Source: Hahella sp. (GTDB lineage: Bacteria; Pseudomonadota; Gammaproteobacteria; Pseudomonadales; Oleiphilaceae). Taken from it: 64,000 bases of DNA. Both the position numbers and the translations under genes were made by a program. Below are positions 1 through 64,000 of this stretch, in pieces. The notes under the pieces were generated by a model that made no database searches, was not told the DNA's origin, and saw only the letters and a list, made by a program, of their open reading frames with translations. Location of the stretch: assembly GCA_028280065.1 (NCBI GenBank), contig JANQMN010000066.1, positions 1 through 64,000 on the forward strand. Reading direction: 5' to 3'. How positions within the stretch are numbered: the stretch's first letter is position 1; every line of letters starts with the position of its first letter.

Positions 1-162
1 AGGGAATGTCGCCTACCTTGCCAAGAAGTGCAACACCATTGTGGTGAATCTGAGGGCCACCCGGAGGGCGAGCCGCTTAATGTGCTAGCTATATAGGACA
101 CTACACTGGTAGACGGAGCTGAGATAACTGGAGATGCTGTGGATTAGGCACAAATTCGAGGC

Positions 163-1728
163 CTATCTCTTCAAGTAGGCAAGTTCCTTCGGCAACAGAA
201 TATTATTTCCGTGATTATCTTCCCCATAGCCGGATTCCGCCAGGATTTTCAGATCGTTTAGGGCGCGGATATCGCCGTGAAATATGACTTTCATGTTGTT
301 GGTAATATCTATTCGGCCTAACGCCAGGTAGCGCGCGATTACCTTATTTGCCAGTTCCAGCAGCGTTTCTTCGTTCTCCAACTCGATATCGCTGAAAGAA
401 AAGTGGCTTTCATAAAGGATCAGGTCATTGTTTTCGAGGAGCGTTAAAAATAACTTTTGCAATAGCTTCCGGTTATTCTGTTCGTCGGCATCCAGATAGG
501 CGTCTGTCATCTCCAAATTGCAAACCTTGTGAGCAATACTCTTTCGCTTCAGCGCGTTGATTTTTTCATTGATTCTAAACAGTTCCAGAGGTTTGGAAGC
601 GTCAAAACGCTCGCCGTCAAACTCCATCAAGATTCGCGTACCGTAGTGAATAACAATACGCGAAACCAGAGTCGAGGGACGCACATGAAACCCTCGATAA
701 TTGGGTATAGGAAGCTCAACGCTGCCTTCCTCGGAATAGTCCTTAAGAATATCCTGGGACAGGTCGTGAAACGCTGACAGGTATTGTTCCGAAAACCAGA
801 GCGTATAGTCGAACAGAACGCTGAATAATTCCTCCTGAGTGATCGGACTTCTCGATCTTTTATCATCAGCTTGGAGGAGGCCGGCCAGGTGCCTTTCATA
901 GTAGTGGCACAATTCGGTGGCGACTTCCATCAGATGAAAAATCAGCGAGGCATGGCCGCGCAACACCGGCAGGTTGCTGTCGACGGATTCGAGATTCGAG
1001 TCCGATATGTTGGTATCATAAAGCGATTGCAGATTATGGAACTTGTTTTCTATCCAGCGTAGCTTTTCTTCGCTGACAATATCGGGCACGCAGGTGGAAT
1101 AGTCGGCACAATCCAGATTTTTGTAGATATCCAGCTGTTGGATTTCTTCGGATAGATTCAGAAACTTGGTCACCAGATAGGTAATGTGCTTCTCCGGAGC
1201 AGTCACCTTTCTTCTTTTTCGATTATTCTTCAGTTTACCCTTGGGCAGATTTTCCAGATAGGAACGCTTTTCAACAAAAGTGATTTCCGGAATCCCGCAT
1301 CCTTTCGCGCAGCGGAGAAATTCTTCCGCGTTGTTGAGCATGACGTTGTACAAAAGCAGCAATACGTTTTCCGTCGCCTTTGGAAAATCCTGTTCAATCT
1401 CCAACAAGCAGTAGGAGTCGATCCCATGTTTGATATGCAGACAGATGTAAATAACGTTGGAAAACAGCTTCATTGCCGCCACGGATTTTCGAAAGGCATG
1501 CCATCGCTCATTGTTTTTGGCGTTGTAGGCGTCCAGCACCTCTTCTATCTTGGTCGCGTCTAAATGAATTTGCCCAAAAAAGGGCCTGGTCAAACCAATC
1601 TGCTGGTCCCGGTGGGTAATAATGTGCTTAGACATGGTTTGCAGGGTCTGGGTTTTAGTGGCGATAAATTCCAAAAACTCATCATTGGATATTTCGATTT
1701 CGCTTGTATTATTGTCAACCTGAGACAT
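163..1728 (-). CDS. Large protein with an HPr-like phosphocarrier domain
   Basis: No close named family is recognised for the whole protein (521 residues from the ATG at 1728; an upstream TTG at 1770 would add 14). Near residues 340–390 it contains a stretch resembling HPr: a GFHVRPST motif in the position of the HPr active-site histidine (GLHARP in canonical HPr), followed by an HPr-like alternation of strand and helix. The rest is helix-rich and charged, with no signal peptide or membrane segment. Canonical HPr is under 100 residues, so this would be an HPr-like module embedded in a much larger cytoplasmic protein. The conserved His-x-Arg-Pro suggests phosphotransfer could be retained, but that is inference. 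It sits alone, on the same strand as the downstream dehydrogenase gene but on the far side of it. Confidence 0.55.
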   Translation of the reverse strand: MSQVDNNTSEIEISNDEFLEFIATKTQTLQTMSKHIITHRDQQIGLTRPFFGQIHLDATKIEEVLDAYNAKNNERWHAFRKSVAAMKLFSNVIYICLHIKHGIDSYCLLEIEQDFPKATENVLLLLYNVMLNNAEEFLRCAKGCGIPEITFVEKRSYLENLPKGKLKNNRKRRKVTAPEKHITYLVTKFLNLSEEIQQLDIYKNLDCADYSTCVPDIVSEEKLRWIENKFHNLQSLYDTNISDSNLESVDSNLPVLRGHASLIFHLMEVATELCHYYERHLAGLLQADDKRSRSPITQEELFSVLFDYTLWFSEQYLSAFHDLSQDILKDYSEEGSVELPIPNYRGFHVRPSTLVSRIVIHYGTRILMEFDGERFDASKPLELFRINEKINALKRKSIAHKVCNLEMTDAYLDADEQNNRKLLQKLFLTLLENNDLILYESHFSFSDIELENEETLLELANKVIARYLALGRIDITNNMKVIFHGDIRALNDLKILAESGYGEDNHGNNILLPKELAYLKR

Positions 1729-1844
1729 CACTATTTCACCAAGAAGCAAACCGCTTCGACAGCCGAACAATCAACAAATGGCTTCTCATATTCATTCCAG
1801 CCTCCGCACATCGTAAGCGAACAATATTTACATCGCATCAGATA

Positions 1845-2684
1845 TCAGGATCGGATTCTGGCTATTTTTGCCTTGCCTTTCTTACTCAGCATTGTTGTCA
1901 ACCGATGGGTCAAGGTGGGAAACAGGTTGCCAACCTTTGCGAGCCAGCCACGGTGACCAGGTAGCAGAACTTCGCGTGGCGCCTTAGGCAGAATAGTACT
2001 GAACACACATTTCGCAATATCCTCCACCTGCAACGGGTTTCCACCCGAAAAGGTCAATGCCGCTTCATCCGGATAGTCCAGTTGCAGGTCATACATCGCG
2101 GTTTTGATCAGATCGGGACAGAGTACCGTTACTCGAATACCATGCTGACGCAGTTCTTCGGCCAAGATGAGACTGTACGCCCTCACCCCAAACTTACTCA
2201 CACTGTAATACCCCAATCCCGGAACCGGCGCGACCCCTGCCAAGGAGGCGATGTTGATAATATGACCATGGCCTTGAGCCGCCATTGCCTTGGAAGCCGT
2301 TTGGCTGCCGAGTATCACCCCCTTTAAGTTGACGTCCAGATGCAGGTCGATCTCGGCCGGTTCGGTGTCTAACAGAAAGCCCGGTTTTATAACCCCGGCA
2401 TTGTTGATCAGTACATCCAGCCTCCCCCACTGCGCCATCAGCCTTGCACACCCTTGTTGCCATTGTTCGATCCGCCGTACATCCAATCTTTCCTGAATGA
2501 CGGTTTGACCGGGCCAGCTGTCCGAGGCGGAGCGAGCCATTAAACCATCTTCGTCCACATCGGTGGCGAATACCCGGAAACCTTCTCGGAGAGCGGCACT
2601 GACGAGTTGGGCGCCCACGCCATTTGCCGCACCGGTAATCCAGATCACAGACGCACATTGTTTTTGCTTGGGTGTCGTATTCAT
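1845..2684 (-). CDS. Short-chain dehydrogenase/reductase (SDR)
   Basis: An NAD(P)-dependent classical SDR oxidoreductase, about 279 residues from the ATG at 2684 (a TTG at 2735 would add 17). The Rossmann glycine motif TGAANGVG lies at the N-terminus. The NNAG motif follows mid-protein, then the catalytic serine region and the YxxxK pair in YYSVSKFG. After the core there is a C-terminal extension of about 70 residues ending in a basic tail, as in membrane-associated SDRs of the retinol-dehydrogenase-like group. The substrate cannot be predicted. It is transcribed away from the ilv leader region, and its 5' end borders the ilv promoter, so the two units are divergent. No obvious Shine–Dalgarno precedes the chosen start, so the exact N-terminus is uncertain. 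Confidence 0.85.
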   Translation of the reverse strand: MNTTPKQKQCASVIWITGAANGVGAQLVSAALREGFRVFATDVDEDGLMARSASDSWPGQTVIQERLDVRRIEQWQQGCARLMAQWGRLDVLINNAGVIKPGFLLDTEPAEIDLHLDVNLKGVILGSQTASKAMAAQGHGHIINIASLAGVAPVPGLGYYSVSKFGVRAYSLILAEELRQHGIRVTVLCPDLIKTAMYDLQLDYPDEAALTFSGGNPLQVEDIAKCVFSTILPKAPREVLLPGHRGWLAKVGNLFPTLTHRLTTMLSKKGKAKIARIRS

Positions 2685-2753
2685 GAGGTATCGGTTGTCA
2701 GCTGGGTTTAGGACGGATTGTTCACAATTTCTCAAATAATTCCGATTTTGGGG

Positions 2754-2783
2754 TTGCGCATCTTTTTAGGATCAGGCTATTCT
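2754..2783 (+). promoter_or_regulatory. Predicted sigma-70 promoter of the ilv leader
   Basis: A TTGCGC -35-like hexamer (2754–2759) is separated by 18 bp from TATTCT (2778–2783). It would start transcription near 2790, about 30 nt before the leader peptide ATG. This is a match by eye only; the -10 is weak. Confidence 0.4.
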
Positions 2784-2822
2784 TTATTCATCAACTAACA
2801 AAGATAGTTCAAAAAGATTTTT

Positions 2823-2903
2823 ATGAAGCAAATTTCAATTCTAGTCGTCAATCTCATCGTGGTGGTCGTCGTACCGTTGCGGGGATTGTCGTTGCTTGAT
2901 TGA
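2823..2903 (+). CDS. ilvL: ilv operon leader peptide (attenuation)
   Basis: A 26-codon ORF upstream of ilvG, too short for usual gene callers. It encodes 15 branched-chain residues out of 26, including an Ile-Val-Val-Val-Val-Val run in the middle (reading LIVVVVVPLRG), and ends in TGA at 2901–2903. The stop lies 16 nt before the 5' arm of a strong terminator. This is the layout of the E. coli ilvL and ivbL leaders, where ribosome stalling at Ile/Val/Leu codons during starvation permits an antiterminator to form. The peptide is not homologous residue by residue; identification rests on composition, position and the terminator. There is no strong Shine–Dalgarno ahead of the ATG. Confidence 0.85.
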   Translation: MKQISILVVNLIVVVVVPLRGLSLLD

Positions 2904-2918
2904 AAAGCAAAAGACTTC

Positions 2919-2956
2919 AAAAAACCCCCGCTTCGCAAGAACCGGGGGTTTTTTAA
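2919..2956 (+). terminator. ilv attenuator (rho-independent terminator)
   Basis: Perfect 12-bp stem: six A, five C and G (2919–2930) pair with CGGGGGTTTTTT (2943–2954), with the U-run inside the 3' arm. It sits between the leader peptide and ilvG, so it must be an attenuator rather than an end-of-operon terminator. Confidence 0.88.
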
Positions 2957-3019
2957 TGCCGCCGGAAACTGAACGGAAAGTGGAATTACTGGCAACAGGC
3001 TGACAAAAGAGAGAACAAT

Positions 3020-4741
3020 ATGACAACCGGAGCGCAAGCAATCACGGCATCCTTGGAAAAACATGGCGTAACCACCCTGTTCGGCTATCCCGGCGGCTGC
3101 ATCATGCCGCTCTACGATGCCCTGATTGAAGCAAATCTAACGCATATCCTGTGCCGTCATGAACAGGCCGCCGCCTTGGCCGCAGATGGATACGCCAGAG
3201 CATCCGGTAAACTGGGGGTCTGTGTCGCCACCTCCGGTCCAGGTGCGACCAACCTGGTGACCGGCGTCGCAAATGCCTATATGGATTCGATTCCGCTGTT
3301 GGTCATAAGCGGGCAGGTCCCCAGCGGCCTGATCGGGACTGATGCCTTTCAGGAAACCGACATCCTGGGAATGACCTTCGGTATCGTGAAGCATTCTTAC
3401 CTGGTGGAAGAGGTCAACGAACTGCCCGCCATTATGGAGGACGCCATCCGGCTGGCAACAAGCGGCCGGCCCGGTCCCGTGTGGCTGGATATTCCGAAAG
3501 ACGTTTTGTTGCAGCCAATCACCAATAGCCAATCCAGGTCGGACACTATCTCCGAACCCGAACCGAACCCGGTCGATGCAGAAACGCTGGCACAGGCATT
3601 TCAACTGATCAACGCTGCCCAGCGACCGTTGATCTACAGCGGTGGCGGGGTTATGGCCGCCAATGCAGAGCAAGCTCTCCGGAATTTAGCCGAAGCCGGG
3701 GGGTTCCCACAAGTTCAAACTCTGAAAGGCATCGGCAACGCCGGATCTGACAACGGTCTCGATTTAGGGATGTTAGGCATGCATGGTTCCAGGGCTGCCA
3801 ATGAAGCGATTTCCGCATGCGACCTGCTGCTGGGCATCGGCGTCCGGTTTGACGACCGCGCCACGGGTAAAATCGCCCAGTTTGCGCCGCAAGCGAAGAT
3901 TATTCATTTAGATGCCGATACCAGCGAATTCAATAAATTGAAGCAGGTCGATTGCTGTCTACGCGGAGAACTGGGGCATACGTTGGACAGCCTTTCCTGC
4001 GGCCTGACAAAGACCCGGGATATCAGCGAATGGCAAGCCCACTGCCGGACATTGAAAGCCACCAAGAGCTTTCATCCGACACCCGACCCGGATGAGCAGG
4101 CGGCGATAGACGGACCGGAATTTTTATCGCTGCTTTCCCAGATAAAGCCTGCATCGGCGGTTGTCACTTGCGATGTCGGCCAACACCAGATGTGGGTTGC
4201 CCAGTACATGCATTTCGGCCACCCACGGCAACATCTGAGCAGCGGCGGACTGGGAACCATGGGTTTCGGTTTGCCCGCGGCGATCGGCGCTCAGCTGGCA
4301 AAACCCGATGCCTGCATTATCAATGTAAGCGGCGACGGCTCCTTCATGATGAACATGCAGGAAATGGCGACCATTCAACGGTACAAACTGCCGGTAAAAA
4401 TCATCATTCTCGACAATCAACGCCTGGGAATGGTGCGCCAGCAGCAGGAGCTGTTCTACGGCGAACGTTACAGTGAAATAGATCTTTCCGATAATCCCGA
4501 ATTCAGCACCGTCGCCGCAGCGTTCGGCCTGCATGCCTTGTGCATTGAAGCCCGGCATCAGATGCGGCGGGGAATCGAAACCCTGTTTGCCTATCGCGGC
4601 AGCATGCTGCTGCACGTAAAAATCAAAGAAAACACCAACGTCTGGCCGATTGTGAAACCTGGCGCCAGCAACCAAGAAATGATTGACCCCTTTGCCGTTC
4701 AATCGACGGCGTCGACAACAATAAAACCGCATCACGCTTAA
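3020..4741 (+). CDS. ilvG: Acetolactate (acetohydroxyacid) synthase large subunit, AHAS II type
   Basis: ThDP-dependent synthase that condenses two pyruvates to acetolactate, or pyruvate with 2-oxobutyrate, in valine/leucine/isoleucine biosynthesis. The 573 residues show the N-terminal pyrimidine-binding domain with the catalytic-glutamate motif RHEQAAA, the central FAD-binding region, and the C-terminal ThDP motif starting GDGSFMMN and ending with LDN. Length and the very short partner encoded 12 bp downstream fit the ilvGM (AHAS II) form rather than ilvBN or ilvIH. Start at ATG 3020. The gene follows the Ile/Val/Leu leader and attenuator, so expression should respond to charged branched-chain tRNAs. 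No ilvE, ilvD or ilvA follows, so the operon is limited to the two synthase subunits. Confidence 0.96.
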   Translation: MTTGAQAITASLEKHGVTTLFGYPGGCIMPLYDALIEANLTHILCRHEQAAALAADGYARASGKLGVCVATSGPGATNLVTGVANAYMDSIPLLVISGQVPSGLIGTDAFQETDILGMTFGIVKHSYLVEEVNELPAIMEDAIRLATSGRPGPVWLDIPKDVLLQPITNSQSRSDTISEPEPNPVDAETLAQAFQLINAAQRPLIYSGGGVMAANAEQALRNLAEAGGFPQVQTLKGIGNAGSDNGLDLGMLGMHGSRAANEAISACDLLLGIGVRFDDRATGKIAQFAPQAKIIHLDADTSEFNKLKQVDCCLRGELGHTLDSLSCGLTKTRDISEWQAHCRTLKATKSFHPTPDPDEQAAIDGPEFLSLLSQIKPASAVVTCDVGQHQMWVAQYMHFGHPRQHLSSGGLGTMGFGLPAAIGAQLAKPDACIINVSGDGSFMMNMQEMATIQRYKLPVKIIILDNQRLGMVRQQQELFYGERYSEIDLSDNPEFSTVAAAFGLHALCIEARHQMRRGIETLFAYRGSMLLHVKIKENTNVWPIVKPGASNQEMIDPFAVQSTASTTIKPHHA

Positions 4742-4753
4742 AGAGGAATAACC

Positions 4754-5032
4754 ATGTCATTCGCTTCAACCTTAGAACACAGATTGTTATGTCAGTTCCA
4801 GGCAGAAAAGGGATCGTTGGAAAGACTATTGCGGGTTATCAGAGTGCGCGGGTTTGACGTGCAAAAGATGGAGCTGGCCATCAAGGATGGCATCTACCAT
4901 CTAGAAATACTGGTCATGGGAGAAAGGTGTATAGACAACTTGCAGGCACATGTCCAAAAGCTGGTGGAGGTAATCGGTATCAGCAAGTTGCCGGAAGTGG
5001 AGCCGGTAACGGCACTGGAGCGATGCGCCTAA
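4754..5032 (+). CDS. ilvM: Acetolactate synthase small (regulatory) subunit, IlvM-like
   Basis: A 92-residue single-ACT-domain protein, the length expected of IlvM, the regulatory subunit that stabilises and activates the AHAS II catalytic subunit. The ACT fold is recognisable from the segment GSLERLLRVIRVRGFDVQKM (residues about 20–39) and the following strand-turn HLEILVMG. It lies 12 bp after ilvG with GAGG-like bases (AAAGAGGAATAACC) before its ATG, so the two are co-transcribed and probably made together. The operon ends in a strong hairpin just downstream. In E. coli the ilvGM enzyme is valine-insensitive; whether this one is cannot be read from the sequence. Confidence 0.9.
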   Translation: MSFASTLEHRLLCQFQAEKGSLERLLRVIRVRGFDVQKMELAIKDGIYHLEILVMGERCIDNLQAHVQKLVEVIGISKLPEVEPVTALERCA

Positions 5033-5041
5033 TAATTTTCC

Positions 5042-5083
5042 GTGAACCGGCAGAAAATAAGATTCTCTGCCGGTTCACTTTAA
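5042..5083. terminator. Bidirectional terminator between ilvM and the lipase gene
   Basis: A perfect 13-bp stem, GTGAACCGGCAGA (5042–5054) with TCTGCCGGTTCAC (5066–5078), followed on the + strand by TTTAAAAT and preceded by AATTTTC on the other. It lies between the convergent ilvM and lipase genes and can serve both. Confidence 0.85.
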
Positions 5084-5094
5084 AATGCGCGCTA

Positions 5095-6213
5095 TTAGTG
5101 TCCACGATCCGCGATATAGTCGGTAATGGCCGCATAAAATTCCATTTCGTCAAAGGTATCAGGCCCGATTCCAATCACATCCAAATGATCCTGATTGACT
5201 ACATAATTCAACGACGTCATCTGAGTAGCATTCGGACGGTTCAAGTCGCTGACCACGCCGGTGGATGAACCACTGGTGCCGTAGACCGAATCAAGATCCC
5301 ACCAACGTTCGTAGTAACGCAAACGCTCTCCCTGTTGCTGGGAATTGATCCCCACCAAACCGTCATCGTCGCGCTCGTTGGCATTCCCGTCTCCGGAGCC
5401 GGCCGCGCCGTCCCCATCGCAGTCATCCACGCAATAGCCGTCGCCATCGATATCGTATAGGCCTTCCGACAGCAGCCATAAGGCGGGGTTAACGCTAAGG
5501 CCATTTTGCGCCGTCATGATCGAGGCCGCATGGTCGATAGCGCCCGTGGCTGGATAAAGACGGTTAAAGTCTTTCATGCCCGTTGTCTTGCCATCGGCCT
5601 CATAGTCGTCATAGATTAACTGTTTTGCCGCTTCAATGGCGTCGTTACCGGGTGCATAGACGACATTGCCATAGAAGTTGGCCAGTACTTCGACAATCGT
5701 GCCGCGAAAATTATCCAGAATAAACTTGGCGACCGGGGAGCCCCGGTGCGGGGAAGAAATACTCACATGGGTTTTCACCACAGTGTAGCCTTTTCGCAGT
5801 TGCAAGACTTTCGCCGCTTTGCGGCTATCGATGCCCCCCATCGAGTGTGAGACTAAATTGACATGGCTGACACCGGTTGTCGCCATGTAGCTTTCGATAT
5901 TATCGGCCAGTTGGGTACCGCGAACCTCCGAGTTATGCAGCGGTTGAACGGCGGACACAAAACTCTTCTGCCGGGTATCGATGTCCCGATTGCAGGTAAA
6001 TTCGAAGAAGCTGTCACAAGGATCGAGGACATAGGCGCCGTAATCGTCCCCCCAGTAATCGAAACCGAGAATATTATCAAAACCCGCCAAGCCGTGGGCA
6101 AACACGATGGGGTAACGGGTTTTATCGGCGTCTCTGGCATCGACCTGGAGCGAAAGTGAAAGTGACGAGCAGATAAGGGTGGCGGCGGACAGCACTTTAA
6201 GTTTGTTGTTCAT
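5095..6213 (-). CDS. Secreted triacylglycerol lipase (family I-like)
   Basis: A secreted alpha/beta hydrolase of about 372 residues. It opens with a signal peptide (basic MNNKLK, then a hydrophobic serine/leucine stretch ending near LQVDA). The mature part begins with the oxyanion-hole segment of family I lipases, PIVFAHGLAGFD. The nucleophile elbow is SHSMGG, and HLDVIG near the C-terminus supplies the catalytic histidine. Between them an Asp/Gly-rich insert (DIDGDGYCVDDCDGDG) with two cysteines looks like a calcium-binding loop and is unusual for this family. Start: ATG 6213 has AGGTG nine bases upstream, whereas the GTG at 6225 would lie inside that ribosome-binding site. The neighbouring divergent gene resembles the lipase-specific foldase such lipases need. 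Confidence 0.9.
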   Translation of the reverse strand: MNNKLKVLSAATLICSSLSLSLQVDARDADKTRYPIVFAHGLAGFDNILGFDYWGDDYGAYVLDPCDSFFEFTCNRDIDTRQKSFVSAVQPLHNSEVRGTQLADNIESYMATTGVSHVNLVSHSMGGIDSRKAAKVLQLRKGYTVVKTHVSISSPHRGSPVAKFILDNFRGTIVEVLANFYGNVVYAPGNDAIEAAKQLIYDDYEADGKTTGMKDFNRLYPATGAIDHAASIMTAQNGLSVNPALWLLSEGLYDIDGDGYCVDDCDGDGAAGSGDGNANERDDDGLVGINSQQQGERLRYYERWWDLDSVYGTSGSSTGVVSDLNRPNATQMTSLNYVVNQDHLDVIGIGPDTFDEMEFYAAITDYIADRGH

Positions 6214-6444
6214 GAGTTGTATCACCTGAATTATTGTGTTTATTGTTCTCGGCCTGCGCCATTGGTTTTGGTCAAATAACGCACATCTATTGTCAGCCTA
6301 TTCTGCAGTGCGGACAAAGTGCAGAATCGAATAGTGTGAAATCTCCCGCAGAATTATGTATTTCCCATGGCGACTGTGATCCAACCCGCATATGGTTCAA
6401 AACATCTATGCAGTTCGATACATCTATAGAGTCAAAACACCGCG

Positions 6445-7548
6445 ATGTGGAAAAAGCTCAAATCCAGACTCAAAAAGATTAGCCAAATCCAGATTATCGG
6501 CGCTCTGTTTGCCGCAGCCATGATCACATCTTTGATACTACAGCTATGGCCGAAATCTTCTGGACTTCCGGCGTCATCGGAACCCGCAGCTACCGCTGCC
6601 CATCCAAATGCTAAAGAGAACCCAGACACACCAAGCAAACTTGGCTCAACATCGCTGACAAAGAAAACTGCTGCCGAGGAATCCTTGGCTGTTTCGACGC
6701 CCGAGGCACAGTTCATCGCGCACTTGCAGGACCGGTTCGGCCCGTATCTGGACCTACCGAAGGCGCGTGTTCACCTGCTGGAAAAGCTACTCGGGTATCT
6801 CAAACAACATTCCGCCGACGCTGAACTTAGCGATACTCTCAGTGCCGCAAAAATCCTTTTGGAGGACGCCTTTCCCGGCCTGGCAGACTTGCTGGTGGAA
6901 GATCTGCAAAGCCTTTTGGATTACCAGGCATGGCTGAAGGCTGAACGGTACAGCCTGGCAAACCTTTCCGCCGAAGAGCGTCGCCAGCAAATGTGGGCAA
7001 AGCGTGAACAGCTGTTCGGCCCCGCCGCATACGATATTTGGCAAAGCCAGTGGCAAGCCGAGCAGTTTGCGACCAGTGTGGCGCAAATAGAAGCCTCCGA
7101 GACATCCTTGGAAAGCAAGCTTAGAGACTATGTCAGCGCGCTTAAAGCCCACTTTTCCGATCGCCAGGAGTTGCTTTTTAACGATAAACAGCAGGAACTC
7201 AGCAATAGATTTCTCCGCCTGGACAGCATTCAAGCCCAGCTCCGTCAGTTGGAAGGCAGCGCCCAAGTCACAGCACTTGCCGCCATTCGCCGGCAACTGG
7301 GGATGGATGAAGCCGCCATTGACCGTTGGCGGCATTTGGATCGGGTAAGACAGGAAAGACGTTTAAACGGTAACGCTTATATGCTACGACGTAAGCAACT
7401 CGAACAACAACTTACCGGTCAGCAATTAGAGTCGGCGCTGGAGGGAGTACGCCAAGAGTTCTTCGGTGCAGAAGCGGAGATTATTGCGGCTGAAGAGGCC
7501 CAGGGATATTTTCGCTTTTCTGAGGCAGCACTGATCGGGATTAATTAG
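6445..7548 (+). CDS. Lipase chaperone (LifO/Lif)-like membrane-anchored protein
   Basis: A 367-residue protein with one N-terminal membrane anchor (about residues 15–35), a Ser/Ala/Pro-rich periplasmic linker to about residue 85, then a long charged all-helical region. Layout and sequence flavour (repeated RREQLFG-like and RQEFFGAEAE-like segments) match lipase-specific foldases, which stay in the inner membrane and fold secreted lipases in the periplasm. The RxxFDYxLSA motif of the first mini-domain is not seen, and that domain looks shortened. It is divergent from the lipase gene 231 bp away, whereas in Pseudomonas and Burkholderia the pair is usually a tandem operon. The assignment rests on architecture and neighbourhood, hence moderate confidence. 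Confidence 0.65.
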   Translation: MWKKLKSRLKKISQIQIIGALFAAAMITSLILQLWPKSSGLPASSEPAATAAHPNAKENPDTPSKLGSTSLTKKTAAEESLAVSTPEAQFIAHLQDRFGPYLDLPKARVHLLEKLLGYLKQHSADAELSDTLSAAKILLEDAFPGLADLLVEDLQSLLDYQAWLKAERYSLANLSAEERRQQMWAKREQLFGPAAYDIWQSQWQAEQFATSVAQIEASETSLESKLRDYVSALKAHFSDRQELLFNDKQQELSNRFLRLDSIQAQLRQLEGSAQVTALAAIRRQLGMDEAAIDRWRHLDRVRQERRLNGNAYMLRRKQLEQQLTGQQLESALEGVRQEFFGAEAEIIAAEEAQGYFRFSEAALIGIN

Positions 7549-8043
7549 ATTTGATTCAGGCGTGCGCCATTATCGACTCGCAAGCAGGCAAAAAAAACCC
7601 TCTGGCCCTATGGGCTAGAGGGGTATTCACCGCCAATGAATTAACTGTTAGAACTGGTTCACCTACCGTCCAAAAAACTTCTAAAAGTGCTCCAAACCGT
7701 AGGTGACACGCAGGAAAAACGACTTAGAAAATTATGCATTTTTGAGTCCTACAAACATTATAGCTATAAAATTCAATTTGTTAACAAAAATAATAGTCCT
7801 TTTGGCCTATCCCATATCGTGCTTTTGGCCTATTTGAGCGACATAAACTGCCACTTTGTAAAATACATCGACAGTTTAAAAGAGAGTTAGTAAAAGAAAA
7901 GGGATGATTTGGACAGAAATTGGGCGGATATTCAGAAAGCGTAGATTCAAATATGTAAAATTTTTCAACAGCTCATACCAGGTATTGCCAATGGCCTTCC
8001 AATAGGACAAACCTAAATACCGCTTACCGCCGGAGCGAAGGAA
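7549..8043. other. 495-bp intergenic stretch, AT-rich
   Basis: No convincing gene. It holds a minus-strand terminator (7588–7622) and, about 190 bp further, a direct repeat CTTTTGGCCTAT at 7799–7810 and 7822–7833 (period 23 bp). A 67-codon ORF at 7687–7890 lacks a ribosome-binding site and any family signature. The terminator is 420 bp beyond the recQ stop, so either recQ has a long 3' UTR or a small RNA is encoded here on the minus strand. Confidence 0.5.
7588..7622 (-). terminator. Rho-independent terminator on the minus strand
   Basis: CCCTCTGGCCC (7598–7608) pairs with GGGCTAGAGGG (7612–7622), 11 bp including one G·U pair and a 3-nt loop. Eight A on the + strand just before it become the U-run on the minus strand, so it ends leftward transcription coming from the recQ side. 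Confidence 0.75.
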
Positions 8044-9918
8044 TTAGATCTCGCCATTGATGACTCTCAGAAACTCTTTCCCGTATCTTTCAAGTTTAGC
8101 CTGCCCTACTCCTGACAGCTCCGAAAATTGGTCCAGGGTTTCCGGGCGCAGAACGGCCATGTTATGCAGGGTACGGTCATGAAAAATTACATAGGGCGGA
8201 ACACTATGTTCCTCGGCAAGCTTTTTACGGTGCTGCCGCAACAGTTCGAATAGCGCTTCCTGTTCGGCATTGAGGGTTGTTGATGCCTGTTGTTTTACTG
8301 GCTTGCTTGGTTTTTCTTCCAGCAAGTCCTGACGGCTTTTCAGAACAATTTCCCCACGTAGCAAGGACCGGCTTTTCGGGAGCAGCTTCAGTGCGTTAAA
8401 AGCATTCCCATCGACCATCACATAGCCCTGCACAAGCAATTGCCGCAGAAGCGTTTGCCAGCGCTGTTGCTGCCAGTCCTTGCCTATGCCGAAAGTCGAC
8501 AGATGCTGGTGGCCATGGGTCAGGGCTTTGTCGGTTTCTTTGCCGAGCAAGACATCCAAAACATGTTTGCTGCCAAACCGCTGACCGGTGCGATAAATAC
8601 AGGAAAGTAGTTTCTGCGCCGCTTCCGTCGCATCCGTGACCGGCGGTGGGCGCAGGCAATTGTCGCAGTTGCCGCAGGGCTCAGGATAGTCCTCGGCAAA
8701 ATAAGCCAGAAGCGCCTGCCGTCTGCAATCCGCCACCTCACACCAGGCTAGCAGACTTTCGAGCTTTTGCCGCTCCAAACGCTTTTGTTCTTCCGCCATT
8801 ACCGAACCCTCAAGCATCTGCCTGAGTCGCACTACATCTTGCATTCCATACAGCAACAGGGCTTCCGATGGTTCGCCGTCCCGACCGGCCCGGCCCGTTT
8901 CCTGATAGTAGGCCTCGATACTTTTGGGCAGATCCAGGTGCACTACAAAGCGCACGTCCGGTTTGTCTATCCCCATGCCGAAAGCAATGGTCGCCACCAT
9001 GATGATGCCATCTTCCCGTAGAAACCGGGACTGATGCCTTGAACGCACATCAGCATCCAATCCAGCGTGATAAGGCAATGCCTGCAGCCCCTTACTCTGC
9101 AACCAGGACGCCGTTTGCTCCACCTTGTTACGTGACATACAGTAAATGATTCCCGAAGCGGCGTTTACCGAGATTCCGCTTTCGGAGGTGCCGCTTTCGG
9201 AGGTGCCACTGGCGGGTCGGTCGTTTTCGGATTGACCGATAAAACGCTGCAGAAATTTTTCCAACTGGTTTCGCGGATTGATCTTCGGCCTGACCTGGTA
9301 GCGAATATTAGGCCGGTCGAAACCACCGATTAGTAGTTCGGGGTCCCGCAATTGCAGCCGCTGTACAATATCCTCACGGGTCCTGGCGTCCGCCGTAGCA
9401 GTCAAGGCTAGAACGGGCAGATCGGGATAACGCTGCCGAAGCTGACCGAGCGCCAGATAGTCCTGTCGAAAATCGTGCCCCCATTGGGACACGCAGTGCG
9501 CCTCGTCAACAGCGAAAAGGCAGACCTCAAGCGCATCGATCAACGCCAGCGTCTGCGGCAGCAACAAGCGCTCAGGGGCAACATAAAGCAAGTCCAGATG
9601 TCCGGCCTCTAATTGGTTGATGACTTGATTTTGTTGAATGGGTGTCAGCGTCGAATTGAGATATGCCGCTCGAAGTCCAAGCTCTCGCAATGCAACGACC
9701 TGATCTTCCATTAAGGCTATCAATGGCGAAACGACGATAGCCACGCCGGGCAGCAGCAAGGCCGGTATCTGGTAACAGAGGGATTTTCCACCACCGGTGG
9801 GCATAATCACCAACGCATCCCGCTGCTTGAGACAACAGTTTATCGCGGCTTGCTGTTGCCCACGGAAGGCGTCGTAGCCATAGGTATTGCGCAGTATTTC
9901 GAGTGCTTGCTCCTGCAT
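8044..9918 (-). CDS. recQ: ATP-dependent DNA helicase RecQ
   Basis: 3'-5' DNA helicase of the RecF recombination and repair pathway, about 624 residues. Motif I is MPTGGGKSLCYQIP, motif II is DEAHCVSQWGHDFR, and motif VI includes QETGRAGRDG. The zinc-binding RecQ-Ct region has CEVADC and CGNCDNC, followed by the winged helix, with an HRDC domain at the C-terminus ending in SGVGQAKLERYG. ATG 9918 is preceded by TGGAG at a 6-nt spacing, so it is preferred over the TTG at 9930. Between helicase lobes 1A and 2A there is an insert with a duplicated Thr-Ser-Glu-Ser-Gly unit, encoded by a 15-bp tandem repeat at 9181–9210. It is a single-gene unit. Confidence 0.97.
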   Translation of the reverse strand: MQEQALEILRNTYGYDAFRGQQQAAINCCLKQRDALVIMPTGGGKSLCYQIPALLLPGVAIVVSPLIALMEDQVVALRELGLRAAYLNSTLTPIQQNQVINQLEAGHLDLLYVAPERLLLPQTLALIDALEVCLFAVDEAHCVSQWGHDFRQDYLALGQLRQRYPDLPVLALTATADARTREDIVQRLQLRDPELLIGGFDRPNIRYQVRPKINPRNQLEKFLQRFIGQSENDRPASGTSESGTSESGISVNAASGIIYCMSRNKVEQTASWLQSKGLQALPYHAGLDADVRSRHQSRFLREDGIIMVATIAFGMGIDKPDVRFVVHLDLPKSIEAYYQETGRAGRDGEPSEALLLYGMQDVVRLRQMLEGSVMAEEQKRLERQKLESLLAWCEVADCRRQALLAYFAEDYPEPCGNCDNCLRPPPVTDATEAAQKLLSCIYRTGQRFGSKHVLDVLLGKETDKALTHGHQHLSTFGIGKDWQQQRWQTLLRQLLVQGYVMVDGNAFNALKLLPKSRSLLRGEIVLKSRQDLLEEKPSKPVKQQASTTLNAEQEALFELLRQHRKKLAEEHSVPPYVIFHDRTLHNMAVLRPETLDQFSELSGVGQAKLERYGKEFLRVINGEI

Positions 9919-10003
9919 CGTTAACTCCAAACGTTCCTTCGTTTTGACAAATTAGTTACCCGAGGAGAACCGGGTAACCGAATGATAAAAGCGCAATAGT
10001 ACT

Positions 10004-10477
10004 TCACATTGCATTGCGAATGTAGGCGAGTTCACGGTTTGCCACCCGCCGAAACTGCTTGTCGGAGGCACTCAATGAAACGGCCTTAAGGCACAATTGT
10101 TCGGCTTGGGTGAGGTTACCGGCCACTTTTTGCACGCGTGCCATTTCCAAATAGACCTCGGCGCTTTTCGGCGCGACTCGCTGGGCGCGGTCAAGCAACA
10201 ACAATGCTCGCTGATAGTTTCCGGCGGCTTTTGCTGCCCGTGCCTGGCTAATGAAATTTTTCGCTGCGGGCGGCAGCGCCGGCCGCTGCCTGACCACGGG
10301 TGGTTTCGGCTGTGCCGGACCCGGTTTCTCTAACTCCACGGGCGTTGGTTGTTCTATCACTGCAGGGGATGACTTAGGAGTAGACGCCTGTTCCGGTTTG
10401 GGGTGCGGTCCGGCACAACCGCCCAGCCAGAAAAACAGTAGTAGAACCGCCGTATATTTCCCTAGAATATTTCTCAT
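10004..10477 (-). CDS. lpoP: TPR outer-membrane lipoprotein, likely PBP1b activator LpoP
   Basis: A 157-residue lipoprotein. The chosen ATG at 10477 has AAGGAGAAGG ahead of it; the longer ORF would begin inside mrcB. The signal peptide ends in the lipobox LGGC. A Pro/Lys-rich linker of about 50 residues follows, as in proteins that reach through the periplasm, then two tetratricopeptide-type helix pairs (AAGNYQRALLLLDRAQRVAP and AGNLTQAEQLCLKAV). The gene lies 46 bp downstream of mrcB in the same direction. In Pseudomonas aeruginosa the PBP1b activator LpoP is a TPR lipoprotein encoded with ponB/mrcB; the same architecture and position here make that the best identification. E. coli LpoB is unrelated in sequence. 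Confidence 0.8.
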   Translation of the reverse strand: MRNILGKYTAVLLLFFWLGGCAGPHPKPEQASTPKSSPAVIEQPTPVELEKPGPAQPKPPVVRQRPALPPAAKNFISQARAAKAAGNYQRALLLLDRAQRVAPKSAEVYLEMARVQKVAGNLTQAEQLCLKAVSLSASDKQFRRVANRELAYIRNAM

Positions 10478-10523
10478 TTGACCTTCTCCTTGCAGAGGGT
10501 TTACTGCGCTGCAAAACTGCACG

Positions 10524-12926
10524 CTATGAACTCCACCAACGCCGCAGCCAACGCTGCAAATAATTTCCACGATCCACACAAGCGCTTCGGCTGGTGGGAA
10601 CACTACCGTCAACAAATGGCAAAGCAATGGCGCCTTCGCAATTCTCTGCCGATAACTCGCCGGTTTTACCGTCTACCCAGGCCCATTCCACAGCTTCCGG
10701 CGTGACCGGCGTGTAGGCGACTTTAGGCAAATGCCGATAGAGGCGTATCCAGGCTTCCAGGGCGCCGCTAGCCCCGGTGAGATTAGTCGGTTGATTGTCA
10801 TCCTTGCCCATCCAAACGGTGGTAAGAATATCGCCGTTAAAGCCGACAAACCAGCTATCCCTGTAGTTGTCCGTGGTCCCTGTCTTGCCGCCGACAAAAT
10901 AGTCCTCGGAAAAACGCTGATAGAAACGCTTTCCCGTACCGTTACGCATCACATCGTACAGCGCGTACTGGCTGATAAAAGCCACCTCCTGCGACATTAC
11001 CTGGGCGGTTTCAAATCCATAGCGGGTTAACAGTTCGCCGTCGGAGCGGGTAACCGCGCGTATAGCCCGGACAGGTACTTGAAAACCGCCGGATATCAAG
11101 TTTTGATAGAGTGCTGTTACCTCCAGCGGCGTGTAGCTGATCGCTCCCAGCAAGACCGACGGGTATGGCGGCACATCAACAGTTGCGCCGAACCTACGCA
11201 GGGTTTTGAAAACGTTCGCAACTTCCAGTTCCAAACCGAGTCTTGCCGTCGCCAGATTGAGTGAATCCGAGAGCGCCCTTTGTAAAATCACTTCGCCGAC
11301 CGTCTCGCCACTGTAATTCTGCGGCTCCCAATGATCGCCGTTTTCGAATTGGAGGCGAAATGGCTCATCCTGCAAGCTGGTCGCCAGGGTATATTTTTTT
11401 GGATCGTTCAACGCTGTCAGATAGACAAAGGGTTTGATCAGCGAGCCTATCTGCCGGTCCGCCTCCAAGGCCCGGTTAAAGCCGGCATAACGCGGATCGT
11501 TGCCGCCTACTACCGCCAATACTTCGCCGCTATCCACCGAAGTGCTGATCAAAGCGCCCTGCAGCCCTTTATTGGCTTTTGACTGGGTACGGTCGTTGAT
11601 CGTGGAAAGCAATGCGGCTTCGGCGGCATTCTGAATACCGGGATCCAAGGTGGTGAAAATCCGCAAGCCCTCGGTCTGTAAATCCGCTTGCCGGTAATCC
11701 TGGGCCAGCTGGCGCTTCACCAAATCCAAAAATGCGGGATACCGGCTATCCGAAAAAGTCGGTTTCGGGATTAATCCCAAGGCGCGTGACTGTACCCGAT
11801 CCGCCTCCGCTGGGGAAATAATGTTGGATTTCGCCAGTTCGGAAATCACCAGATCGCGACGTTGCTTGGCACGAGCGGGATGACGTCTGGGATTGTAATA
11901 GGAAGCGCCTTTGACCAGAGCCACCAGCAAGGCGGACTCTTCGGCCTCCAGACTTTCAACGTCTTTACCGAAATAAAACTGGCTGGCCATCCCGATCCCA
12001 TGAATCGCCCGTTCACCGGCCTGCCCGAGAAAGATCTCATTCAGATAGGTTTCAAGAACTTCCTCTTTGGAATAGTGCCACTCCAGTAGCATTGCCATAA
12101 TAGCTTCGTTGGCTTTGCGCCAGAGGGTTTGGCGCTGGTCGAGATAGAAATTCTTCACCAATTGCTGGGTGAGAGTGCTGCCGCCTTGCACTACTCTACC
12201 GGCTTTCATATTTACCACAAAGGCGCGGGCAATGGCTTTGAGGGAAATGCCGAAATGGGAGTAGAAGTCTTTATCTTCTATGGCGATCAATGCCTCAATC
12301 AGCGTTGCCGGCACCTGCTGTAAGTTCACCAGAATCCGGTCTTCCTTGATCGCCGGGTAAATGCCGCCAATTCTAAGCGGCTCCATTCGAACCCAGCTAA
12401 GCTCCCCACCGGCAGCGTCGATAATGCGGGTAATCCGGTCAGCGGCAAATTCAATCCGAAACATCTGGCCTTGCTGCAATCCGTCGGCAAAGCGAAATGC
12501 CTTGCTATGGATTGCGACCCAATTGCTGCTCTCCTGATAGGTGGCGGCTTTTACCGGACGGCTACTGACCTTGCGGTAGCCCAACTGACGCAACTCCGCG
12601 ATCAGATCCGTCCGGGATAGCCGCGCCTCGGGAAACATCTCCAGGGTTCTGGCGTAAACCTGGGCAGGCAGCTGCCAGCGTTTGCCCTCAAACTTCGCTC
12701 TTACCGTGGCATCCAAATGGATGGTCCAAAGTCCGAGCACAATCGCGCATACGATACTCAGCTTCAGGGTAAATCCCAGCAAGCGCCGGAGTAAACTCGG
12801 TTTGCTCTTGGCCGGTTTACGCTTCTTCGGTTTACTCTTCGCAGATTTTTTGGCGGAACTGTCCGACTTGGATGATGCCGTCTTTCCTGCTGATGATGAA
12901 CGGGGCTTCCCGGTTGGTTTCGACAT
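10524..12926 (-). CDS. mrcB: Bifunctional penicillin-binding protein 1B
   Basis: Class A PBP of the inner membrane that polymerises glycan strands and cross-links peptides. The 800 residues begin with a very basic Lys/Ser/Pro-rich cytoplasmic tail (about 45 residues), then one transmembrane helix and a UB2H-like region. The glycosyltransferase domain has catalytic EDKDFYSHFGIS and GGSTLTQQLVKN. The transpeptidase domain has the serine motif SLIK, the SDSLN motif (SxN) and GGKTGTT. All catalytic motifs are intact. It is followed 46 bp downstream by the likely activator lipoprotein gene, so synthase and activator are co-expressed. The divergent gene on the other side is a phosphotransferase/kinase. 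Confidence 0.97.
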   Translation of the reverse strand: MSKPTGKPRSSSAGKTASSKSDSSAKKSAKSKPKKRKPAKSKPSLLRRLLGFTLKLSIVCAIVLGLWTIHLDATVRAKFEGKRWQLPAQVYARTLEMFPEARLSRTDLIAELRQLGYRKVSSRPVKAATYQESSNWVAIHSKAFRFADGLQQGQMFRIEFAADRITRIIDAAGGELSWVRMEPLRIGGIYPAIKEDRILVNLQQVPATLIEALIAIEDKDFYSHFGISLKAIARAFVVNMKAGRVVQGGSTLTQQLVKNFYLDQRQTLWRKANEAIMAMLLEWHYSKEEVLETYLNEIFLGQAGERAIHGIGMASQFYFGKDVESLEAEESALLVALVKGASYYNPRRHPARAKQRRDLVISELAKSNIISPAEADRVQSRALGLIPKPTFSDSRYPAFLDLVKRQLAQDYRQADLQTEGLRIFTTLDPGIQNAAEAALLSTINDRTQSKANKGLQGALISTSVDSGEVLAVVGGNDPRYAGFNRALEADRQIGSLIKPFVYLTALNDPKKYTLATSLQDEPFRLQFENGDHWEPQNYSGETVGEVILQRALSDSLNLATARLGLELEVANVFKTLRRFGATVDVPPYPSVLLGAISYTPLEVTALYQNLISGGFQVPVRAIRAVTRSDGELLTRYGFETAQVMSQEVAFISQYALYDVMRNGTGKRFYQRFSEDYFVGGKTGTTDNYRDSWFVGFNGDILTTVWMGKDDNQPTNLTGASGALEAWIRLYRHLPKVAYTPVTPEAVEWAWVDGKTGELSAENCEGAIALPFVDGSVPTSRSACVDRGNYLQRWLRRWWSS

Positions 12927-13048
12927 GTTCGGATCGATGGTTTAAGCTCTTGACCTATTGACGCTGCGTATAATACTCAAAATCGCGTGGCGAAAGGCAT
13001 AAATTCGACGTAATCCACCCTTAATTGATTCCGCTTCAGGAGTTATCT

Positions 13049-14623
13049 GTGAGTCAAAACCTCATCCAGGCTTTACAAAATCCGGCTGTTTTCGATCATC
13101 CCGTCACGGAGTTCAGGTTGATACAAACCCATATATCTTGGGTGCTGTTAACCGGTGAGTTTGCCTACAAAATCAAAAAGCCCATGAATTTCGGGTTTCT
13201 CGATTTTTCGACGCTGGATAAGCGCAAGTTCTATTGCGGGGAGGAATTGCGCCTGAATAGCCGCACGGCACCGGAGCTATATCTTGATGTGGTGGCAATT
13301 ACCGGAACGGAAACGGCACCGCAGGTAAACGGCGCCGGCGAGGTGTTCGAATACGCCGTGAAGATGCGCCAGTTTGATCCGGAAAACAACTTGGAAAAGC
13401 TACTTGGCATTCCGGCTCAACTCGCTTCCCATCTGGACCGGCTGGCGGACCAAATCGCTGAATTTCACCTGCACAAGGCAACCCCGCTCGATCCCGAAGG
13501 CGAGCTGGGTTCCGCCGCTGCGGTTATGGCCCCGGTACAACAGAACTTCGAGCAGATCCGTCCGCTTTTGCATGACCGGGATGAACTGGCGCAACTGGAT
13601 CAACTGGAAGGCTGGGCCAACTGCCATTACAAACGCTTGAACGCCATCCTGACGGCACGGCAGCAGCAGGGCTTTGTTCGGGAATGCCATGGTGACATGC
13701 ATTTGGGCAATGTGACACTGATCGACAATCAGGTCACTTTATTCGATTGCATCGAGTTTAATGACAGTTTTCGTTGCATCGATACCATCAACGACCTGGC
13801 ATTCTTACTGATGGACCTGGATGACCGCAATCTTAAGGGGCTGGCGATCCGAGTGCTAAATCGCTATTTGGAACAGTCCGGAGATTACGCCGGACTGGCA
13901 TTGCTCAATTTCTATAAATCCTACCGCGCCATGGTGCGCTGCAAGATTGCCCTGCTGACGTTAAACTCGCCGGATATCTCGGATGAAATGCGCTCCCAGG
14001 AAACCCGCAAATATAAGCGTTATCTGCGGTTAGCCGAGCGCTATACCGAAGTACCAGGACGCTTTCTCATGCTCATGCACGGCGTTTCCGGTACCGGCAA
14101 ATCCACCATCAGCGGCCATCTATTGGAACACCTCGGCGCCATCCGAGTGCGTTCGGATGTCGAACGCAAACGCCTGTTCGGACTTCGTCCCCTGGACAAT
14201 AGCCGCTCGGAACTCGCCGGCGGCATCTACTCGGCGGATGCCAGCGAACGTACCTATCAACATTTGGCAACTACCGCAAACCATATATTGGATGCAGGAT
14301 TGCCGGTTATTCTGGACGCCACTTTTCTAAAACAATCCCAGCGCACCATGATGGAAGACCTTGCCGAAACCCTCGGCGTGCCGTTTATCGTGGTGGATTG
14401 CCAGGCGGATCGGGACACGCTCAAACAGCGGATCGAGCAGCGGATGGCGCACGGACAGGATGCCGCGGAGGCAAATCTCAAGGTTCTGGACAAGCAACTG
14501 GCAACCCAAGAACCGCTAACCACAGACGAATGCCTGCATGTGGTGGGAATTACCGGACAAAATTTACAGGCGTTGGACAATCTGGCGGACCATCTCGCGG
14601 AACGCTTGGGAACAAGCCACTGA
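13049..14623 (+). CDS. Aminoglycoside-phosphotransferase-like / P-loop kinase fusion protein
   Basis: About 524 residues in two domains. The N-terminal 330 residues resemble the APH/choline-kinase fold: ECHGDMHLGNV is the catalytic HGDxHxxN loop, and FDCIEFND is the following metal-binding segment. The C-terminal 180 residues form a P-loop kinase with Walker A GVSGTGKST and a later R-rich lid region, similar to gluconate or zeta-type kinases. This fusion is widespread in proteobacteria, annotated as bifunctional aminoglycoside phosphotransferase/ATP-binding protein, and its substrate is not established; antibiotic resistance should not be inferred. The start is the GTG at 13049, six bases after AGGAG; a TTG at 13025 would place that site inside the coding region. 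Confidence 0.85.
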   Translation: MSQNLIQALQNPAVFDHPVTEFRLIQTHISWVLLTGEFAYKIKKPMNFGFLDFSTLDKRKFYCGEELRLNSRTAPELYLDVVAITGTETAPQVNGAGEVFEYAVKMRQFDPENNLEKLLGIPAQLASHLDRLADQIAEFHLHKATPLDPEGELGSAAAVMAPVQQNFEQIRPLLHDRDELAQLDQLEGWANCHYKRLNAILTARQQQGFVRECHGDMHLGNVTLIDNQVTLFDCIEFNDSFRCIDTINDLAFLLMDLDDRNLKGLAIRVLNRYLEQSGDYAGLALLNFYKSYRAMVRCKIALLTLNSPDISDEMRSQETRKYKRYLRLAERYTEVPGRFLMLMHGVSGTGKSTISGHLLEHLGAIRVRSDVERKRLFGLRPLDNSRSELAGGIYSADASERTYQHLATTANHILDAGLPVILDATFLKQSQRTMMEDLAETLGVPFIVVDCQADRDTLKQRIEQRMAHGQDAAEANLKVLDKQLATQEPLTTDECLHVVGITGQNLQALDNLADHLAERLGTSH

Positions 14624-14698
14624 TTTTCCCTGCGGCCTGCGCTTAAATGTCTATACTTCTCAATAAGTCCGACCACAATTACAGGCAGATGTCAGGTA

Positions 14699-15064
14699 AT
14701 GGACAAAGTGAGAATTATTGACGAACCGCTGTATCAGTTGTTGCGAAGCGAGAAGGTCGCCGAATTCAATGCCGAACGCGAAAAAGTGGCCTCGATCCCC
14801 AGTTTCAAACTTTGTGATTTTCGCGGTTTGGACCTGCGCGGCTTAAATGCGGCAGGGTTGGATTTTCGCGGTGCATACTTTCGCGGCGCGGACCTGCGCG
14901 GCCTGGATTTGCGGAAAGCCCACATGGAAGGCGCCAGCATCGCTTCGACAAAGATTTCAGGCTGCTACTTTCCGGATGCCTTGGAGCCGGATGAAATCGT
15001 CATGTCGCTGACCCACGGCACCCGGCTCCGCTACCGGCGTAAACCGCAGGCCGAACCCTCCTAA
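14699..15064 (+). CDS. Pentapeptide-repeat protein
   Basis: A 121-residue protein whose middle (about residues 39–82) is a run of pentapeptide repeats of the A(D/N)LXX type: DFRGLDLRGL, LDFRGAYFRG, ADLRGLDLRK. These form a short right-handed quadrilateral beta-helix of about two coils. Flanks are non-repetitive; there is no signal peptide or membrane segment. The repeat array is much shorter than in the topoisomerase-protecting Qnr and MfpA proteins, so a DNA-gyrase role cannot be assumed. It lies between the kinase fusion and a Rieske gene, 20 bp before the latter, so the two may be co-transcribed. Function unknown. Confidence 0.85.
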   Translation: MDKVRIIDEPLYQLLRSEKVAEFNAEREKVASIPSFKLCDFRGLDLRGLNAAGLDFRGAYFRGADLRGLDLRKAHMEGASIASTKISGCYFPDALEPDEIVMSLTHGTRLRYRRKPQAEPS

Positions 15065-15084
15065 ACTGGCGCTAAAAACCACCC

Positions 15085-15456
15085 ATGTCTCCTCCGCCAT
15101 CAGCCGCCCCCCTTGGATCCATCGCCCGGGAAAATCTCGACAAACTCAATGAAGGTGAGTGTTTCGGCGTCGCCTTCGATCAGATCGAAGTCTTTGTCGT
15201 GCGCCACCGGCAACAGTTATTCGGCTATCTTAACCGTTGTCCTCATCTCAGCATTCCATTGGAGTGGATGCCGCACCAGTTTTTGGACGAAGCCAAACAA
15301 TATATTCAGTGCACTACCCATCACGCCTTATTTAAAATTGCCACCGGGAAATGCATCGTCGGTCCTTGTGAAGGGCAATCCCTTACCCCGGTAAATCTGC
15401 AACAACAGGCTGATCAGTATTTGGTTTTTCCGGCTGCGGCCGGCGAGTCCGCTTGA
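15085..15456 (+). CDS. Rieske [2Fe-2S] protein
   Basis: A soluble 123-residue Rieske-type protein. The cluster ligands are visible as CPHLS near residue 50 and CTTHHALF about 28 residues later (C-x-H ... C-x2-H). The spacing between the two ligand pairs is longer than in dioxygenase ferredoxins, where about 17 residues is usual. The following GKCIVGPCEGQSL is the typical post-cluster segment. It is single-domain with no membrane anchor, so it may be an electron-transfer ferredoxin or a nitrite-reductase-small-subunit-like protein; the partner is not evident. Its 3' end overlaps the convergent sfsA gene by 43 bp. It follows the pentapeptide-repeat gene closely and is probably in one transcript with it. 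Confidence 0.85.
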   Translation: MSPPPSAAPLGSIARENLDKLNEGECFGVAFDQIEVFVVRHRQQLFGYLNRCPHLSIPLEWMPHQFLDEAKQYIQCTTHHALFKIATGKCIVGPCEGQSLTPVNLQQQADQYLVFPAAAGESA

Positions 15457-16163
15457 TCGGCTGCCGAATGTACCGGTAGTTTATGGCTTAAATGGATTGC
15501 ATCACCTGCAAACTCTACCGCATACGCCAACACTTCCACGCCGCCGGCGACGGCTTTGCCGAGCATGGCTGCATAAGCTGGATCGATATGCGCCGCCGCA
15601 GCCACGGAATCGATCCCACTGTGACTGACGACAAATAGCAACACCGCCCGGCAGCCCTGCTCACGGAGATGGAGTAATTCCTGTAAGTGCTTAGTGGCAC
15701 GAGCGCTCACGGCATCCGGGAAATAGCCTTGGCCGGCCTGTAGCAAAGTGACGTTTTTTACTTCGATATAGCAGTCGGCCTTGCCAGACCCGGTTAAAAA
15801 CCAGTCAATGCGGCTTTTATGGCCAACATTGACCTCCGGTTGATGGGTCGAATATCCCGCAAGCTCTGAAATTGTATTCCGCTTGAGGGCTTCGCCGACC
15901 AGCTTGTTCGGAAGCCCGGTATTGATACAAATCCAGTGCTCTTCCACGGTTTTTGCCAGTTCCCAGGTGTGTGGATACTTACGTTTAGGATTCGGCGACT
16001 GGCTGTAGTAGACCCAGGTTCCCGGCTCGGCACAGCCGAGCATCGACCCTGTGTTGGGACAATGGATGGTTAAACCATCACCATTCGGCAGTTCGATATC
16101 GGCCAAAAAACGTTTGTAGCGTCGGATTAATCGCCCAGGGCGAGAGACTAATGAAAGGCGCAT
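15414..16163 (-). CDS. sfsA: SfsA family protein (sugar fermentation stimulation A)
   Basis: A 249-residue SfsA protein. It has the N-terminal OB-like part (RFLADIELPNG, then HCPNTGSMLG), the conserved RIDWFL segment, and the nuclease-like IEVKNVTL. A conserved FPDAVSARATKHL motif follows; the D...EVK arrangement suggests the restriction-endonuclease-like fold known for this family. SfsA was described in E. coli as influencing maltose metabolism and binding DNA; its biochemical role is not settled. The C-terminal 15 residues are encoded in the overlap with the convergent Rieske gene. sfsA close to dksA is a common arrangement in gammaproteobacteria. Confidence 0.95.
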   Translation of the reverse strand: MRLSLVSRPGRLIRRYKRFLADIELPNGDGLTIHCPNTGSMLGCAEPGTWVYYSQSPNPKRKYPHTWELAKTVEEHWICINTGLPNKLVGEALKRNTISELAGYSTHQPEVNVGHKSRIDWFLTGSGKADCYIEVKNVTLLQAGQGYFPDAVSARATKHLQELLHLREQGCRAVLLFVVSHSGIDSVAAAAHIDPAYAAMLGKAVAGGVEVLAYAVEFAGDAIHLSHKLPVHSAADQADSPAAAGKTKY

Positions 16164-16525
16164 GCTTTACTCTATTCCAGGTTTTTGGTTTATTGACAGG
16201 TTGAAGGTTCTATTGAAAAGAGTTGGCGTCCAGGGCGCAATTCTGCTATTTTTCGCACCCTTGACGCAGAGATGGCGATTTAATCACCGATAAATAGAGC
16301 TGTCCAGCAGTGTTAGCAACTGCCTTGGATATGGCGCAGCAGAGGAATGCAGAGCCAGACTTCGTGACCTAAGTCATTGTTTGTTAGCCGCCAAAGATCA
16401 CCATCTATGGAATAACAGCACTGAGTTTTTTGGGGAATATCGCTCGGTGTTAACAAAAGACAGTCAATAGTCAGAGATCGCTTCGGCGACCCTTTACTGA
16501 TGTTGTTTGAACAGGGGCAGAGGCT
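16164..16525. other. 362-bp divergent intergenic region between sfsA and dksA
   Basis: Carries the promoters of sfsA (leftward) and dksA (rightward). A small hairpin with a stable TTCG tetraloop (TCGCTTCGGCGA, 16478–16489) lies in the likely dksA 5' UTR about 40 nt before the start. I see no ORF or RNA gene that I can support. Confidence 0.5.
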
Positions 16526-16966
16526 ATGCCAGAAACCAAAACCAAAAGCGTTGACAGCTTCACCGACTTTTCTCCCTACCAGCCGGCTGCTGGCGAAGAA
16601 TATATGAGTGCGGAGCAGTTGCAGCACTTCAAAGAAATCCTGCTGGCCTGGAAACAGGAGTTGATGGAAGAGGTTGATCGCACCATGCATCACATGCAGG
16701 AAGATGCCGCCAACTATGCCGATCCGAGTGATCGGGCCACCCAGGAGGAAGAGTTCAGCCTCGAGTTGCGAACGCGGGACCGCGAACGCAAACTCATCAA
16801 GAAAATCGACAAAACCATAGAGCTGATCGAGAATGAAGACTATGGTTTTTGTGATTCCTGCGGCGTCGAAATTGGTATCCGGCGCTTGGAAGCCCGGCCC
16901 ACGGCAACCCTTTGCATAGATTGCAAAACCCTGGCTGAAATCAAGGAAAAACAAACCGGCATATAA
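16526..16966 (+). CDS. dksA: RNA polymerase-binding transcription factor DksA
   Basis: A 146-residue DksA that enters the RNA polymerase secondary channel and, with ppGpp, represses rRNA promoters and activates amino-acid promoters. The coiled-coil tip carries the DPSDRA motif (DxxDxA) needed for activity. The zinc finger CDSC ... CIDC is complete with four cysteines, so this is the zinc-containing paralogue type rather than the C-minus form. Start: ATG 16526, with GGGG about eight bases upstream. It is followed 12 bp later by gluQ, as in many gammaproteobacteria, so the two are likely co-transcribed. Confidence 0.98.
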
Positions 16967-16978
16967 TCCAGCGTCCGC

Positions 16979-17905
16979 ATGGGCACGCCGGTTCAGCAAT
17001 ATCGAGGGCGGTTTGCGCCCTCACCCACCGGACCATTGCACTTCGGCTCTTTGGTCGGCGCCCTAGCCAGCTATCTCGATGCCAGACAAAATCAAGGCCA
17101 ATGGCTGGTGCGAATTGAGGATATTGATCCCTTGCGGGAGAAACCCGGCGCTGCCAGCCTTATATTGTACGCACTGGAAGCCCATGGTCTCCTTTGGGAC
17201 GAAGAAGTCACCTATCAATCGTCCCACAATGCTCACTATGAACAGGTTGTCCAACAACTGCTTTCGCAAAACAGCGCCTACCGGTGCCCATGCAGCCGCA
17301 AAGATCTGCAGCAGGGCAAGGGGCATCACACCGCAGTTTGTTTATCTCAGCAATTTGCACTAACCGCACCACACGCCATCCGGTTTAAAGTCGACCAGGA
17401 ACAAGCAACCCTTCCGGACCTTATCCAAGACCGGTATAGCCAACGGCTTCAGTCACCGGAGAACGATTTCGTCATTCGCCGCAAAGAAGGCTTTTACGCT
17501 TACCAACTGGCCGTCGTCGTAGATGATCACCGGCAACGGATCAGCCACGTGGTGCGCGGTATCGACTTAATCGAATCCACTCCGCTGCAACGCCAACTAT
17601 TCCGCAGTCTCGATTGGCAACCGCCGAATTATGCGCATTTTCCGGTAGTCGTCGATGCAACCGGCGGTAAGCTTAGTAAACAACGCTTATCCCCTGCCCT
17701 GGATTCGACCGTCGTAATGGCTAACCTGACAAAGGCAGCCCTGGCGTTGCAATTGATCCAGCCTGAGGAAATGCTGGCGGATACTCCGGTCGAACTCGTC
17801 AACGCCCTCGTCACTCGCTGGCAACGACAACGTTATTCCGGCATTACCAAACTTGCGGAACCTGGCTTCAACGCACCGTCAAAAGCGGATACAGGACAGG
17901 GTTGA
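16979..17905 (+). CDS. gluQ: Glutamyl-Q tRNA(Asp) synthetase
   Basis: A truncated glutamyl-tRNA synthetase paralogue that attaches glutamate to queuosine-34 of tRNA-Asp. The 308 residues comprise only the catalytic domain, without the anticodon-binding domain of GltX. The HIGH-type motif is PTGPLHFGSL, and the KMSKS-type motif is KLSKQR. A zinc-binding CPCSRKDL segment lies between. Position directly behind dksA and before the cbr genes matches Pseudomonas. Start at ATG 16979 (MGTPVQQYRGRFAPSP), which places the RFAPSPTG signature near residue 11 as expected. Confidence 0.96.
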   Translation: MGTPVQQYRGRFAPSPTGPLHFGSLVGALASYLDARQNQGQWLVRIEDIDPLREKPGAASLILYALEAHGLLWDEEVTYQSSHNAHYEQVVQQLLSQNSAYRCPCSRKDLQQGKGHHTAVCLSQQFALTAPHAIRFKVDQEQATLPDLIQDRYSQRLQSPENDFVIRRKEGFYAYQLAVVVDDHRQRISHVVRGIDLIESTPLQRQLFRSLDWQPPNYAHFPVVVDATGGKLSKQRLSPALDSTVVMANLTKAALALQLIQPEEMLADTPVELVNALVTRWQRQRYSGITKLAEPGFNAPSKADTGQG

Positions 17906-17957
17906 ATGTGTTTGCTAAGGTAAGAGTTCCGGAACTCGAGCGGTTGTCTTTCAGAGC

Positions 17958-18134
17958 ATGTATATCTACCGTCTGGTATTTTTGCTGATTTTAGGCGTTT
18001 ATATTTTTTCACCGGTGATTATGGACTGGTGGATCGCACCGGGTAGCGCCTGGTACCGGCCCTACATCATTTGGGCGCTGATCATTGCACTGGCGTACTG
18101 GTTGGAGCAGAAAAGGGGACCGCATGAATTTTAG
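17958..18134 (+). CDS. cbrX: Small membrane protein CbrX, overlapping cbrA
   Basis: A 58-residue hydrophobic protein with two predicted transmembrane helices (about residues 5–22 and 36–49) joined by a Trp/Pro/Gly-rich turn (DWWIAPGSAWYRP). Its stop codon lies 11 bp inside cbrA, so the two genes overlap and are likely translationally coupled. A small ORF named cbrX in exactly this place, coupled to cbrA, is known in Pseudomonas. It is too short for default gene callers and is hidden by a longer upstream extension of the cbrA frame. Role: probably controlling synthesis or membrane assembly of CbrA. Confidence 0.85.
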   Translation: MYIYRLVFLLILGVYIFSPVIMDWWIAPGSAWYRPYIIWALIIALAYWLEQKRGPHEF

Positions 18135-21084
18135 TGCCTGGCAACTTCTGCTCATCGGCGCCAGCTATCTCTTCGTAATTTTTGCACTGGCCTATTCCAG
18201 CGAGCGCGGTTGGTTTCCTCTCCGGCTGGTCCGACATCCCATGGTCTACGTGCTCAGCCTCGGTGTCTATGCCAGCGCTTGGGCCTACTATGGAGCCGTT
18301 CATCTGGCGTACCACTACGGTTATGGCTATCTGGCCTTTTATCTCGGTGTCTGTGGCGCATTTTTGCTGGCGCCAGTGCTATTGCTGCCTATATTGCGGG
18401 TCACCAAATCCCACCAATTATCGACCATCGCCGACCTTTTCGCTTTTCGCTACCGTAGCCAAACGGCGGGGTCCATCAGCACCCTGATCATCGGCGTGGC
18501 GACGCTGGTTCTGCTGGCGCTGCAATTTCAGGCGGTATTGGATTCGATTGGTACCATCGCCGGACAACGCAGTGCCTGGGCAGGCGCGGCATTTTGCCTG
18601 CTAATAATTATGTGCACCATTTTCTTTGGTGCGAGGGGGCAGGCCCGGATAGAGCGAAACCCAAGCTTGATGCTCTGCATCGCCTTGGAGGGATTGCTCA
18701 AACTGGTTATTTTTGCCGCCTTGGCGGTAGTCGTATTCAACCAGATATTCGGCGGCTTTTCCGAGATGCATCAATGGCTCAATACCAGTCAACCGGCGCT
18801 TCAGACCTTCCAGCAATCGTTCGATGACGGCGCCTGGCGCGCTTTATTGCTGATTTTCTTTGCCGCGGCCGTGGTCATGCCCCATATGTTTCACATGACC
18901 TTTACCGAAAACCTGAACCCTCAGGCCTTATTCAAGGCCAGTTGGGGTTTACCGCTATATCTGTTAATCATCAGCCTGCCTGTACCGCTTTTTCTATGGG
19001 CCGGTATCAAGTTACAACTTTCCGGCGAACCCAGCTATTTCATCCTCGGCATCGGCCAGGCCCTTGACATGCCGATTTTTACCCTGATCGCCTTCCTTGG
19101 CGGCCTGACTGCAGCCAGCGGCCTGTTAATCGTCAGTTGCCTGGCGCTGGCCTCCATGGCGCTCAATCACTTACTGCTGCCGGTTTATCAGCCGCTGGCC
19201 AGGGATGATATCTATCACTGGCTGACCTGGAGCCGGCGCATTCTTATCGCTGTCATTCTGGGAGCGGGCTATCTTCTGGCATTGCTCTTGGATTCCCGGT
19301 TATCGTTATCTGAGCTTGGCATACTGGCATTTTCGGCCGGGCTGCAACTATTTCCCGGCGTACTGGCGGTCATCTATTGGCCGGTGGGCAACCGCTATGG
19401 ATTTATCGCGGGTCTGGTCACCGGCACGCTGACCTGGCTGATCATGCTGGCGATTCCCTTGCTTATGCTGCACGAACCGGCGGATCAAAGCCTATTCAGT
19501 TGGATCCCTTTCAACTATGACCACTGGCACTACTACGTGATGGTTTCGCTATCCTTGAACGTGGTGGTATTTGTGGTTGTCTCGCTCTTTACCGAGGCCT
19601 CGCCGGAAGAATTACGCTCGGCCCAGGCCTGCTCCGTAGACAACCTGATGCGACCGTCCCGCCGGGAGTTGCAGGCATCAAGTTCAGAAGAGTTTAAACA
19701 CTTACTGGCAGAATCACTTGGCCGCAAAGCAGCGGAGAGAGAGGTTAACCATGCGATTGCCCAGCTAAATCTCAATGAACTGGAGTACCGCCCATACGCG
19801 TTGAGACGTTTGCGCGATCAGATTGAAATCAATCTTTCGGGGCTGCTTGGCCCCGCGATTGCCGGAGATATCGTACGCAGGCATTTACAGTTCAAGCCAT
19901 CTTCCGCAACCACACCGGCCCAGGATATTCATTTTGTCGAATCGAGCCTGGAGAGCTACCAACACCGTCTCAGCGGTCTAGCCGGAGAACTGGATACGCT
20001 CCGCCGTTACCACCGGCAAACCCTGCAAAACCTGCCTATTGCAGCTTGCTCCCTGGGAGCAGATCTGGAAGTGTTGATGTGGAATCAGGCAATGGAAACC
20101 CTGACTGATGTCGATGCCGACACGGTCATCGGCTCCCATGTCAGCTCCATCCCTGCCCCTTGGGGCAAATTGCTGTTCGATTTTGCGATCTATGAGCAAA
20201 ACCACCTGGCGAAGAAACGCATCGAGTGGCAAGGCAAACCCCATTGGCTAAATCTCAACAAAGCTTCCGTGGTGGAAGAGTCTGCTCACCAGATTCTTAT
20301 GGTTGAAGACTATACCGAAACCCAAACGCTGGAAGACGAGTTAGTGCATAGTGAACGTCTGGCATCCGTTGGCCGCCTTGCCGCGGGGGTCGCCCATGAA
20401 ATCGGCAATCCGGTGACCGGAATCGCCTGTTTGGCGCAAAATCTGAAATTGTTTACCGACGATAAAGACGTCCTGGAAACCGCGGATCAAATCATCACCC
20501 AAACCCAGCGCATCTCGAAAATACTGCAAACCCTAATGAATTTTTCCCGTAGCGGAAACTTCAGCCAATCCACCAAACATGAAGCCGTTAACCTGCATGG
20601 CTGTGTGGACGAGGCGATTCACCTGCTGTCGTTGTCGACGGCCGAAACCCAGGTGAGGTTTCACAACCAGGTCACCGACGACATTCAGGTTATGGGGGAT
20701 GCGCAACGCCTGGTACAGGTGTTCGTTAACCTGTTGAGTAATGCCCAAGATGCCTCGCCCCACCTCGGCAATATCTGGATAAATGCCGAACGCAAGGACT
20801 ACACCACCAGCATTCAGATCACTGATCAGGGTTCAGGCATTGAACCTGACCAACTGGACCAACTATTCGAACCATTTTTCACCACGAAAGGTCCGGACAA
20901 AGGTACCGGTCTCGGCCTGGCACTCGTCTACGGCATTATTGAGGAGCATTACGGTCACATTAAAATTGAAAGCCCTATAGACAACGAAACCCGCACAGGT
21001 ACACGAGTTGTGATAATATTGCCGGTCGCTGGGGAAAATAGTGCGGCGCCAAAATCTCTGGAGTCAAACAGCCAAGTAACCTGA
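18124..21084 (+). CDS. cbrA: Sensor histidine kinase CbrA (SLC5-transporter fusion)
   Basis: A 986-residue sensor kinase that controls the carbon/nitrogen balance with CbrB. The first ~480 residues form a multi-helix transporter module of the sodium:solute symporter (SLC5) type, then come the linker (STAC-like) region, a PAS domain, and HisKA with the phospho-acceptor in GVAHEIGNP (His758 from this start). The HATPase_c domain follows with its N box (NLLSNAQDA) and G boxes (DQGSG, GTGLGLAL). The transporter–PAS–kinase order is diagnostic of CbrA. ATG 18124 gives the overlap with cbrX and is preferred to the upstream ATG at 18085, which would extend into the cbrX frame. cbrB follows after 86 bp. 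Confidence 0.96.
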   Translation: MNFSAWQLLLIGASYLFVIFALAYSSERGWFPLRLVRHPMVYVLSLGVYASAWAYYGAVHLAYHYGYGYLAFYLGVCGAFLLAPVLLLPILRVTKSHQLSTIADLFAFRYRSQTAGSISTLIIGVATLVLLALQFQAVLDSIGTIAGQRSAWAGAAFCLLIIMCTIFFGARGQARIERNPSLMLCIALEGLLKLVIFAALAVVVFNQIFGGFSEMHQWLNTSQPALQTFQQSFDDGAWRALLLIFFAAAVVMPHMFHMTFTENLNPQALFKASWGLPLYLLIISLPVPLFLWAGIKLQLSGEPSYFILGIGQALDMPIFTLIAFLGGLTAASGLLIVSCLALASMALNHLLLPVYQPLARDDIYHWLTWSRRILIAVILGAGYLLALLLDSRLSLSELGILAFSAGLQLFPGVLAVIYWPVGNRYGFIAGLVTGTLTWLIMLAIPLLMLHEPADQSLFSWIPFNYDHWHYYVMVSLSLNVVVFVVVSLFTEASPEELRSAQACSVDNLMRPSRRELQASSSEEFKHLLAESLGRKAAEREVNHAIAQLNLNELEYRPYALRRLRDQIEINLSGLLGPAIAGDIVRRHLQFKPSSATTPAQDIHFVESSLESYQHRLSGLAGELDTLRRYHRQTLQNLPIAACSLGADLEVLMWNQAMETLTDVDADTVIGSHVSSIPAPWGKLLFDFAIYEQNHLAKKRIEWQGKPHWLNLNKASVVEESAHQILMVEDYTETQTLEDELVHSERLASVGRLAAGVAHEIGNPVTGIACLAQNLKLFTDDKDVLETADQIITQTQRISKILQTLMNFSRSGNFSQSTKHEAVNLHGCVDEAIHLLSLSTAETQVRFHNQVTDDIQVMGDAQRLVQVFVNLLSNAQDASPHLGNIWINAERKDYTTSIQITDQGSGIEPDQLDQLFEPFFTTKGPDKGTGLGLALVYGIIEEHYGHIKIESPIDNETRTGTRVVIILPVAGENSAAPKSLESNSQVT

Positions 21085-21170
21085 ATGCTGGCTTTTCGGC
21101 TCAAAGCTCACCACTTTACAATCAGCATTGCCGGCAAATAGGGCTTGTAAGCATCGGACGGAATCAACAT

Positions 21171-22547
21171 ATGGCTGTCATTTTAGTTGTTGAAGATGAA
21201 AAAATTATACGCCAGGCATTAAAGCGGCTCCTGGAACACAATGGCTACGAAGTGGACGAAGCCGAAAGCGTCGAACAAGCCCTGGAATGCCTCAGTAGAA
21301 GGCGACCGGATTTAATCATCAGCGACTTGCGTTTGCCGGAACGGCCGGGAACTGACCTGCTGGATCAGAAGTCCATTCCGGTTTTGATCATGACAAGTTA
21401 TGCCAGCCTCCGCTCCGCTGTGGATTCGATGAAGCAGGGCGCGGTGGATTACATCGCCAAACCATTCGATCACGACGAAATGCTGGAGTCCGTCAGCACT
21501 ATTCTTAAACAGCGCTCCACCGATGTTCAGCCGGAATCGAGTGTCTCCACGGCGGCTGGTAGCGAAGAACAGCACCCTGACATCAGCCGTCTTATGTACG
21601 GCAAATGTACCGAGATGCGCAAGCTTTTCGATTTGATTAAAAAGGTGTCGCCGACCGACACCACGGTGCTTATTCAGGGTGAATCCGGCACCGGTAAGGA
21701 ATTGGCTGCCCGAGCGCTGCATACCCTGAGCCGGCGGCAAGCCGCCCCGATCATCTGTGTCAACTGTGCAGCTATTCCGGAGACCTTGATCGAGTCGGAA
21801 CTTTTCGGCCACGAGAAAGGCGCGTTCACCGGCGCGGTCGGGGCACGAAACGGCCTGATCGAAGCGGCGGATTCCGGCACCCTTTTTCTGGATGAAATCG
21901 GCGAACTGCCCATGGAGGCCCAAGCCCGTCTGCTCCGCGTACTGCAGGAAGGAGAAATTCGCCGGGTCGGGTCTACCCAGTCAAAACAGGTCAACGTCAG
22001 ACTGATTGCCGCGACCCATCGTAACTTGAAGGCCATGACCCAGACGGGACAGTTCCGGGAAGATCTGTTCTACCGACTGAATGTCATGCAACTGGTGATC
22101 CCACCATTACGTGACCGAAAAGAAGACGTGGTCGGCCTGGCTCAACTGCTACTGGACAAACTCAGCAAAAAGATGGGCAAACAAGATCTGCAATTTAGCG
22201 AGAATGCCCTGTTTGCGATTCGCCAATACCAATGGCCAGGCAATGTCCGGGAACTTGAGAATGCCGTTGAACGTGCTGTAATACTTGTCGACGGTCACAG
22301 CATCTCAGCCGAACTCCTGTCTATCGATACCGACAACCAGTTCAGCAGCATTCCTGACGCTACCGACAAAGAATTCGCAGACAACAAACCTGCGGAGCTG
22401 TCGTTGGAAGACTATTTTCAACACTTTGTGCTGGAAAACCAGGACACCATGAGCGAAACCGAACTGGCCAAGAAACTCGGCATCAGCCGCAAGAGCCTTT
22501 GGGAGCGCCGTCAGCGCCTGGGAATCCCCCGATCCAAAAAACGCTGA
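21171..22547 (+). CDS. cbrB: Sigma-54-dependent response regulator CbrB
   Basis: An NtrC-family activator of 458 residues. The receiver domain has the acidic pair VEDE and phospho-acceptor Asp52 in SDLRLP. The AAA+ domain has Walker A GESGTGKE, the sigma-54 contact loop GAFTGA and Walker B FLDEIGE, plus a C-terminal Fis-type helix-turn-helix (ETELAKKLGISRKSLWERRQ). All elements for sigma-54 activation are intact. In Pseudomonas its main target is the sRNA gene crcZ, located directly downstream between cbrB and pcnB. Here the same interval contains a GG-N10-GC sigma-54 promoter, GTAAC-type sites and an A-motif-rich transcript, which strengthens the identification. Confidence 0.96.
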   Translation: MAVILVVEDEKIIRQALKRLLEHNGYEVDEAESVEQALECLSRRRPDLIISDLRLPERPGTDLLDQKSIPVLIMTSYASLRSAVDSMKQGAVDYIAKPFDHDEMLESVSTILKQRSTDVQPESSVSTAAGSEEQHPDISRLMYGKCTEMRKLFDLIKKVSPTDTTVLIQGESGTGKELAARALHTLSRRQAAPIICVNCAAIPETLIESELFGHEKGAFTGAVGARNGLIEAADSGTLFLDEIGELPMEAQARLLRVLQEGEIRRVGSTQSKQVNVRLIAATHRNLKAMTQTGQFREDLFYRLNVMQLVIPPLRDRKEDVVGLAQLLLDKLSKKMGKQDLQFSENALFAIRQYQWPGNVRELENAVERAVILVDGHSISAELLSIDTDNQFSSIPDATDKEFADNKPAELSLEDYFQHFVLENQDTMSETELAKKLGISRKSLWERRQRLGIPRSKKR

Positions 22548-22668
22548 TTCGTTTACCCGCGTCACCCCCACCCAGCAAATGACTAATTTTTCATCAATCT
22601 TCACTTGCGCATATTGATTATTGTGTAATATTTACCCTATACGTGTATCTTTCAGCCAAAACAGCGCC

Positions 22669-22737
22669 TGGTAACAATGTTACCAAGCGTTACCTCAGGA
22701 AACAGCTCTCCTGCTATAAGGGGAGCATAGGTAACAC
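22669..22737 (+). promoter_or_regulatory. Candidate CbrB binding sites (GTAACA/TGTTAC elements)
   Basis: A perfect 17-nt palindrome TGGTAACAATGTTACCA (22669–22685), then GTTACC (22689–22694) and GGTAACAC (22730–22737). CbrB sites in Pseudomonas are built from TGTTAC and GTAACA half-sites. These lie about 75–140 bp upstream of the sigma-54 promoter, a typical enhancer distance. The half-site spacing is not the canonical one, so the exact binding mode is inference. Confidence 0.7.
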
Positions 22738-22810
22738 TTTTGTACGCGTTTTCACTTACAACTTTCGGGTAAATTCTCCAATCTACTGTTTAATAAAGTT
22801 TTTTTATAGA

Positions 22811-22826
22811 TGGCATAAGTTATGCC
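22811..22826 (+). promoter_or_regulatory. Sigma-54 promoter of the crcZ-like sRNA
   Basis: TGGCATAAGTTATGCC has GG (22812–22813) and GC (22824–22825) separated by exactly 10 bp, and fits the consensus TGGCA-N6-TGC well. Transcription would start near 22837. Confidence 0.8.
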
Positions 22827-22836
22827 TTATTAGGGA

Positions 22837-23192
22837 CCAAAATAAAAACAAAAACCCTTAAGTCGCATAAACAAAAATAAAAAAGCGGATAAAACAAACC
22901 CTGAACAAAAATAAAAATAGGGTGGCGAACTGATTGTTTTGAGTGACAGGCTTTTTAGTGGTAGCCAGTCTTCAAGAGGCTGAACAGATAGCAAAAATAG
23001 CAAAAGCAAAATTATCTGTTCGAAAAGGTGTCTTGTGAGAATTACCACTCAATGTATTCAAAGCGTTCCGTTTGCGCTTTCTACTCTTATACGCTCTAAA
23101 TGTGGAGCAGTCATTTGGGACTGTGACGAAACAAAAACAAAAATCGTCTAACCTTCTTCTTGGTGGGGAAGCATCAGCCTTCCCCTTAGTTT
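22837..23192 (+). ncRNA. crcZ: CrcZ-like Hfq/Crc-titrating small RNA
   Basis: Predicted sRNA of about 356 nt between cbrB and pcnB, the crcZ position in Pseudomonas. It has no coding potential worth noting. Six A-rich AANAANAA-type motifs of the kind bound by Hfq with Crc lie at 22839–22854, 22869–22884, 22891–22898, 22904–22919, 22992–23011 and 23129–23143. One is presented in the loop of a 9-bp stem, GAACAGATA (22982–22990) with TATCTGTTC (23013–23021). The 5' end is set by the sigma-54 promoter and the 3' end by the hairpin at 23165–23185. CrcZ-type RNAs sequester Hfq/Crc and so relieve catabolite repression when CbrAB is active. Sequence identity to known CrcZ was not tested; the call rests on synteny, promoter and motif density. 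Confidence 0.82.
23165..23192 (+). terminator. Terminator of the crcZ-like sRNA
   Basis: GGGGAAG (23165–23171) pairs with CTTCCCC (23179–23185), followed by TTAGTTT. The stem is only 7 bp but GC-rich, and it closes the A-motif-rich segment. Confidence 0.65.
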
Positions 23193-23306
23193 CCCCGAAA
23201 CAAGCTTATAACTACCCTGCAAAATTGCGTCTTTTCGCTAATTCGCCAAAACTGTATTAAAGGAGTAAACTCCGCTCCTTAATAATAACCAACCATTCCA
23301 CTTTAA

Positions 23307-24659
23307 ATGCTTAATAAGATTTTCAATTTTATTCGACCTGGTTCCAAGCCATCGAGGCCGGCAAAATTGAATATAATTCCTCGCGACCATCACCCTGTCT
23401 CACGCAAGAAAATCAGTCCGAACGCCGTCAAGGTGCTTTACCGGCTAAACAATGCAGGTTTCGATGCGTTTCTTGTCGGCGGCGGCGTCAGGGATATTTA
23501 TCTAAACGACACGCCGAAAGATTTTGACATTGCCACCAATGCCACTCCGGAAGAAGTGCGTAGTCTGTTCGGAAACTGCCGGCTGATAGGTAGACGGTTT
23601 CGTCTGGCCCATGTGCGTTTCGGCAGGGAAATCATCGAAGTGGCGACCTTCCGCGCCGGGCACGACAAGGTCGAGGAAAGCAGTGTCCAGGCGGCAACCA
23701 ATCAAGAAGGACAGATTCTTCGCGACAATGTTTACGGCAACCAGCAAGAAGATGCCCTGCGCCGGGATTTTACCGTCAATGCGCTGTATTACAGTGTCGC
23801 CGATTTTAGTGTTTACGACTATGTGGGCGGGGTGCAGGATCTAGAGGACCGGCTGTTACGCCTGATTGGCGATCCGGCGACACGTTATCGGGAAGATCCG
23901 GTTCGGATGCTGCGGGCTGCTCGATTCTCCGCCAAACTGGATTTTGCCATCGAATCCGCCACTGCCGCCCCGATCGAAGAACTGGCCCCTCTGTTGCTGA
24001 ACATTCCGTCCGCGCGCCTGTTTGAGGAAGTCCTGAAACTGTTCTTATCCGGTCAGGGATTTCGCACTTTTAGTATTTTACGCGAACTGGGCTTATTCAA
24101 GTTTTTGTTTCCCGGTGCCGACGACCTGCTGGAAGCCGGTGCGCCCTATGCCGAAAAACTGCTGACAGCCGCGCTGAAGAACACAGACAGCCGGATCAAC
24201 GCCAACAAACCGGTCACTCCGGCTTTCCTGTACGCTACCATGCTGTGGCCGGAGGTGTTGCAAAACAAAACGGTTTATACCGAGCAAGGCCTTCCGCCGC
24301 TGCCGGCAACGCATAAGGCGGCACAAATCGTCATCGAACAGCAGATTAAACATACCGCGCTGCCCCGCCGTTTCAGCCAACCAATGAAGGAAATCTGGGA
24401 ACTCCAGGAGCGATTGGTTAAGCGCCAAGGGCGCCGGGCCGAAGCATTACTCGAACATCCTAGGTTTCGTGCCGCCTATGATTTTCTTTTGCTCCGGGAA
24501 CAAAGCGGGGAGCAGCTTGAAGGACTGGGCGACTGGTGGACCGAATTTCAACAAAGCGACCCGAATCACCGCCTGAAGCTCCAGGAAAAAACCAGCGGTA
24601 AATCCGGCAAACCGCGACGTCCCCGCCGTCCCAGACACAGACCCCGAAAACGTGATTAA
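23307..24659 (+). CDS. pcnB: Poly(A) polymerase I
   Basis: Class II nucleotidyltransferase that adds 3' A tails to RNAs and marks them for decay. The 450 residues have the signature LVGGGVRDIYLNDTPKDFDI around residues 56–75, containing the GG motif and catalytic DxD (DFD). The RNA-binding neck follows, then the PcnB-specific C-terminal region and a strongly basic Arg/Pro/Lys tail (residues about 430–450). Length and tail distinguish it from the shorter CCA-adding enzyme. It lies downstream of the crcZ-like locus and overlaps folK by 8 bp, so pcnB and folK form one transcript, as in E. coli and Pseudomonas. Confidence 0.96.
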   Translation: MLNKIFNFIRPGSKPSRPAKLNIIPRDHHPVSRKKISPNAVKVLYRLNNAGFDAFLVGGGVRDIYLNDTPKDFDIATNATPEEVRSLFGNCRLIGRRFRLAHVRFGREIIEVATFRAGHDKVEESSVQAATNQEGQILRDNVYGNQQEDALRRDFTVNALYYSVADFSVYDYVGGVQDLEDRLLRLIGDPATRYREDPVRMLRAARFSAKLDFAIESATAAPIEELAPLLLNIPSARLFEEVLKLFLSGQGFRTFSILRELGLFKFLFPGADDLLEAGAPYAEKLLTAALKNTDSRINANKPVTPAFLYATMLWPEVLQNKTVYTEQGLPPLPATHKAAQIVIEQQIKHTALPRRFSQPMKEIWELQERLVKRQGRRAEALLEHPRFRAAYDFLLLREQSGEQLEGLGDWWTEFQQSDPNHRLKLQEKTSGKSGKPRRPRRPRHRPRKRD

Positions 24660-25137
24660 CAGCTATATCGGGCTTGGCAGTAACCTCGGCAATCCCATTC
24701 AGCAGGTACAGTCGGCACTTCAGCAGTTGGCGGTCATTCCAGACAGCAAACTGATTTCCCATTCCAGGCTTTATGGCTCGGCGCCTTTAGGCGGGCTGGA
24801 ACAGCCTGACTATGTCAACGCGGTTGCCTGCCTGGCCACCAATCTTGAACCGGTGCAGCTATTACGGGCACTACAGGCCATTGAACTGGCCCAGGGACGC
24901 CAACGCGGCAAACAACGGTGGCAATCGCGCACATTGGATCTGGATCTGCTGCTTTATGGCGATAGGACGCTGCAAACCGCAGAACTCACGATACCCCACT
25001 ACGCCATCGCCGAACGCAGTTTTGTTATCCTTCCTTTGATTGAGATCGCTCCCGACATCCTGATCCCCGGCCATGGTCCCGCGGCTACGCTTGCCGAACG
25101 ACTCGATGACCCGAGCCTGCGCCCCCTGGAATCTTAA
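24652..25137 (+). CDS. folK: 6-hydroxymethyl-7,8-dihydropterin pyrophosphokinase (HPPK), pcnB-linked copy
   Basis: HPPK transfers pyrophosphate from ATP to hydroxymethyl-dihydropterin in folate biosynthesis. The 161 residues have the N-terminal YIGLGSNLGNP, a central RQRGKQRWQSRTLDLDLLLY with the conserved R-x-W ... R-T-L-D-L-D metal-binding motif, and the C-terminal PHYAIAERSFVILPLIEI. The start is a GTG at 24652 overlapping the pcnB stop, so translation is probably coupled. This is the canonical location of folK. A second, divergent folK homologue is present at 28699–29181. Confidence 0.96.
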   Translation: MINSYIGLGSNLGNPIQQVQSALQQLAVIPDSKLISHSRLYGSAPLGGLEQPDYVNAVACLATNLEPVQLLRALQAIELAQGRQRGKQRWQSRTLDLDLLLYGDRTLQTAELTIPHYAIAERSFVILPLIEIAPDILIPGHGPAATLAERLDDPSLRPLES

Positions 25138-25192
25138 GATCCTGCCAGTTGAACGAAATTTGCGGAACGCTGGTAAAGACTAAACTGCATTC

Positions 25193-25201
25193 TGCTATAC
25201 T
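25193..25201 (+). promoter_or_regulatory. Predicted extended -10 promoter of panB
   Basis: TGC directly before TATACT (25196–25201) gives an extended -10 element, 48 bp before the panB ATG. No convincing -35 is visible, as is usual for extended -10 promoters. Confidence 0.45.
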
Positions 25202-25248
25202 CCACATCCGTTCTACTAGCCTATGCCAACCATACCAAGGATGCCGCC

Positions 25249-26043
25249 ATGGCCATAACACTCAGCACGTTGAAAGCGTTTAAAACCACCTCTGAAAAGT
25301 TCGCGGTACTCACTGCCTACGACGCCACTTTTGCCCATGCGGTCAGCAGCGCCGGGATCGAAGCAATCCTGGTCGGCGACTCCCTCGGGATGGTGTTACA
25401 GGGCCACGACAGCACCCTTCCCGTCACGGTTGCGGACATGGCTTACCATACGGCTGCCGTGAAACGCGGCAACCAAGGCGCTTTTATCATCAGCGACATG
25501 CCATTCATGTCTTACGGCAATCCGGAAATGGCGATGGAAAGCGCCAAACAATTGATGCAGGCCGGTGCCCATATGGTCAAACTGGAAGGCGGCGCTTGGC
25601 TGGAAGAGGCAACCCGTTGCCTGGCAAAGCAAGGGATTCCGGTGTGCGCTCATTTAGGCCTGACCCCGCAATCGGTGAATAAACTGGGCGGGTACAAGGT
25701 TCAGGGCAAGCTTGCCGAAGAAGCCGAACAAATGATTGCCGATGCCAAGCTATTGGTAGAGGCCGGCGCAGACATTATTCTTTTGGAGTGCGTCCCGACT
25801 TCCGTTGCAAAAACCCTGACTGAATCCATTGCTGCCCCGGTAATAGGCATTGGCGCCGGGCCTTATACGGATGCACAGGTGCTGGTGATGCACGATCTAC
25901 TCGGACTTGGAGCGGGTAAACGGCCCAAGTTCGTAAAAAACTTTCTTGCCGAAGCGGATTCGATTCAGGAGGCTTTCAAACGCTTTCACGAGGCAGTAAA
26001 AAGCGGCGCATTTCCTACTGAGGAGCACAGTTTCAACTTATGA
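25249..26043 (+). CDS. panB: 3-methyl-2-oxobutanoate hydroxymethyltransferase
   Basis: First enzyme of pantothenate biosynthesis; it transfers a hydroxymethyl group from methylene-tetrahydrofolate to 2-oxoisovalerate. It is 264 residues, the usual length, a TIM-barrel enzyme with the metal-binding [15 protein letters not shown] near residues 43–57. HMVKLEGG and HLGLTPQSV follow, with the catalytic glutamate in LLECVP. AAGGA lies seven bases upstream of the ATG. The stop codon overlaps the start of panC (ATGA), so the two enzymes are translationally coupled. The substrate 2-oxoisovalerate derives from the valine pathway fed by ilvGM. Confidence 0.98.
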
Positions 26044-26891
26044 GAACAATCAACCGCATAGCGGATTTGAAAGCCACGATTCGCAATCAACAGCAACAGG
26101 GCAAGCGCATCGGCTTTGTCCCCACTATGGGTAACCTGCACGAGGGCCATATCAGCCTTGTCAGGCATGCACTCACCATTTCGGATTATGTGGTCAGTTC
26201 CATCTTCGTAAACCCACTGCAGTTCGGCGCGAGTGAGGACCTGGACAACTACCCGCGCACCATGAAAGAGGATATGCGGAAACTCGCCGAAGCCGGAGCC
26301 CACTTATTGTTCACACCGACCACCGAACAGGTCTACCCGTTTGGGCTGGAACGCTGCACTAAGGTACTGGTACCGGATTTAACCGACTACCACTGTGGTA
26401 CCAGCCGGCCGGGACATTTCGATGGCGTCAGCACGGTTGTCAACATCCTGTTCAACATGGTCGAGCCGGATGTTGCCGTTTTTGGCGAAAAAGACTTCCA
26501 ACAGTTGGCAGTCATTCGGAAAATGACCAAGGATCTCTTCATACGCGTCCAAATAGAGGGATGCCCGACGGTCCGGGAATCCGACGGCCTGGCGATGAGT
26601 TCCCGAAATGGCTACCTGTCAGTTGAGCAACGTCAAATTGCCAACAGTCTCTATCGGACATTGTCCGAGACTGCTGATAGAATCCGCAGCGGTGCTCGAG
26701 ACTACCAAAACCTACAACAACAAGCTGCCAACACGCTAAGCGAAGCGGGCTTTAAGCCTGACTACTATAATATCGTCAACAGCATAACCCTGGAGCCAGC
26801 CGACTCGGCGGATACCGAAATTGTGATCTTGGCTGCAGCATACCTTGGCACCACAAGACTCATTGACAATATTTATCTAAGGCTGGAATAA
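26040..26891 (+). CDS. panC: Pantothenate synthetase
   Basis: ATP-dependent ligase joining pantoate to beta-alanine. It is 283 residues with the HIGH-like signature [16 protein letters not shown] near the N-terminus, the FGEKDFQQ motif, and the KMSKS-like loop SSRNGYLS. The ATG lies within the TGA of panB. No panD (aspartate decarboxylase) follows; pgi begins 55 bp later. In Pseudomonas a panD gene often sits close by, so here it must lie elsewhere. Confidence 0.98.
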
Positions 26892-26946
26892 CCCTTATTA
26901 CCCGCCTTGGGAATACCAATTACTTGCGACCAAAAGGAACAGACAA

Positions 26947-28614
26947 ATGGATTCAAATCCTAGTACTCTGAACGAAAACGCACGCAACGCCTGGCAGACA
27001 CTTGTTGAACACAGTAAAGTGTTTGATGAAACCAGCATCCTCGATTTATTTGAACAGGATGCAAATCGGCTGCAGAATTTTTCTCTGGAAGCCGCCGGAT
27101 TATATCTCGACTATTCCAAAAACAAAGCCTCCGCAGAAACCATCGGCAAACTTATGGCATTGGCGGAAGCCGCCGGCATGAAACCGGCCATCGAAGCCAT
27201 GTTTAAAGGCGAAGCCATCAACCACACCGAAGGCCGCCAAGTACTGCATACCGCCCTGCGTTCATACACTGGCGAACCCGTCATCGTAGACGGCAAGAAC
27301 GTCAAAGAAGATGTCACTGCCGCCCTGGACAAGATGGAGATCTTTGTCAATCAGGTACAACGCGGCGAATGGCTGGGCTTTACCGGCAAGCCCATTACCA
27401 ATGTGGTGAGTATCGGTATCGGCGGTTCCTACCTCGGGCCAAGAGTCGCCATAGAAGGCTTACGCCCCTTCTGGGCGGAAAACCTGCGCACCCATTTTAT
27501 TTCCAACGTGGATGGCGCAGATTTAGCCTACACCCTGGAAAGTCTGTATCCGGAAACCACGCTTTTTATCATTCAATCGAAATCCTTCAAAACCCAGGAA
27601 ACCCTTGCCAACGCGATTTCGGCGCGCAACTGGTTCCTCCAGGAAGGCGGCGATAAGAGCAAGATCTCCCAACACTTTGTCGCTGTTTCCAGCAACGTCG
27701 GCCTGGCGACCGACTTTGGCATCGGCGAAGACAATATCTTACCGATGTGGGATTGGGTCGGCGGCCGTTATTCGCTTTGGTCCGCCATCGGTTTACCGAT
27801 CGCGTTACAGGTCGGCATGCCGGCGTTCCGCGAGTTGCTGGCTGGTGCAGAAGCCTTGGATACACATTTCCGGGAAGCCCCACTAGAGCAAAACATGCCG
27901 GTACTACTAGGGATGCTGGGTGTTTGGTATCACAACTTTTTAGGTGCGGAGAGCTATGCCATCCTGCCCTACGATCAGAGCTTGGAAAACCTGACCGGAC
28001 ATCTGCAACAGGTCGATATGGAAAGTAACGGCAAGACTTGTAATCGGGAGGGCGGCACTGTCGATTACGGCACCGGCCCAATCATCTGGGGTGGCGCGGG
28101 CACTAATGGTCAGCACGCCTACCACCAGCTTTTGCACCAGGGAACGCGTTGGACTCCCGCCGATTTCATTCTGCCTTTGCGCAGTCACCATTCCATCGGC
28201 GAGCACCACGCCATGCTGACATCCAACTGCTTCGCCCAAAGCCAAGCGTTGATGTGCGGCAAGAGCTTGGAAACCGCCAAACAAGAGCTGTTGGACAGCG
28301 GCAAGAACGAGGCGGACGCCGATGCCTTGGCGCCTCACAAAGTGATTCCCGGCAACCGCCCTAGCAATACCTTGTTGATGGAATCCATTACACCTTACTC
28401 ATTGGGTGCACTGATTGCGTTGTATGAACAGAAAGTCTTTGTCCAAGGGGTGATTTGGAATCTGAATTCTTTCGACCAATGGGGAGTCGAACTCGGCAAG
28501 CAGCTCTGTGACAGCATATTACCCATGCTGCGGGACGGCGACGCCAGTACCGCCCATGTGGATGCATCGACGGCGGACCTGGTTGCCAGGTATCGTGAAG
28601 CTAACGGTAATTAA
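26947..28614 (+). CDS. pgi: Glucose-6-phosphate isomerase
   Basis: Interconverts glucose-6-phosphate and fructose-6-phosphate in glycolysis and gluconeogenesis. The 555 residues show the family signatures: SIGIGGSYLGPR in the phosphate-binding region, FIIQSKSFKTQET with the catalytic loop, the WDWVGGRYSLWSAIGLP signature, and the C-terminal catalytic KVIPGNRPSNTL region followed by FDQWGVELGK. Ribosome-binding site AAGGA precedes the ATG by eight bases. A rho-independent terminator follows directly. The panBC–pgi order matches Pseudomonas. Confidence 0.98.
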   Translation: MDSNPSTLNENARNAWQTLVEHSKVFDETSILDLFEQDANRLQNFSLEAAGLYLDYSKNKASAETIGKLMALAEAAGMKPAIEAMFKGEAINHTEGRQVLHTALRSYTGEPVIVDGKNVKEDVTAALDKMEIFVNQVQRGEWLGFTGKPITNVVSIGIGGSYLGPRVAIEGLRPFWAENLRTHFISNVDGADLAYTLESLYPETTLFIIQSKSFKTQETLANAISARNWFLQEGGDKSKISQHFVAVSSNVGLATDFGIGEDNILPMWDWVGGRYSLWSAIGLPIALQVGMPAFRELLAGAEALDTHFREAPLEQNMPVLLGMLGVWYHNFLGAESYAILPYDQSLENLTGHLQQVDMESNGKTCNREGGTVDYGTGPIIWGGAGTNGQHAYHQLLHQGTRWTPADFILPLRSHHSIGEHHAMLTSNCFAQSQALMCGKSLETAKQELLDSGKNEADADALAPHKVIPGNRPSNTLLMESITPYSLGALIALYEQKVFVQGVIWNLNSFDQWGVELGKQLCDSILPMLRDGDASTAHVDASTADLVARYREANGN

Positions 28615-28620
28615 CATACC

Positions 28621-28648
28621 AAGGCGCCCATTTCGGCGCCTTTTCTTT
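28621..28648 (+). terminator. Terminator after pgi
   Basis: AAGGCGCC pairs with GGCGCCTT across a 6-nt loop, followed by TTCTTT. It closes the pgi transcript. Confidence 0.85.
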
Positions 28649-28698
28649 GCCTAACCGGTTTTACTCGTTCGTTCACTCTCAAACCACCGCTCGATCAA

Positions 28699-29181
28699 TC
28701 ATCCAAAATCGATCGGTTTAATACTGCGTTCGCCTGAAAATCTTTGCCAAAGGCTGAGGTAGGATTCACGCTCCACCGGATGCAACCTATCTGGCGCTAA
28801 GTCAGCCAGTGGTTTTAAAACGTGCGCATGTTTTAGTATCTCGTCCCGGGGCAGTTCAACGCCATCGATCACGCCGGCAAGATCGTCATAGGTCAAAATA
28901 TCAATATCCAAGGTTCGCCCCGACCATTTGGTTTCCCTGCCTGTCCGGCCGCTGGCGGCTTCAAGGTTTTTTAAGGAGCGCTGTAACCCGGCGACGGATT
29001 GCGAAGTTTCGAAACTGGCGACCAGATTGACGAAATCATCGCCGTTAAAACCGATGGACCGGCATTGGTAGACAGGCGATAGCTGCAGATGTAAGAACTG
29101 CTCGCCTAAAGCTGCAAAAGCCAGCCTCAAATGCCGTTGCGGATCTATGTTGCTGCCTAACCCGACAAAAACAAACGCCAC
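28699..29181 (-). CDS. folK: Second HPPK homologue (FolK-like), coupled to folB
   Basis: A 160-residue HPPK paralogue: FVGLGSNIDPQRHL at the N-terminus, CRSIGFNGDDFVNLV, and the metal-binding RTLDIDILTYDD motif, then PRDEILKHAHVLKPLADLAP. The true start is the GTG at 29181, whose G is the last base of the folB stop codon (TAGTG), so translation is coupled; the longer ORF begins inside folB. It differs clearly from the pcnB-linked copy, for example in the loop before the RTLDID motif. Two folK-like genes with one next to folB also occur in some Pseudomonas-related genomes. Which copy is the main enzyme cannot be said. Confidence 0.9.
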   Translation of the reverse strand: MAFVFVGLGSNIDPQRHLRLAFAALGEQFLHLQLSPVYQCRSIGFNGDDFVNLVASFETSQSVAGLQRSLKNLEAASGRTGRETKWSGRTLDIDILTYDDLAGVIDGVELPRDEILKHAHVLKPLADLAPDRLHPVERESYLSLWQRFSGERSIKPIDFG

Positions 29182-29534
29182 TATTCGAAGCTCCTTTCCA
29201 AGCTGATACCAACGGACTCGGTATAGGCCAATGCGGAGGGCTTGCGAATATGCAGACGCAGCCAATTTACCTTGAAGGTTTCATGCAATATGCCGGCAAA
29301 CCGGTCCGCCAGCGTCTCCAATAATTGAAACTGCCGGTTAGCCGCGTACTCCCGCAGATGCCTGCAAACCTCTGCATAATCAAGGGCGTATTGCAGATCG
29401 TCCGACTCGGCTGCCCGACGATGATCCCAGGCCAGCTCCAAGTCGAGATACAGGCGTTGCGGGTAGTGCTGTTCGAACGCATATGCCCCGATGACGGTAT
29501 CGATTTGCAAGGCTTCAATAATTACTCTATCCAC
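29181..29534 (-). CDS. folB: Dihydroneopterin aldolase
   Basis: A 117-residue aldolase/epimerase converting dihydroneopterin to hydroxymethyl-dihydropterin, the substrate of HPPK. It carries the conserved ALQIDTVIGAYAFEQHYPQR start and a DYAEVCRHLRE segment, and ends in the KPSALAYTESVGISLER region. The catalytic lysine is in the RKPSA segment. It lies upstream of and coupled to the second folK gene, giving consecutive folate-pathway steps on one message. It is divergent from plsY, as in E. coli. Confidence 0.96.
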   Translation of the reverse strand: MDRVIIEALQIDTVIGAYAFEQHYPQRLYLDLELAWDHRRAAESDDLQYALDYAEVCRHLREYAANRQFQLLETLADRFAGILHETFKVNWLRLHIRKPSALAYTESVGISLERSFE

Positions 29535-29653
29535 GATGAAGGGGTCTTTCGCTAGCAGGTAACGGGTAGGCGCTCATACTGAAGTCGCCTGGATTTTTCA
29601 CAATTCAGTTGGCAGACTGACAAAGATTACACAACCTCGACTGTATTAGCTAG

Positions 29654-30238
29654 ATGGAACATCCGCTGCCGCTTTTGATCTGCGCCGTTTTGGCTTATGT
29701 GTTGGGATCGACGATGGGAGCCTTCTGGATTGCCAAGTTTTTCCATCTGCCTGATCCCGCCGTTACCGGTTCGAAGAACCCCGGCGCGACCAATATCTAC
29801 CGTTTAGGCGGCTGGCTACCCGCTTTATTAACCCTGGTATGGGACGCGGTCAAAGGCGCTATTCCCACCGCTCTTGCCGTGATTTTGGAACTAAGCGTTT
29901 ACGAGCAGGGTATTGTTGTGCTGGCAGCACTGATCGGCCACATGCTGCCGATGTTTCATAAGTTTCGCGGTGGAAAAGGAGTCGCGACCGTCTTCGGCTG
30001 TGGTTTGGTCATGGCGCCATTGACAATTCTAAGCCTGGCCCTGATTTGGTCAAGCATGTTTTATTGGCGTCGAATATCCTCTGTCTCCTCGCTCACGGCA
30101 GCCGTCTGCGCTCCTTGGCTGGCCTGGTGGCTTGATCCGGCTTATGCTTCCCTCTTCATGTTATTGGCACTGTTTATATTGGTCAGACACCGGGAGAATA
30201 TTGTCAAGCTAGCCCGAGGCGGAGAGCAATCATTATAG
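29654..30238 (+). CDS. plsY: Acyl-phosphate:glycerol-3-phosphate acyltransferase
   Basis: Inner-membrane enzyme of phospholipid synthesis using acyl-phosphate. It is 194 residues with several transmembrane helices and the PlsY motifs GSKNPGATNIYR (motif 1), KFRGGKGVATVFG (motif 2, glycine-rich) and RHRENI near the C-terminus. Divergent from folB and convergent with tsaD, the common gammaproteobacterial arrangement. Confidence 0.97.
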   Translation: MEHPLPLLICAVLAYVLGSTMGAFWIAKFFHLPDPAVTGSKNPGATNIYRLGGWLPALLTLVWDAVKGAIPTALAVILELSVYEQGIVVLAALIGHMLPMFHKFRGGKGVATVFGCGLVMAPLTILSLALIWSSMFYWRRISSVSSLTAAVCAPWLAWWLDPAYASLFMLLALFILVRHRENIVKLARGGEQSL

Positions 30239-30259
30239 CCAATTCATTGGCTTCACAGC

Positions 30260-31291
30260 TCAGGATATGCCTTTTACCTCAGAAAGTTCTGTCAATGGCC
30301 ATCGTGGCTTCGAGACTATCGCCAGATCGTTCTGTTCACCGGCGGCCAATCGCTGAAATCCTGCGTAGGCGATCATTGCGCCGTTGTCGGTACAGAATTC
30401 GGGTCGGGCATAGTAAACCTGGGCTTTTTCCTTGACTGCCATGGCTTCCAACTTCTCTCGCAAGCGCAGATTGGCACTGACGCCGCCAGCCATGATTAAC
30501 CGCTTTAAACCGGTTTGCTGAATAGCCCGACGGCACTTAATGACCATGGTATCGACTACCGCGTCTTGAAACCCCGCCGCAATGTCAGCCCGATATTGCG
30601 GATCATGCTTGTCTTTCTCGTCTTGCAATAAGTTCAGGGTAAAGGTTTTAAGTCCGCTGAAACTAAAATCCAAGCCTGGCCGGTCGGTCATGGGCCGGGG
30701 GAATTTGAAGCGTTGCGCATTCCCTTTTTGTGCCAGCTTCGCTACCTGGGGTCCACCCGGATAATCCAGCTCCAACATTTTGGCAACCTTGTCGAAAGCT
30801 TCCCCAGCCGCATCATCCAAGGATTCACCGAGTAACGCGTATTGCCCAACACCCGTTACGCTCACCAACTGGGTATGGCCACCGGATACCAGCAAAGCAA
30901 TAAAGGGGAACTCCGGCGGGTTTTCTTCCAACATCGGCGCTAACAGGTGCCCTTCCATATGGTGCACGCCAATTGCGGGAATTCCTAAGCCGAATGCCAG
31001 GGAAGTGGCAAATGCACCGCCTACCATTAGTGCGCCAATCAAACCGGGGCCTGCGGTATACGCCACTGCGCTTACATCTTTCAACTCCTTTTGGCAGTCT
31101 CCCAATAACCCATGAATCAGCGGCATCAGCTTGCGCACATGATCCCGAGACGCGAGTTCCGGCACCACGCCACCATAATCAGCATGAAGCGCTACCTGGC
31201 TATAGAGCTCATGTCCCAATAAGCCCTGTTCGCTGTGATACAACGCCACACCCGTTTCGTCACAAGAAGTTTCTATCCCCAACACCAGCAT
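30260..31291 (-). CDS. tsaD: tRNA N6-adenosine threonylcarbamoyltransferase
   Basis: Catalytic subunit of t6A37 formation on ANN-decoding tRNAs. It is 343 residues from ATG 31291 ([18 protein letters not shown]); the longer ORF starts in the rpsU promoter region and is rejected. The ASKHA-fold motifs are present: the N-terminal phosphate loop, metal-binding HHMEGHL, the [10 protein letters not shown] segment, and the C-terminal [10 protein letters not shown] and [11 protein letters not shown]. It is divergent from rpsU, the usual arrangement. The tRNA-Ile2 in this window (anticodon CAU) would be a t6A substrate. Confidence 0.97.
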
Positions 31292-31387
31292 TATCTTTTT
31301 ACAACACTCTGCTTTGAACTGAAGGTGTCGATTTTCACATGGCAAGAATTCATGGCGCAAATAATTCGCACAAAAGTCGAATGGGGC

Positions 31388-31417
31388 TTTACAAGTGTTA
31401 TACATAAAGCTTAGAAT
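31388..31417 (+). promoter_or_regulatory. Predicted sigma-70 promoter of rpsU
   Basis: TTTACA (31388–31393) and TAGAAT (31412–31417) separated by 18 bp, 70 bp before the rpsU ATG. It is the likely head of the rpsU–yqeY–dnaG–rpoD transcript. Confidence 0.55.
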
Positions 31418-31486
31418 TCGCGCCCCTGATTCATTTATAGAATTTTATAGCAATTTTCCGATTTAAAACGAAAGAGAGCGGATTAA

Positions 31487-31702
31487 ATGCCTTCGGTAAA
31501 GATTAAAGAGAACGAGCCTTTTGACGTTGCACTACGCAGATTCAAGCGCTCCTGCGAAAAGGCAGGAATCCTTTCAGAAGTACGTCGTCGCGAGTTCTAC
31601 GAGAAGCCAACTTCTGAACGTAAGCGCAAGTTGGCTGCTGCCGTTAAGCGTCACGCTAAGAAAGTTCAACGCGAACAACGCCGCTTCGAAAGGCTTTACT
31701 AA
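31487..31702 (+). CDS. rpsU: 30S ribosomal protein S21
   Basis: A 71-residue, very basic S21 ([20 protein letters not shown], ending in a Lys/Arg-rich tail), the full family length. It is the first gene of the macromolecular synthesis operon with dnaG and rpoD, here with yqeY inserted. GAAAGAGAG lies in front of the ATG. Confidence 0.99.
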
Positions 31703-31935
31703 ACACTACAGATCTAAATTGACCCGCTGATCGTTTCGCTATAGGTAACCTGTAGATCAGTCCGTCAACCAATAGATCGCTCTTATAGCTCTTGTCAGCC
31801 TGCCCTGGACCGTGCGGGATGCCAAGAGCTATTTGCGTTTGTGGACTTTGTAGTCGAGACTCGTTTGCCATTGCATCCGTTAGACCTGGTTCCACCTACC
31901 CAACAACCCGTCGATTGTGACAGGAGGCTGAGTTC

Positions 31936-32382
31936 ATGACATTGAAAACAGATATCACAGAAGCAATGAAAAATGCCATGCGGGCCAAGGAAAAACAGCG
32001 GCTCGGCGCGATCCGCCTGATTCTGGCTGAAATTAAGAAAATTGAAGTGGATGAACGGATAGAAGTCGACGACCAGCGTGTATTGAGCATTCTGGACAAG
32101 ATGAATAAACAGCGCAAAGACTCGATCACCCAATATCAAGCGGCTGGCCGGGATGATCTGGTGGCTATTGAACAGGCCGAGATGCAGGTAATCGCAGAGT
32201 TTTTGCCTGCCGCGCTAACTGACAGTGAAATCGAATCCATTGTAAAAGACGCTATTGCCGCAAGTGGTGCATCCGGGATGCAGGACATGGGCAAAGTAAT
32301 GGGCATCGTCAAACCGAAAGTCCAGGGCCGTGCCGACATGGGCGCGATCAGCAATATGGTGAAAGCGGCACTTGCCGGCTGA
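31936..32382 (+). CDS. yqeY: YqeY/GatB-tail family protein
   Basis: A 148-residue protein of the YqeY family, related to the tRNA-binding tail domain of the GatB amidotransferase subunit. Recognisable features are the N-terminal LKTDITEAMKNAMRAKEKQR and the C-terminal GKVMGIVKPKVQGRADMGAI. GAGGCTGAGTTC precedes the ATG. Its placement between rpsU and dnaG is conserved in many proteobacteria. A role in tRNA or amidotransferase biology is inferred from the domain only. Confidence 0.95.
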   Translation: MTLKTDITEAMKNAMRAKEKQRLGAIRLILAEIKKIEVDERIEVDDQRVLSILDKMNKQRKDSITQYQAAGRDDLVAIEQAEMQVIAEFLPAALTDSEIESIVKDAIAASGASGMQDMGKVMGIVKPKVQGRADMGAISNMVKAALAG

Positions 32383-32427
32383 TTCCATCCGCCTAGGCGC
32401 TAACTAAACAGATTCCGTCAAAACATC

Positions 32428-34188
32428 ATGGCCTACGGACAAATACCGAACCCCTTTATTGAAGATCTGGTCGCCAGGACTGACCTGGCCAACCTGATTG
32501 GGGAGCGCGTCCAACTCAAAAAGGCGGGCGGCAACCACAAAGGTTGCTGCCCCTTTCATGACGAAAAAACGCCCTCTTTTTTCGTCTACAACCAGGCCGA
32601 CCCGGCGCACTATCATTGCTTCGGCTGTGGCGCCCATGGCGATGCCATCGACTTCTTGCAGAACATCGAGCACTTGAGCTTTGCCGATGCCGTCGAATCG
32701 TTGGCCGCCCGCTACGGCCTCGAAGTTCCCCGGGATCAGTCAGCGCAACAAGCTCATGACCAACTTAAACCCTTATTGGAAGCCGCAACCCAGGCACAAG
32801 AGAACTTCCGTAGGGCGCTAACAGAGCATCCCGATGCGGATATCGCCGTGCAATACCTGAAAAAACGCGGAATCTCCGACGAGATGACCAGCTTGTTCGG
32901 CCTTGGTTTCGCTCCTGCAAACAGGCAATTCCTGACCCGTCCGGCAGCACCTCAACGACTGCGCGCCTATCAGGATCTGCGTTTGGTCATCGATAAAGAC
33001 GGTAGTAAATTCGACCTCTTTCAGAACCGGCTAATGTTCCCGATTCGGAATACTCGCGGCAGAGTAGTCGCATTTGCCGGACGTACGCTCGGCAATGACC
33101 GCAGCAAGTATATTAACAGCCCTGAATCCGCCATTTTTCACAAGAGCCAACATTTATACGGCCTGTGGGAAGCGCGGCAGCGATCTAAAAAACTAGAGCA
33201 GCTAATCGTTGTCGAAGGTTACCTTGACGTTATCAGCCTATCCCAGCATGGCATTACCAATGCCGTGGCCGCCATGGGTACCGCCACCAACGAAGAAAAT
33301 CTCAGTCATCTGCTGGCGACCTGCGGCAACATTGTTTTTTGTTTTGACGGCGATCAGGCAGGTGTTGCTGCGGCAGACAAAGCACTGAGGAACATTCTCA
33401 GTCTGGTTCAGGACGGTCAAAAGATCAGTTTTCTGTTGCTACCAGAGGGGGAAGACCCCGACAGTCTGATTCGAAAAGAAGGCACGAATGCTTTCCAAAC
33501 CCGCATTGAAAATGCGCTGCCGTTATCGGAGTACCTGTTCGAATCAGCCGGCCGTGATTTGAATTTGCAGCTACCGGAGGACAAGGGCGTATTATCGAGT
33601 CGCAGTAGAGAGTTGTTTGCGCCGGTTAATGCGAAAATTCTCAAGGAAGGGCTTTACCAACGTTTGCGGGAGCTCACACGCGCTCCGCGTTGGAGCAAAG
33701 CGTCACATTTCGGCCAACATAAACCGCTTTCGCAGCCGGTTCCGGTGCCAAATCGGACGGTAGCACGTGTTTGCCTGGGTTTGTACCAGCAACCTGACTG
33801 GGCTAAAGAAGTCCAAGACCATCTTAACTTTGAAATTACCGATAAAGACGAGTCGGCGCTGCCCATTTTCCTGCACTGGATCCTCAGTTCAGGTGTGCAA
33901 ACCAGCCGGGAAATTCTCTACGCCCTAGCCGTCGATAGCGGTTTGCGATCACAGTTCGGCAACTTGTTTCAGGAGCTGCAACATATTTTCGATGAAAAGG
34001 ACAATTTTCGCGAAGCACAGGCTATGCTTAATGTGCTTCGAAGCAAATACCTTCGTAAAAACTTCGAACAGGTGGAAAAGGAAATGCTCGCAAATCCCAA
34101 GGATGCCGGTGTACAGGAAAAATATCGAACCATTACAAAACAGCTCAATGCTATCCAGGAAAAGTCCAGCCAGCAGGATATGGCTTGA
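32428..34188 (+). CDS. dnaG: DNA primase
   Basis: Synthesises RNA primers at the replication fork. The 586 residues contain the N-terminal zinc ribbon (CCPFHDEKTPSFFV ... HCFGCGAHGD). The TOPRIM core has the VVEGYLDV glutamate motif and the FDGDQAG aspartate motif, with the RNA-polymerase-like EFGRIMFPIRN-type region visible as RLMFPIRNTRGRVVAFAGR. A C-terminal helicase-interaction domain of about 150 residues completes it. Its stop codon overlaps a consensus heat-shock promoter for rpoD. Confidence 0.98.
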   Translation: MAYGQIPNPFIEDLVARTDLANLIGERVQLKKAGGNHKGCCPFHDEKTPSFFVYNQADPAHYHCFGCGAHGDAIDFLQNIEHLSFADAVESLAARYGLEVPRDQSAQQAHDQLKPLLEAATQAQENFRRALTEHPDADIAVQYLKKRGISDEMTSLFGLGFAPANRQFLTRPAAPQRLRAYQDLRLVIDKDGSKFDLFQNRLMFPIRNTRGRVVAFAGRTLGNDRSKYINSPESAIFHKSQHLYGLWEARQRSKKLEQLIVVEGYLDVISLSQHGITNAVAAMGTATNEENLSHLLATCGNIVFCFDGDQAGVAAADKALRNILSLVQDGQKISFLLLPEGEDPDSLIRKEGTNAFQTRIENALPLSEYLFESAGRDLNLQLPEDKGVLSSRSRELFAPVNAKILKEGLYQRLRELTRAPRWSKASHFGQHKPLSQPVPVPNRTVARVCLGLYQQPDWAKEVQDHLNFEITDKDESALPIFLHWILSSGVQTSREILYALAVDSGLRSQFGNLFQELQHIFDEKDNFREAQAMLNVLRSKYLRKNFEQVEKEMLANPKDAGVQEKYRTITKQLNAIQEKSSQQDMA

Positions 34189-34211
34189 AATAATTTTCGT
34201 TAACCCCATTT
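34184..34211 (+). promoter_or_regulatory. Sigma-32 (heat-shock) promoter for rpoD
   Basis: CTTGAAA (34184–34190), 13 bp spacer, CCCCATTT (34204–34211). This is a full match to the RpoH consensus CTTGAAA-N11-16-CCCCATNT. The -35 element includes the dnaG stop codon. E. coli rpoD also has a heat-shock promoter in or near dnaG. Confidence 0.85.
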
Positions 34212-34243
34212 ACTGTTTCCTGGCGTGAAATCGCCGGAAACGC

Positions 34244-34249
34244 TATAAT
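34244..34249 (+). promoter_or_regulatory. Second rpoD promoter -10 (TATAAT)
   Basis: A perfect TATAAT 49 bp before the rpoD ATG. The -35 region is occupied by an imperfect inverted repeat, GTTTCC/GGAAAC with internal GGCG/CGCC (34215–34241). No good -35 hexamer is visible, so the promoter may depend on another factor or use an extended contact. Confidence 0.5.
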
Positions 34250-34297
34250 GGCTGTTTGTTTTTTGTATTTTAAAGCCACCGATTTTGTAGGGTGACA

Positions 34298-36208
34298 ATG
34301 TCAGGCAATACCCGTAAATCCAGATTAAAAGAGCTTATCGCCCGCGGTAAAGAGCAAGGCTATCTAACCTATTCCGAGGTCAATGATCACCTCCCCGAGG
34401 ATATTGCCGATCCAGATCAGGTGGAAGATATCATTCGCATGATCAACGACATGGGGATAATCGTTTCGGAAGTCGCCCCAGACGCTGATACCTTGCTGAT
34501 TACCGATGGTGAGTCCACCACGGATGAAACGGCTGCGGCAGAGGCTGCAGCGGCGTTAGCTTCAGTTGAAAACGATGTAGGCCGCACCACGGATCCCGTG
34601 CGGATGTACATGCGCGAAATGGGTACAGTCGAGCTACTTACCCGCGAAGGTGAAATCCAGATCGCCAAGCGAATCGAAGAAGGCCTGAGCGAAGTCATGA
34701 GCTCCCTGGTCTACTTCCCAGGCACCGTTAGCCGAATTGTCGCCGCTTATCAAAATACCCTCGAAGAAGATGGTGGCAGACTCAGCGACATCATTACCGG
34801 CTTTCTTGATCCCGTGGATGAAGAAGCGCTTTCCGGCGGCCAGAGCACGGACGAGGCGGATTCAGGCTCCGAGGATGACGACAACGATGAAGACGATGAG
34901 TCCATAGTATCCTCGAAAAAGCCCAAAGCCGAAGGATCGGAATCGAAAGATGGCGACGACGAGGATGAAGACGAGGACGATTCCGATGACGATGGCGGTC
35001 CCGATCCCGAACTGGCGCGCGAACGTTTCACGGCCTTGGCAGAAACCTATGACGACGTATTGACAGCTATCGAACAGCATGGCCGCGCCAGCGCCGAGGC
35101 CCAATCAGCCTACATTCGCCTTGGCGAACTGTTTGCGCCATTTAAACTGTCACAAAAACTGTTTGACGGCATCATCATACAGATCCGTGCGACCAACGAC
35201 AGCGTGCGCAGCTTCGAGCGTGAAATCATGCGGATTTGCACCCGCGAATGTCATATGCCGCGCAAGAACTTCATTAAATCTTTCCCCGGCAATGAAACCA
35301 ATCTCGAATGGGCGCAATGCCATGAAGGCCAAACAGATACATGGGCCCAGGCGCTGGCGGAGCGGGCGGAAGAAATTTCCCGCCTGCAACGAAGAATTCT
35401 CGGCATTCAGAATGAAGTCGGACTGCCCATCTCTGAAATCAAAGAAATCCATCGGCGGATTTCCATTGGTGAGGCAAAAGCCCGCCGGGCAAAAAAAGAA
35501 ATGGTGGAAGCCAACCTGCGATTGGTTATTTCGATTGCCAAGAAATATACCAATCGCGGCCTGCAGTTCCTGGATTTGATTCAGGAAGGCAACATCGGTC
35601 TGATGAAAGCCGTTGATAAGTTCGAATACCGCCGGGGCTACAAGTTTTCCACCTACGCTACCTGGTGGATTCGCCAGGCCATCACCAGGTCCATCGCCGA
35701 TCAGGCTAGAACCATTCGAATTCCGGTACACATGATCGAGACCATTAACAAGCTGAACCGGATTTCCCGGCAAATGCTACAGGAAATGGGACGCGAACCG
35801 ACCCCGGAAGAGCTGGCGCGAAAAATGGATATGCCGGAGGATAAAATCCGCAAGGTATTGAAAATCGCCAAAGAGCCAATCTCCATGGAAACTCCGATCG
35901 GCGACGACGAAGATTCGCACTTGGGAGATTTCATCGAAGATGGTCACGCCGAATCGCCGATCGATCGTGCCACCTCCGAAGGCTTACGAGAATCGACCCG
36001 ACGGGTGCTCGCAGGTCTGACTGCCCGAGAAGCCAAAGTGCTACGCATGCGGTTTGGCATTGAGATGAATACCGACCATACTCTTGAAGAAGTCGGCAAG
36101 CAGTTTGACGTCACCCGTGAACGGATACGGCAGATCGAGGCTAAAGCATTGCGAAAATTGCGTCATCCAAGCCGCTCGGATCACTTACGTAGCTTTATCG
36201 ACGAGTAA
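34298..36208 (+). CDS. rpoD: RNA polymerase primary sigma factor RpoD (sigma-70)
   Basis: Housekeeping sigma factor, 636 residues from ATG 34298; a GTG six bases upstream would add two residues, but the MSG start matches Pseudomonas RpoD. It shows region 1.1 ([20 protein letters not shown]), region 1.2 ([20 protein letters not shown]), and the acidic non-conserved region with long Asp/Glu runs typical of proteobacterial sigma-70. Region 2 carries [20 protein letters not shown] and the -10 recognition segment [12 protein letters not shown]. Regions 3 and 4 follow, including the -35 recognition helix [20 protein letters not shown]. Served by a sigma-32 and a sigma-70-like promoter directly upstream in addition to the operon promoter. 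Confidence 0.98.
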
Positions 36209-36277
36209 TCACCTCTAAAACCAGTAGCGCCAATTAACCAGGATCAGTATAATTGGCGCCCTTCGAAATTCCTCTAA

Positions 36278-36354
<77 letters not shown>

Positions 36355-36454
36355 CCTTTACCCTTTTCAAACAATACCTTACATATATTAGAAATATCGG
36401 AAGTAAGGGTTTCCGAATATTTTTTCCGAATACTTCACCCTAATTTTTCTCTTT

Positions 36455-37191
36455 TTTTCTACGCTGGCAATTGCCAGCGGACCTATCGAATCCGTCGATG
36501 GCAAAGTGCAGATTAACCAAACAATAGTCATTGGCGCCAGCTATGGCTCACTACTAACGCATGACGGCCGATCTGTCTACGGCGGTGACTATTTGACCCT
36601 TTCCCAGTCCCTTTCCTATTGGGGTGTGTTTGTAATTGATACAGGTATGGCAGGCAGCACCACATTTGACCGGATTTCCTGTTATCCGGAATGCGACCAA
36701 AGAAAATTCTTACCCGGCTACATATCCCAAACCGAGGATTGCAACGCACCACCAAGGGAGACGGCACATTAACCGCTAAGTTTCTCCTAATCACGATGCC
36801 CAACGATTGCCTGCATGCTGACAGTCGAGGTGTAGCAATGCAGGAATCTACTCCCTGTAATTATGATGAGTTGGATGCAGTCGTTGAAAGATTGGCCGAT
36901 GTAGCAAGGATTGCGATTGAGTACGGCATTAAGCCCGTAGTGGCGTACTACCCGGATTGGTGGGACTTAAACCTGGCCGAGTTCCAATGAAACACAGGCG
37001 TGCCTTGGGTGATAGGAGGCAAAGAATATACCTACCTCCAAAAACGACACATGCTGACAATGCGTGCCTTGGATGTCATAACCGTCAACGCCTGGTCACA
37101 TTTCAAAGCACTCCCTGATGGCATCCACCCGGATACCACAACCACATTGCTGGCAGGATTAAAAATCCAAGAAGCGATCTATCAAGACTAA
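36455..37191 (+). pseudogene. Broken SGNH/GDSL-type hydrolase
   Basis: Three ORF pieces together resemble one SGNH hydrolase. The first (to 36772) has a signal-peptide-like stretch without any start codon and a block I variant VIGASYG, where Ser replaces the usual D-S arrangement. A frameshift near 36730–36760 moves the reading to another frame, which carries the block III-like TMPNDC and VVAYYPDWW, and is then cut by an in-frame TGA at 36988–36990. The same frame continues to the block V motif DGIHPD (catalytic Asp and His) and stops at 37191. Missing start, one frameshift and one nonsense codon make it a decayed gene, unless TGA readthrough is invoked, for which there is no sign. Confidence 0.75.
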
Positions 37192-37278
37192 CCGCCCAGC
37201 AAAAGATTGCCTTTGGTCTACTATCAATAGCAAGCCAAGTTCTCAAACAATATTAAAAAAGGAATTGGGGGTTAGCTC

Positions 37279-38265
37279 ATGACGGAAATAATTCAGCAAG
37301 TCGTAGAAAACTACGAAAGAAAAAGCCGTGAACTTACTACCGAAGCAAATGACATATTAAAGCGAATATTCTCACTGATTGGTATAGGAATTGGTATCAT
37401 AATTCTGCTGCCTTATCTATTGAACTTCTTAGACCGAATACTTATCCCTTCTTCCACAAAAATAGAAGTTAGTGATCGTGTAGATAACGTTGACTTACAG
37501 ATCCAGAACACAATTACTTCTATTCCGAAAGGAATCATAAAAAATTTGAAAGTGTCCACAATAGCAGACCTTAATCCACCAATATTTACCGATCAGGGAG
37601 TCGGAGTGATTACTGGTAATCGAGGAGCGTTGCTAGTTTCGATCGATGGCGGTAGAAATTGGACGCCACAAGATTCAGGCACAAGTAGCTACCTTAATCC
37701 ACCTGTGTTTACTAATCGGGGGATCGGAGTGATTACTGGTATTTCAGGAGCGCTTTTAGTTTCAATGGATGGCGGTAGAAATTGGACGCAACTAGATTCC
37801 GGCAGAAATAGATACCTTAATCCACCTGTGTTTACCGACCAGGGAATCGGAGTGATTACCGGTAATCGAGGAGCGTTGCTAGTTTCGATCGATGGCGGTA
37901 AAAACTGGTCTTCATGGAATTCCATCGAAACTAGAGACCTTAATACTCCGATATTTACCGACAAAGGAATCGGTGTAATTACTGGGAGTTCAGGGGTGTT
38001 ATTAGTTTCTACCGATGGCGGTAAAAGCTGGTCGTCACGGAGTTCCAACGAAACTAGAAACCTTAATACTCCGATATTTACAGATAAAGGAATCGGAGTA
38101 ATTACTGGTAATCGAGGAGCGTTGCTGGTTATGGAAAATATAGAACATCTATTGTCGGTACAAAAAATTGAAACATTGGTAGGGGATTTAAGGGACTCGA
38201 CTAGTAGTCAAATAGCCATAAAGCTAGAAGTGCCAAAGGCTTTAGGTGCAGAAAAAACTGTGTAA
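37279..38265 (+). CDS. Membrane-anchored Asp-box (BNR-like) repeat protein
   Basis: 328 residues: a cytoplasmic N-terminus of about 30 residues, one transmembrane helix (about 32–55, Ile/Gly/Leu-rich), a linker, then 4.5 near-identical 41-residue repeats from residue 98. Each repeat contains the Asp-box SxDGGxxW (SIDGGRNW, SMDGGRNW, SIDGGKNW, STDGGKSW) and a GVITG segment. These motifs are those of BNR/sortilin/Ycf48-type beta-propellers, so the outer domain is probably a partial or oligomeric propeller. It ends in a short non-repeat tail. Start: ATG 37279 after GGGGGTTAGCTC. It is convergent with the two-gene unit downstream. Function unknown; the repeat identity suggests recent amplification. 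Confidence 0.8.
   Translation: MTEIIQQVVENYERKSRELTTEANDILKRIFSLIGIGIGIIILLPYLLNFLDRILIPSSTKIEVSDRVDNVDLQIQNTITSIPKGIIKNLKVSTIADLNPPIFTDQGVGVITGNRGALLVSIDGGRNWTPQDSGTSSYLNPPVFTNRGIGVITGISGALLVSMDGGRNWTQLDSGRNRYLNPPVFTDQGIGVITGNRGALLVSIDGGKNWSSWNSIETRDLNTPIFTDKGIGVITGSSGVLLVSTDGGKSWSSRSSNETRNLNTPIFTDKGIGVITGNRGALLVMENIEHLLSVQKIETLVGDLRDSTSSQIAIKLEVPKALGAEKTV
37570..38130 (+). repeat. 4.5 tandem 123-bp repeats inside the Asp-box gene
   Basis: Units start at 37570, 37693, 37816, 37939 and 38062 (last one partial). They differ by scattered substitutions only. Unit length is a multiple of three, so copy number can change without frameshift. Confidence 0.85.
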
Positions 38266-38349
38266 AGGAGAGCCCTAGGGCAGCCGTTTAAAGTTGCCCC
38301 TTTTTTAAGAACTGTTCACACTCCCTACAACCCCGATCTATCCAAACTA

Positions 38350-38547
38350 TCAATCTTGGGAACAGGATTCCTTTGTACGATTTTGGACGGTTACAACAGG
38401 AGTAGATTCAATTTCTCTATCGATTTTTTCTAACTGACTTGCAAACCGAGAAAGCTTATCTACGTTGCGAGATACAAAGGTCGACTCATCAGAAATCCTG
38501 AGTGAATCATTAGAAACCAACAGTTTATATTTTTTAAATGAATCCAT
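38350..38547 (-). CDS. Small coupled protein of unknown function (65 aa)
   Basis: A 65-residue, hydrophilic, probably helical protein (NVDKLSRFASQLEKIDREIE in the middle); no family recognised. Its ATG overlaps the stop codon of the upstream gene (TAATG), and a strong AAAGGGGGG Shine–Dalgarno lies just ahead. Overlap plus ribosome-binding site make it a real, translationally coupled gene rather than a chance ORF. It may act as partner or regulator of the 2-TM/GAF-like protein. It lacks signal peptide and membrane segments, so it should be cytoplasmic. Confidence 0.7.
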   Translation of the reverse strand: MDSFKKYKLLVSNDSLRISDESTFVSRNVDKLSRFASQLEKIDREIESTPVVTVQNRTKESCSQD

Positions 38548-39434
38548 TAGCCCCCCTTTCTATTTGACCATAGCATGATCGAATGTAATGTCAACTCCAG
38601 TTCGATACGTCTACAAATTTCCTTCATAAAGGTTTTGACTGCTTCTACTTGCTTTCTTTCGTCTTTTTCGCACAGCTTTTTGCCGTATGTTACGATAGAT
38701 ATAACGTAGTGGTTCATGCCATCAGGCGTATCCACCATAACAGGATAACAATAAATACTTCCAGTAATGTGTCGCCTGTCTCTTTCTGACAAATGGTAAC
38801 GCCCTTCATCAGCTGCAATATTTTTATCATTAAAATAAACAGGATTACCATCTTCGTAACAATATTTGGCTGCCGACTCCGTGCCGAACAACACAGCGAC
38901 GTCTGTATTCTTCCCTTTATTAGCACCTTCTAAAGCTAATCGATACCATTCCTTGCCAGGATGTTTACCAAATACAGAAACACTTACTTGTTCGTTTTCC
39001 TCTACGAAGTTTCCTTTTAATAAGTTACATGTTTCTTCAGCTATTTTTTCTATTTGAGTAACTGGTTTCGTTATAGCCTGAAATATATCTGCATTAGGAT
39101 TTAGTTTTTTGGATGTTTTCTTAAATCTCTTCGATTTTGTATGTACGATTTTCGATGTGAATTTAATAAACCCTTCTAAAAAACTCGTATACTCTTGATT
39201 CTGCAACTCAACTTGATTATCAATGTAGGCCCTTACAATAAACAAGACCACTTCAAATATTATACAAGTTATATATATGCAAGCATGAATATCCCTATAC
39301 TCCTTAATGAAAGACCATTCATCTCCCCATATATCAAGCGTCCCAAAATACGCCGCTATTAACAACAATATTGCTGCTTGAACTTTGTGATTTATAAGGA
39401 ATACGAAGACAGAACTATTAAGGAGCTTTTCCAT
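38547..39434 (-). CDS. Two-helix membrane protein with C-terminal GAF-like domain
   Basis: 295 residues from ATG 39434; the open frame continues upstream to 39800 but that part is not protein-like. Two transmembrane helices (about residues 8–28 and 45–68) flank a short loop. A basic linker (KSKRFKKTSKKL) and a cytoplasmic domain of about 170 residues follow. This ends in a strand–long helix pattern (YVISIVTYGKKLCEKDERKQ, then a helix to RRIELELTL) typical of the end of GAF domains. The architecture suggests a membrane-linked sensor of a small ligand. It is the first gene of a two-gene operon with the 65-residue protein. The family is not recognised with certainty and GAF is my reading of the fold pattern. 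Confidence 0.65.
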   Translation of the reverse strand: MEKLLNSSVFVFLINHKVQAAILLLIAAYFGTLDIWGDEWSFIKEYRDIHACIYITCIIFEVVLFIVRAYIDNQVELQNQEYTSFLEGFIKFTSKIVHTKSKRFKKTSKKLNPNADIFQAITKPVTQIEKIAEETCNLLKGNFVEENEQVSVSVFGKHPGKEWYRLALEGANKGKNTDVAVLFGTESAAKYCYEDGNPVYFNDKNIAADEGRYHLSERDRRHITGSIYCYPVMVDTPDGMNHYVISIVTYGKKLCEKDERKQVEAVKTFMKEICRRIELELTLHSIMLWSNRKGG

Positions 39435-40135
39435 GCTGGTAACTTTATTATGAGTATTTATCAAGTATTGCTTATGGATTAATTTTTGTCCACTTCTTTG
39501 CTGGAACAGGATAGAAATAGGATTGCCTGCAAGTTTGACCACAAGACTACCACCTACACCACCCCTAACCCATTGTATTAAATAATTTTTTATAGACTGG
39601 TGGTGGACACCTATAGGTGGCCGAAAATTTGTCAAAAGCCGCGAGTCCGCTTCCCCGTGGGTAAAAGCAAGAGCCAGGGTGAAAATTCTTAAACGTGCGA
39701 GTAAAAAAGGGATTGAATCAAGCAAGCTGAAAAAGCGAGAGGAAATATTATTTCCTCTTGGTGGCTGGAAGGTGTTCGGCAAAATCACATTATCAGCCAC
39801 TGAGAGGCTTTTGCATTATTTTTCAACCTCTTACGGTTCTATTTCCGAAGCATCCCCGGCGATGATGGTGAATGGGAATGCTCTGCGATTAAGATTGTCC
39901 GACGCACCATTGAACGGCTTATGGACGAAGGCTACTATCTCAGTGAAGAGGAACTACGCCGGCAGCTTTCCCGTTAGGAGCCATATTTTTGGAGGAAGCG
40001 CCTAACGCTTAACTGTCCTTGCGCGACTGTAAAAACGAGCTTATGCAAAGGTAGCTAAATTTTCTGATAAGTGTTGGATACAAAGGATGATTACCTATAG
40101 CACAGCACAGTACGCTCAATCCGCCCATTTAGCTT
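39435..40135. other. Gene-poor stretch with a gene remnant
   Basis: About 700 bp without an intact gene. On the + strand at 39804–39977 an open frame without start codon encodes a protein-like end (VRRTIERLMDEGYYLSEEEL, then RRQLSR and stop). It is probably the C-terminus of a lost gene, since the frame is closed upstream by TGA at 39801. The remainder shows scattered ORFs with no family features. Confidence 0.45.
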
Positions 40136-40153
40136 TTAGCTTTTAGCTTTTAA
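40128..40153 (+). repeat. Heptanucleotide TTTTAGC tandem repeat
   Basis: Two complete TTTTAGC units flanked by partial ones, spanning the stop codon of the putative immunity gene (stop at 40136–40138). Slippage by one unit would change only the last few residues. Confidence 0.6.
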
Positions 40154-40363
40154 ACCAAACCTGACGATTAGAAAGGCAATTGACACAAGAACACCGTTAA
40201 ATAGCACTAGAAAGAGCACAGGACTTTCCCACTTATCCATATTGGTAGTCTGGCCATAATATGGCGGGCCGCTGCCATAAGCTTCAACGATATTGATGTA
40301 ATTTACATAGATCCCTGCTATCAGCAAAACGGCCAGGCCGAGAAATAGGACTATGTTCTTCAT
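40136..40363 (-). CDS. Two-helix membrane protein, putative immunity to the Tlde1-like effector
   Basis: 75 residues from the ATG at 40363; an in-frame upstream start would lie inside the effector gene. Two transmembrane helices (about residues 4–24 and 48–68) enclose a hydrophilic loop containing GSGPPYYGQTTN, which would face the periplasm if both termini are cytoplasmic. The ATG overlaps the effector stop (ATGA), so it is translationally coupled. Small membrane proteins directly behind periplasm-acting effectors are often immunity proteins. Known Tlde1 immunity proteins are periplasmic and unrelated in sequence, so this is inference from position and topology. Confidence 0.65.
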   Translation of the reverse strand: MKNIVLFLGLAVLLIAGIYVNYINIVEAYGSGPPYYGQTTNMDKWESPVLFLVLFNGVLVSIAFLIVRFGLKAKS

Positions 40364-40884
40364 TGGACTTTTCGATACATCACGGTGGTGGGGACATAGC
40401 AATTTTTATTGCCGTTCAGCTCATTTCTCAAGTCTTCAATAAAATTATTGATACGAATGGTCAAATCGATACAGCCGATACTTCCAAAATATTTACCTCC
40501 ATGGATGAAAAATCCACCACGACCATGGGTTTCGGTATTTGGATATGGGTGGATTGTGACTCTGTAGTCGCCCCAACTCTCGCGTGATGCGCGTTTATAC
40601 CAGGCGTTTTCCCAGATTTCATCGGGATTAATCCAATAAGTACCCTCCGGTATGGGGCCGATATTTTTTGCCTTTTGGCGTTCCAGAGTATAAGAAAATT
40701 TTCCTTGCTCCGGCTTGCCGCTGACGGCGGCATATTGATGCGTTTTCTTTCCACCGGAAAGCGTCAGGATATATCCGTCAAAGAAGATATAGAGATTGGA
40801 CTTGGTTTTATTGAAATCCTTGGGCGTGCAGTGCCCAATGTTTTTGCTGTTGGGGTGATAGCGTTCGGCAGCGTAGTCTGACAC
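40360..40884 (-). CDS. Tlde1/DUF2778-like L,D-transpeptidase-fold effector
   Basis: A 174-residue protein starting at GTG 40884, with AAGGA seven bases upstream. The fold signature of the DUF2778/Tlde1 family is clear: a central GPIPEGTYWI, then GGFFIHGG with the catalytic histidine (His128), and SIGCID with the catalytic cysteine (Cys138). These are L,D-transpeptidase/carboxypeptidase-type enzymes acting on peptidoglycan tetrapeptides. The Salmonella member Tlde1 is a type VI secretion effector. There is no signal peptide, as for T6SS-delivered effectors. No T6SS structural genes are in the window. The coupled two-helix membrane protein downstream is the candidate immunity factor. Confidence 0.85.
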   Translation of the reverse strand: MSDYAAERYHPNSKNIGHCTPKDFNKTKSNLYIFFDGYILTLSGGKKTHQYAAVSGKPEQGKFSYTLERQKAKNIGPIPEGTYWINPDEIWENAWYKRASRESWGDYRVTIHPYPNTETHGRGGFFIHGGKYFGSIGCIDLTIRINNFIEDLRNELNGNKNCYVPTTVMYRKVQ

Positions 40885-41446
40885 TTTTACGTCCTTTTAA
40901 ATTGGTTCCTAAAGGCTGGATTCTACCGGACCAACCCTTTAGTTCGTATCAGCCATTTGGCTTATTTTTGTACTACCTGCAGTGATCAATTTGAGTGTTA
41001 GCCCGAGCAAGTTTATATAACTGCTGGATGTTGGGCGAAGGCATCTCCATATTTTATAGCCTCACAAGTAGACTGTGAGTTATTCACCTTCTGGACTACT
41101 AACCTATTGATTCCTTTACTTTCTTTACAGCATCTTGCTCTAAGTACCAAATCTCAGCACATAACTTATTGGATTTCAACGCTGCCAAGGGTGGCTCCTT
41201 TCGGCCAGAAGGAGGCATTTTAGCATCAAAGCGGGCATGCCTTGTTCCAATTCTCTAAAAGAGCCCCGTCCTGGTTCGAAATACCAGCCGAACGGTCCAC
41301 CACTCATCGATATCTTATTGATTTTAAAAATATTTATGAAAATTAATTCTTATTTTCTGGGGACAAGTTTAATTAAGGTATTGATTTCAATTAATTTTCC
41401 GGTTCGATTCTCCTGAGGGGTCAATTACCAACAAAAGGAGAATAGC
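40885..41446. other. 562-bp AT-rich stretch without a gene
   Basis: No supported ORF. It contains an imperfect hairpin GGCTCCTT/AAGGAGGC (about 41193–41215) and two short segments resembling tRNA T-arms (about 41260–41277 and 41399–41410), which I do not accept as tRNA genes. Confidence 0.5.
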
Positions 41447-41685
41447 ATGAGCATCAAATCCGATTTAACGTCGGAGAATATCTACCCTGCTTTGATGAGT
41501 ACACTGACATGAGCCACGAAGAGAAGATCGAAATGATTGAAGCTTTAAGGCATATCATGGGCATCTTTGTAGACATAGCGTGGGGAGAGGATACAACGAA
41601 CACAATGCTTAGAGAAAAAGTGCTTGAAGAGACTAACTATTCTGAAAGTGACTCTACAAATGGCTCTCAGGAGGCCAGCACGTAG
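41447..41685 (+). pseudogene. Small gene, probably frameshifted (or two overlapping small ORFs)
   Basis: An ATG at 41447 with an excellent ribosome-binding site (AAAAGGAGAATAGC) opens a 21-codon ORF that ends in TGA at 41510–41512. A second 58-codon ORF starts at 41509 (ATGA overlap), MSHEEKIEMIEALRHIMGIF onward, and runs to 41685. A single-base shift near 41496 would fuse them into one protein of about 79 residues reading ...PALDEYTDMSHEEK..., which looks more natural than two genes. The function is unknown; the protein is acidic and helical. The 3' end overlaps the convergent Fic gene by 19 bp. Confidence 0.5.
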
Positions 41686-42704
41686 TATGTACCGCGTCCT
41701 GTCCCTTCGGCCTTTATAAGATTGAGCTTAACCAGCTTATCAAAGTCCAGCTTTCGTGAAGCCAGGCTACGCGAAGATATTTCGCCATATTCACGCTGAG
41801 TAATGCTGCCATGCTTCTCTATATAGGCCAGTATTTCCTTATGGTGAGGTTCCAGACGTGGCCTTATCTCCGCTTGCTCCGGCAAAGTTTTACGCACGCG
41901 GCGAAGCTCATCCAGAATGCCGTCGGCGAAGTATTCCAACCAAGCGGAGAAATCGATGTCTTCTTTCAAATCATAGTAATCACCTTCAAGGCCAACAGCC
42001 TTAAAATAGCGCGTGATATTGCGGTTGTAATAGTTTTCAAAGCTGAATATTTCAAATAAATCCAGCCCGGCTTTCCCCAATATTGCCGTCGTGAACAGCC
42101 TTGTCGTTCTGCCGTTGCCATCAATGAAAGGGTGAATAATCACGCATTGACGGTGGAAAATCCCGGCCAGAATAATCGGATCAATCTTCCCGATATGGCT
42201 TTCAATAAATTTGAACAAATCAATGGTGAGTTTTTTAACGTCTTTACTGTCCGGCGGGATAAAAACAATCTCATCGATTTTCCGTGGATTGCGGATAATG
42301 ACCGGGGCGTTCCGTATCGATCCGCAATGAACGGGATTATCCATCAAGCCGTCAACAACTTGCCCCTGAATTCTCTCCAGAGTCTTTATATTCAGCTTGA
42401 ACTGACCTGAACGCACATCGGCATACAAGGATTGGAGGGCTTTATTGTAGTTCAGCACTTCTTTCTCGGTATCGCGCACATTCTCTTTATGTGTTTTGAG
42501 CAAGCGCTTTACATCCATAAGAGGCAGTGGATTCCCTTCAATACTGGTTGATGCGTAGGCTGACAGCTCTCTTGCTTCAATCTCCAGCTTGGCCAAATCC
42601 TGATCCGTTAAGTGAAACGAACGCAACTCTCCGAGCGATTCTCCTATTTCACGGATCGTCGAAAGAAGTTTGTTGCTAATGGCATATTTAGGCGACCAGT
42701 TCAT
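41667..42704 (-). CDS. Fic family protein with N-terminal inhibitory helix and winged helix
   Basis: 345 residues. The Fic catalytic motif HPFIDGNGRTTR (His191–Arg202) is complete, so nucleotide transfer (usually AMPylation) is possible. The inhibitory motif S-x3-E-G is at residues 52–57 (STSIEG), ahead of the Fic fold, which makes it a class II, autoinhibited Fic protein with the antitoxin-like helix built in. The last ~70 residues form a winged-helix domain (KEILAYIEKHGSITQREYGE), so it may bind DNA. Repeats immediately upstream of the start could be its operator. The target protein is unknown. Gene is single and convergent with the small frameshifted gene. Confidence 0.9.
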   Translation of the reverse strand: MNWSPKYAISNKLLSTIREIGESLGELRSFHLTDQDLAKLEIEARELSAYASTSIEGNPLPLMDVKRLLKTHKENVRDTEKEVLNYNKALQSLYADVRSGQFKLNIKTLERIQGQVVDGLMDNPVHCGSIRNAPVIIRNPRKIDEIVFIPPDSKDVKKLTIDLFKFIESHIGKIDPIILAGIFHRQCVIIHPFIDGNGRTTRLFTTAILGKAGLDLFEIFSFENYYNRNITRYFKAVGLEGDYYDLKEDIDFSAWLEYFADGILDELRRVRKTLPEQAEIRPRLEPHHKEILAYIEKHGSITQREYGEISSRSLASRKLDFDKLVKLNLIKAEGTGRGTYYVLAS

Positions 42705-42713
42705 AGCCTTAAA

Positions 42714-42781
42714 CTAGCCGGAAATTAGCCGTAATGCAATAAGAAGTCTGAGCCGTAAAGTGGCCATAAATTAGCCGTAAT
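42714..42781 (-). promoter_or_regulatory. Repeated elements upstream of fic, possible autoregulatory operator
   Basis: Five related copies of an element reading TTACGGCTA on the coding strand lie in the 68 bp before the fic ATG. The best two are identical over 14 nt (AAATTAGCCGTAAT at 42722–42735 and 42768–42781). The fic product carries a winged helix, so autoregulation is plausible. Confidence 0.5.
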
Positions 42782-43016
42782 TAAATCTATACTCGCCCGG
42801 TGCCTCAAGTAATCACACTCTTCTTCGGTTAAGCCTCTGGAAAACGGTTTGGCCTTACTTTGCTTTGTTCCAACCCTTGAAAAAAGACTCTTCTAGGTCT
42901 ATGTACAGCCTGATCGGTACACCACTCCTTTTCGTTAGCAATCGCCATTAAACAAACTCACTCAAAATGGTCTATGTTTTATCTTCTATATGAGCATGTT
43001 TTGAGGAATAACGCTG

Positions 43017-43583
43017 ATGATAAGAATAATTTCCGTCCTAACACTTTTTACGGTGTTATTTATTGCGACCGGTGCGGCGGCGAAGACTGTAGAAGGCGTC
43101 AATTTACCAGATCAATTCGATGTCGAGGGCACAAGCTTAATGTTAAACGGCGCGGGTGTTCGCAGTAAGTTTTTTATGGACTTGTATGTCGGCGCGCTTT
43201 ATTTGGTGACAAGCTCGACAGATGGCGATGCGGTTACGGCTGCTGACGAGCCGATGAATATCCGCCTGGCGATTATTTCCAGTCTTATCACCAGCGAAAA
43301 AATGGTTGAGGCGACTAACGAAGGATTTGAAAATTCTACCGGTGGAAATACGGGGCCGATCAAGCCACATATCGATGCTTTTATGAACGTCTTTAAAGAA
43401 GAAATCAAAGAAGGTGACCTGTTTGACATCAGCTATAAGAGCGGCACGATAAGAATTGCAAAAAACGGTGACGAAAAAGCGGCAATTGACGGCGGTTTGG
43501 CGTTTAAAAAGGCGGTGTTTGGTATTTGGTTATCGGAAAATCCTGCACAAGAATCGTTAAAGGAAGAAATGCTTGGCGACTAA
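43017..43583 (+). CDS. Chalcone-isomerase-like periplasmic protein
   Basis: 188 residues with a cleavable signal peptide ending near ATGAAAK. The mature part (EGVNLPDQFDVEGTSLMLNG, then FFMDLYVGALYL and later FKEEIKEGDLFDISY) matches the bacterial chalcone-isomerase-like domain (Chalcone_3 type). These proteins share the CHI fold but generally lack flavonoid-isomerase chemistry; they may bind fatty acids or similar ligands in the periplasm. GAGGAA precedes the ATG. It is the first gene of core-like composition after the AT-rich accessory stretch. Single-gene unit. Confidence 0.85.
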   Translation: MIRIISVLTLFTVLFIATGAAAKTVEGVNLPDQFDVEGTSLMLNGAGVRSKFFMDLYVGALYLVTSSTDGDAVTAADEPMNIRLAIISSLITSEKMVEATNEGFENSTGGNTGPIKPHIDAFMNVFKEEIKEGDLFDISYKSGTIRIAKNGDEKAAIDGGLAFKKAVFGIWLSENPAQESLKEEMLGD

Positions 43584-43776
43584 ATTCATGCTGTAAAACC
43601 GAAAACCGTGGAGCGGCTCACGATTCATTTATTACGTCCTGAATAGTCATTCATTTTTTGCCTTCGATTTCATAAATTGCGTGTCCGAATTTGAAGGCAA
43701 TCTTGAGAAGTGGGTGGGGTAAACTATGCTTTCAACAATAGCCTCATACGTTATTCGTTAGCAAGGGTAAAACGGA

Positions 43777-44235
43777 ATGAATATAATCGAGTCACTTAGG
43801 AACCAGATTGGCAGCAACCTCCACACCTCTGAATGGTTAACCATTGACCAAGATCGTGTTGACGGTTTTTCCAAGGCCACCGGCGACTTTCAGTGGATCC
43901 ATAACGATCCTATACGGTCAGCTAAAGAATCCCCCTATGGTGCACCTATCGCCCACGGCTATCTGTTACTTTCGCTATATCCTGTATTACGCGGCATCAT
44001 CGACGAGGAATGCCCTCCTTATCCAGGCGTGAAAACGGTCATCAATTACGGCGCAAACAAGTGCCGCTTTCCCCAGGCGGTAAGAGTTGGGCAGCGCATC
44101 CGAGGGCATGCCGTGCTTATGGCAGTAGAATCTGTGCCACAGGGCTTTCAAACCCTGGAGAAGTATTCTTGGGAAATTGAAGATGAACCCAAGCCTGCAT
44201 GTGTCGCAGAAATTCTGATGCGGTTTTATCTCTAA
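43777..44235 (+). CDS. MaoC-like (R)-hydratase
   Basis: A 152-residue hot-dog-fold hydratase of the MaoC/(R)-specific enoyl-CoA hydratase family. The catalytic hydratase-2 motif is visible as GDFQWIHNDPIRSAKESPYG, with the active-site Asp and His, followed by PIAHGYLLLSL. It is expected to hydrate 2-enoyl-CoA to (R)-3-hydroxyacyl-CoA, feeding PHA synthesis or beta-oxidation; the exact substrate cannot be read. AAGGG precedes the ATG. Ends at a strong terminator; convergent with the giant AAA+ gene. Confidence 0.92.
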   Translation: MNIIESLRNQIGSNLHTSEWLTIDQDRVDGFSKATGDFQWIHNDPIRSAKESPYGAPIAHGYLLLSLYPVLRGIIDEECPPYPGVKTVINYGANKCRFPQAVRVGQRIRGHAVLMAVESVPQGFQTLEKYSWEIEDEPKPACVAEILMRFYL

Positions 44236-44267
44236 ACCACCCAATGTTTGATATTAACTGAATCGTT

Positions 44268-44300
44268 GGCGAATGAGCTTCTCATTCGCCATTTTTATTT
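44268..44300 (+). terminator. Terminator after the MaoC-like gene
   Basis: GGCGAATGAG (44268–44277) and CTCATTCGCC (44281–44290) form a perfect 10-bp stem with a 3-nt loop, followed by ATTTTTATTT. The U-run overlaps the last codons of the convergent AAA+ gene. Confidence 0.9.
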
Positions 44301-47300
44301 GTCCAGCCCCTTTTTCACCTCCTGCTCAAGCGCTTCGAGCTGAACCAACACCTCATGAATCTTTTGCTGGGTTTTCAGGTCTATATCAATTTTCTTATCC
44401 ATGGAATACACCAGTGGATGCAAGCTGTTTTTTAGCGTATCGGCGATCACACGGAGTATTTTATCCAAGCCTGGAATGGGGGGACTGGTCACGGTGATTT
44501 GGGGATCCAAGCGGATTTCAGGCGCAACGGGCTTGAGATTGCTACCAATTCGTTCAAGCAATTTGATCAGTATCTCTTGGTTTGAAGCGGTGGGTTCTTC
44601 CACGGGTTGAACATCGCGACTGGCCTCGGAGACGGTATTCGTCAATGATTTCATGCCAGCAACGATATCCGCTAGCTGGGCAACGACCCGATTCCCGGTA
44701 TCTACATCATCTCCGCCGAGTGCTTTGTTGCGCAGAAAATCTTGTTTTATCTGCGTCCAACGTGCCACCTCTTCTTCGCTCATGTTACCGCGCAACTCAG
44801 CCAGCTTCAGTAGGTTTTCTTCTGCTCCCGTGGTGAGTAACTGCGATTCACCGAGATAATGATCGGAGATCAGTTGCGTTAATTCCCGCTCATTCATGAC
44901 GGAGGATACCTTTTCAGCCATCTTGTTCATGTTTCGATAGCTGCCTTGCAGCTTAAACGAAGGCTCGGTTCGATATTTATCGTCTTGCGCAGCCGAAGTG
45001 ATATATTGCTGATTGATTTTGAGCACCGTGTCCTGGATGACAAACAGCTTTTGCAACACGGAAGTGATTTCATTGATTTCAGCCCCGCTATACTGGTGCT
45101 TCAAATCGGTCGTCGCGATGCTTTCCCCTTGGGCCATTTTCACCAGGTTATATGTATCGGCCATTTCCCTGGTTGCCAAAGGCGCTAATACCGGATTGGA
45201 AGTCAAACTATTTTCGATATAGGACAGGGCAAACTGCTCATCCATGCCACCCAGAATATCACCTAGGTTGTAAATATCCGCACGGTTGGCCAGCATATCG
45301 GGAATCTTGAAAACCTCTCCGGATTCGGTGTAAGGGTTACCGGCCATGACCACACAGAATTTTTTACCGCGCATATCATAGGTTTTGGTCTTGCCCTTCC
45401 AAATTCCTTCAATTCGCCGGGTACCGTCACAAAGGGAGATAAATTTCTGCAGAAATTCCGGATGGGTGTGCTGAATATCATCCAGGTACAGCATCACGTT
45501 GTTGCCCATCTCCAAAGAAAGATTTAGCTTCTCCAACTCTTGGCGGGCAGTGGCATTCGACGCTTGTTGCGGATCGAGCGAGAGTACATCATGTCCCAGG
45601 GATGGGCAGTTTATTTTCATAAAGGTCAATCCCAAGCGGCTGGCAACATATTCCATCAGTGTGGTTTTGCCATAGCCGGGAGGACTGATCATCATCAACA
45701 GCCCCATCAGATCGGTCCGTTTATTCTCGCCGACGGTGCCCATCTGTTTGGCCAGGTTATCGCCAATGATGGGCAGATAAGCCTCGTTAATCAGGCGATT
45801 TCTGACAAAGGAGCTCAGCGGTTTCGGTTTGAACTCCTCAAGACGCAGCGCTTCCCGTTCGCCTTCGATGATTTGCTGGCGTAGGGCCAGGTACCGATGA
45901 TACCCAGGAACCACTTCGGTCTGATGCTGCCTTAGGCGCATAATGAAATCGTCCAGCGAAAACGCCAGTTCCTGTCGTTCCAAAGTGGGATGATCGCCCA
46001 AGAGATCGCTCACCCTAAGCTCTAAATCAGTCTGACTGGTGCGGCGCTCGATACGTTCACCGGCATTCAAGATGGCCACCACCTCGGGAACATAGCGTTG
46101 CAATTGCGGGAGATTCTTCTTACTGACCAAGGCGCTCAACCAGTCCACACCCAGCTTCCAACGCTGATCCGGCTTGCCTTGCAATTGTTCCAATGCTCCT
46201 TGATAAGTACGCCAGGCCTCGGCACTTAAAGAGCGTTTAAATTCGTCCAGCAATTCGGCTGCATATTTACTGGTGATGAACTCCAGCCGTTCGCGCCCTA
46301 ACTCTGCAGTCAGATACTTGGCGGCCTCTTGAACCTGCAGTTTGTTCACATCGATAGGAAATCGTTCAAAAAACTGCTGCAGGTAGTCAGCAACTTCTCT
46401 TTCTAGGGTCTGAATCGCGCTATTTTCATTAAAGACTTCTTTTAGCCGAAAACCCGAAGCAGCTCGTTGCTTCCAACTGACATGGAATGCCTTCTCCGTT
46501 TCAGAAGTCAGCAAGTTACGGTTTGCCCAGAAAATCTGTGCAACTGCTCTTGAAGTCGGATTGATGACCAGCAGGTCCGCTGCCGACATGGCGGGCAGCA
46601 GTGTTTTGAGAATCAGGCAGGCATCATGGTCGTGGACCCCTTTTTGATAACCTTCTTTATAGCGCGGCGCAGCGAAATTCTTGACAATTTTCTGCAGAAT
46701 ATCGTCGTCAAGCAACGCCTGCTGCAGGTCTTTCGGATTAAAATCAACGCTTCCCGAATCTGCGGCGTCAATAATCTGCATGGCCAGGTATTCTGCGCGG
46801 TATACCTGTTCTGTTTCGGATTCCAGGTTCATATTCCAGTAATCACGCAGGTTCAGCAACTCATCGTTGTTGATGATCTCAAAGAAGTTGGTACCGGTAA
46901 GATGAAACTGCAAACCGTCGTCACGGGGAAGGATCGTAAGATCCAGGTCCTGGGTGTTGACACTGAATTTATGCCGTCCGAGTTTGATAACGCTGCCGCC
47001 GGCCTCATAGATATCTGCCTTATCCCGCAGGGCGCGCAAGGCCTGTTCGCTGGTTGATTTAAGCCGCGCTTCGACATCGTCCGCATTGACGTTACTGTCC
47101 AGCTCGCGAAGTTTCTCAACGGATTCACGGACCTTCTGCACCAATGCATCGGATGCAAAAAAGGTATTCAGTTCGTCTGCTTCTGTGAACTTCTGGGTAC
47201 GTCGCTGAATACTGGCCAAAATGCGATTGGTCCCATCCATAATGGTTTGCGCCCGACGCTGGCGTTCATCCAAAAGCTGTTGTTTATGGCTCTCGAAGGA

Positions 47301-49589
47301 TTCGTAGACCTCTTCCCGTTTATCTATGATGTCTGCGAGAAAGTCTTCAAACTCGCTGAACTGACCTTCCAACTCTTCTAACTGGACCAGTAACCGGGAT
47401 AACTGCTCATCGCAGCGTTCCGGGGTCGTGGACATACTCAGGGCATTGGTAATGCTCTGGCTGAATAATTTGAACTGCGCTCCGAATTGCGCCTTGGCCT
47501 CATCGGCTCCGACATTCTTTCGTTTGTTATTCGCTTTGGCTTTAATCTGATTGAGCTTCGCATAGACATCGGAAATACTGTCGACGATCCGGGTGCGAAC
47601 ATTGGCGTCTTCCACCTTCAGATTCGCCATCAGTTCGGTTAACAGATCCAGACCGGAAGCCATGCCGTCCAGCCCCTGAATCAAAGGCTTCAAGGTGGCA
47701 ATGGTATCGGCTTTTTGCACTTCATTTTCGACAGCCTTTAGCTTCTCCACATAGGGAGCAAACGCATCCTGGGACGAAAGGAAAGACACGGTTTGATGGC
47801 TCAGTTTCTCCTGCGCTGACACTAGCGCCTTATCCAGCTCGGAAATGCGCATCTGATCGATATAACGATAGTCCTTGATGGTCGCCAAATGGCCCCGTTG
47901 TTGCCGGATGGCATCCAAAGCCTGCACATAATCTTCCGCGGATGCCCAGTTCTCCGGCCGCAACTCGCGCAGAATAACCTCTTGGCTCTGTTCCGCTTCC
48001 TGCATGGACTTCGCCGATTGCTGGCGAATCGATTCCACTTTCTCGAACTCGTCAATAACGAGTTCGGCGGTATTGGCGACGCTCCTTAAAAGGGTCGCTA
48101 CCTCGGTAACCTGCGCATCTTCAATCCAATAGTGGTTATCGAAGAACTTTGTTGCCAGACTGCTGAGTTCTTCATACAGCCGAGAAGTGACTTCCTGTTT
48201 ACCTATCAGGCGGCAAATACTGAAGAGATCTGATATTCCCCGCACCAGTTCCGAATTACCTATCCGTCCATAAAACGACTGGGAGGGAGGTAACTGGCTG
48301 GCAAACTCCTCGCTGACAAAGGGTGTCGACCAGATCTGCATGGGATGAACCCGGGTCGGTTCGCCTTCCGCGGCAAACAGGACCAGGGTGCCATCTTCCG
48401 CCAGGGCATAGCCATTGCCGAAGATCGGATTTTGAATGGTTTTATCGATCAGGTTATAGGCCAGCAGTCCGACGACACCCGCTTCTGTCTCATAAAACAC
48501 ATAAAGGACATCTTCGCCGTTGGGTGAGCGAATCTGCCGTTTGAAGCGCAACTGGTGGCTTTCACCTTCAAAGGTTTTTGACTCGCCGGATTGCAGATAG
48601 TAGCCGCCCGGAAAAATGATGCCGTGATCTTCCGGCAACTGGACGCAGGATTGCCCAATCGCGTCCATACGCAGGACGGTTTGGGTCAAGGTATTGAAAA
48701 TAAAGTAACGTTGTGTGTCTTCGCGATAGGGTTTCACTCTTAACAGAATGAGATCACCGACCTCGGCGTAGCTGATATCGGCATCATCAATGGATTGGGT
48801 TTCATCCTCAACATCTTCCCGATAGACCCCCAGTCCATCCTCGGTGTTGTTTTCCACTTTAATGGTCAGATCGCCGCCGATGGTTTCCACGAACACTTTG
48901 TCGAGAATATTGATGTGCGGGTTACGTCCGTGCACCACATCTTCACGTTGGGTGGCAGTCCACTCAAAGTCGTAGGGAGAGGGTAGTTGAATATCCCGCT
49001 CACCACGATTGTCGATATAGTTGACGTCCTTGCCATCTGCCGAGACTGACCAGCGAAACACCCGGATATCTTCTATCCGTTCGCCAATCTGGAAACCGGC
49101 GAGCAGTTTGCCGTCTTTAACGGTTAACTGAATGAGGCGGGTGTGCTTGTAATATCGATAAAGCTCATCAAAATCTTGAACAAAACTGGTCTGGCCAAGA
49201 AAAGTCTCTGCCAGACCAACCTGATCCATGGTATAGCTGACATTCTCGCCTTGTGACTCTTCGTTCAGGCGAAAGATGGAAAACACATCCTCAACTTTGG
49301 TTTCTTTCTTAAGCCCGATAAAGACGTTGTAACCAAACAGCAGGTAGCCGCCGACCTGGACGATATCCCGGGCGGCACAATTGTTTTCCGTGCGGACCCG
49401 AACCCGTGCCGTTACCGCCATTTCAGACGAACCAAATTCTTCGATGCGGGCCTGATTCAATTGCTTCGCCTGGGTCTGGAGTTGCTTGCCCTGATCCATC
49501 AAGCGCTTGCGAATGACCTCATAAGCGCCGCCCTCAGCCACAGCTTGCTGAGTCATCGTCTCAGCAACATTACCCTGCTCCTTCGCCAT
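44295..49589 (-). CDS. Giant AAA+ ATPase of the PspA/flotillin operon ('DNA repair ATPase' family)
   Basis: A 1764-residue protein, last gene of a five-gene operon. The first ~480 residues are beta-rich (propeller-like). A very long coiled-coil region (about 480–900) is next, then mixed segments, then a single AAA+ module with Walker A PPGYGKTT (about residue 1305) and Walker B MLYLDDIQH (about 1366). The C-terminal ~200 residues are helical and charged. No signal peptide or membrane helix. The family is usually labelled DNA repair ATPase in databases, but the neighbours (PspA-like, flotillin, OB-fold membrane protein) point to membrane remodelling or membrane-stress work. A plausible role is ATP-driven remodelling of PspA or flotillin assemblies, comparable to Vps4 with ESCRT-III; that is inference. 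Confidence 0.85.
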   Translation of the reverse strand: MAKEQGNVAETMTQQAVAEGGAYEVIRKRLMDQGKQLQTQAKQLNQARIEEFGSSEMAVTARVRVRTENNCAARDIVQVGGYLLFGYNVFIGLKKETKVEDVFSIFRLNEESQGENVSYTMDQVGLAETFLGQTSFVQDFDELYRYYKHTRLIQLTVKDGKLLAGFQIGERIEDIRVFRWSVSADGKDVNYIDNRGERDIQLPSPYDFEWTATQREDVVHGRNPHINILDKVFVETIGGDLTIKVENNTEDGLGVYREDVEDETQSIDDADISYAEVGDLILLRVKPYREDTQRYFIFNTLTQTVLRMDAIGQSCVQLPEDHGIIFPGGYYLQSGESKTFEGESHQLRFKRQIRSPNGEDVLYVFYETEAGVVGLLAYNLIDKTIQNPIFGNGYALAEDGTLVLFAAEGEPTRVHPMQIWSTPFVSEEFASQLPPSQSFYGRIGNSELVRGISDLFSICRLIGKQEVTSRLYEELSSLATKFFDNHYWIEDAQVTEVATLLRSVANTAELVIDEFEKVESIRQQSAKSMQEAEQSQEVILRELRPENWASAEDYVQALDAIRQQRGHLATIKDYRYIDQMRISELDKALVSAQEKLSHQTVSFLSSQDAFAPYVEKLKAVENEVQKADTIATLKPLIQGLDGMASGLDLLTELMANLKVEDANVRTRIVDSISDVYAKLNQIKAKANNKRKNVGADEAKAQFGAQFKLFSQSITNALSMSTTPERCDEQLSRLLVQLEELEGQFSEFEDFLADIIDKREEVYESFESHKQQLLDERQRRAQTIMDGTNRILASIQRRTQKFTEADELNTFFASDALVQKVRESVEKLRELDSNVNADDVEARLKSTSEQALRALRDKADIYEAGGSVIKLGRHKFSVNTQDLDLTILPRDDGLQFHLTGTNFFEIINNDELLNLRDYWNMNLESETEQVYRAEYLAMQIIDAADSGSVDFNPKDLQQALLDDDILQKIVKNFAAPRYKEGYQKGVHDHDACLILKTLLPAMSAADLLVINPTSRAVAQIFWANRNLLTSETEKAFHVSWKQRAASGFRLKEVFNENSAIQTLEREVADYLQQFFERFPIDVNKLQVQEAAKYLTAELGRERLEFITSKYAAELLDEFKRSLSAEAWRTYQGALEQLQGKPDQRWKLGVDWLSALVSKKNLPQLQRYVPEVVAILNAGERIERRTSQTDLELRVSDLLGDHPTLERQELAFSLDDFIMRLRQHQTEVVPGYHRYLALRQQIIEGEREALRLEEFKPKPLSSFVRNRLINEAYLPIIGDNLAKQMGTVGENKRTDLMGLLMMISPPGYGKTTLMEYVASRLGLTFMKINCPSLGHDVLSLDPQQASNATARQELEKLNLSLEMGNNVMLYLDDIQHTHPEFLQKFISLCDGTRRIEGIWKGKTKTYDMRGKKFCVVMAGNPYTESGEVFKIPDMLANRADIYNLGDILGGMDEQFALSYIENSLTSNPVLAPLATREMADTYNLVKMAQGESIATTDLKHQYSGAEINEITSVLQKLFVIQDTVLKINQQYITSAAQDDKYRTEPSFKLQGSYRNMNKMAEKVSSVMNERELTQLISDHYLGESQLLTTGAEENLLKLAELRGNMSEEEVARWTQIKQDFLRNKALGGDDVDTGNRVVAQLADIVAGMKSLTNTVSEASRDVQPVEEPTASNQEILIKLLERIGSNLKPVAPEIRLDPQITVTSPPIPGLDKILRVIADTLKNSLHPLVYSMDKKIDIDLKTQQKIHEVLVQLEALEQEVKKGLDK

Positions 49590-49693
49590 AAACTGCTACT
49601 CCATCTCCAAAACATAGGTTAGTGACAAGTTATCACCCCGAAACGGCAACCTTGGCTCAGCCAATCGGCCGTTTCAGAATCAACCAAACCCAC

Positions 49694-51706
49694 TCAATTA
49701 ATCGTCTTGTCGCCTTTGTCTTTATCGGTAGTGGCGCTCATTGCCAAAACTTTCTGCAAAATAGCGTTGACGGTAGAACTTTTGGACGTAAGACCATCCA
49801 CGGCCTTACCAATAGATAACGACTTGGCAAAGTTATCGAAGAAGTGCTCTTCGCCACCGACGATATCGATATTGGCAGTCTGCAAGGCTTTAGCGAGAAC
49901 TTCGGCATTTTCCTTCGCCACTTCTTTGCCCGCTTCAATGGAGGCAATGGCTTCCTTGAATGCTGTTTCCAGGCTCATGCGGAATTCCTCATGATTGCGC
50001 GCATCTTCACTCATCGTGCCCATGGCTTCGAATTTCTCGACCAGTCCATCAGCCTCGGCCTTGAATTTCTCCCGGATCACTTCCGCTTCGGCGGTACCGA
50101 TCTGCTGTTGTGCAGTGGCTTCCGCTTTGCCTTTCTCTTGAATCACTTCCGCCTCGGACAGACCGATATCGCGGTTGGCCTTAGCCTCGGCTTCCCCAGT
50201 CGCAGTCGTCACCTCGGCTTTCGCAAGACCCTCTTCCTTGTCGGCTTTGGCACGGGCTTCGCCTTGGGCAACAGTCACCTTCGCTTGCGCCATTCCTTCT
50301 TTTTCAAAGGCATCCGCCTTGGCTTCCTGCACCTTGGCTTCCGCCAGACCTGACGCTGCCTCCTCTGCCATGGTACCTTCCGCCAGCTTCTTCTTCGCAT
50401 CGGCTTCTTTGGCGGACTTTTCCAGATCCGCCTGGGCCATGGTAGTGATTTCCAGTGCTTTAAACTTGGCAGACTGTTCTTCCGCTTCCGCAGCTTTCAC
50501 CTGCTTGACCTTGTCTTCTTCAGCCTGGGCTTCAGCGGTCAGAATTTGCACCTGTTTCAAACGATCCGCTTCAGAGACTTCACGAACCTCTTTGATTCGC
50601 TCTTCTTCAACCGCTACGGTTTTATCCACCGCTACGCGCTCGCGGATAACATTGGCAATTTCTTTCTTCTCGACTTCAACAGCTTTTTCAGCCTCGATCT
50701 TTTGCACTTCTACTTCCCGTTCACGGGCAACAACTTCCAAATCGCGGGCGCGCTTCACACGTTCTTCTTCGATGGCCACCGCGCGCAGGCGATTTTGCTC
50801 GGCCACTTCAATTTCACGCGATTGATTTTCCTTCTGCACCGCAAGATCCTGATCGACGGTTATCTTCACGGCTTCTGCACGTTTCCGTTCTTCTTCCTGC
50901 ACCTTGAGCGTTTCCGCTTCTTCCCGGGCTTGGATGGTGGCCACTTCCCGCGCCTGTTTGGCTTCGGCATCGGCCTGCTGGCGTTCCAGCTCCAACATGG
51001 CCTCCTTGGTTTCCACGTTCTTTTTCTTGATGGCAAGTTCTTCATCGCGCTCAAGCACGTTGGTACGCACATTCTGCTCGGCGGTCAATTCAGTGATTTT
51101 CTTGATACCTTCGGAGTCCAAAATATTATTGGCATCTAACGCCGACTTTGGTGTTTGCTCCAGATAGTCGATCGCGACATCCTCCAACACATAGCCACTT
51201 AAATCGTCGCCAATCACCTGGATTATTTTTTCGCGGAATTCTATACGGTCTTCAAACAGCTTGACGAAATCGATTTGCTTGCCGACAGTTTTCAACGCTT
51301 CAGAAAATTTCGCGGCGAACAGTTCGTAGACCGCATCGCGATCGGAAGCCCGCTCGGCACCGACCGTCTTCGCGACTCGAAGCACATCTTCCGGGGTCTC
51401 ATTTACGCGCAGATAGAAGGCCACGGTGATGTCCGCCCGCATGTTGTCTTTACAGATGAGTCCCTCCTTGCCTCGCCGGTCCACCTCCAAGGTGATCAGG
51501 GAAATCTTCATCAATTCCTTTTTATGAATCACCGGCAATACCATCTTCCCGGTAAAATACACCTTAGGTTTCTGGCTGGTATCGTTAACGATCAGCGCAG
51601 TCCCCTGCTCGACTTTGTGATAGAAGGCCTTTAATACCAATCCGATGACGAACAGGCCCACTACGCCAATGACAATAACGGTAAAACCGAGTGCTATAAG
51701 CTCCAT
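49694..51706 (-). CDS. yqiK: Flotillin / SPFH (band 7) membrane protein, YqiK-like
   Basis: About 670 residues: one N-terminal membrane helix (about 5–28), an SPFH/band-7 domain to about residue 200, then a very long Glu/Ala/Lys-rich coiled coil (about 205–590) with repeated EAEAKA/AEAEVI-type units as in flotillins. A short C-terminal segment ends it. Flotillins oligomerise into membrane-organising cages or microdomains. The start is ATG 51706 with GGAG six bases upstream; the ATG at 51718 has none. It lies between the OB-fold membrane protein (YqiJ-like) and the AAA+ gene; the yqiJ–yqiK pairing is known in E. coli. Confidence 0.93.
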   Translation of the reverse strand: MELIALGFTVIVIGVVGLFVIGLVLKAFYHKVEQGTALIVNDTSQKPKVYFTGKMVLPVIHKKELMKISLITLEVDRRGKEGLICKDNMRADITVAFYLRVNETPEDVLRVAKTVGAERASDRDAVYELFAAKFSEALKTVGKQIDFVKLFEDRIEFREKIIQVIGDDLSGYVLEDVAIDYLEQTPKSALDANNILDSEGIKKITELTAEQNVRTNVLERDEELAIKKKNVETKEAMLELERQQADAEAKQAREVATIQAREEAETLKVQEEERKRAEAVKITVDQDLAVQKENQSREIEVAEQNRLRAVAIEEERVKRARDLEVVAREREVEVQKIEAEKAVEVEKKEIANVIRERVAVDKTVAVEEERIKEVREVSEADRLKQVQILTAEAQAEEDKVKQVKAAEAEEQSAKFKALEITTMAQADLEKSAKEADAKKKLAEGTMAEEAASGLAEAKVQEAKADAFEKEGMAQAKVTVAQGEARAKADKEEGLAKAEVTTATGEAEAKANRDIGLSEAEVIQEKGKAEATAQQQIGTAEAEVIREKFKAEADGLVEKFEAMGTMSEDARNHEEFRMSLETAFKEAIASIEAGKEVAKENAEVLAKALQTANIDIVGGEEHFFDNFAKSLSIGKAVDGLTSKSSTVNAILQKVLAMSATTDKDKGDKTIN

Positions 51707-51772
51707 AATAAACTCCATCTGTTAGTTAGACAGTTTTCCATTGAGATATTGGTTAAGCAGACAAAAACCTGC

Positions 51773-52429
51773 CTAACTTCCATGAAATTCTTGTTCTGAA
51801 ATGACTCTGTAGGTGTGCGTGTTTTCCAGGTACTCCAATAGAATCACGCGATCACCTTTTTTATAAGTATCCGTTCCCGCTGCCCGCACCTTGACAATTA
51901 ATCCAGCACCGCCGTCGTCGAGATACGCTTCGCCGAAGTTCGCGTCTACCCGCGAAGAGCGCACAGTCGCTATCTGACCCAAGACAGTCTTAACCGTTTC
52001 CTGCTCTGCGGTTGGAAAGAACTTTCGAATCCGCACATTAATTTTGCCGGTAATCCAGCATCCGCTATAAAGTGCAGCGAAGATTATCGGCCCACCGGCA
52101 ACATAGCGGATCCAATCGAAAGGAAACAGGTGGTCAACCAAGTAAACCAGCAGGAAACAGATTATCCAGCCAAAGAAGGAAACCAGGGTAAAGATTACGG
52201 TCACAGGGACGCCATATAACCCCAGGCGCATCAGCAAACCGGCGACAACGCCCGTTGCGCCAATATCACCGTCAGGGTCCGGCAGGTCGAGATCGAAGAT
52301 ATCAATGTCCACGACTCCCAAAAGCGAAATCAGCCAAAATACAATGCAGAAGCAAAGCAGAAAGGTAAAAATCGCTGTTGGAAAAGATAAAATACTGGCG
52401 AAAAATTCGCTAAACACCAAAGCAAACAT
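51773..52429 (-). CDS. yqiJ: OB-fold membrane protein, YqiJ-like (NfeD-related)
   Basis: 218 residues with four predicted transmembrane helices in the first ~140 residues. After a linker, a C-terminal OB-fold-type domain (GQIATVRSSRVDANFGEAYL ... GDRVILLEYLENTHTYRVI) is reminiscent of NfeD C-termini. Such proteins are standard partners of SPFH proteins. GGGAGG precedes the ATG by six bases. It is 66 bp upstream of the flotillin gene in the same direction. Confidence 0.88.
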   Translation of the reverse strand: MFALVFSEFFASILSFPTAIFTFLLCFCIVFWLISLLGVVDIDIFDLDLPDPDGDIGATGVVAGLLMRLGLYGVPVTVIFTLVSFFGWIICFLLVYLVDHLFPFDWIRYVAGGPIIFAALYSGCWITGKINVRIRKFFPTAEQETVKTVLGQIATVRSSRVDANFGEAYLDDGGAGLIVKVRAAGTDTYKKGDRVILLEYLENTHTYRVISEQEFHGS

Positions 52430-52625
52430 GCCTAACCTCCCTTAATAAATCGATATCCTTGGTCGTGGTTCACAGCCGCCACGCACCCCCACTAGGTGCG
52501 GACCGTGGAGATGCGCAGCGATGTGATTTTAAAACTCATTTGTAGCTAAACTTCTTTTAGCCTCCAGCAAAGCAACTCATACCGCGAAATGACATGACCA
52601 ATAAGTCACCCCACACTAGGCGTTT

Positions 52626-53321
52626 CTATCCTTTTACTTTGCTTTTTAACCTGGCGAGAATTTTTTCGGCATTGTGTTCATCTCCGACAATCCCCGCCTC
52701 CTTCAACTTTGCTTCCAGATCCTGGTCCGGTTCTTCGGCGGCGAGTTCCTGGGAAGCAGCCATTTTCGCTGCATTATGCGCTTGCTTTTCCTTGATGCGC
52801 TCCAACGATTCCATCGCCGTGCGCAGCTTGGAATCTGAACCCGCGTAACGGGTCGCAACGGCTTCCTGGGCACGCTGGACACTTTCGGTTGCTTTCACCG
52901 TATCCACTTGCTGTTTCAAACGTTTGATATTTGCCTCAGCCTGTTTGATGGACTGCCGTAACTGATCGGCACTAGTTTTGTGGCCCGCTGCGGTAGCCTC
53001 TTCGCTCTGCTGCGCTCCTTCAAAATTGGCAATCTTTTCTGCCACTTCCAGAGCAAGCGCTTCATTGCTCTGCTCTAACGCTTTCACCGCATATCCCTCG
53101 TATTCCTGAATTTGCTTTTTCAGCGACTCGGCTTTCTCTTCCGCCACCTTTTGCTGTGCGATGATGGCCACCAAGGCTTCTTTAGATTGCTTCAACTCTT
53201 CAGAGGCATCTCGAACTTCCTGATCAAGAATTCGTAACGCCTGACTATCAACTACCGCCTCGCCAGCTTCGTTCATTCCGCCTCGCAATGCGGTCATCAT
53301 CTTTGCCCATACCTGATTCAT
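52626..53321 (-). CDS. yjfJ: PspA/IM30 family protein, YjfJ-like
   Basis: 231 residues of almost continuous coiled coil (about 25–190), with the amphipathic N-terminus MNQVWAKMMTALRGGMNEAG expected of PspA/IM30/Vipp1 proteins. The family shares the ESCRT-III fold and polymerises on damaged membranes. The ATG overlaps the stop of the preceding gene (ATGA). The length equals E. coli YjfJ. A 196-bp gap with a short hairpin (52482–52500) separates it from the yqiJ-like gene, without a terminator-type U-run, so the operon probably continues. Confidence 0.9.
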   Translation of the reverse strand: MNQVWAKMMTALRGGMNEAGEAVVDSQALRILDQEVRDASEELKQSKEALVAIIAQQKVAEEKAESLKKQIQEYEGYAVKALEQSNEALALEVAEKIANFEGAQQSEEATAAGHKTSADQLRQSIKQAEANIKRLKQQVDTVKATESVQRAQEAVATRYAGSDSKLRTAMESLERIKEKQAHNAAKMAASQELAAEEPDQDLEAKLKEAGIVGDEHNAEKILARLKSKVKG

Positions 53322-53950
53322 GCCTTCGCCTCCTTCGTTGTATAGAGAAATTCGCTATAGGCTTCCGTCGCTTGCAATACATTGGATGCCAACACCTCAA
53401 TCTCAAAGACCACATTGGAAAGCAGAGAGGTGGAACTCAGTGCTCCGAACATATGATAGTAGTCTTTGCCGTCGGACAGTTTATCCAGGCTGATGGTGGA
53501 AAGCGGGAAGTATTTGTGGGTGCGGAGTACCGCCTCGTTAAATCCTGGCAGGTCGTTTACATCCTCATGGGACCATAAGACAGACTCCACAATGATTTGT
53601 TCGCCGGATACGGTTATAAAAATCGGCAGGTCGCCAAACTCGGTCATCTCAAGTAGCAGCGCGGGCTCCGCGCCTTCGATTAATTCAATGTTTGCTCGAC
53701 CGGACTCCAACAAATCGGTCTTTTGCAATGCGTCATGTAACTGCAATGTGGTCCACATCGGTGTCTTCTCCATAAACCTCGCTCCAGTTAGTGGAGTTGA
53801 TTCATCGCCGCGCCGTCTCAGATGCTGTTCAACCTCTGACAATCGACGAGCATTTTCGGGAAGAATCCAGACTTCTTTTTTCACAAGCCCCTGCTCGCGC
53901 AAACGACGCCGAAATTCTCGCTGGTAATGTGCTGACGATTTCTTGTTCAT
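53318..53950 (-). CDS. yjfI: DUF2170 protein, YjfI-like
   Basis: 210 residues from ATG 53950 (MNKKSSAHYQREFRRRLREQ); a GTG at 53968 would add six residues but abuts the operator. The N-terminal ~40 residues are basic and helical, followed by a DUF2170-like domain (GDLPIFITVSGEQIIVESVL, then the HKYFPLSTISL segment). In E. coli yjfI precedes yjfJ, and the same order with ATGA overlap is seen here. The function is not established; a regulator or adaptor of the PspA-like protein is plausible. First gene of the operon, right behind an inverted repeat. Confidence 0.85.
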   Translation of the reverse strand: MNKKSSAHYQREFRRRLREQGLVKKEVWILPENARRLSEVEQHLRRRGDESTPLTGARFMEKTPMWTTLQLHDALQKTDLLESGRANIELIEGAEPALLLEMTEFGDLPIFITVSGEQIIVESVLWSHEDVNDLPGFNEAVLRTHKYFPLSTISLDKLSDGKDYYHMFGALSSTSLLSNVVFEIEVLASNVLQATEAYSEFLYTTKEAKA

Positions 53951-53969
53951 GACGAAATAATGAACCACT

Positions 53970-54018
53970 AAAAATCACATGTCAATCACACATGTGATTT
54001 TTGTTTTGTTACATGTAA
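53970..54018 (-). promoter_or_regulatory. Inverted-repeat operator of the yjfI–pspA–flotillin operon
   Basis: AAAAATCACATGT (53970–53982) and ACATGTGATTTTT (53990–54002) form a perfect 13-bp inverted repeat with a 7-nt spacer. A further palindrome TTACATGTAA lies at 54009–54018. Three ACATGT cores thus precede the first gene, which fits a dimeric regulator binding at or over the promoter. Confidence 0.65.
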
Positions 54019-54170
54019 TTTTTCTATCGCAATTTCTCGTAGACTTCACAGGGCGCTGCATTAAAAAATAGGACAAAATTGGAAAAATATTGGCCAATTA
54101 CTGATAAATATCCGCGTTAACTTGGGCAGGCTTTTGTTTCGGCACAAAACAAGGAGGGCAGGTCGCCAGA

Positions 54171-54196
54171 GCGATGCCACCTGATGGTGGCATCGC
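54171..54196 (-). other. Strong hairpin between the chemoreceptor gene and the operon
   Basis: GCGATGCCACC and GGTGGCATCGC form a perfect 11-bp stem with a TGAT loop. No U-run follows on either strand, so it is not a standard terminator; it may protect the 3' end of the upstream chemoreceptor mRNA. Confidence 0.45.
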
Positions 54197-54249
54197 CACA
54201 TTCATTGTGATTAAGATCGATAGAAGCGAGTGCAGACTTGAACAGGCAC

Positions 54250-55989
54250 CTAGTGCTTAAACTGACTCACCATCTGCCGAAGCTCATCGACGATTTGATT
54301 CAGCTGCCGGCTTGCACTGAGGTTTTGGTCGGAGACCTCCAGTAAAGACTGAGACAAATTGCTAATACTCACAATGCTCCTATCGATACTTTCCGCCACT
54401 TGGGTTTGCTCTTGGGTCGCCAAGGATACATTCTGATTTGCGTCGCTAATCGATAACACAGCTTCCAGACTCTCTTCGATGCTGGCATTGGCATCACTGG
54501 CATGGGACACCGTCGATTGAGCGCCGTCGCTGCTTTGTGCCATCCGTTTGACAGCCTGCCGGACATTGGTTTGCAATTTTTCAATCATGGCTTGAATTTC
54601 ATCGGTAGAAGCGCCGGTCTTTTGCGCCAGCGTTCTCACTTCATCCGCAACCACCGCAAATCCGCGGCCCTGGTCGCCCGCCCTAGCGGCCTCGATGGCA
54701 GCATTCAGGGCTAACAAATTGGTTTGATCGGCAATTCCGCGAATAACATCCAGCACGGCACCGATCGCCTCACTGTCACGGCTTAATCCATCGACAGCGG
54801 ATGCGGTCTCGGCAATGGTGGTCGCCAGTTCGTTAATGCGATTTGCGGTTTCGTTGACGATATTCTGGCTTCTTTCACTGGATGATTTGGCCTGGCTGGC
54901 AATGTCCGCAGCATTCGTGGTGTTTTCATTGATCCCTTTTACCGTTGCCGTCATTTCGTTGGTGGCAGTTGCCACCATATCGGTTTCCTGGCGTAATTGG
55001 TCGGCATTGTTCTGCGTTTGATGACTAATCCGCTCGCTATGATGTGCGGACTCCGCCAGCAGCTGGCTGGTCTCATTGATTCTACTGACAATCAAGGCGA
55101 ATTTTTCCAGCATGGAATTGAATGCCCGGCTGATATCGCCAATTTCATTATCCCGGGTATAATTTACCCGCCGGGTGAGATCGTTGGTTCTTTCAATATC
55201 TTCAATCACTTGGTGCAGTTTGGAGATTGGGCGGGTAATCGAGCGGGATAACACATAGCCAATGATGAGAGTAGCAACGATTGAAATGACCAAAATAATA
55301 ATGACACGCCTAACCAAAGCATCGCCTTTGCGGCTGACATTATCCGCACTTGACTGAAGTTGATCGGCAGCAACGGCAACAGCGCTGCCTGCCTCCCCGA
55401 CTTGCTGGCTAATGGATTCGACCGCCGTTGAGGACGTTTCCAGGATCAGTTCAAAACTTGAACTCATGGTCATACTAGAACCCTGCGCCGCATTGACCTT
55501 GGCGCTGATTTCCCGCTGGGTAGCGCCTTGTTTTGCAAGTTCCACCGCCTTATCGATATCGTCTCGGAAGTCGTACAGGTAGGCGGTCACCAGATCCGCC
55601 ATATCCGCCATATCTTCGTTGACTTGGGCAATTTCTTCGAGTTTTTGGTTGAGCAGTTCTTCGCTCTTGCGGCTCTCGGCGATGACCTGGTCGTCTCCTG
55701 TGGTCGCTGAAAGCAGACTCCAATAAAGAAAGTTGCTATAAACGGAATAAGCAGACTGGGTCAGCGTTTGAAGCTTGGCGTTCTGCCGCTGTTGTTCCAG
55801 TAAATCAGCTTGTTTTCTGATAGCTTCGGTCTGCTGGCTTATTTCTATTCCTTGGCCGGAGATTATGGCAACCATCTCCCGGACATCAGTTAAAAGATAC
55901 GAAAGGGATCCAATCAATACCAACACAAATACCAGACTCATCGCCAATGCCCGGTAGAATATCGTGAACCTGAAATGCAGTTTTTTCAC
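54250..55989 (-). CDS. Methyl-accepting chemotaxis protein
   Basis: A 579-residue chemoreceptor. A first transmembrane helix (about 10–33), a helical periplasmic sensor region of about 190 residues without recognisable CACHE or PAS fold, a second helix (about 230–250), a HAMP domain ([20 protein letters not shown]) and a long cytoplasmic signalling helix pair. The kinase-contact hairpin tip is canonical: [20 protein letters not shown], followed by [17 protein letters not shown]. The ligand cannot be predicted. Gene is monocistronic; the next gene (divergent) encodes a solute-binding protein, which could supply the ligand. Confidence 0.95.
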
Positions 55990-56246
55990 TTTTTAACCCA
56001 CCTTTGTATTAAACAAGCACCTCCTTGTATTTTTTGGTTATCTGAAAAAAGTCCACGCTGTGCCTATCTTTTTATAGCACAAAAAGCAGGCAAGTTTGAT
56101 TGCAAAGTTGGACGAGGAGCCAGGCTTTTGAGGTAGAGTATTGCTACCCTTACCCTGTGGAATGAGAAAAAACTATAGAAACCCGGCATTTTTTGCTGGT
56201 TTATTAGCCAAAAGTTTGTATAGTGCCGCTGCGGAAAGCTACGCTT

Positions 56247-56255
56247 AACAACAAA
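56247..56255 (+). promoter_or_regulatory. Candidate Hfq/Crc target motif before the solute-binding-protein gene
   Basis: AACAACAAA lies 8 nt before the ATG at 56263 and matches the AANAANAA motif bound by Hfq with Crc at translation starts. The window also encodes a CrcZ-like RNA, so catabolite control of this gene is possible. Confidence 0.45.
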
Positions 56256-56262
56256 CTCAGTA

Positions 56263-57042
56263 ATGCGAAAACCTACTTTGTTGCGAACGTTATCATTTTT
56301 GCTCATGTTACCTGTGAGCTTGGCCATAGCTGGCCAAATCAAGGCCGAAACCATTCAGCTAAACACTTTTCATATCCCATTAATGGTGGAAAACGAACAC
56401 CAGGGTATTTTTATAGAGCTGGTTCGCAGTATCGAGGATCATCTCAGCAATGACATAAAGATTAAAGTCTTTCCTGCCAACAGAGCCATACTGCGATTTC
56501 ATGCCAACCTCATTGACGGCCTGTTTCCGGCGTTAGACGTCATGCTGAGCAAACCCTATATCCGGTCTAATGCCATCTATATCAAAGAGGACTTTGGCTT
56601 TGTTGTTAAGGGCAAACCGGTACCTGCCACGCTGGATGACTTGAAAGGCAAGCGCATCGGACTCACCGACGGCTATCCGTATTGTAATGAGCTATTTGAA
56701 GTGGATGGCATTCACTTTGAGTATGCCAGGTCGGATGTAAACAATATCGGAATGCTGGCAAGAGATCGAATCGATGTGTTTATCGTCGAGGAAAAGTCGG
56801 GATTACGCGCCTTTTCCAAATCAGCCACACGGATTCACTATGATTACCATCGAGACTCCCCCCTGTCTCGCATGGACGTATATTTTGCCTTCCAAAATTC
56901 TTCCCAGGGTAAACGCTATGCCGAGCTGTTTAATAATGCGCTATCCATCATGCAAAGGGACGGCAGCTTTGCGAGCATTTTTGCCAAGGTCAACGTAAGG
57001 CAGAACACTAGTCAGCCTGCTCACCGACGAACCAAGCATTGA
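56263..57042 (+). CDS. Periplasmic solute-binding protein, family 3-like
   Basis: 259 residues with a signal peptide (MRKPTLLRTLSFLLMLPVSL, cleavage near IKAE). The mature part follows the bilobal family 3 pattern (IELVRSIEDHL, then VMLSKPYIRSNAIYI, TLDDLKGKRIGLTDGYPYCN in the hinge region, and a C-terminal MQRDGSFASIFAK). No transporter genes are adjacent, so it may be an orphan binding protein, for example one presenting a ligand to the neighbouring chemoreceptor. It is convergent with the VWA gene (2 bp between stops). Confidence 0.85.
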   Translation: MRKPTLLRTLSFLLMLPVSLAIAGQIKAETIQLNTFHIPLMVENEHQGIFIELVRSIEDHLSNDIKIKVFPANRAILRFHANLIDGLFPALDVMLSKPYIRSNAIYIKEDFGFVVKGKPVPATLDDLKGKRIGLTDGYPYCNELFEVDGIHFEYARSDVNNIGMLARDRIDVFIVEEKSGLRAFSKSATRIHYDYHRDSPLSRMDVYFAFQNSSQGKRYAELFNNALSIMQRDGSFASIFAKVNVRQNTSQPAHRRTKH

Positions 57043-57044
57043 CC

Positions 57045-58265
57045 CTACAGAACCAATTCCTCGTGATAATGCAAACCACGTTTTCCTGCCTGCTGTTTGA
57101 TAACTTGGTGCAGCTGATTGTTTAATGTCGCTTCACGCGTCTCGGGCGCCAGTTTTTGCTCCAAGTATTGACGGCGTTCCCTGGCTAAGAGTTCGATTTG
57201 CTGCTCCAACTTACGCCGCTCCCGAATACGCTCGACGACCAGCCTTTCTCTAGCACTTGGCTTAACCAGCCGCAGGGCGGCGGGCAGCTCCTCTTCAGCG
57301 ACATCCTCCAGCTTCATGGCACGGGCGTCGATCATTTCAATCAAATCCCGGTTGCCATGGGCATTGATCTTACCGGCGGCAGTGAGGTTGAACTCTGCTC
57401 TTTTTGCCAAATCGGCTGTAGGACTGTGTTCTTTGATTCGGTTCGAAACAGCGGCTTTTCGGTCAAGTTCCTCGATAACTTCCGGTGCACCAAAATACAG
57501 CCTGGCACTTTCCAGAGACCTGCCCAGGCGCGCAAGCTCGGCATCAAAGGGCGTGCTGGTCCGGACCCGGTGGACATTGTGCGAAACCTGCAGATATTGA
57601 CCTTGGCTTAAGGCCGCAATCTCTTGCCAAAACTGGCGGGTAACCGGATCGTTCCCGGCTTGCAGGGTATTCACCACTATGCCCTTTGCAGTTGCCCAAC
57701 GAAGAATCTCGGGATAGCGCACCTCGTTTGCGTAGTCCATGTGCGGTGGAGCGTCACCGATCAGAAATACCGTCTGGTAAACCGGCTCACCCTGGACGCC
57801 GGCAGGACTGCTCCAATGAATCTGTTGCAGGGACGCCGCCAACGCACGGTTAACGCTCTCCGGGCCGTCGCCGCCACCGGCAGCATTCAGCTCCATAAGA
57901 CTGGCATATATTTGGTCCATATCCTCCGTCAAATCGAAAACCTTGGTTTCATATATATCTCCACGGTCTCGATAGGCCACCAATCCGATTCGGAGGCGGG
58001 GGGCGGGTGCACCCTTTGCCAGGTTAGTGGCAATTGCCCAGATATTTTGCTTTGCCGCATCGATTAAACCCGACATGCTGCTGGTGGTATCCAACACGAA
58101 AACCACCTCGACCAACGCCTCGCGCTTCTGCGGCAGCTCCTCAGAAACAACGGACAGTGATTTTTCCGACCATAAATTCCATTGCCCACTAGCGACATAG
58201 GGATGGGCCAAAACGCAGACTAACGTGCAAGTATAAAGCAGGCCGATCAGACGATGGTTACGCAT
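57045..58265 (-). CDS. Exported VWA-domain protein
   Basis: 406 residues from ATG 58265, which has AAGGAG upstream (the TTG at 58280 does not). A signal peptide (hydrophobic to about VASGQW) is followed by a von Willebrand factor A domain starting EVVFVLDTTSSMSG. The MIDAS motif is D-x-T-S-S rather than the canonical DxSxS, with later metal-site residues in AAGGGDGPES and FLIGDAPPH. The C-terminal ~150 residues are helical and highly charged. It is the last gene of the pspA-like–membrane protein–VWA operon. A metal-dependent protein contact in the periplasm is the usual role for such domains; the partner is unknown, perhaps the large sensor domain of the adjacent kinase. Confidence 0.85.
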   Translation of the reverse strand: MRNHRLIGLLYTCTLVCVLAHPYVASGQWNLWSEKSLSVVSEELPQKREALVEVVFVLDTTSSMSGLIDAAKQNIWAIATNLAKGAPAPRLRIGLVAYRDRGDIYETKVFDLTEDMDQIYASLMELNAAGGGDGPESVNRALAASLQQIHWSSPAGVQGEPVYQTVFLIGDAPPHMDYANEVRYPEILRWATAKGIVVNTLQAGNDPVTRQFWQEIAALSQGQYLQVSHNVHRVRTSTPFDAELARLGRSLESARLYFGAPEVIEELDRKAAVSNRIKEHSPTADLAKRAEFNLTAAGKINAHGNRDLIEMIDARAMKLEDVAEEELPAALRLVKPSARERLVVERIRERRKLEQQIELLARERRQYLEQKLAPETREATLNNQLHQVIKQQAGKRGLHYHEELVL

Positions 58266-58325
58266 GCCGTACTCCTTCAAATCATAAAAGTTAATAGACC
58301 ACTTGGTGCTTCAGCGCTTGGCCCT

Positions 58326-58892
58326 TCAACGCTTGGCTGCCAGGCGCCGCAAGGCGGCTTGCGCCGTTTGATAAGACTGCTCAAACCGATCTTTGTTTTG
58401 ATCCTTTGGGGAACCTGGTGCAGGCCGATAACCTGGCAACAAGGCTACCGCTGCCAGGACGGCAAAGAACGCCCATAGGCTAAGAAACACACTGTGGGTA
58501 TGCAGAGCGGTCAGCAAGGTACAGAGCAACGCAACGCCGTTGATAAGGGTGTCAGCCAACGCCGAAAGCGGCCGGCCGTAAGACAATAAACAGCGTATAA
58601 TCCATAACAAACCGACGAGTGTAGCCAACCAGACCGACAGGCTGGGATTAAAAACAGCGAGAAATGCAATCACCGCTGACCAGCTTGCCATCCCGACCAC
58701 AAGCCCTCTTGAAGCAAACCGGCCGGATAAGCCGTACAAACTTGCCAAATACAGAAAGGACAAAGAGGCCAATACGATTCGAGCTGTTAATCCCGAGCCG
58801 AACAACGGCGTCAATAACGAAAAGCAAATCGACCCGATCAAACTTAATCCGAGGGCCACCGCTGTTCCACGCCAAAATGCCAAATTTTTCAT
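58326..58892 (-). CDS. Multi-helix inner membrane protein of unknown function
   Basis: 188 residues from ATG 58892, with GGAG seven bases upstream. About six transmembrane helices occupy residues 8–160, followed by a short cytoplasmic tail rich in Lys/Gln/Arg (SPKDQNKDRFEQSYQTAQAA). No family recognised. It is embedded between the PspA-like and VWA genes in one operon (19 bp after the first, 60 bp before the second), so it is probably the membrane partner of the PspA-like protein. Confidence 0.75.
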   Translation of the reverse strand: MKNLAFWRGTAVALGLSLIGSICFSLLTPLFGSGLTARIVLASLSFLYLASLYGLSGRFASRGLVVGMASWSAVIAFLAVFNPSLSVWLATLVGLLWIIRCLLSYGRPLSALADTLINGVALLCTLLTALHTHSVFLSLWAFFAVLAAVALLPGYRPAPGSPKDQNKDRFEQSYQTAQAALRRLAAKR

Positions 58893-58911
58893 GGTCATAC
58901 TCCTATGAAAA

Positions 58912-59445
58912 TCAAGAATTTCCGGAACGTTTCTTTTGCTCCTGGAGGAGGGCGATCGCCACATCCTCTTCGCTGATTACCAGCGGCATCGCGGTTTCGA
59001 CGTTGGTGTCCCCATGGACCGGCCTTTCGTACAAAGCCGCCTTCTGCTTCATACTTTCCAGTTTTCGATTGTTTTCAATTAAATGCTTTTCTAACGCGTC
59101 GCATTGACGTTCAAGTTCCTGTCGGCGCTTCTTCAGCACACCCTGGCTTTGCTTTTGCTCCAGCTTTCTGCGTACCAGGTTTTTCGCCAGCGCCTGATTT
59201 TCTGTTTCAAAGCAAAGATCCAACTGCTCCTCAATGGTTTGCAACGATGTTTCAAGCTCCTTTTCCTGCCGCTCAACTTGATCCAATTCGCCCTGCTTCC
59301 GTTGATACTGTTCCGAGATCTCCATGCAGCCACTCTGCATTTCCCGAATCGCCTGCTTCAAAAGTGTTTCCGGCTCCTCCAATTGGTCCAGAATGGCGTG
59401 CATATCGGCTTTAAATAAACGTGAAAAACGGGTGAAAATCGCCAT
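58912..59445 (-). CDS. Short PspA/IM30 family protein
   Basis: 177 residues, shorter than typical PspA (about 220). The N-terminus MAIFTRFSRLFKADMHAILD is the amphipathic-helix segment typical of PspA/IM30, then LEEPETLLKQAIREMQ and a long coiled coil to about residue 140, ending in a short Ser/Glu/Lys tail. The two last helices of the ESCRT-III-like fold appear reduced. It is the first gene of a three-gene operon, divergent from a two-component system. The second PspA homologue in the window, different in length and context from the YjfJ-like one. Confidence 0.85.
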   Translation of the reverse strand: MAIFTRFSRLFKADMHAILDQLEEPETLLKQAIREMQSGCMEISEQYQRKQGELDQVERQEKELETSLQTIEEQLDLCFETENQALAKNLVRRKLEQKQSQGVLKKRRQELERQCDALEKHLIENNRKLESMKQKAALYERPVHGDTNVETAMPLVISEEDVAIALLQEQKKRSGNS

Positions 59446-59525
59446 TTCAAAACTCCTGTTTCAGGTAAATGATTGGGGTATGCCGATACTGTATGCAGAG
59501 CACGGCGCTTATAGCAGGCACACTT

Positions 59526-59564
59526 GTGTAAAACTGCCCATCGCTGATTTACAATCTGTTTACA
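59526..59564 (+). promoter_or_regulatory. TTTACA direct repeats in the divergent pspA-like / response-regulator region
   Basis: TTTACA at 59548–59553 and 59559–59564 (period 11 bp), plus an inverted copy TGTAAA at 59526–59531. Direct repeats one helical turn apart are the usual binding sites of OmpR-family regulators. The position between the operon and the regulator gene suggests control of both. Confidence 0.6.
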
Positions 59565-59620
59565 TGGATGAACAGGACCAGTTGCTATGCTATTAGGGAC
59601 ACGAATAACTCGGGGTGGAT

Positions 59621-60334
59621 ATGTCACGCAAAGCCAGATTACTGATTATTGAAGACGAACAGGCGATTCGCACCGGATTGGTGGATGTGTTCGTATTTCA
59701 TGGCTATGAAGTGGACTTCGCCGAAGAAGGCAACGATGGTTTGCGTAAGGCGCTAACCGGTAAATACGATCTCCTACTGCTGGATATCATGTTGCCGGGT
59801 ATAAACGGTTACGATATCTGCGAAGCGATTCGCGAGCAGGACAAGGAACAGGCGATTATTATGCTAACCGCCAAATCCGGCGACGAGGACATTATTCACG
59901 GCCTGGCCCTGGGCGCAGACGATTATGTAGCCAAGCCGTTTTCGATCGCCCAATTGGTTCTGCGGGTTCAGGCCGTGCTAAGACGCTCGCGGCTGCTTGA
60001 CCGGGAGGGCCATGAAATCTCCCTGAGATTACCGGAGCTTGCGGCAGGTACTATCGATACCCGGAATTTACTGGGCAATCTGTATGGCAAGGAAGTGCAG
60101 TTCACCCGTCGGGAAGTCGACATTCTTCAGTACCTGCACGAACATACCGATCGGCCCGTGTCCAGGGACGAGCTGCTGAATAAGGTCTGGGGTTATGCAA
60201 AAAATCTGGATCTGGAAACCCGGACGGTGGATATTCATATAGCCAAACTGCGCCGCAAGATCGAACGCGATCCCAAACATCCACGCTTCCTCATAACGGT
60301 CAGAGGTGGCGGCTATCGATTAGTTAGCGTCTAA
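59621..60334 (+). CDS. OmpR-family response regulator
   Basis: 237 residues from ATG 59621 with GGGG upstream (a GTG at 59615 would add two). Receiver domain: acidic pair IIEDE, phospho-acceptor Asp55 in LLLLDIMLPG, switch Thr in MLTAKSG and conserved Lys in YVAKPFS. C-terminal winged helix of the OmpR type: FTRREVDILQYLHEH, then SRDELLNKVWG, the recognition helix in TRTVDIHIAKLRRKIE, and VRGGGYRL. The kinase gene follows after 5 bp. It probably activates the divergent pspA-like operon and its own gene through the TTTACA repeats. Confidence 0.95.
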   Translation: MSRKARLLIIEDEQAIRTGLVDVFVFHGYEVDFAEEGNDGLRKALTGKYDLLLLDIMLPGINGYDICEAIREQDKEQAIIMLTAKSGDEDIIHGLALGADDYVAKPFSIAQLVLRVQAVLRRSRLLDREGHEISLRLPELAAGTIDTRNLLGNLYGKEVQFTRREVDILQYLHEHTDRPVSRDELLNKVWGYAKNLDLETRTVDIHIAKLRRKIERDPKHPRFLITVRGGGYRLVSV

Positions 60335-60339
60335 GTCGA

Positions 60340-62589
60340 ATGGCGACCAAATCCATTAAACAACGGTTGAGCCCGGCACGCCTGCGCTGGGCCGTGCTAT
60401 TGTTACTCGTCACCATACTAGTCCCACTCATTGTCCTAATGTTTCAGACTCAACGGCAGTTGAAGTGGGAGGCTTTTTATCAGCACCGGGTACTGGCCGA
60501 GCAAGTTGCACGCACAATCGCCGAGCCGTTGAATCAGGCGATTCTCAAAATGGAATCCTATAGTTACAATGATTACCAGTTCTTTATCGATCAGCCGGAC
60601 GATCAAAGCATCGGCCTGGTACAACGCTCTAACTTGGCCAATTATCCGGTAGTGGCAGAGATACCGGGACTCTTGGGATATTTTCAGGTGGATGAACAGG
60701 GGCGGTTCTCTTCGCCGCTGCTACCCAGTGCTGCGTTGACCAGCTTTCCCAATCTTACGATCTCAGATTACGATGCCCGCCAGGATCTACAAAACCAACT
60801 GCTTAATGTATTAAGTGATAACAGACTTGTACGAAAGACTCACCAGGATTTACCAATCGAAGAAATCGCGGTCATTTCTCCCGAACCTCAGGATTATTCT
60901 ACCGGCAAGAATTTCGATCTGTCCGGCAGTCTAGGCGCGTCCTCCGCTGCGGAGGCTGTGCCTGAAATTCAAGAGTCGGCGACGCCAACGGTATTCGCGG
61001 ATGCGCCTGAGTCAGTCACTCCGGAGTATGCTGAAAGCGCCAAAAACGAAGGGCTGGGGGTTGCGCAAAGTAACCGCAACCTGCTCATGGAAGAAGATGC
61101 GGAACTCTATTCACAGAGTGTGTTTGATGAGCTGAACCAACGCCAAATAGTCAGGCCAGACCTCGCTCGTAAACAAAAGAGCGCTGCTCCCGCCCAGTCC
61201 AGACTGGAGGATCTAGAGCTCAACAAGGAAGCTTTTCAAAAGGCTCGCGAGCAGGAACTACGGGCCGACAAAACCGGTGGAAAAAGCTCGCCGGCGGCTT
61301 CTCCGGCAGCAGAAAAAAAAGCCAGCCGCAAACGCCAGACTCTGGTGGTGGAAAACCTGCTTACTCAAGACGCCGCAACTGAGGCGGATCGACAGCCGCG
61401 ACCTGATCCGGTCCAACGAATTCGAATATTCGAAAGTGAACTCGATCCCTATACCCTTGCACGCCTGGACAGCGGTGAATTCGTGCTGTTTCGCAAGGTT
61501 TGGCGCGAGGGTAAGCGGCTGATTCAAGGGGCAATCATTCAACCGGAAACTTTCATCAAAGCAGCTCTGGTGGAACCATTTCTGCAAAGCCAGCTAGCCG
61601 GCATGAGCAGCATGGTCGTTGCTTTTCAGGGAGATGTGCTGACATTAGCCTCCGGCAGAGAACCGGACTCCTATTCCGCATTCGGCCGATCCGCCGGAGA
61701 TGTGAAGGGAGATTTGCTCCATCAGGGCAGGCTATCAGCTCCCCTGGAAGGTTTTGAAATGGTCTGGACAATCAAACAGCTACCCGTAAGCCAGGGAGCC
61801 CGAATCATTGTATGGTCCAGCATCGCTCTGGTGGCGGTCATACTGCTTGGTTTTGCGATGCTTTACCGACTCGGCATAAAGCAAATAGTCCTTGGCCGAC
61901 AGCAACAGGATTTTATCTCCGCCGTCAGTCACGAGTTGAAAACTCCGCTAACCTCTATCCGCATGTATGGAGAAATGCTGAAAGAAGGCTGGGTAACGGG
62001 AGATAAACAGCAAGAGTATTACCATTACATCTATGACGAAAGTGAACGGCTCTCCAGACTAATAGCAAACGTTTTGCAATTGGCGCGCCTGGAGCGCAAT
62101 GAAATAAAACTTGAACCGGGCAGTTTTGAAGTAGCTCAGTTGGTTGATTTGATTCGTTCGAAGATAGATGCACAATTAACCAAAGCGGGGTTTAACTGTA
62201 CATATTCCGTGGATGCTGCCGCGCAATCATCCAAGCTGGAAGTCGACGCCGACGCGTTTTGTCAGATCATTATCAATATCGTTGATAATGCCATTAAGTT
62301 TACCGGTAAGTACGGCAACCCCAGGCTGGATCTCCGGGTAAGTAAAATCCAAAATGAAAACATACTGATCAGCGTGCGTGATTACGGCCCGGGGATTCCC
62401 AGCAAGCAGTTGAAGAAGATTTTTGAGCTGTTTTATCGTCCTGGAAATGAGCTCACTCGAGAAACCGTCGGCACCGGCATTGGTTTGGCACTGGTAAAGC
62501 AACTGGTTACGGCAATGAACGGGCGCGTCGATGCTCTCAACTCCCGCCCTGGTGCGGAATTCAGAATTACCCTGCCGGTGCAATCTTAA
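60340..62589 (+). CDS. Sensor histidine kinase with very large periplasmic region
   Basis: 749 residues. The first transmembrane helix is about 16–35, the second about 487–508, leaving roughly 450 residues in the periplasm, several times the usual size. The outer region has two folded-looking parts (about 40–180 and 370–485) separated by a Ser/Ala/Glu/Lys-rich, low-complexity stretch (about 185–350). There is no clear HAMP. HisKA carries the phospho-acceptor in SAVSHELKTP (His531); HATPase_c has NIVDNAIKF, RDYGPGIP and GTGIGLALVKQ. Partner of the upstream regulator. The long flexible outer part could contact the exported VWA protein or the envelope; that is inference. Confidence 0.93.
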   Translation: MATKSIKQRLSPARLRWAVLLLLVTILVPLIVLMFQTQRQLKWEAFYQHRVLAEQVARTIAEPLNQAILKMESYSYNDYQFFIDQPDDQSIGLVQRSNLANYPVVAEIPGLLGYFQVDEQGRFSSPLLPSAALTSFPNLTISDYDARQDLQNQLLNVLSDNRLVRKTHQDLPIEEIAVISPEPQDYSTGKNFDLSGSLGASSAAEAVPEIQESATPTVFADAPESVTPEYAESAKNEGLGVAQSNRNLLMEEDAELYSQSVFDELNQRQIVRPDLARKQKSAAPAQSRLEDLELNKEAFQKAREQELRADKTGGKSSPAASPAAEKKASRKRQTLVVENLLTQDAATEADRQPRPDPVQRIRIFESELDPYTLARLDSGEFVLFRKVWREGKRLIQGAIIQPETFIKAALVEPFLQSQLAGMSSMVVAFQGDVLTLASGREPDSYSAFGRSAGDVKGDLLHQGRLSAPLEGFEMVWTIKQLPVSQGARIIVWSSIALVAVILLGFAMLYRLGIKQIVLGRQQQDFISAVSHELKTPLTSIRMYGEMLKEGWVTGDKQQEYYHYIYDESERLSRLIANVLQLARLERNEIKLEPGSFEVAQLVDLIRSKIDAQLTKAGFNCTYSVDAAAQSSKLEVDADAFCQIIINIVDNAIKFTGKYGNPRLDLRVSKIQNENILISVRDYGPGIPSKQLKKIFELFYRPGNELTRETVGTGIGLALVKQLVTAMNGRVDALNSRPGAEFRITLPVQS

Positions 62590-62631
62590 ACAGGAGGGCT
62601 GAAACATGAGGACAAAAAACAGGTAAACTAA

Positions 62632-63021
62632 CTAGTCCCCGGCAACCGCGATGCGCCAGCGATAATGCGCAATGTCCTTTAGGTTCAGCGGACAATTGGG
62701 ATAGATCGCAGCATATTCTTCGCAGTTGCCACAGAAAATATAGCCGGCGTTTTGCACTTCATAGAATTTGATATTGCCACAGGTGGTATTTAAAGAAAGG
62801 TATTTGGCCAGGCTATAGGGCATTTTGTCACCCTTAGGATTGTCAAAAGCTTCAGCCAACTTGCCTTCGAGAGTAACCTGATTCCCTTCAGGATCAGCAA
62901 CTGCCAGCCGGTAACTGCTACCGTTCAACCGGTAAATAGTGCCATGCTCCGTCACTTCCTGTTCCTCACTGCACCCCCAGATGCCAGCAACCAGCAAGAT
63001 ATAGAAAAGTGTGTATTTCAT
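62632..63021 (-). CDS. Small cysteine-containing lipoprotein
   Basis: 129 residues. A short signal peptide ends in a lipobox-like IWGC (Cys17), so it is probably a lipoprotein. The mature domain has four further cysteines (NTTCGN, IFCGNC, PNCPLN), which could form two disulphides, and no recognised family. It starts 4 bp after the stop of the solute-binding-protein gene and is thus in one operon with it. The function is unknown. Confidence 0.7.
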   Translation of the reverse strand: MKYTLFYILLVAGIWGCSEEQEVTEHGTIYRLNGSSYRLAVADPEGNQVTLEGKLAEAFDNPKGDKMPYSLAKYLSLNTTCGNIKFYEVQNAGYIFCGNCEEYAAIYPNCPLNLKDIAHYRWRIAVAGD

Positions 63022-63025
63022 AACA

Positions 63026-63838
63026 TTATCGAGCTAACAGCTTCGCTTCACTGATATTGCGCAAAATAATATCTTGGATTTCACCGGCCTTACGCATTTG
63101 CTCAATGGTTTCATTAAACTGACGCAGAAATGGATCTGCCTGTTGCATCGGCCAGTGGGAGGACAGCGCCAAAAATCCGGCTTCCTCCTCAATTCTCACT
63201 ATCTCCTTGATATAATCGGGCTGAAAACTAGGATACTGATGCTGCAGCGCTTTTAGATACCATTGAATTGTCACCCGATCATTGATGTGGCAGTCGGCGC
63301 GTCCCAGATTAAGCAATTGCATGGCGTTATCAGGTCCGGGAACCCTGATAACATCCAATTTCCCCAAATTTACCAAGCCCCAAAACTCATCTCCACCCAT
63401 AAGGACACCTAAACTCAACGCAAATCTCAGATCCACAAAATCATCCGGCCAGGTCGGTTCCGGACGCGAATGAAAACCTAGCTTATCCAGTTGCCGGACG
63501 TTGCAATAGACCGTTGAAGTTTCGGCCATAATCGGCACCGAGTAGCTGCGTAGGAATGGCCTTTGGTCAGGAAAGTAATGCGGTGGAAATATGCCGACCG
63601 CCCCCCCCGTCTCCACCATGTACAGCGCCCGCTTCCAGGGAACCAGCTTGATTGCAAAACCGTCCTCGCCCATTTTCTCTAACGCTCCGGACACAATATC
63701 GCTGTAGATACCTTTGGCGGATTGACCGTTCAGATAAGAAAATGGCGGATGCAACGAATCGCCTACAATTAGCAAACGCTCAGCATACGCCGTATTCAGT
63801 AGCAGAATAAAGGCAAGAGCAAGGTAAATTCTAAGCAT
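63026..63838 (-). CDS. Periplasmic solute-binding protein, family 3-like
   Basis: 270 residues from ATG 63838, with GAGG seven bases upstream (the TTG at 63853 has no such site). Signal peptide ending near TAYAER. The mature protein follows the family 3 pattern: LLIVGDSLHPPFSYLNGQSA, then AVGIFPPHYFPDQRPF, and a hinge region DLRFALSLGVLMGG. It ends FNETIEQMRKAGEIQDII, typical of these proteins. No permease or ATPase genes adjoin; a small lipoprotein gene follows. It is a distant relative of the gene at 56263. Confidence 0.85.
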   Translation of the reverse strand: MLRIYLALAFILLLNTAYAERLLIVGDSLHPPFSYLNGQSAKGIYSDIVSGALEKMGEDGFAIKLVPWKRALYMVETGGAVGIFPPHYFPDQRPFLRSYSVPIMAETSTVYCNVRQLDKLGFHSRPEPTWPDDFVDLRFALSLGVLMGGDEFWGLVNLGKLDVIRVPGPDNAMQLLNLGRADCHINDRVTIQWYLKALQHQYPSFQPDYIKEIVRIEEEAGFLALSSHWPMQQADPFLRQFNETIEQMRKAGEIQDIILRNISEAKLLAR

Positions 63839-63870
63839 GAAAAATCCTCGCAACTCGATACCCGTTTATT

Positions 63871-63888
63871 ATCCTAGAAACCTAGGAT
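63871..63888. promoter_or_regulatory. Short inverted repeat upstream of the solute-binding-protein gene
   Basis: ATCCTAG and CTAGGAT with a 4-nt spacer, about 35–50 bp before the ATG. It could be an operator or part of a terminator for a gene beyond the window edge. Confidence 0.35.
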
Positions 63889-64000
63889 TATTGTTAGTTA
63901 CCAAGCATAGGGTTATTTACCGTTTCGCTAAGGGTAAAGTAATCAGGCATGGATTACCCGTCAACACAATTTGTAACGCTTCATTACTTTAGGTTTAGGC

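Follow-up and report, generated by a model that had tools for sequence, protein, structure and literature searches.

A predicted CrcZ-type regulatory RNA between cbrB and pcnB in Hahella and its range across the order Pseudomonadales

The gap between cbrB and pcnB in a Hahella sp. genome raises the question of whether a regulatory RNA of the CrcZ type is encoded there, and of how far such a locus extends beyond the bacteria in which it is known. The Cbr system is called unique to Pseudomonadaceae, and is said to be described only in Pseudomonas and Azotobacter, in a passage of a 2022 review (PMC8871633). The window analysed here is the whole stretch of 64,000 nucleotides from contig JANQMN010000066.1, and a sequence-only reading of it had placed in the gap an unannotated RNA of this type. 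We describe the DNA elements of the locus with their conserved spacing and relate the region to its homologue, Pseudomonas CrcZ; CbrA, CbrB, Crc and Hfq are all encoded in the genome. We consider it very probable that the gap encodes a CrcZ-type decoy RNA which would be activated by CbrB and sigma-54 and would titrate Hfq/Crc.

Layout of the cbrB–pcnB gap

By the ORF coordinates in the window, the gap between cbrB and pcnB extends over 759 bp from 22548 to 23306, the size given by the sequence-only reading, and the order cbrX–cbrA–cbrB that it had described 5' of the gap also held, with all three genes and pcnB identified as follows.

17958..18134, + strand: cbrX, a 58-aa ORF with an 11-nt overlap with the inferred cbrA start
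18124..21084, + strand: cbrA, membrane histidine kinase with HisKA and HATPase domains
21171..22547, + strand: cbrB, sigma-54-dependent response regulator, from its Pfam domains and a conserved C-terminal signature
23307..24659, + strand: pcnB, polynucleotide adenylyltransferase, TIGR01942 above cut-off

The start of cbrA at 18124 is our choice, the ORF list beginning at a TTG at 18085. CbrA is 52.6-53.6% identical to the CbrA of three Pseudomonas loci, and its residues 1-592 are covered by PDB entry 10ed_A (E 2.6e-194), which is titled only 'histidine kinase'. From knowledge of the family we take the N-terminal half of CbrA to be transporter-like; the Pfam domain search matched no transporter family in the protein. 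In P. putida, cbrX likewise has 58 amino acids and overlaps cbrA, according to a passage of the same review (PMC8871633). The predicted RNA is encoded between cbrB and pcnB, 3' of cbrX-cbrA, and is preceded by these elements.

22671..22704, + strand: predicted CbrB-type sites, with GTAACA at 22671, TGTTAC (F1) at 22678, GTTACC at 22689 and GAAACA (R1, one mismatch) at 22699
22731..22736, + strand: predicted CbrB-type R2 site GTAACA, 80 bp 5' of the -24 element
22780..22792, + strand: candidate IHF site with one mismatch to WATCAANNNNTTR, between operator and promoter, weak when taken alone
22811..22825, + strand: predicted sigma-54 promoter TGGCATAAGTTATGC, of the GG-N10-GC form

Both the GTAACA/TGTTAC sites (GTAACA at 22671 and 22731, TGTTAC at 22678) and the GG-N10-GC promoter at 22811-22825 agree with what the sequence-only reading had proposed. 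The F1, R1 and R2 subsites, R1 with its one mismatch, stand 5' of this promoter with start spacings of 21 and 32 bp, which are identical in the Marinobacter locus L119. The consensus of IHF is WATCAANNNNTTR, and the usual -12 element of sigma-54 promoters is TTGC, from which the TATGC of the window's promoter departs. In P. putida, CbrB binds TGTTAC/GTAACA-type subsites 5' of a sigma-54 promoter with the assistance of IHF, as stated in a part of PMC6296734.

When the pattern GTAACA-N70-82-TGGC-N8-TGC was searched in seven genomes of the same genus, 14 matches were obtained, and the crcZ site was the only one present in all seven; one other match was common to two genomes, G004 and G005. The matches numbered 1-3 per genome in comparison to 0-5 for the reversed control pattern, so that there is no excess, and the matches away from crcZ may be due to chance because the control gives similar numbers per genome.

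Predicted RNA and its homology to Pseudomonas CrcZ

The RNA predicted from this promoter contains five A-rich tracts of at least four ARN repeats and is closed by a hairpin.

22837..23193, + strand: predicted crcZ-type RNA of about 357 nt, its start taken from promoter spacing and its end from the hairpin, with a Rfam RF01675 match, alignment A2 and the fold as evidence
22841..22855, + strand: A-rich tract 1 (ARN x5), at the RNA 5' end
22870..22884, + strand: A-rich tract 2 (ARN x5), hairpin loop
22904..22921, + strand: A-rich tract 3 (ARN x6), hairpin loop
22990..23010, + strand: A-rich tract 4 (ARN x7, not strict AANAANAA), hairpin loop
23130..23144, + strand: A-rich tract 5 (ARN x5), hairpin loop
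23165..23193, + strand: terminator-like hairpin (23165-23185, G+C-rich) with a weak T-run, tail TTAGTTTCCC

Here the sequence-only reading needed some adjustment. It had counted six A-rich motifs with one of them in a hairpin loop; several tracts are indeed present, and its count was off by one, since five lie inside the RNA, four of which are strict AANAANAA clusters (at 22841, 22870, 22904 and 23130), a further strict match at about 23281 lying outside the predicted RNA. Display in loops was also found, for four of the five tracts in the fold instead of one. The terminator that it had named is present as a hairpin, followed by only a weak T tail.

The tracts cover 56 nt in comparison to a mean of 17.6 nt in shuffled sequences, a coverage reached by none of 2000 shuffles, and the number of strict clusters taken alone was not significant (4 versus 2.0 in shuffles, p 0.086). 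The fold of 22837-23197 had a z value of -4.33, and none of 100 shuffles was equally stable. We also compared the fit of the stems around each tract when both arms came from the same locus and when arms were mixed across loci, using only dereplicated gaps with a TGGCA-type promoter, 17 to 94 per tract. The native stems scored higher for tract 2 (11.7 in comparison to 9.4, n=94), tract 3 (14.3 in comparison to 9.8, n=90) and tract 5 (12.0 in comparison to 9.4, n=75), and barely exceeded the cross-species control for tract 1 (7.5 in comparison to 6.6, n=17) and tract 4 (10.4 in comparison to 9.4, n=58). RNAs with 6-8 A-tracts were seen in L133 and L147 (Halomonas group), L155 (Oceanospirillum) and L167 (Cobetia), and several of these tracts sit on hairpins whose stem sequences are unrelated.

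A small protein was considered for the RNA region, which is overlapped on the sense strand by five ORFs when 20 aa is taken as the minimum length (23-72 aa, with GTG/TTG starts), and was rejected; the differing lengths between tracts in alignment A2, described below, argue against a conserved small-protein frame.

The covariance-model comparison with the CrcZ family gave CrcZ as the best match, over the full model and below the gathering score. With relaxed thresholds, the best Rfam match in the gap was CrcZ (RF01675) at 22839-23219, with 39.1 bits and an E value of 9.4e-9, which spans model positions 1-398, and the next best Rfam match had an E value of 2.5. This was the only RF01675 match at E <= 0.001 in the 6.68-Mb genome. 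At gathering thresholds, Rfam found only a single tRNA in the whole window; standard pipelines would miss the RNA, because its 39.1 bits are less than the RF01675 gathering score of 95, and curated membership of the family is thus not reached. Judged by its homology, the predicted RNA is a CrcZ homologue, though it stands outside RF01675 as the curators set it.

To relate the RNA to Pseudomonas CrcZ, we used alignment A2, which contains 27 hand-picked sequences from Hahella, Marinobacter-family and Pseudomonas loci. The tracts are aligned in register with Pseudomonas, together with two blocks that are not A-rich (GCGAACTGATTGTTTTG and TATTCAAAGCGTTCCGTTTGC in Hahella), whose columns rank with the best conserved of A2 over the range from Hahella to Pseudomonas. 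RNAalifold pairs the two blocks with each other into a long-range helix.

22932..22943, + strand: 5' arm of the conserved long-range helix, A2 columns 129-140
23057..23068, + strand: 3' arm of the conserved long-range helix, A2 columns 273-284

The A2 consensus structure has 18 pairs in 4 helices, with 93.0% of cells paired in comparison to 36-53% when it was slid by 1-3 columns, and its long-range helix (10 pairs) has 96.3% paired and varies little, a single pair showing changes in both partners. In 500 shuffles of the 3' letters, the observed values for paired cells, for cells with both partners changed and for the covariation score were never reached, and the covariation was not extreme by the number of doubly changed pairs (28 of 500 shuffles) or by further pair types (74 of 500); all these statistics are favoured because A2 itself was the source of the structure. 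Taken together, the RNA has both sequence and structure homology to Pseudomonas CrcZ.

The high conservation of the two blocks, together with the report in a passage of a review that RsmA and RsmN bind CrcZ at distinct motifs (PMC8871633), could also indicate that the non-A core (about 22922-22943 and 23050-23075) forms a functional module of its own, acting by base pairing or on another protein such as an RsmA/CsrA homologue. We regard this as unlikely though worth keeping in mind, as the blocks pair with each other and a purely structural role is thus sufficient to account for their conservation.

Another reading of the region is that it forms a long 5' leader of pcnB, transcribed from the CbrB-controlled sigma-54 promoter with no separate RNA. 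It draws on the position of pcnB, which lies 3' on the same strand in most loci, on the weakness of the T-run after the hairpin, and on RNAalifold leaving the terminator region of A2 unpaired, where many rows are cut. Against it, a G+C-rich hairpin closes the predicted RNA in the window, the crcZ module of Tamilnaduibacter L126 is intact with pcnB 4.5 kb distant, Pseudomonas CrcZ has the same conserved tracts and helix, and CrcZ is a separate transcriptional unit in Pseudomonas as stated in a section of PMC8871633. We thus hold a leader to be very improbable and continue with a separate CrcZ-type RNA.

Distribution of the locus within and outside the order

Among 58 relatives searched, a CbrB match at E <= 1e-100 was found in 55, and was absent in G010, G022 and G054. 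The gaps that follow cbrB were analysed in two sets, 54 from relatives and 80 from named genomes, the latter being the best 80 loci by CbrB C-terminus similarity, for which reason this set leans to close relatives; it spans Marinobacter, Halomonas, Vreelandella, Oceanospirillum, a Saccharospirillum MAG, Dasania, a Perlucidibaca MAG, Cobetia and Pseudomonas. The gene pcnB lies 3' of cbrB in 48 of the 54 loci from relatives, and in the best 80 named loci cbrA lies 5' of cbrB in 79 (the exception is Cobetia L167) with a cbrX-like match 5' of cbrA in 76. Matches to CbrB on viral contigs (14, with 32-48% identity) were taken as other sigma-54 activators and set aside.

From the 134 gaps, one shorter than 150 bp was dropped and the remaining 133 were reduced to 118 by shared 12-mers. 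The results showed that TGGC-N8-TGC occurs in 106 of the 118 dereplicated gaps (shuffle mean 6.18), that 105 (0.44 in dinucleotide shuffles) have an A-tract no more than 60 nt from this promoter, and that 100 (0.025 in shuffles) have the full module, to which GTAACA with at most one mismatch belongs at 70-91 bp upstream, counts that are not independent events because the compared sequences are related. Before dereplication, the full module was present in 40 of the 54 gaps from relatives and in 75 of the best 80. Of 102 modules with R2, 62 have this site 80 bp from the promoter, the distance also seen in the window, and 98 have it at 79-83 bp. Records of Marinobacter, Halomonas, Oceanospirillum, Saccharospirillum and Dasania carry the full module, and Perlucidibaca L138 has promoter and A-tract with the upstream site absent.

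These counts bear on the reading that the A-rich tracts and promoter matches of this intergenic region are due only to chance, a reading to which the strict A-cluster count, not significant alone, and the Rfam score below the gathering cut-off would lend themselves. It is refuted by the dinucleotide shuffles over the 118 gaps, with 0.025 modules in comparison to the 100 found, and the Rfam E value and the z value of the fold speak against it as well; we give it practically no probability.

In a survey of 20 further families of the order, each represented by one genome, the promoter with A-tract was found in 14 and the full module in 11; the genome from a 21st family, G054, is without CbrB. One of the misses, L034, ends at a contig end, and its genome has an above-threshold RF01675 match on another contig. 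A variant promoter, TGGCACGATAGCCGC, with A-tract and GTAACA sites is present in L048, and no module was found in L032, L039, L051 and L052 even by a plain GG-N10-GC search, the genome of L039 (G043) having RF01675 matches elsewhere. Within the family of the window, an A-tract after a TGGT variant was seen in L035 and L036, and no module was found in L009 (contig end), L038 and L047. RF01675 itself was matched at E <= 0.01 in 61 of 244 genomes sampled from the order, a search whose filters lose weak matches, and above the gathering score in 11 of the 244, of which 8 belong to family f20, which we take to be Pseudomonadaceae, and 3 to f2. By these sequence comparisons, the locus occurs in many families of the order beyond Pseudomonadaceae, which corrects the range given in the review.

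Several gaps showed further arrangements. Two promoter-plus-tract modules per gap were seen in L045, L049 and Dasania L163, as would result from a local duplication of crcZ, and a second, weaker match in L029. A record labelled as a Pedobacter MAG (L176) carries cbrA, cbrB and a promoter-plus-tract module, and is perhaps a mislabelled or contaminated bin.

Outside the order, 274 genomes from the class were surveyed with a CbrB cut-off of E <= 1e-115, which was passed in 27, 24 of them outside the order; these 24 together with one further in-order genome (L230) gave 25 loci. In the fetched stretch of up to about 2 kb (less than 1 kb for L218), pcnB was found 3' of cbrB in none of the 25 loci, and the promoter with A-tract module was likewise found in none. 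CbrA was located 5' of cbrB in 22 of 23 outside-order loci examined, with a cbrX-like match in 18 of the 23. The genes 3' of cbrB include acetyl-CoA synthetase in L208, L211, L213, L216 and L228 by inspection (Pfam ACAS_N was found in both loci tested, L211 and L228), a solute symporter in L219 (Pfam SSF) and in L217 (by similarity), and AceK in L227 (Pfam); the N-termini of the downstream genes from L206 and L215 had no Pfam match.

In the first 200 nt after cbrB, at least two GTTAC/GTAAC sites were present in 7 of 24 loci (shuffle mean 0.94, maximum 5), L218 being left out for its broken reading frame and L230 included, and two of the seven, L217 and L219, come from the same family, so that these loci are not independent. 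In 10 loci there was one such 5-mer or more, in comparison to 6.1 expected, a weaker excess reached by 32 of 500 shuffles. The occurrence of these sites after cbrB in outside-order loci without the module points to an operator older than the RNA, and suggests that crcZ arose under a pre-existing CbrB operator, an order of events drawn from site distribution instead of a tree. As a tentative scheme, which we consider possible though somewhat short of probable, CbrAB-CrcZ would be ancestral to the order Pseudomonadales (GTDB), and an older CbrA-CbrB would have switched acetate-related genes such as acetyl-CoA synthetase and the solute symporter through TGTTAC/GTAACA sites just 3' of cbrB. An A-rich decoy RNA would then have taken over the operator in the ancestor of the order, so that a switch with local effect came to act globally via Hfq, and the RNA would evolve by gain and loss of hairpin-displayed A-tracts and by tandem duplication.

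Proposed mechanism and comparison with known systems

Both protein partners of CrcZ are encoded in the window's genome. The best PDB match of its Hfq is 1u1s (E 1.6e-38), which we take to be the P. aeruginosa Hfq, and that of its Crc homologue is 4jg3, 'Catabolite repression control protein' (E 9e-70), presumably the P. aeruginosa protein, ahead of exodeoxyribonuclease 2jc5 (E 4.9e-50). The exodeoxyribonuclease III model TIGR00633 (NCBIfam) also passes its cut-off on the Crc homologue, as is expected for the fold, and a separate ExoIII-like protein (L180), named by inspection, is present in the same genome. At position 25, on the distal face, this Hfq (L179) has Phe where 1u1s has Tyr, and aromatic stacking may persist.

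A Crc match at E <= 1e-20 was found in 55 of the 58 relatives searched, and was absent in G054, which has no CbrB, and in G022 and G038, both less than 76% complete; G010 has Crc and no CbrB match. The Crc matches of G052 and G053 are weak and exonuclease-like (28% and 26% identity), and G052 is a result against strict coupling, as its gap (L043) has promoter and tracts with no convincing Crc. Overall, the sequence-only reading of a CrcZ-type regulatory RNA is supported at its own level by the Rfam match, the spacing, the RNA homology and the presence of Crc and Hfq. It had not remarked that the locus lies outside the family to which the system is said to be confined.

The CrcZ of P. aeruginosa contains six tracts of ARN (n>=4), binds the distal face of Hfq and titrates Hfq away from A-rich ribosome-binding sites, as given in parts of PMC4063720. 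The same parts in the same order as in Pseudomonas make the same mechanism the best explanation for Hahella, in which transcription, dependence on CbrB and RpoN, Hfq binding and the physiological role would be as in Pseudomonas and Azotobacter. CbrB would bind the TGTTAC/GTAACA sites, and IHF would probably bend the DNA and so help CbrB to activate the sigma-54 promoter at 22811. An RNA of about 357 nt ending near 23193 would then be made, which would present five ARN tracts, most of them in small hairpin loops, around the conserved long-range helix. As each tract could be bound by an Hfq hexamer through its distal face, the RNA would titrate Hfq/Crc from A-rich sites at mRNA starts, so that catabolite repression would be relieved and the cell could switch its food source.

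An RNA of this kind is already known, and what is new is its phylogenetic range and its possible origin. In the open-access literature, as far as its accessible text goes, no description of CrcZ outside Pseudomonas/Azotobacter was found, and no paper was found with CrcZ and Marinobacter or with CrcZ, sRNA and Cellvibrio. For Halomonas and CrcZ, the accessible part of PMC9049629 treats P. putida only; CrcZ is named only in the introduction of PMC5955585 and only in a reference of PMC12510878, and the six terms on distribution sought in PMC13022988 are absent from it. Transcripts of CbrA-CbrB are reported from a mesopelagic community in a passage of PMC5073097. For Marinobacter and Halomonas, no paper describing the CrcZ layer of carbon control was found in the open-access literature. 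The distant homologues also reveal constraints on the system, namely promoter geometry, hairpin-displayed tracts and core helix, and the origin of a Hfq-sponge RNA becomes testable, because CbrAB occurs outside the order without the RNA and in some loci with operator sites.

In comparison to the CrcZ of Pseudomonas and Azotobacter (RF01675), the Hahella RNA shares the position between cbrB and pcnB, the CbrB subsites, the sigma-54 promoter, the A-tract at the 5' end, the similar placement of the other tracts, the long-range core helix and the 3' hairpin. It differs in that its Rfam score is far below the gathering score, in that its identity to Pseudomonas CrcZ is much lower outside tracts and core, and in its host, Hahella being a genus outside Pseudomonadaceae; it has five ARN tracts, in comparison to the six reported for P. 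aeruginosa CrcZ in PMC4063720. CrcY and CrcX are CbrB-activated paralogues of CrcZ in some Pseudomonas and Azotobacter, according to passages of PMC6296734 and PMC8871633. The Hahella RNA is of the same kind as these, with CbrB activation predicted here, and unlike it they are separate genes, of which the Hahella genome shows no sign in the form of a second RF01675 match at E <= 0.001. Decoy RNAs of RsmA/CsrA bind through GGA motifs. The sponge logic and the repeated protein-binding motifs are common to RsmY/RsmZ, CsrB and the Hahella RNA, a comparison made for CrcZ in a part of PMC4063720, whereas the predicted target of the Hahella RNA is Hfq/Crc through ARN tracts, in place of RsmA/CsrA.
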